A DNA stretch of 7,766 nucleotides from Pseudomonadota bacterium (lineage in GTDB: Bacteria > Pseudomonadota > Gammaproteobacteria > Halothiobacillales > Halothiobacillaceae). Under the pieces are notes generated by a model that was not told the DNA's origin, made no database searches, and was given only the letters and a program-made list of their open reading frames with translations. The position numbers and the translations under genes are program-made. Where the stretch lies: positions 1 through 7,766 of the forward strand of contig JAJYPA010000386.1 of NCBI GenBank assembly GCA_021795795.1, given 5' to 3'. Below, one piece after another: positions 1 through 7,766 of the stretch (its first letter is position 1; each line of letters starts with the position of its first letter).

Positions 1-7
1 AATCCAT
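1..7 (-). CDS. possible start of the next downstream gene (2 codons visible)
   Basis: An ATG at 7-5 overlaps the TGA stop of the upstream glycosyltransferase (9-7) in a TGATG arrangement, followed by a GAT codon and one more base before the edge. The same TGATG junction joins the 1858-2925 glycosyltransferase to its downstream reading frame, so a coupled next gene is plausible. No strong Shine-Dalgarno sequence is seen and the product cannot be known from two codons. Confidence 0.25.
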
Positions 8-1179
8 CAAGTCGAACATCCGCCCTGTTTACCACCCCGGAACGCCGCCCATTCCCGCTCCACGAAGGCCGTGAACTCCGCGCGGAAGCGCTCCGGGGCG
101 AAGCGCAGGGCATTTTCGCGGCAGGCTTCCGGGGTGATGGCCACACCCGCCCCCTCGAAGCGCGCCACGGCGGCGATGATGGCGGGGACGGATGATTCGT
201 AAAAGAACACCCCGGTGGGTGCGGCGGACGGCGTGGCACACTCCACCTCCGGCAGAGGAATGATGGTCTCCAGCGCCCCGCCCTTGCCAAAGGCGATGAC
301 GGGTGTGCCGCAGGCCTGAGCCTCCAGGGGGGCGATACCGAAGTCCTCCTCTGCAGCGAAAACAAAAGCGCGTGCCCGCTGCAGGTGGTCCCGCAGCGCC
401 TCTGCGCCCGCAAAGCCCAGCAATTGCACGTTCGGCCCCGCCTTGGCCTTGATCTTGGCGAAATCGGGCCCGTCCCCGATCACTACCAAGTGCTTGTCCG
501 GCATGGCGTTGAAAGCCTCGACGATCAGATCCATCTTCTTGTAGGGGACCATGCGCGAAGCGGTGACGTAAAAATCCTCCTTGTCCGTGCGCAGAGGAAA
601 ATCCGCCACATCCACCGGCGGATAGATGATGGTGGAATCCCGCCCATACACCTTGCGGATGCGCCGGGCGATGTACCGGGAAATGGCGATAAACCCGTCC
701 ACCCCGTTGGCCGTGCGCACATCCCAAAGGCGGATATAGTGCAGGATCAACTTCGCCATCCATCCCTTGATGCCCCGCTCCAGTCCCGCCTCCCGCAGAT
801 ACTGGTGCTGCAGATCCCAGGCATAGCGTATGGGGGAGTAGCACATGCACAAATGCAACTGATCGGGGCCGGTCAGCACCCCCTTGGCCACCGCATGGCT
901 GCTGCTGATCACCAGGTCATACGCCGAGAGATCGAACTGCTCCACGGCCAGCGGCATGAGCGGCAGATAAGCCCGGTATTTCTTTCGCGCTTTGGGCAAA
1001 CGCTGGATGAAAGAAGTGCTCACCGCTTTGTTGCGGATGCATGCGCGCTGACCGGCGGGCAGGAAATCCACCAGACTGAAGAGATCCGCGTCGGGATAAC
1101 AGGCAAGCATCTGCTCCAGCACCCGCTCCGCGCCGGCGTACACCACCAGCCAGTCGTGGACGATGGCTACTCGCCGCAT
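7..1179 (-). CDS. GT4-family glycosyltransferase (WbaZ-like), gtA
   Basis: Predicted cytoplasmic GT-B glycosyltransferase that transfers a sugar, possibly mannose-like, from a nucleotide donor to a growing lipid-linked glycan; donor and linkage cannot be read from sequence. The protein has 390 residues. The N-terminal domain opens with VAIVHDW and the AGAERV acceptor-side loop. SRMVPYKKMD (about 208-217) is the phosphate-binding region, followed by VVIGDGP. The donor-site motif EDFGIAPLE (278-286, E-x7-E) and ACGTPVIA complete a typical GT4 C-terminal domain. Length is normal for the family. The ATG at 1179-1177 is chosen because GGAGA lies 5 bases upstream and because the homologous fragment at 1858 starts at the same place (MRIAIVHDW). 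A GTG at 1206 would add nine unrelated residues inside hicA. The gene begins one base after the hicA stop and is probably co-transcribed with it. Its first ~150 bp exist as a second, divergent copy at 1704-1858. The family call is strong; the substrate is unknown. Confidence 0.93.
   Translation of the reverse strand: MRRVAIVHDWLVVYAGAERVLEQMLACYPDADLFSLVDFLPAGQRACIRNKAVSTSFIQRLPKARKKYRAYLPLMPLAVEQFDLSAYDLVISSSHAVAKGVLTGPDQLHLCMCYSPIRYAWDLQHQYLREAGLERGIKGWMAKLILHYIRLWDVRTANGVDGFIAISRYIARRIRKVYGRDSTIIYPPVDVADFPLRTDKEDFYVTASRMVPYKKMDLIVEAFNAMPDKHLVVIGDGPDFAKIKAKAGPNVQLLGFAGAEALRDHLQRARAFVFAAEEDFGIAPLEAQACGTPVIAFGKGGALETIIPLPEVECATPSAAPTGVFFYESSVPAIIAAVARFEGAGVAITPEACRENALRFAPERFRAEFTAFVEREWAAFRGGKQGGCST
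1106..1161. repeat. 56-bp perfect direct repeat, copy 1 (inside gtA)
   Basis: This stretch is identical base for base to 1788-1843, 682 bp away in the same orientation. It encodes the segment from DWLVVYAGAERV to about EQML of the glycosyltransferase N-terminus, in the same reading frame in both copies. Immediately outside it the copies differ: a hand alignment of 1031-1105 with 1713-1787 shows 13 mismatches in 75 positions, and the start-proximal side differs by one codon plus substitutions. Confidence 0.9.
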
Positions 1180-1180
1180 G

Positions 1181-1399
1181 TCATTCTCCATCGGAAATGG
1201 GGACACCGGACCCTATGGCATAGGGAATGCCGAGATCGTTGCAAATTTTTTTCGCCAGATGGTCATTAATCTCACTATGGCGGGGAACCGCGCTTCGCTT
1301 GTTCAACGAAGGGTTATGCCACCAGGAGTGGTTGCCACCTTCCCGTAATAATAAACAACCATGCGTCGTGAGATGCCGCAGCAGATCGCGACGCTTCAT
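1181..1399 (-). CDS. hicA: HicA-family toxin (mRNA interferase)
   Basis: HicA toxins are small double-stranded-RNA-binding-fold ribonucleases that cleave mRNA and stop translation until bound by HicB. This 72-residue product has the family pattern: an N-terminal KRRDLLRHL helix, HGCLLLREGGNHSWW with the presumed catalytic histidine at residue 24 in the G-x-H turn, SAVPRHSEIND, and the C-terminal KKICNDLGIP helix. Members of this short group usually end soon after DLGIP. Here about 13 further residues (YAIGSGVPISDGE) run on to the gtA start and look like read-through into adjoining DNA. The ATG overlaps the hicB stop as ATGA and has no good Shine-Dalgarno of its own, so translation is probably coupled to the antitoxin. 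The active-site histidine is intact, so an active toxin is inferred but not shown. Confidence 0.87.
   Translation of the reverse strand: MKRRDLLRHLTTHGCLLLREGGNHSWWHNPSLNKRSAVPRHSEINDHLAKKICNDLGIPYAIGSGVPISDGE
1185..1189 (-). promoter_or_regulatory. Shine-Dalgarno site of gtA inside hicA
   Basis: On the minus strand GGAGA is followed by five bases and then ATG at 1179. The site is made from the last codons of hicA (Asp-Gly-Glu-stop), so ribosomes finishing the toxin pass over it. It decides the ATG at 1179 over the GTG at 1206. Confidence 0.7.
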
Positions 1400-1608
1400 A
1401 CCGCGATACTGAGTTCTTCATAGTTCTTGCCTGCCGCATGCCGTGCATCACTCCGGTTCATTTCAATGGCCTCCAGGAGGGTGACGCGCAGAGACTGCAG
1501 GAGGTCATCACGGGTGCTCTCCTGGCCATTGACACCAGGAACCTCCTCGATCCAGCCGATCCACCAGGGACCGTCCTGCTTCACAATCGCCGTATATGTC
1601 TGCTTCAT
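1396..1608 (-). CDS. hicB: HicB-family antitoxin (short form)
   Basis: The predicted antitoxin binds HicA and blocks its active site. The 70-residue protein matches the short HicB group: a beta strand YTAIVKQDG, then WWIGWIEEVPGVNGQ and STRDDLLQSLRVTLLEAIE, the strand-turn-helix of the partly RNase H-like HicB fold. It ends soon after EELSIAV and has no helix-turn-helix or ribbon-helix-helix tail, unlike longer HicB proteins that repress their own promoter. The ATG is preceded by AGGTG at 1620-1616 with seven bases between. The gene lies upstream of hicA with a 4-base ATGA overlap, so antitoxin is made first. On its upstream side lies the truncated glycosyltransferase fragment, leaving about 73 bp for a promoter. 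Family assignment rests on recognisable motifs. Confidence 0.85.
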   Translation of the reverse strand: MKQTYTAIVKQDGPWWIGWIEEVPGVNGQESTRDDLLQSLRVTLLEAIEMNRSDARHAAGKNYEELSIAV

Positions 1609-1634
1609 CGATCAACACCTGCTCTCTGGCTTGT

Positions 1635-1673
1635 GTGAAATGCAAGCATACTCCTTCACCTCGTGAACTTCAC
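1635..1673. promoter_or_regulatory. cluster of TTCAC/GTGAA half-sites upstream of hicB
   Basis: Four alternating five-base elements occur: GTGAA at 1635-1639, TTCAC at 1655-1659, GTGAA at 1663-1667 and TTCAC at 1669-1673. The middle pair forms TTCAC-N3-GTGAA and the last pair GTGAA-C-TTCAC, both perfect inverted repeats. They lie 27-65 bp upstream of the hicB ATG, where an operator would be expected. A minus-strand TTCACG-17 bp-TGCATT could be a weak promoter overlapping it. Function is inferred from symmetry and position only. Confidence 0.4.
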
Positions 1674-1681
1674 TATGAAAC

Positions 1682-1858
1682 CTATGCCGACAGGCGGCGC
1701 AACCATGCCTTGTCGCGGATGAATGCACGCTGACTGGCGGGCAAGAAATCCACCAGGCTAAATAGTTCGGCCTCGGGGTAACAGGCGAGCATCTGCTCCA
1801 GCACCCGCTCCGCGCCGGCGTACACCACCAGCCAGTCGTGGACAATGGCGATGCGCAT
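1682..1858 (-). pseudogene. truncated 5' copy of the GT4 glycosyltransferase (58 codons)
   Basis: The reading frame begins MRIAIVHDWLVV and is collinear with the N-terminus of the complete glycosyltransferase at 7-1179 for about 50 residues, up to IRDKA. Differences are conservative, such as PEAE for PDAD and ASQRAF for AGQRAC. After that point (about 1704) the similarity stops; eight unrelated residues follow and then TAG at 1684-1682. Only the first beta-alpha-beta unit of the Rossmann fold remains, with no donor-binding domain, so it cannot be an active transferase. Its ATG overlaps the stop of the upstream glycosyltransferase as TGATG, as expected for the original position of the complete gene. 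There is no internal stop within the homologous part, which suggests that truncation is not old. A short peptide may still be translated by coupling. Confidence 0.85.
1788..1843. repeat. 56-bp perfect direct repeat, copy 2 (inside the truncated fragment)
   Basis: Identical to 1106-1161 and in the same orientation. Codon phase matches the other copy, so a crossover anywhere inside would join the fragment start to the body of the complete glycosyltransferase in frame and delete 682 bp carrying hicBA. Confidence 0.9.
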
Positions 1859-2925
1859 CAGTCTTCCGCAGCCTCCGCAAGCACCCGCCAGGTCTGTTCG
1901 GCGGTTTTATCCCAGTTGAACTGTGCGGCCCGCTCCAGACCTTTCTCCCGTAGCAGCGTGCACAAGGAAGCATCCTCGATCAGCCGATGAAGACCGTCCG
2001 CAATGGCTTCGATGTCATAGGGGTCCACTTGCACGGCCGCATCGCCCACCACCTCCGGCAACGAAGCACGGTTCCCCACCAGCGTAGGGGTACCTGATGC
2101 CATCGCCTCCAGGGGGGGAAGCCCGAAGCCTTCGTAGACGGAAAGATACGCGAAGGCCATCGCCCCGGCGTACAGGGAGGGGAGAAGCTCATCGGGGACA
2201 TGGCCGGTGAGAAAGACTCGCGGCGGCAGCGCCTCTAGCTCCGGGACATCCTGAAATACCAGACTTTTCCCTTTCGCCCCGCTCACGACCAGCCACACAT
2301 CTTCCGGCAAGCGGCGATGAATCACCTCCCAGGCGCGCAGCAGGCGGCCAAGATTCTTGCGCGGCTCCAGGGAGCCGAGGCTCAGCACGTAACGGTTAGT
2401 TGGCAGCCCCAGTTTTTGGATGGCGCTTTCCATCTGCGCCTTATCCTGTGGAACAAAACGTGCGTCCACCCCCAATGGGACCACAATAACTTTGTCATCA
2501 GCGACACCAGTGGTTTCCAAAAGACGTGACTTGGTGAATTCCGAGTCGGTAATCACCCGTGCGACCCGTCGCGCCAGCTTGGGCGTGAGAAATCCGTACC
2601 ACGCCGCAAAGCGCGGATTGAGCCATTCTGGATGGTCGATCGGTACTACATCGTGGATGGTCACCACTTGCCGGGAAACCGCTATGGGTCCGGTGTTGCT
2701 TGGACTCCAAAGCAGATTCCCCCGCGTCCGTAGAGGCAAGACCGCCTGCTCCCAGAGGTGGGCGCGGGCGCCGCTGAGAGGGTGCTGAGGAGCGATCTGG
2801 CGCGTATCATTCGCCAAATTCCCTATCCGCGTAAGCAACTCGGCAAGGTACCTCTGGACACCAGTGAGGTCGTATGTCAAAACACGAGTATTTACTAAGA
2901 AGGCCATACGATTTACATGTTCCAT
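1858..2925 (-). CDS. GT4-family glycosyltransferase, gtB
   Basis: Predicted cytoplasmic GT-B glycosyltransferase acting in the same glycan pathway, resembling the mannosyl- or rhamnosyl-type transferases of O-antigen clusters. The 355-residue protein shows an N-terminal acceptor domain with TGVQRYLAELL (21-31) and TIHDVVPIDHPEW (89-101), the SLGSLEPRKN donor-phosphate loop (182-191), and the donor motif EGFGLPPLE (265-273, E-x7-E) followed by MASGTPTLVGNRASLPEV, classic for the family. Length is normal. The start is uncertain. ATG at 2925 follows a TGA directly and has only GAGAAG about 11 bases upstream. ATG at 2907 (349 residues, MAFLVNTRVL) lies five bases after the stop of a 14-codon frame. 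The gene is GC-rich, unlike the polymerase gene before it. Its TGA overlaps the ATG of the truncated glycosyltransferase fragment. Confidence 0.92.
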   Translation of the reverse strand: MEHVNRMAFLVNTRVLTYDLTGVQRYLAELLTRIGNLANDTRQIAPQHPLSGARAHLWEQAVLPLRTRGNLLWSPSNTGPIAVSRQVVTIHDVVPIDHPEWLNPRFAAWYGFLTPKLARRVARVITDSEFTKSRLLETTGVADDKVIVVPLGVDARFVPQDKAQMESAIQKLGLPTNRYVLSLGSLEPRKNLGRLLRAWEVIHRRLPEDVWLVVSGAKGKSLVFQDVPELEALPPRVFLTGHVPDELLPSLYAGAMAFAYLSVYEGFGLPPLEAMASGTPTLVGNRASLPEVVGDAAVQVDPYDIEAIADGLHRLIEDASLCTLLREKGLERAAQFNWDKTAEQTWRVLAEAAED

Positions 2926-2971
2926 TCAACGAATGGCTTCTCATGATAACGATTCATTTGAGCACCTCAAA
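2913..2971 (-). promoter_or_regulatory. hairpin plus 14-codon leader-like frame before gtB
   Basis: A perfect inverted repeat TTTGAG-GTG-CTCAAA (2971-2957, minus strand) contains a GAGG with seven bases to an ATG at 2957-2955. That ATG opens a 14-codon frame (MNRYHEKPFVEWNM) ending in TAA at 2915-2913, five bases before the second possible gtB start. The stem would cover the Shine-Dalgarno of the small frame. The rest of the 133-bp gap (2926-3058) holds a 10-bp palindrome TTCTGCAGAA (3028-3037), no convincing promoter and no terminator. A role in controlling gtB translation is inference. Confidence 0.3.
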
Positions 2972-3058
2972 AAACCTCTCATGGTGGAAATACGATGTAA
3001 CTAAAATCAATGGGATGAGACGCCATATTCTGCAGAAAACTGGGGTTTTTCGAAGTCC

Positions 3059-4327
3059 CTATTCTCTATCTCCGATAAGATATATCAATAGACATAGCGG
3101 ATAGTAATAAAGAATGTTACCAATTGTAGCATAAATAGGCCAAGTGCTAAAAAAAACCAGCGCAGAATCAATAGAAGTACTACTTTTAGTTTTTGCCTCG
3201 TTAACAAGAAAAATCCATACTCCAACCAAAACCAACAGATAAAAAAACAACCCAAAAAAACCACTGTTAATAGCCACCGCAATAAATGAGTTGTCAATTG
3301 GTATGGTGGCATTTAATGGGCCAGCCGTTTGGTTTCCCTGCACGATACCGTTGCCCATAAAAAAAACATTGGGCGATCGGAATAGCATGTTTGCATAGTA
3401 ATGCCACTCTTCAAATCGTATCGACGTAGACTTACCAGACGTCAATGAATCATGGAACATACTACTTATGTCATGAGCATAATATAATATAAAAATTATC
3501 ATAAATAAATAGATAAATGGCAGACTATAAACAACAATATGTTTATAGCGAAATCTAATATTAATAACAATAGATGTGACAGTTGCGACGGCTATGGCAA
3601 GAAGAAGTGATCTAGTAAGAGTTGTATAAGCAGCCGCTACTATTATAACTATAAATATCGATACGGAATACCTATGCATTGTTCCGTGATTGAGATGGCG
3701 TAGCAATATTGGCAAGAAAAACGAGAATATAAATAATAGAAAAATACTATACTGGGCTGGCTGTCCAAAAAATGAATATGCACGCACTAATGAAAAGAAT
3801 TGAATTGGAGCATCAGGCTGCGGCGATGGAAAAGGAATATGTGAAAAAAATTGAAACATACCCAAACCAATCGCAGGCACACTAATACTTATGATAATAA
3901 GCGCGAGCAAATTTGTTGATAGATACCCGCGCAACTGATAAGCAACCAGAAAAATAAAAAACATCGAATAGTAAACATTGAACCCGACGATTAGGTAATA
4001 TGGATCTTTTCCAGATAAAAGGTATACCGTTATCAAAAACAATAAATAAAAAAACAAAATACTTGTCGGAATAAACACCAGTCTAACGATCTTAACTTTT
4101 GAGCTCAAAAACACAACCACGAGACCAAGCAACGCCAAAACAATTTTTGTTACAAATGAACTTAAAAAAACCTCATTAAAAATGGCCGATTGCACAGACT
4201 CAAGCCCATAGCCACACAATTGACCAAAAAGTGCGCATATAGCAATCACCCCTATCGCATCCATAAATAAATGTGAAGACCGCGAAATGATGTGTTTCAT
4301 TTTCTGCCCGCTAGCTAAACTTAGCAT
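3059..4327 (-). CDS. wzy: Wzy-like O-antigen/polysaccharide polymerase
   Basis: Predicted inner-membrane polymerase that joins lipid-linked repeat units on the periplasmic face in the Wzx/Wzy pathway. The 422-residue protein is very hydrophobic with about ten to twelve membrane segments, for example near 21-43, 57-76, 80-104, 112-130, 138-160, 192-210, 221-250, 263-284, 350-375 and 390-416. Family-style features are VRAYSFFGQPAQYS (181-194), like the R-x-x-G-x-F-G-x-P signature of Wzy/WaaL proteins, LTRSLLLA with Arg239, and a large loop with SIRFEEWHYYAN (Arg304) and FMGNG before IDNSF. Wzy and O-antigen ligase share this fold, so ligase is the main alternative; the cluster position favours polymerase. 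The start is either ATG 4327, with AGAGGA about 14 bases upstream, or ATG 4300, with weaker support. The gene is strikingly AT-rich and has several A/T homopolymers. Confidence 0.82.
   Translation of the reverse strand: MLSLASGQKMKHIISRSSHLFMDAIGVIAICALFGQLCGYGLESVQSAIFNEVFLSSFVTKIVLALLGLVVVFLSSKVKIVRLVFIPTSILFFYLLFLITVYLLSGKDPYYLIVGFNVYYSMFFIFLVAYQLRGYLSTNLLALIIISISVPAIGLGMFQFFSHIPFPSPQPDAPIQFFSLVRAYSFFGQPAQYSIFLLFIFSFFLPILLRHLNHGTMHRYSVSIFIVIIVAAAYTTLTRSLLLAIAVATVTSIVINIRFRYKHIVVYSLPFIYLFMIIFILYYAHDISSMFHDSLTSGKSTSIRFEEWHYYANMLFRSPNVFFMGNGIVQGNQTAGPLNATIPIDNSFIAVAINSGFFGLFFYLLVLVGVWIFLVNEAKTKSSTSIDSALVFFSTWPIYATIGNILYYYPLCLLIYLIGDRE
3149..3366. repeat. poly-A/T tracts inside wzy
   Basis: Four single-base runs (A on the plus strand, T in the coding strand) fall within about 220 bp: A8 at 3149-3156, A7 at 3241-3247, A7 at 3254-3260 and A8 at 3359-3366. 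All lie in the C-terminal third of the polymerase. A one-base slip in any of them would shift the frame and remove the last membrane segments. Some such runs are expected by chance in AT-rich DNA that encodes Phe and Lys. Confidence 0.6.
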
Positions 4328-4390
4328 AATTTATAGCGTCATCCTCTGTGACTTTTGACTCGCAACATCGCATATATTATTAATATGTCA

Positions 4391-5587
4391 TTAAATGTCT
4401 TTAGCGTGTATCAGCAAGTCACGTTCCATGCTGAGCAAAAGACTTTTGACTTTATCTGCACCAAAGTATGAATTCAGCATCTTTCTATCGCATGCTAGAG
4501 GAGGATTGGAAAGTACATCCAAAATCCCTGATGCAAATTCTGATGGCGTGTCTGCGACAGTAAAATATTTACGGACATCCGCTGGCAACCCTGACACGCC
4601 TGTATGCCGCGTTATGATTGGCCGTCCTGACAATAGCATATCAATGTTCTTAATTTGTACACCACCTGCTGTGGCTACAGGATTTAACGCAATGACCCCT
4701 TGTGCTAGAACCTCATTTGCATCTGGCGGATTCACCAAAAGTTTAACATTATCAATCGAGTTTATGTACTCACAAAATTGCAAATTAGGATTTGATCCGG
4801 CTATAAGAAGGGTTGTACTCGAACGTTCGCGCCATACAATAGGCATAACTTCTTCCAGTAACCATGTTACGCCAGAGATGTTATTCTGAGCATGTAGATT
4901 TCCAAGAAACACCAAATCATAGACGCCCGATGGGGAGGCAGTTATTTTGGCAAACTCTGTGGAAAATAGAGGTGGTAAATATTCGATATGACGGTAGCCA
5001 TGAGCTTTCCAAAATTCCATATCATCCACTGAAATGTCATAAACTCTTGCCGCTTTATCCATAATTTTGTACTCAAGAGATTGAAGATTTATCCCAGCTA
5101 TATACGTAACTAAACGAGACCGCAATGTAGTTGCATGTTTATATTGCGCACGAATATATTTGTACTCAATATTCTGCGATCGATAATAGAGCGGAAGCTT
5201 GAGTGTATCACACAGGTGAAAGGCAAGCAGCGCTCCATGCCAGCCCTCGAGAAAGAGAAGGTCGGGACGAAAATCCTTAACGGATTGTGTGATTAAAGGT
5301 AACATAGGCCCTGGCCACCGAATACTCGCAAACCACGGATATCGTAGAAGTCCCAATGAATGTCTGGCACGAAAAATTACAGTGCGATCTAGAGGTATAT
5401 ATTGGTGATCCGCAACCACGTTATCGATGGCTGTCGCCCTGTCTGGCGCAAGCGCACCATAATCCCACGAAATGAGCTGTATCTGTACGCCTAACTTTTC
5501 CATGGCAACCAGTCGGCGCCACATATCCGCTTTCCCTCCATGGGACGGGGGAAATGGCGTTTCGTGGCAGATGACAGTTAGTCTCAT
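4391..5587 (-). CDS. GT4-like glycosyltransferase with divergent donor site
   Basis: Predicted cytoplasmic glycosyltransferase of GT-B fold, of the type with a GT4 N-terminal domain that contains an RSxNIE motif. The 398-residue protein begins LTVICHETPFPPSHGGKADMW, where the glycine-rich loop contacts the donor. LLFLEGWHGALLAF (110-123) and YRSQNIEYKY (135-144) follow, then LVFLGNLHAQNNISGV (225-240) at the start of the C-terminal domain. The donor loop reads TAGGVQIKNIDMLLSGRPIIT (306-326). The usual E-x7-E is not clear; a Q-I-K-N form typical of this subgroup is present instead. The start is firm: AGGG lies six bases before the ATG. The gene lies 48 bp after the GT2 gene and 63 bp before wzy, so all are likely one transcript. 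Sugar specificity is unknown. Confidence 0.88.
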   Translation of the reverse strand: MRLTVICHETPFPPSHGGKADMWRRLVAMEKLGVQIQLISWDYGALAPDRATAIDNVVADHQYIPLDRTVIFRARHSLGLLRYPWFASIRWPGPMLPLITQSVKDFRPDLLFLEGWHGALLAFHLCDTLKLPLYYRSQNIEYKYIRAQYKHATTLRSRLVTYIAGINLQSLEYKIMDKAARVYDISVDDMEFWKAHGYRHIEYLPPLFSTEFAKITASPSGVYDLVFLGNLHAQNNISGVTWLLEEVMPIVWRERSSTTLLIAGSNPNLQFCEYINSIDNVKLLVNPPDANEVLAQGVIALNPVATAGGVQIKNIDMLLSGRPIITRHTGVSGLPADVRKYFTVADTPSEFASGILDVLSNPPLACDRKMLNSYFGADKVKSLLLSMERDLLIHAKDI

Positions 5588-5593
5588 ATAAAA

Positions 5594-5597
5594 CCCT
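5594..5597 (-). promoter_or_regulatory. Shine-Dalgarno site of the 4391-5587 glycosyltransferase
   Basis: AGGG on the minus strand lies six bases upstream of ATG 5587 in the 48-bp gap after the GT2 gene. It supports independent initiation rather than stop-start coupling for this gene. Confidence 0.55.
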
Positions 5598-5635
5598 GCT
5601 TATCTATAATTTACAATTGTTCAGTTTCGCGAACG

Positions 5636-6664
5636 CTAGAATTGAGCGTTACGCCGGACCATTCTTAGCAACCTCAGTATATCTTTTGGAATAAATATTT
5701 TTGCAAGGCCAAAAACTGCAAAGAATATACCATACGGTGCAGAATATAATTTATGATATTTAATATAATAGGTGGCAAGAGACATTCTAGACGCGCCCGC
5801 ATCTGCTGACCTCTGGATAAGGCCATGGATTAAATTGGCGGTGAATCGTCTGCGCAAGCTTATTATTAATCGCGCGGTAACAAAATCTGACTGATTCATG
5901 AATTGTTTTGCACACACATCGATTAGCGCGGAAGCATTGTCAATCCACTCATCAATTCTAGCCCGCGATGTAACACTGCCGATGTGCAACCTGTAGTTAG
6001 ATAAACAATCACCAATATAAACTGCGATGCCGCGGTTTATGACGATGCGCATCCAAATGTTTGCGTCGGCAGCCAAAGCGAAATTCTTTTCGTCAAAACC
6101 ACCATATTTTATTAAGTCATCTTTTCTGATCAAAGTAGAGCAAGGATAAACAGAGCGCTTTCCTCTTAAAAACTCTGGAATAAAAGAAGATGCACATTCT
6201 ACGAAGCTATCTGGTTTTCTATTTTCAATTACATTATTTCCTTCCCTGATAACCCGAGTACCGCAATAGACCATTCCAATCTTACATGCATCCAAACCAG
6301 AGTTCTGGCATTGAAAACCAATAGCCATTTTTTCTATGGCGGTTGGGTCCAGAAAATCGTCGTCAGAAAGGAGAATAAAAAATTCACCACTCGCCTTTTT
6401 CAGACAGGCATTCCAATTCCCTACCATACCCAGGTTGGTTTCCTGTTGAATGATAATTAAGCGATCATCATTGTGCTTTCCCAAAAGCTGCAACGTATCA
6501 TCTGTTGAGGCATTATCTGAAACAATTACCTCAATGTTTTTATAGGTTTGCGCAAGAGCGCTATCCAGTGCTTTGGTTAAAAATACCGCCCGATTATAGG
6601 TTGGTATTGCAATGGTTACTTTGGGCTGTTCCGTGATATTCAGCCCTTCTCTATCCACGATCAT
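5636..6664 (-). CDS. GT2-family glycosyltransferase
   Basis: Predicted inverting GT-A glycosyltransferase on the cytoplasmic side of the membrane, adding one sugar of the repeat unit. From the chosen start it has 342 residues. VTIAIPTYNRA (16-26) opens the nucleotide-binding fold. IEVIVSDNASTDDT (44-57) holds the uridine-binding aspartate region. NLGMVGNWNACLKKASGEFF (77-96) leads to the metal-binding DDD at 101-103 (LLSDDDFLD). The C-terminal half has YPCSTLIRKDDLIKYGGFDE and LAADANIWMRI, where the second catalytic acid is expected. A hydrophobic stretch near the end (YGIFFAVFGLAKIFI) may attach it to the membrane. The open frame extends back to 6769, but the extra 35 residues are polar, low in family features and overlap the flippase. 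ATG 6664 forms an ATGA overlap with the flippase stop, so it is preferred. Confidence 0.92.
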   Translation of the reverse strand: MIVDREGLNITEQPKVTIAIPTYNRAVFLTKALDSALAQTYKNIEVIVSDNASTDDTLQLLGKHNDDRLIIIQQETNLGMVGNWNACLKKASGEFFILLSDDDFLDPTAIEKMAIGFQCQNSGLDACKIGMVYCGTRVIREGNNVIENRKPDSFVECASSFIPEFLRGKRSVYPCSTLIRKDDLIKYGGFDEKNFALAADANIWMRIVINRGIAVYIGDCLSNYRLHIGSVTSRARIDEWIDNASALIDVCAKQFMNQSDFVTARLIISLRRRFTANLIHGLIQRSADAGASRMSLATYYIKYHKLYSAPYGIFFAVFGLAKIFIPKDILRLLRMVRRNAQF

Positions 6665-7766
6665 AACGCTTTTCTCATGTTGATGATCATCCGAAGCATT
6701 GTCTGTCGCTCGCTGGCTGTTGTCAGTAGAGCTAGCGCAGTTAGTGCGGTTGAAGGGATTGTGCAACACCCCGAAATTAATAAACTTACCATGTCACCGT
6801 ATTTGGCAGTAAGGTATCTTAAAACCACATTTATTCCTATTGACACCATGATCAACACAAATATAGGAAGAATGACAGTCGCGAAGTATCTCAAAAATGG
6901 TATATTGAACAGAGTAAGCGTTACATAAGGCGCATACCAGTTATTAGTCAGCATTTGCGCAATCATTGTACCAAGTGCCACACCCCATAGACCCAAGCGT
7001 TGTGCGAGGATAACAGAGATGATTATATTCAAGCCCCCCGCAATCAATGCTGCCCAGGCAAAAGCAATCTTCCCTGTTGCCATCGTCCCGGTCGCGAGTA
7101 TGACGTGATGAACTTCCAGCACAGTCATGGTGAGCAACGTCCATAGCACTGGGAAACCCGCAAAATGCCCTAGGCCGAGCCACAGATTAACGATTTTATC
7201 CCCAAATGTGGCGATAAACGCTGAAAGAATCACCAAGAATCCCATGCTATAGCGCACGTTGCGTAACAGAAGAATCTTGAAGGTATCCATGTCTGCGGCA
7301 GCGTATGATTTCGATAGAAACGGCGAAGAGCTGCTCACAATCATCAAAGACAAGGTCATCAATACTGTTACAATCTTTGCAACGGCGACATAGGATGGAA
7401 TAGCGGGTGTACCGATTACTGCGGCGATAACGACATTGTCGGTCTGCAGGATAAGGATGGCTCCGAAACCCATAGCTGCCCACTTCAGGCTTGGCAGAGC
7501 GATTTTCCTCGCTACTGCCATGCTGATCACACCCTTTGATCCATGAAGATACGGGTAACGGGCGTGCAAAATACGCCGCGCGATCAACATAGTGGCCAGC
7601 CCTTGAACAGACCATATAACGGCTAGCCCGACAATCCCGAATCCGAGTTTAAGAAAAAGTACCATTATGGCGAGGCCGACCAATAGCGTCAGGGATCGGA
7701 TAAGACGCTCAGTGGCGATATTTCCTAAACCATAAAGTGCAGCAAAGATAGGCCCCCCAAGGAGGT
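6661..7766 (-). CDS. wzx: Wzx-like polysaccharide flippase, N-terminus cut by the window edge
   Basis: Predicted inner-membrane transporter of the MOP/polysaccharide-transport superfamily that flips lipid-linked repeat units to the periplasm. 367 residues are visible and the frame stays open to the right edge, so the true start lies outside. A TTG at 7683 is just an internal Leu codon, because the upstream residues (IFAALYGLGNIATERLIRSL) fit the family. Visible parts include ILQTDNVVIAAVIGTPAIPSYVAVAKI, the conserved Q-x-D-N segment with a following Y-x-x-A/V, SSSSPFLSKSYAA, and GLWGVALGTMIAQMLTNNWY near the C-terminus, among roughly nine to ten hydrophobic helices. It ends SERQTMLRMIINMRKAL, and its TGA overlaps the GT2 start, indicating coupled translation. 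It is less AT-rich than wzy. Substrate specificity cannot be read. Confidence 0.88.
   Translation of the reverse strand, partial: LLGGPIFAALYGLGNIATERLIRSLTLLVGLAIMVLFLKLGFGIVGLAVIWSVQGLATMLIARRILHARYPYLHGSKGVISMAVARKIALPSLKWAAMGFGAILILQTDNVVIAAVIGTPAIPSYVAVAKIVTVLMTLSLMIVSSSSPFLSKSYAAADMDTFKILLLRNVRYSMGFLVILSAFIATFGDKIVNLWLGLGHFAGFPVLWTLLTMTVLEVHHVILATGTMATGKIAFAWAALIAGGLNIIISVILAQRLGLWGVALGTMIAQMLTNNWYAPYVTLTLFNIPFLRYFATVILPIFVLIMVSIGINVVLRYLTAKYGDMVSLLISGCCTIPSTALTALALLTTASERQTMLRMIINMRKAL

Follow-up and report, generated by a model that had tools for sequence, protein, structure and literature searches.

Organization of the locus

The window, that is, the whole stretch of 7,766 nucleotides analyzed here, carries an Acidithiobacillus-like surface-sugar gene cluster, with Acidithiobacillus giving the best named relatives in protein comparison. 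Within it, a small toxin-antitoxin pair, hicBA, lies between a complete glycosyltransferase gene, gtA, and a truncated second copy of the gtA 5' end, which follows another glycosyltransferase gene, gtB. The features are listed below.

7..1179, minus strand: gtA, a complete GT4 glycosyltransferase gene of 390 aa (ORF call, Pfam Glycos_transf_1), with a start of the MRRVAIVHDW type
1025..1174, minus strand: repeat copy 2, the 5' end of the complete gtA
1181..1222, minus strand: joint region, in which the usual hicA end appears to be replaced by sequence running into gtA
1181..1399, minus strand: hicA, toxin gene of 72 aa (Pfam HicA_toxin PF07927, E 2.5e-8, above the cut-off), with His24 in GGNHSWW
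1396..1608, minus strand: hicB, antitoxin gene of 70 aa, with no DNA-binding domain seen; its relatives P0121-P0125 are 91-97% identical
1609..1657, minus strand: leader common to other hicBA copies, the module's own upstream DNA
1655..1673, minus strand: GTGAA-G-TTCAC-GAG-GTGAA half-sites, a candidate operator and a lead only
1682..1858, minus strand: gtA 5' stub ORF of 58 codons, the first 51 gtA-like, whose start overlaps the gtB stop (TGATG)
1707..1856, minus strand: repeat copy 1, within the stub
1858..2925, minus strand: gtB, a GT4 glycosyltransferase gene

The two repeat copies stand in direct order, at an offset of exactly 682 nt and aligned in the gtA reading frame, and agree without gaps at 132 of 150 nt (88%). 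The next-best ungapped placement of the same 150-mer in the window reached 61/150 (1560-1860 and its own neighbourhood left out), and coincidence was rejected as an explanation. A target-site duplication was likewise rejected, as the repeat is the end of a gene, 150 nt long and 12% divergent, rather than a short copy of a target. A preliminary description of this DNA had claimed such a repeat of about 150 bp, located where gtA would be expected to start and overlapping the gtB stop, with hicB and hicA between the copies; all of this is confirmed, with both genes intact, for the pair by the ORFs, the PF07927 match of hicA and the relatives and fold of HicB.

Stub and gtA differ in 18 of 50 codons, 12 of them synonymously, and, read from sequence, they are different alleles. 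The stub has the MRI type of start that is linked to gtB, whereas gtA begins with MRR, as in another lineage. The last ~56 nt of gtB together with TGATG are near-identical in loci L113, L114, L116 and L117, and over the 66 nt shared with a gtA scar in genome G009 the stub matches at 61 positions versus 57 for gtA; the stub therefore belongs with gtB. As for gtA itself, its protein has relatives up to 95% identical, the best named ones from Acidithiobacillus, and the nearest whole gene among the genomes searched is that of G004 (92.4%). Its foreign signature is limited to the first 21 nt, which match the MRR-type gene L083 at 19/21 versus 11/18 for L115. Directly behind, in nt 22-81, stub and gtA agree at 59/60 positions, as against 73/94 outside this block (Fisher p 2e-4); seven other pairs showed the excess more weakly in two cases (p 0.005 and 0.03) and not at all in five. 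A later exchange or one crossover would account for this block equally well, a point against the explanation preferred below. The window ends 6 nt past gtA, and the sequence to the right of the gene lies outside it.

The DNA of gtB at 1795-2799 is 94.5% identical to L114 and 87.3% to L113. The match stops at window position 2799, and the 5' ~42 codons are unlike both loci; on this comparison, gtB is itself a chimera.

The hicBA module

The hicB and hicA genes overlap by 4 nt, and the hicA stop lies 1 nt ahead of the gtA ATG. The HicA domain carries the catalytic His of HicAB/HicBA type II toxin-antitoxin systems: His24 in GGNHSWW aligns with the HS of relatives, and His24 of SmHicA and BpsHicA is described in passages of PMC11594946 as important for activity. 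hicB matched neither Pfam nor NCBIfam and hicA matched no NCBIfam model, and a PDB search by sequence yielded nothing useful, hicB matching only TTHA1013 at E 0.3. The predicted HicB model (pLDDT 94.5) consists of three strands and then a long helix, with no further domain. Among its ten best Foldseek matches, five are HicB chains of B. pseudomallei, one is HicB3 of E. coli and one is the antitoxin of a putative toxin-antitoxin pair. HicB crystal structures were matched at probability 0.92-1.00, but at E 0.01 or weaker, the ten matches spanning only 0.01-0.44. The model thus places a predicted partial RNase H fold of HicB type beside hicA. With hicB first, the overlap, a HicB of 70 aa that has no DNA-binding domain and a HicA of 72 aa, the pair has the features of the small class 2 modules, and its sequence indicates a complete and probably working HicB-HicA toxin-antitoxin module.

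GC content is 52-56% in hicBA versus 61-63% in the gtB body and gtA. Upstream of hicB, the N-terminal extensions of P0121, P0123 and P0124 align with the leader over 11-15 residues, a score that 0 of 1000 shuffles per protein reached, although these three proteins are close relatives and the tests hence not independent. The far part of these extensions does not align with the window. The half-sites at 1655-1673 were matched in 0 of 20000 mononucleotide shuffles, for a motif picked after the fact. No sigma-70-type promoter match was found near them, a promoter and terminator scan of 1000-2000 returned 0 and 0, and the folding of the leader was not special (z -0.81).

Joints of the module

Both joints of the module look irregular in sequence comparison. 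The last ~13 codons of hicA, which extend up to gtA, are unrelated to those of its relatives. Among 21 relatives with a hicA match, 19 read 60-64 aa, and in two hicBA loci of the family the hicA homology stops at residue 58-60; the greater length of hicA in the window appears to reflect the absence of its usual end. On the other side, no other remnant of gtA or gtB stood out in the 98 nt that separate the stub from hicB. Neither the left joint, where the stub passes into the hicB leader at about 1704, nor the hicA end showed homology with the sequences compared, so at least one joint would be illegitimate, or the donor was already rearranged. The breakpoints are untraceable, since no parental sequence was found for ~1658-1706 or 1180-1222.

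No transposase, integrase or other recombinase was found when the nine window proteins were scanned with Pfam, and none of the 25 longest of 28 inverted-repeat pairs bounds the module, in agreement with the preliminary description. One inverted-repeat pair, 1278-1297 and 2062-2081 (90% of 20 nt), has its arms in hicA and in gtB. Recombinase, defined ends or target duplication, as a transposon or integrative element would have, were thus not seen within the window; this search covers the window only, and an element larger than it could escape. Matches were also absent from 72,556 plasmid records (megablast of the window, tblastn of hicB) and from 50,697 phage records (tblastn of hicB).

Related gtA loci and hicBA copies

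Among 29 family genomes, hicBA adjoins none of 13 full-length gtA loci, and related hicBA was found in only two of these genomes, on other contigs. A fixed fragment-hicBA-gtA order, named beforehand as refuting the proposed history, was accordingly not seen in the family. The expected joint of gtB end, TGATG and gtA lacking hicBA exists in L116 and L117, but only about the last 30-40 gtB codons are left there; the other arrangement predicted, in which another strain would carry hicBA immediately ahead of gtA, did not turn up. Comparison with relatives also upholds reading the stub as a former gtA 5' end kept in its place behind gtB, and hicBA as an inserted module. That the stub might be a separate gene family was rejected as far as seen: 40 short matches were found, and the 19 of them that were inspected resemble gtA N-termini that have been cut short or shifted in frame and whose tails vary.

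Scars of gtA recur at this border. In L113 and L114 (two genomes), gtB is followed by a 22-codon gtA scar, whose stop overlaps the next start (TAATG), then by a GT2 gene and a gtA 3' scar. L188 (one genome) has a gtA scar, a DUF29 gene and an intact gtA, the scar being identical to its own gtA at 36 of 38 nt; it is the only clear second scar case among the 13 intact-gtA loci compared. We make no claim that DUF29 is a toxin family, the literature passages found being concerned with DUF294 only. L117 (one genome) retains a weak 12-codon gtA trace, and G009 and G004 show alternative forms at one site, with 98.5% identity over 3.9 kb to the right. A similar scar scan with a stricter cut-off gave 0/78 loci.

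In 5 of 15 loci, which represent four distinct flanks, another toxin-antitoxin pair begins no more than 1.8 kb to the right of gtA. L114 and L115 have both such a pair and tRNA-Lys behind gtA. Their presence in 4 of 5 distinct right flanks gives a binomial probability of 7e-7 at 29 pairs per 2.98 Mb and 1.3e-5 at 60, an estimate that is post hoc, based on a scan by eye and blind to the clustering of such pairs in islands, and hence a pointer only. Beyond the family, 20 of 369 genomes in a class-wide draw matched hicB (best 74% over residues 1-62, 71% full length); these matches served the leader and hicA-end comparisons. IMG/VR searched with hicB gave one hicBA contig (L118, 60%), which entered the hicA-end comparison only.

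Origin of the arrangement

The explanation we favor, and regard as moderately probable, is that hicBA is cargo that arrived in front of a second gtA allele, through recombination anchored in gtA, at a border of the polysaccharide locus that has been used repeatedly. The resident order, as relatives indicate, would have been gtB-TGATG-gtA. Incoming DNA would have carried hicBA just upstream of a gtA copy, and this copy would have provided the homologous anchor at one end. At the opposite end, the DNA would have broken into the resident gtA at codon 51, where no homology is known, and so have left the stub behind; gtA would now be read right behind hicA. The resulting pattern would be that of homology-facilitated illegitimate recombination: gtA supplies homology, and the left joint at ~1704 shows none with the sequences compared, which lack the donor. 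That hicBA is inserted cargo is supported by the shared leader, the lower GC, the atypical hicA end and the absence of hicBA beside the 13 gtA loci, and recurrent use of the border by the parallel scars in L113, L114, L188 and L117 and the alternative forms in G009 and G004. The body of gtA, beyond its first 21 nt, is not donor-like, and the donor form, hicBA before an unrepeated gtA, was not found in the strains searched; both were counted against this explanation. The preliminary description had proposed a donor gtA allele and plain homologous recombination. Its first proposal stands insofar as stub and gtA differ and falls short in the body of gtA, which is nearest G004; its second finds no support in the form stated, the left joint and hicA end having no detectable homology.

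The limited foreign signature, the 59/60 block and a repeat geometry identical to that of such an insertion would also suit a small non-replicating circle with the gtA 5' end and hicBA. A single crossover inside gtA, probably in the 60-nt block, would yield a stub with the resident start, hicBA and a gtA with its first codons from the circle. Such an origin seems unlikely to us: the searches of plasmid and phage records yielded no such circle, and hicBA would first have had to become linked to a gtA 5' end in some earlier event. We think it more improbable still that the gtB-gtA region was duplicated locally in tandem, that hicBA entered afterwards, and that the first copy of gtA degenerated into a stub. 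Both copies are indeed versions of one gene in direct order, and the share of synonymous differences fits long co-existence and an old allele split alike; yet the copies are 12% apart while hicBA is intact, their starts are of different types, and no more of gtA or gtB was noticed in the 98 nt before hicB. A self-moving element with its own ends is scarcely credible as the carrier of hicBA. The 91-97% identical HicB relatives, with far N-terminal extensions that suggest other surroundings, would be in keeping with one, but the window has neither a recombinase nor bounding inverted repeats among the pairs inspected, both joints are irregular, and the hicA gene has lost its own end.

Possible function

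HicA would be expected to act as an RNase toxin that HicB blocks. Recombination between the repeats would remove hicBA exactly and restore gtB-TGATG-gtA, and loss of hicBA would leave toxin without fresh antitoxin, a loss that an active pair would oppose; the module would therefore tend to secure its own retention and, as a side effect, that of this form of the locus. A broader and rather doubtful reading makes the gtA 5' end a recurrent docking site in Acidithiobacillus polysaccharide loci, where units of cargo plus gtA enter with the conserved gtA as their own homology anchor, gtA stubs remain, and a toxin-antitoxin cargo between repeats punishes precise excision and locks the glycan form. 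Sugar-transferase genes, DUF29 genes and toxin-antitoxin pairs would all be possible cargo on this reading, and the stub could act as a relay reading frame, as with the TAATG overlap in L113 and L114.

Conversely, and compatibly with any of the origins above, hicBA may simply be carried along, or may serve phage defence, in a border prone to recombination, with no part in holding the glycan locus, a possibility we rate at somewhat below even. Other kinds of toxin-antitoxin pairs to the right of gtA in related loci suggest that the border collects them, and passages of PMC10865869 propose anti-phage roles for hicA contexts. On the other hand, a PADLOC search at E 0.01 gave no model for either hicB or hicA, and although flanking repeats should ease the simple loss of a passenger, this one sequence still carries an intact module.

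The locus is a concrete case in which a glycan locus gained a toxin-antitoxin pair with no visible transposase, at a gene end involved in several related genomes. Its 682-nt repeat geometry, where loss restores a neat joint, makes it directly testable whether chromosomal toxin-antitoxin pairs hold neighboring DNA.

Comparison with known systems

The class 2 hicBA modules described in passages of PMC10865869 are alike in having the antitoxin gene first, an overlap, a HicB of 60-90 aa that has no DNA-binding domain and a HicA of 60-85 aa. The present module differs in lying between two copies of a gene end and in the last ~13 HicA codons. The same passages (2024) state that experiments on class 1 and 2 toxins and antitoxins are lacking, and leave open how such operons are regulated when the antitoxin does not bind DNA; the present module lies within an apparent host operon. 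In the literature searched, which does not include most subscription papers, we recognized no account of gtA scars or of a hicBA pair flanked by gtA copies.

TA 27 (AFE_1361/AFE_1362, StbC/VapC-3) of ICEAfe1 in A. ferrooxidans, reported near an exopolysaccharide cluster in passages of PMC4226512, is likewise a type II pair at an Acidithiobacillus polysaccharide border. In L116 it lies 1.3 kb to the right of the gtA relative, where 12-13 nt primer cores match at 11174 and 11464; it differs in being of VapC/FitB PIN type, downstream of gtA and not surrounded by a gtA stub. The ntaAB pair, according to passages of PMC3541774, also lies inside a capsule locus, the pneumococcal cps locus, and has been proposed to aid persistence of the cluster. 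It differs in its Fic/DOC toxin and its non-typable locus with aliB genes, and those passages describe no split glycosyltransferase. The immunity-gene arrays of the Vibrio cholerae T6SS, in the passages of PMC5361080, differ in having the anchor upstream, the leftovers downstream and effector-immunity cargo, not a toxin-antitoxin pair in a glycan operon. They resemble the history proposed here in pairing a conserved anchor with an illegitimate joint at the opposite side and in retaining leftovers of older modules, and are explained in those passages by one-sided homologous plus illegitimate recombination.

Gene order and direct repeat

The window holds a polysaccharide cluster on the minus strand, in the order flippase-like gene, gtD, gtC, Wzy_C-like gene, gtB, stub, hicB, hicA and gtA. 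gtD and gtC are glycosyltransferase genes, the flippase-like gene matches NCBIfam WZX_like below the family cut-off, and the Wzy_C-like gene scores slightly under its Pfam cut-off; among named proteins, gtA matches those of Acidithiobacillus best. The features around gtA are as follows.

7-1179, minus strand: gtA
1181-1399, minus strand: hicA
1396-1608, minus strand: hicB
1682-1858, minus strand: stub, a remnant of the gtA 5' end
1858-2925, minus strand: gtB
1025-1174 and 1707-1856: repeat copies in gtA and stub

The direct repeat of the preliminary description was borne out, with 132 of 150 nt identical and with hicB and hicA between the copies. The gtB stop overlaps the stub start in TGATG; the stub retains 51 gtA-like codons and stops after codon 58. 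hicB starts 73 nt beyond that stop, hicB and hicA overlap by 4 nt, and 1 nt separates the hicA stop from the gtA ATG.

Related loci

Searches with gtA, hicB, the stub-gtB joint DNA, hicA and gtB covered 29 genomes of the family, with gtB matches taken from the best ones by E-value. Near-full-length gtA was found at 13 loci in 13 genomes, and hicBA (E 0.001) in 2 of the 29. In both of these, G001 and G003, hicBA and gtA lie on different contigs; the G003 contig with hicBA is only 4,967 nt long. Among the matches listed, close gtB relatives occurred only in G008 and G009 (87% and 90%), and the next reached at most 41%, G018 remnants aside. In G008 and G009 (loci L113 and L114), gtB is followed by TGATG with a 22-codon gtA scar, a GT2 gene, and what is left of a gtA 3' end (residues 267-389 in L113, 357-386 in L114). 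The scar stop overlaps the GT2 start in TAATG (L113 4504-4574, L114 5033-5103), and the scar could thus relay translation from gtB into the GT2 gene. Window gtB is chimeric: DNA identity to L113/L114 begins at 2799, and its 5' ~42 codons (2799-2925) and the upstream genes differ from those loci and are AT-richer (36-48% GC vs 61%). G009 and G004 share 98.5% identity across 3.9 kb on the right side, but in G004 a different gene precedes an intact gtA; the two arrangements are alternative forms of one site.

The preliminary description proposed that hicBA entered the operon with a donor gtA allele. Consistent with insertion of hicBA, L116 and L117 have the last ~30-40 gtB codons (about 30-43 in L117), TGATG and an intact gtA, with no hicBA. 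In L117 (6507-8218), a gtB-like 5' remnant (~90 codons, 54% identical) lies upstream of another glycosyltransferase gene, which is thus flanked by gtB 5' and 3' remnants; a weak gtA trace abuts the latter.

The hicBA module

HicA scores above the Pfam cut-off and keeps the HSWW histidine in comparison with relatives. A profile search with HicB gave no match; the protein has 1594 relatives at E 0.001, and its confidently predicted structure (three strands and a helix) has HicB crystal structures among the best fold matches, with weak E-values (0.01-0.44 in the first ten). The pair fits class 2 hicBA, as characterized in PMC10865869, in size, gene order and absence of a DNA-binding domain. Operator-like half-sites, GTGAA-G-TTCAC-GAG-GTGAA, occur in the hicB leader (1655-1673), though HicB has no such domain.

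The N-terminal extensions of three close HicB relatives are translated upstream DNA of their genes, and the DNA upstream of window hicB (about 1613-1657) can be aligned to them across 11-15 residues. For each of the three, none of 1000 shuffles scored as high, narrowly for P0121 (40 vs a shuffle maximum of 39). From this alignment, the leader seems to have arrived together with the module. A hicA match was present in 21 of 26 loci that have hicB relatives, with frames of 60-64 aa in 19, 44 aa in one and 79 aa in one. Window hicA encodes 72 aa, its homology to two family loci stops at residue 58-60, and its final ~13 codons run into gtA, so that the right end of the module looks irregular too.

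Toxin-antitoxin pairs right of gtA

Frames judged by eye show, at 5 of 15 loci, a toxin-antitoxin (TA) pair whose start is no more than 1.8 kb to the right of gtA or of its 3' remnant.

TA pairs right of gtA
L113: Phd/YefM-like + PIN, right of the gtA 3' remnant
L114, L115: RHH_6 + PIN_3, one shared flank
L116: MNT-HEPN pair, then FitA-like + PIN, second MNT-HEPN copy beyond, right of gtA
L117: Phd/YefM + PIN, right of gtA

Pfam on ten ORFs of four of these loci (L115 not separately) agreed, with the L113 antitoxin slightly under cut-off (27.6 vs 29.8 bits). No pair was seen by eye in the remaining ten loci, but one of the frame sets kept only the longest non-overlapping frames and can therefore hide short pairs, as it did those of L113 and L114. 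Immediately right of gtA or its remnant, three of eight loci scanned carry a tRNA-Lys (ttt) gene (L113 5989-6064, L114 6278-6353, L115 5450-5525). Genomic islands commonly attach at tRNA genes. In L116, two 97% identical MNT-HEPN stretches (10159-11068 and 11974-12900; Pfam on the first copy) flank the FitA/PIN pair downstream of gtA. The FitA/PIN pair very probably corresponds to TA 27 of ICEAfe1, because primer cores printed in PMC4226512 match its two starts. That paper reports growth arrest of E. coli by VapC-3 and places TA 27-29 near exopolysaccharide genes, so that TA pairs near such a cluster were already known; its main text has no hicA or hicB.

Alleles and other cargo

Stub and gtA differ in 18 of 50 codons, 12 of them silently, and on sequence grounds are different alleles. 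The stub starts with MRIAI, as does gtA of L115, L116 and L117; window gtA starts with MRRVAI, as do P0001-P0003, and L083 with MRRIAI. Nucleotides 1-21 of gtA match L083 at 19/21 and L115 at 11/18, a contrast gone after nt 21, and the whole gene is 92.4% identical to that of G004 (L082/L115) and 86.8% to L083. The proposed donor allele thus holds only in part: the alleles are distinct, but the foreign-like start is limited to nt 1-21. Stub and gtA agree at 59/60 positions in nt 22-81, compared with 73/94 in the flanking positions (p 2e-4); among seven other pairs, gtA-L117 (p 0.005) and stub-L117 (p 0.03) gave weaker excesses and five gave none. This is at most a hint of exchange between the copies, or of a crossover there.

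L188 (G021; gtA only 65% identical) has the window plan with different cargo (6331-7036): a GDP-mannose-dehydratase gene, an overlapping GTGA, a gtA scar, a DUF29 gene and an intact gtA. The scar reads as gtA codons 1-15 joined to about 57-62, and matches its own gtA at 36/38 nt (E 2e-13). Weaker evidence comes from L117, where a trace of 12 gtA codons lies roughly 130-160 nt upstream of the intact gtA (26/32 nt, E 9e-5; tblastn E 0.002). Upstream remnants thus occur in 2 of 13 intact-gtA loci, the negative L179 offering 141 nt only. In the wider gtA set, which contains one Acidithiobacillus locus (L020), no stub was found within 2.5 kb at 78 loci (two more of the 80 had flanks too short to use) by tblastn at E 0.001, a threshold that would also miss L117 and count only L188 of the 13, which weakens the contrast to other bacteria.

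Origin and comparison with known systems

Relatives carry the gtB-end/TGATG/gtA joint and other cargo between gtA remnants, and the window has an allele-mixed 150-nt direct repeat and hicBA with a shared leader and lost hicA end. We somewhat favor gtA-anchored entry of hicBA as cargo that would tend to hold itself in place: hicBA-gtA DNA would have entered with gtA serving as the anchor, while the left joint formed illegitimately. The main rival is that a small circle recombined by a single crossover, which accounts at least as simply for the foreign start of gtA being so short. A further route is duplication through unequal exchange in the course of transformation, as described in PMC3784515. 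Recombination between the copies would excise hicBA and bring back the former joint, because they are in register with the gtA frame and exactly 682 nt apart, and a working hicBA would presumably punish that loss.

Our literature search found no description of the 5' end of a single gene being involved repeatedly. The arrangement otherwise combines known things, namely class 2 hicBA, scars left by one-sided recombination, and the presence of a TA pair at a glycan locus, for which PMC3541774 and PMC4226512 give precedents. Entry through an anchor and an illegitimate joint is argued for T6SS arrays in PMC5361080.
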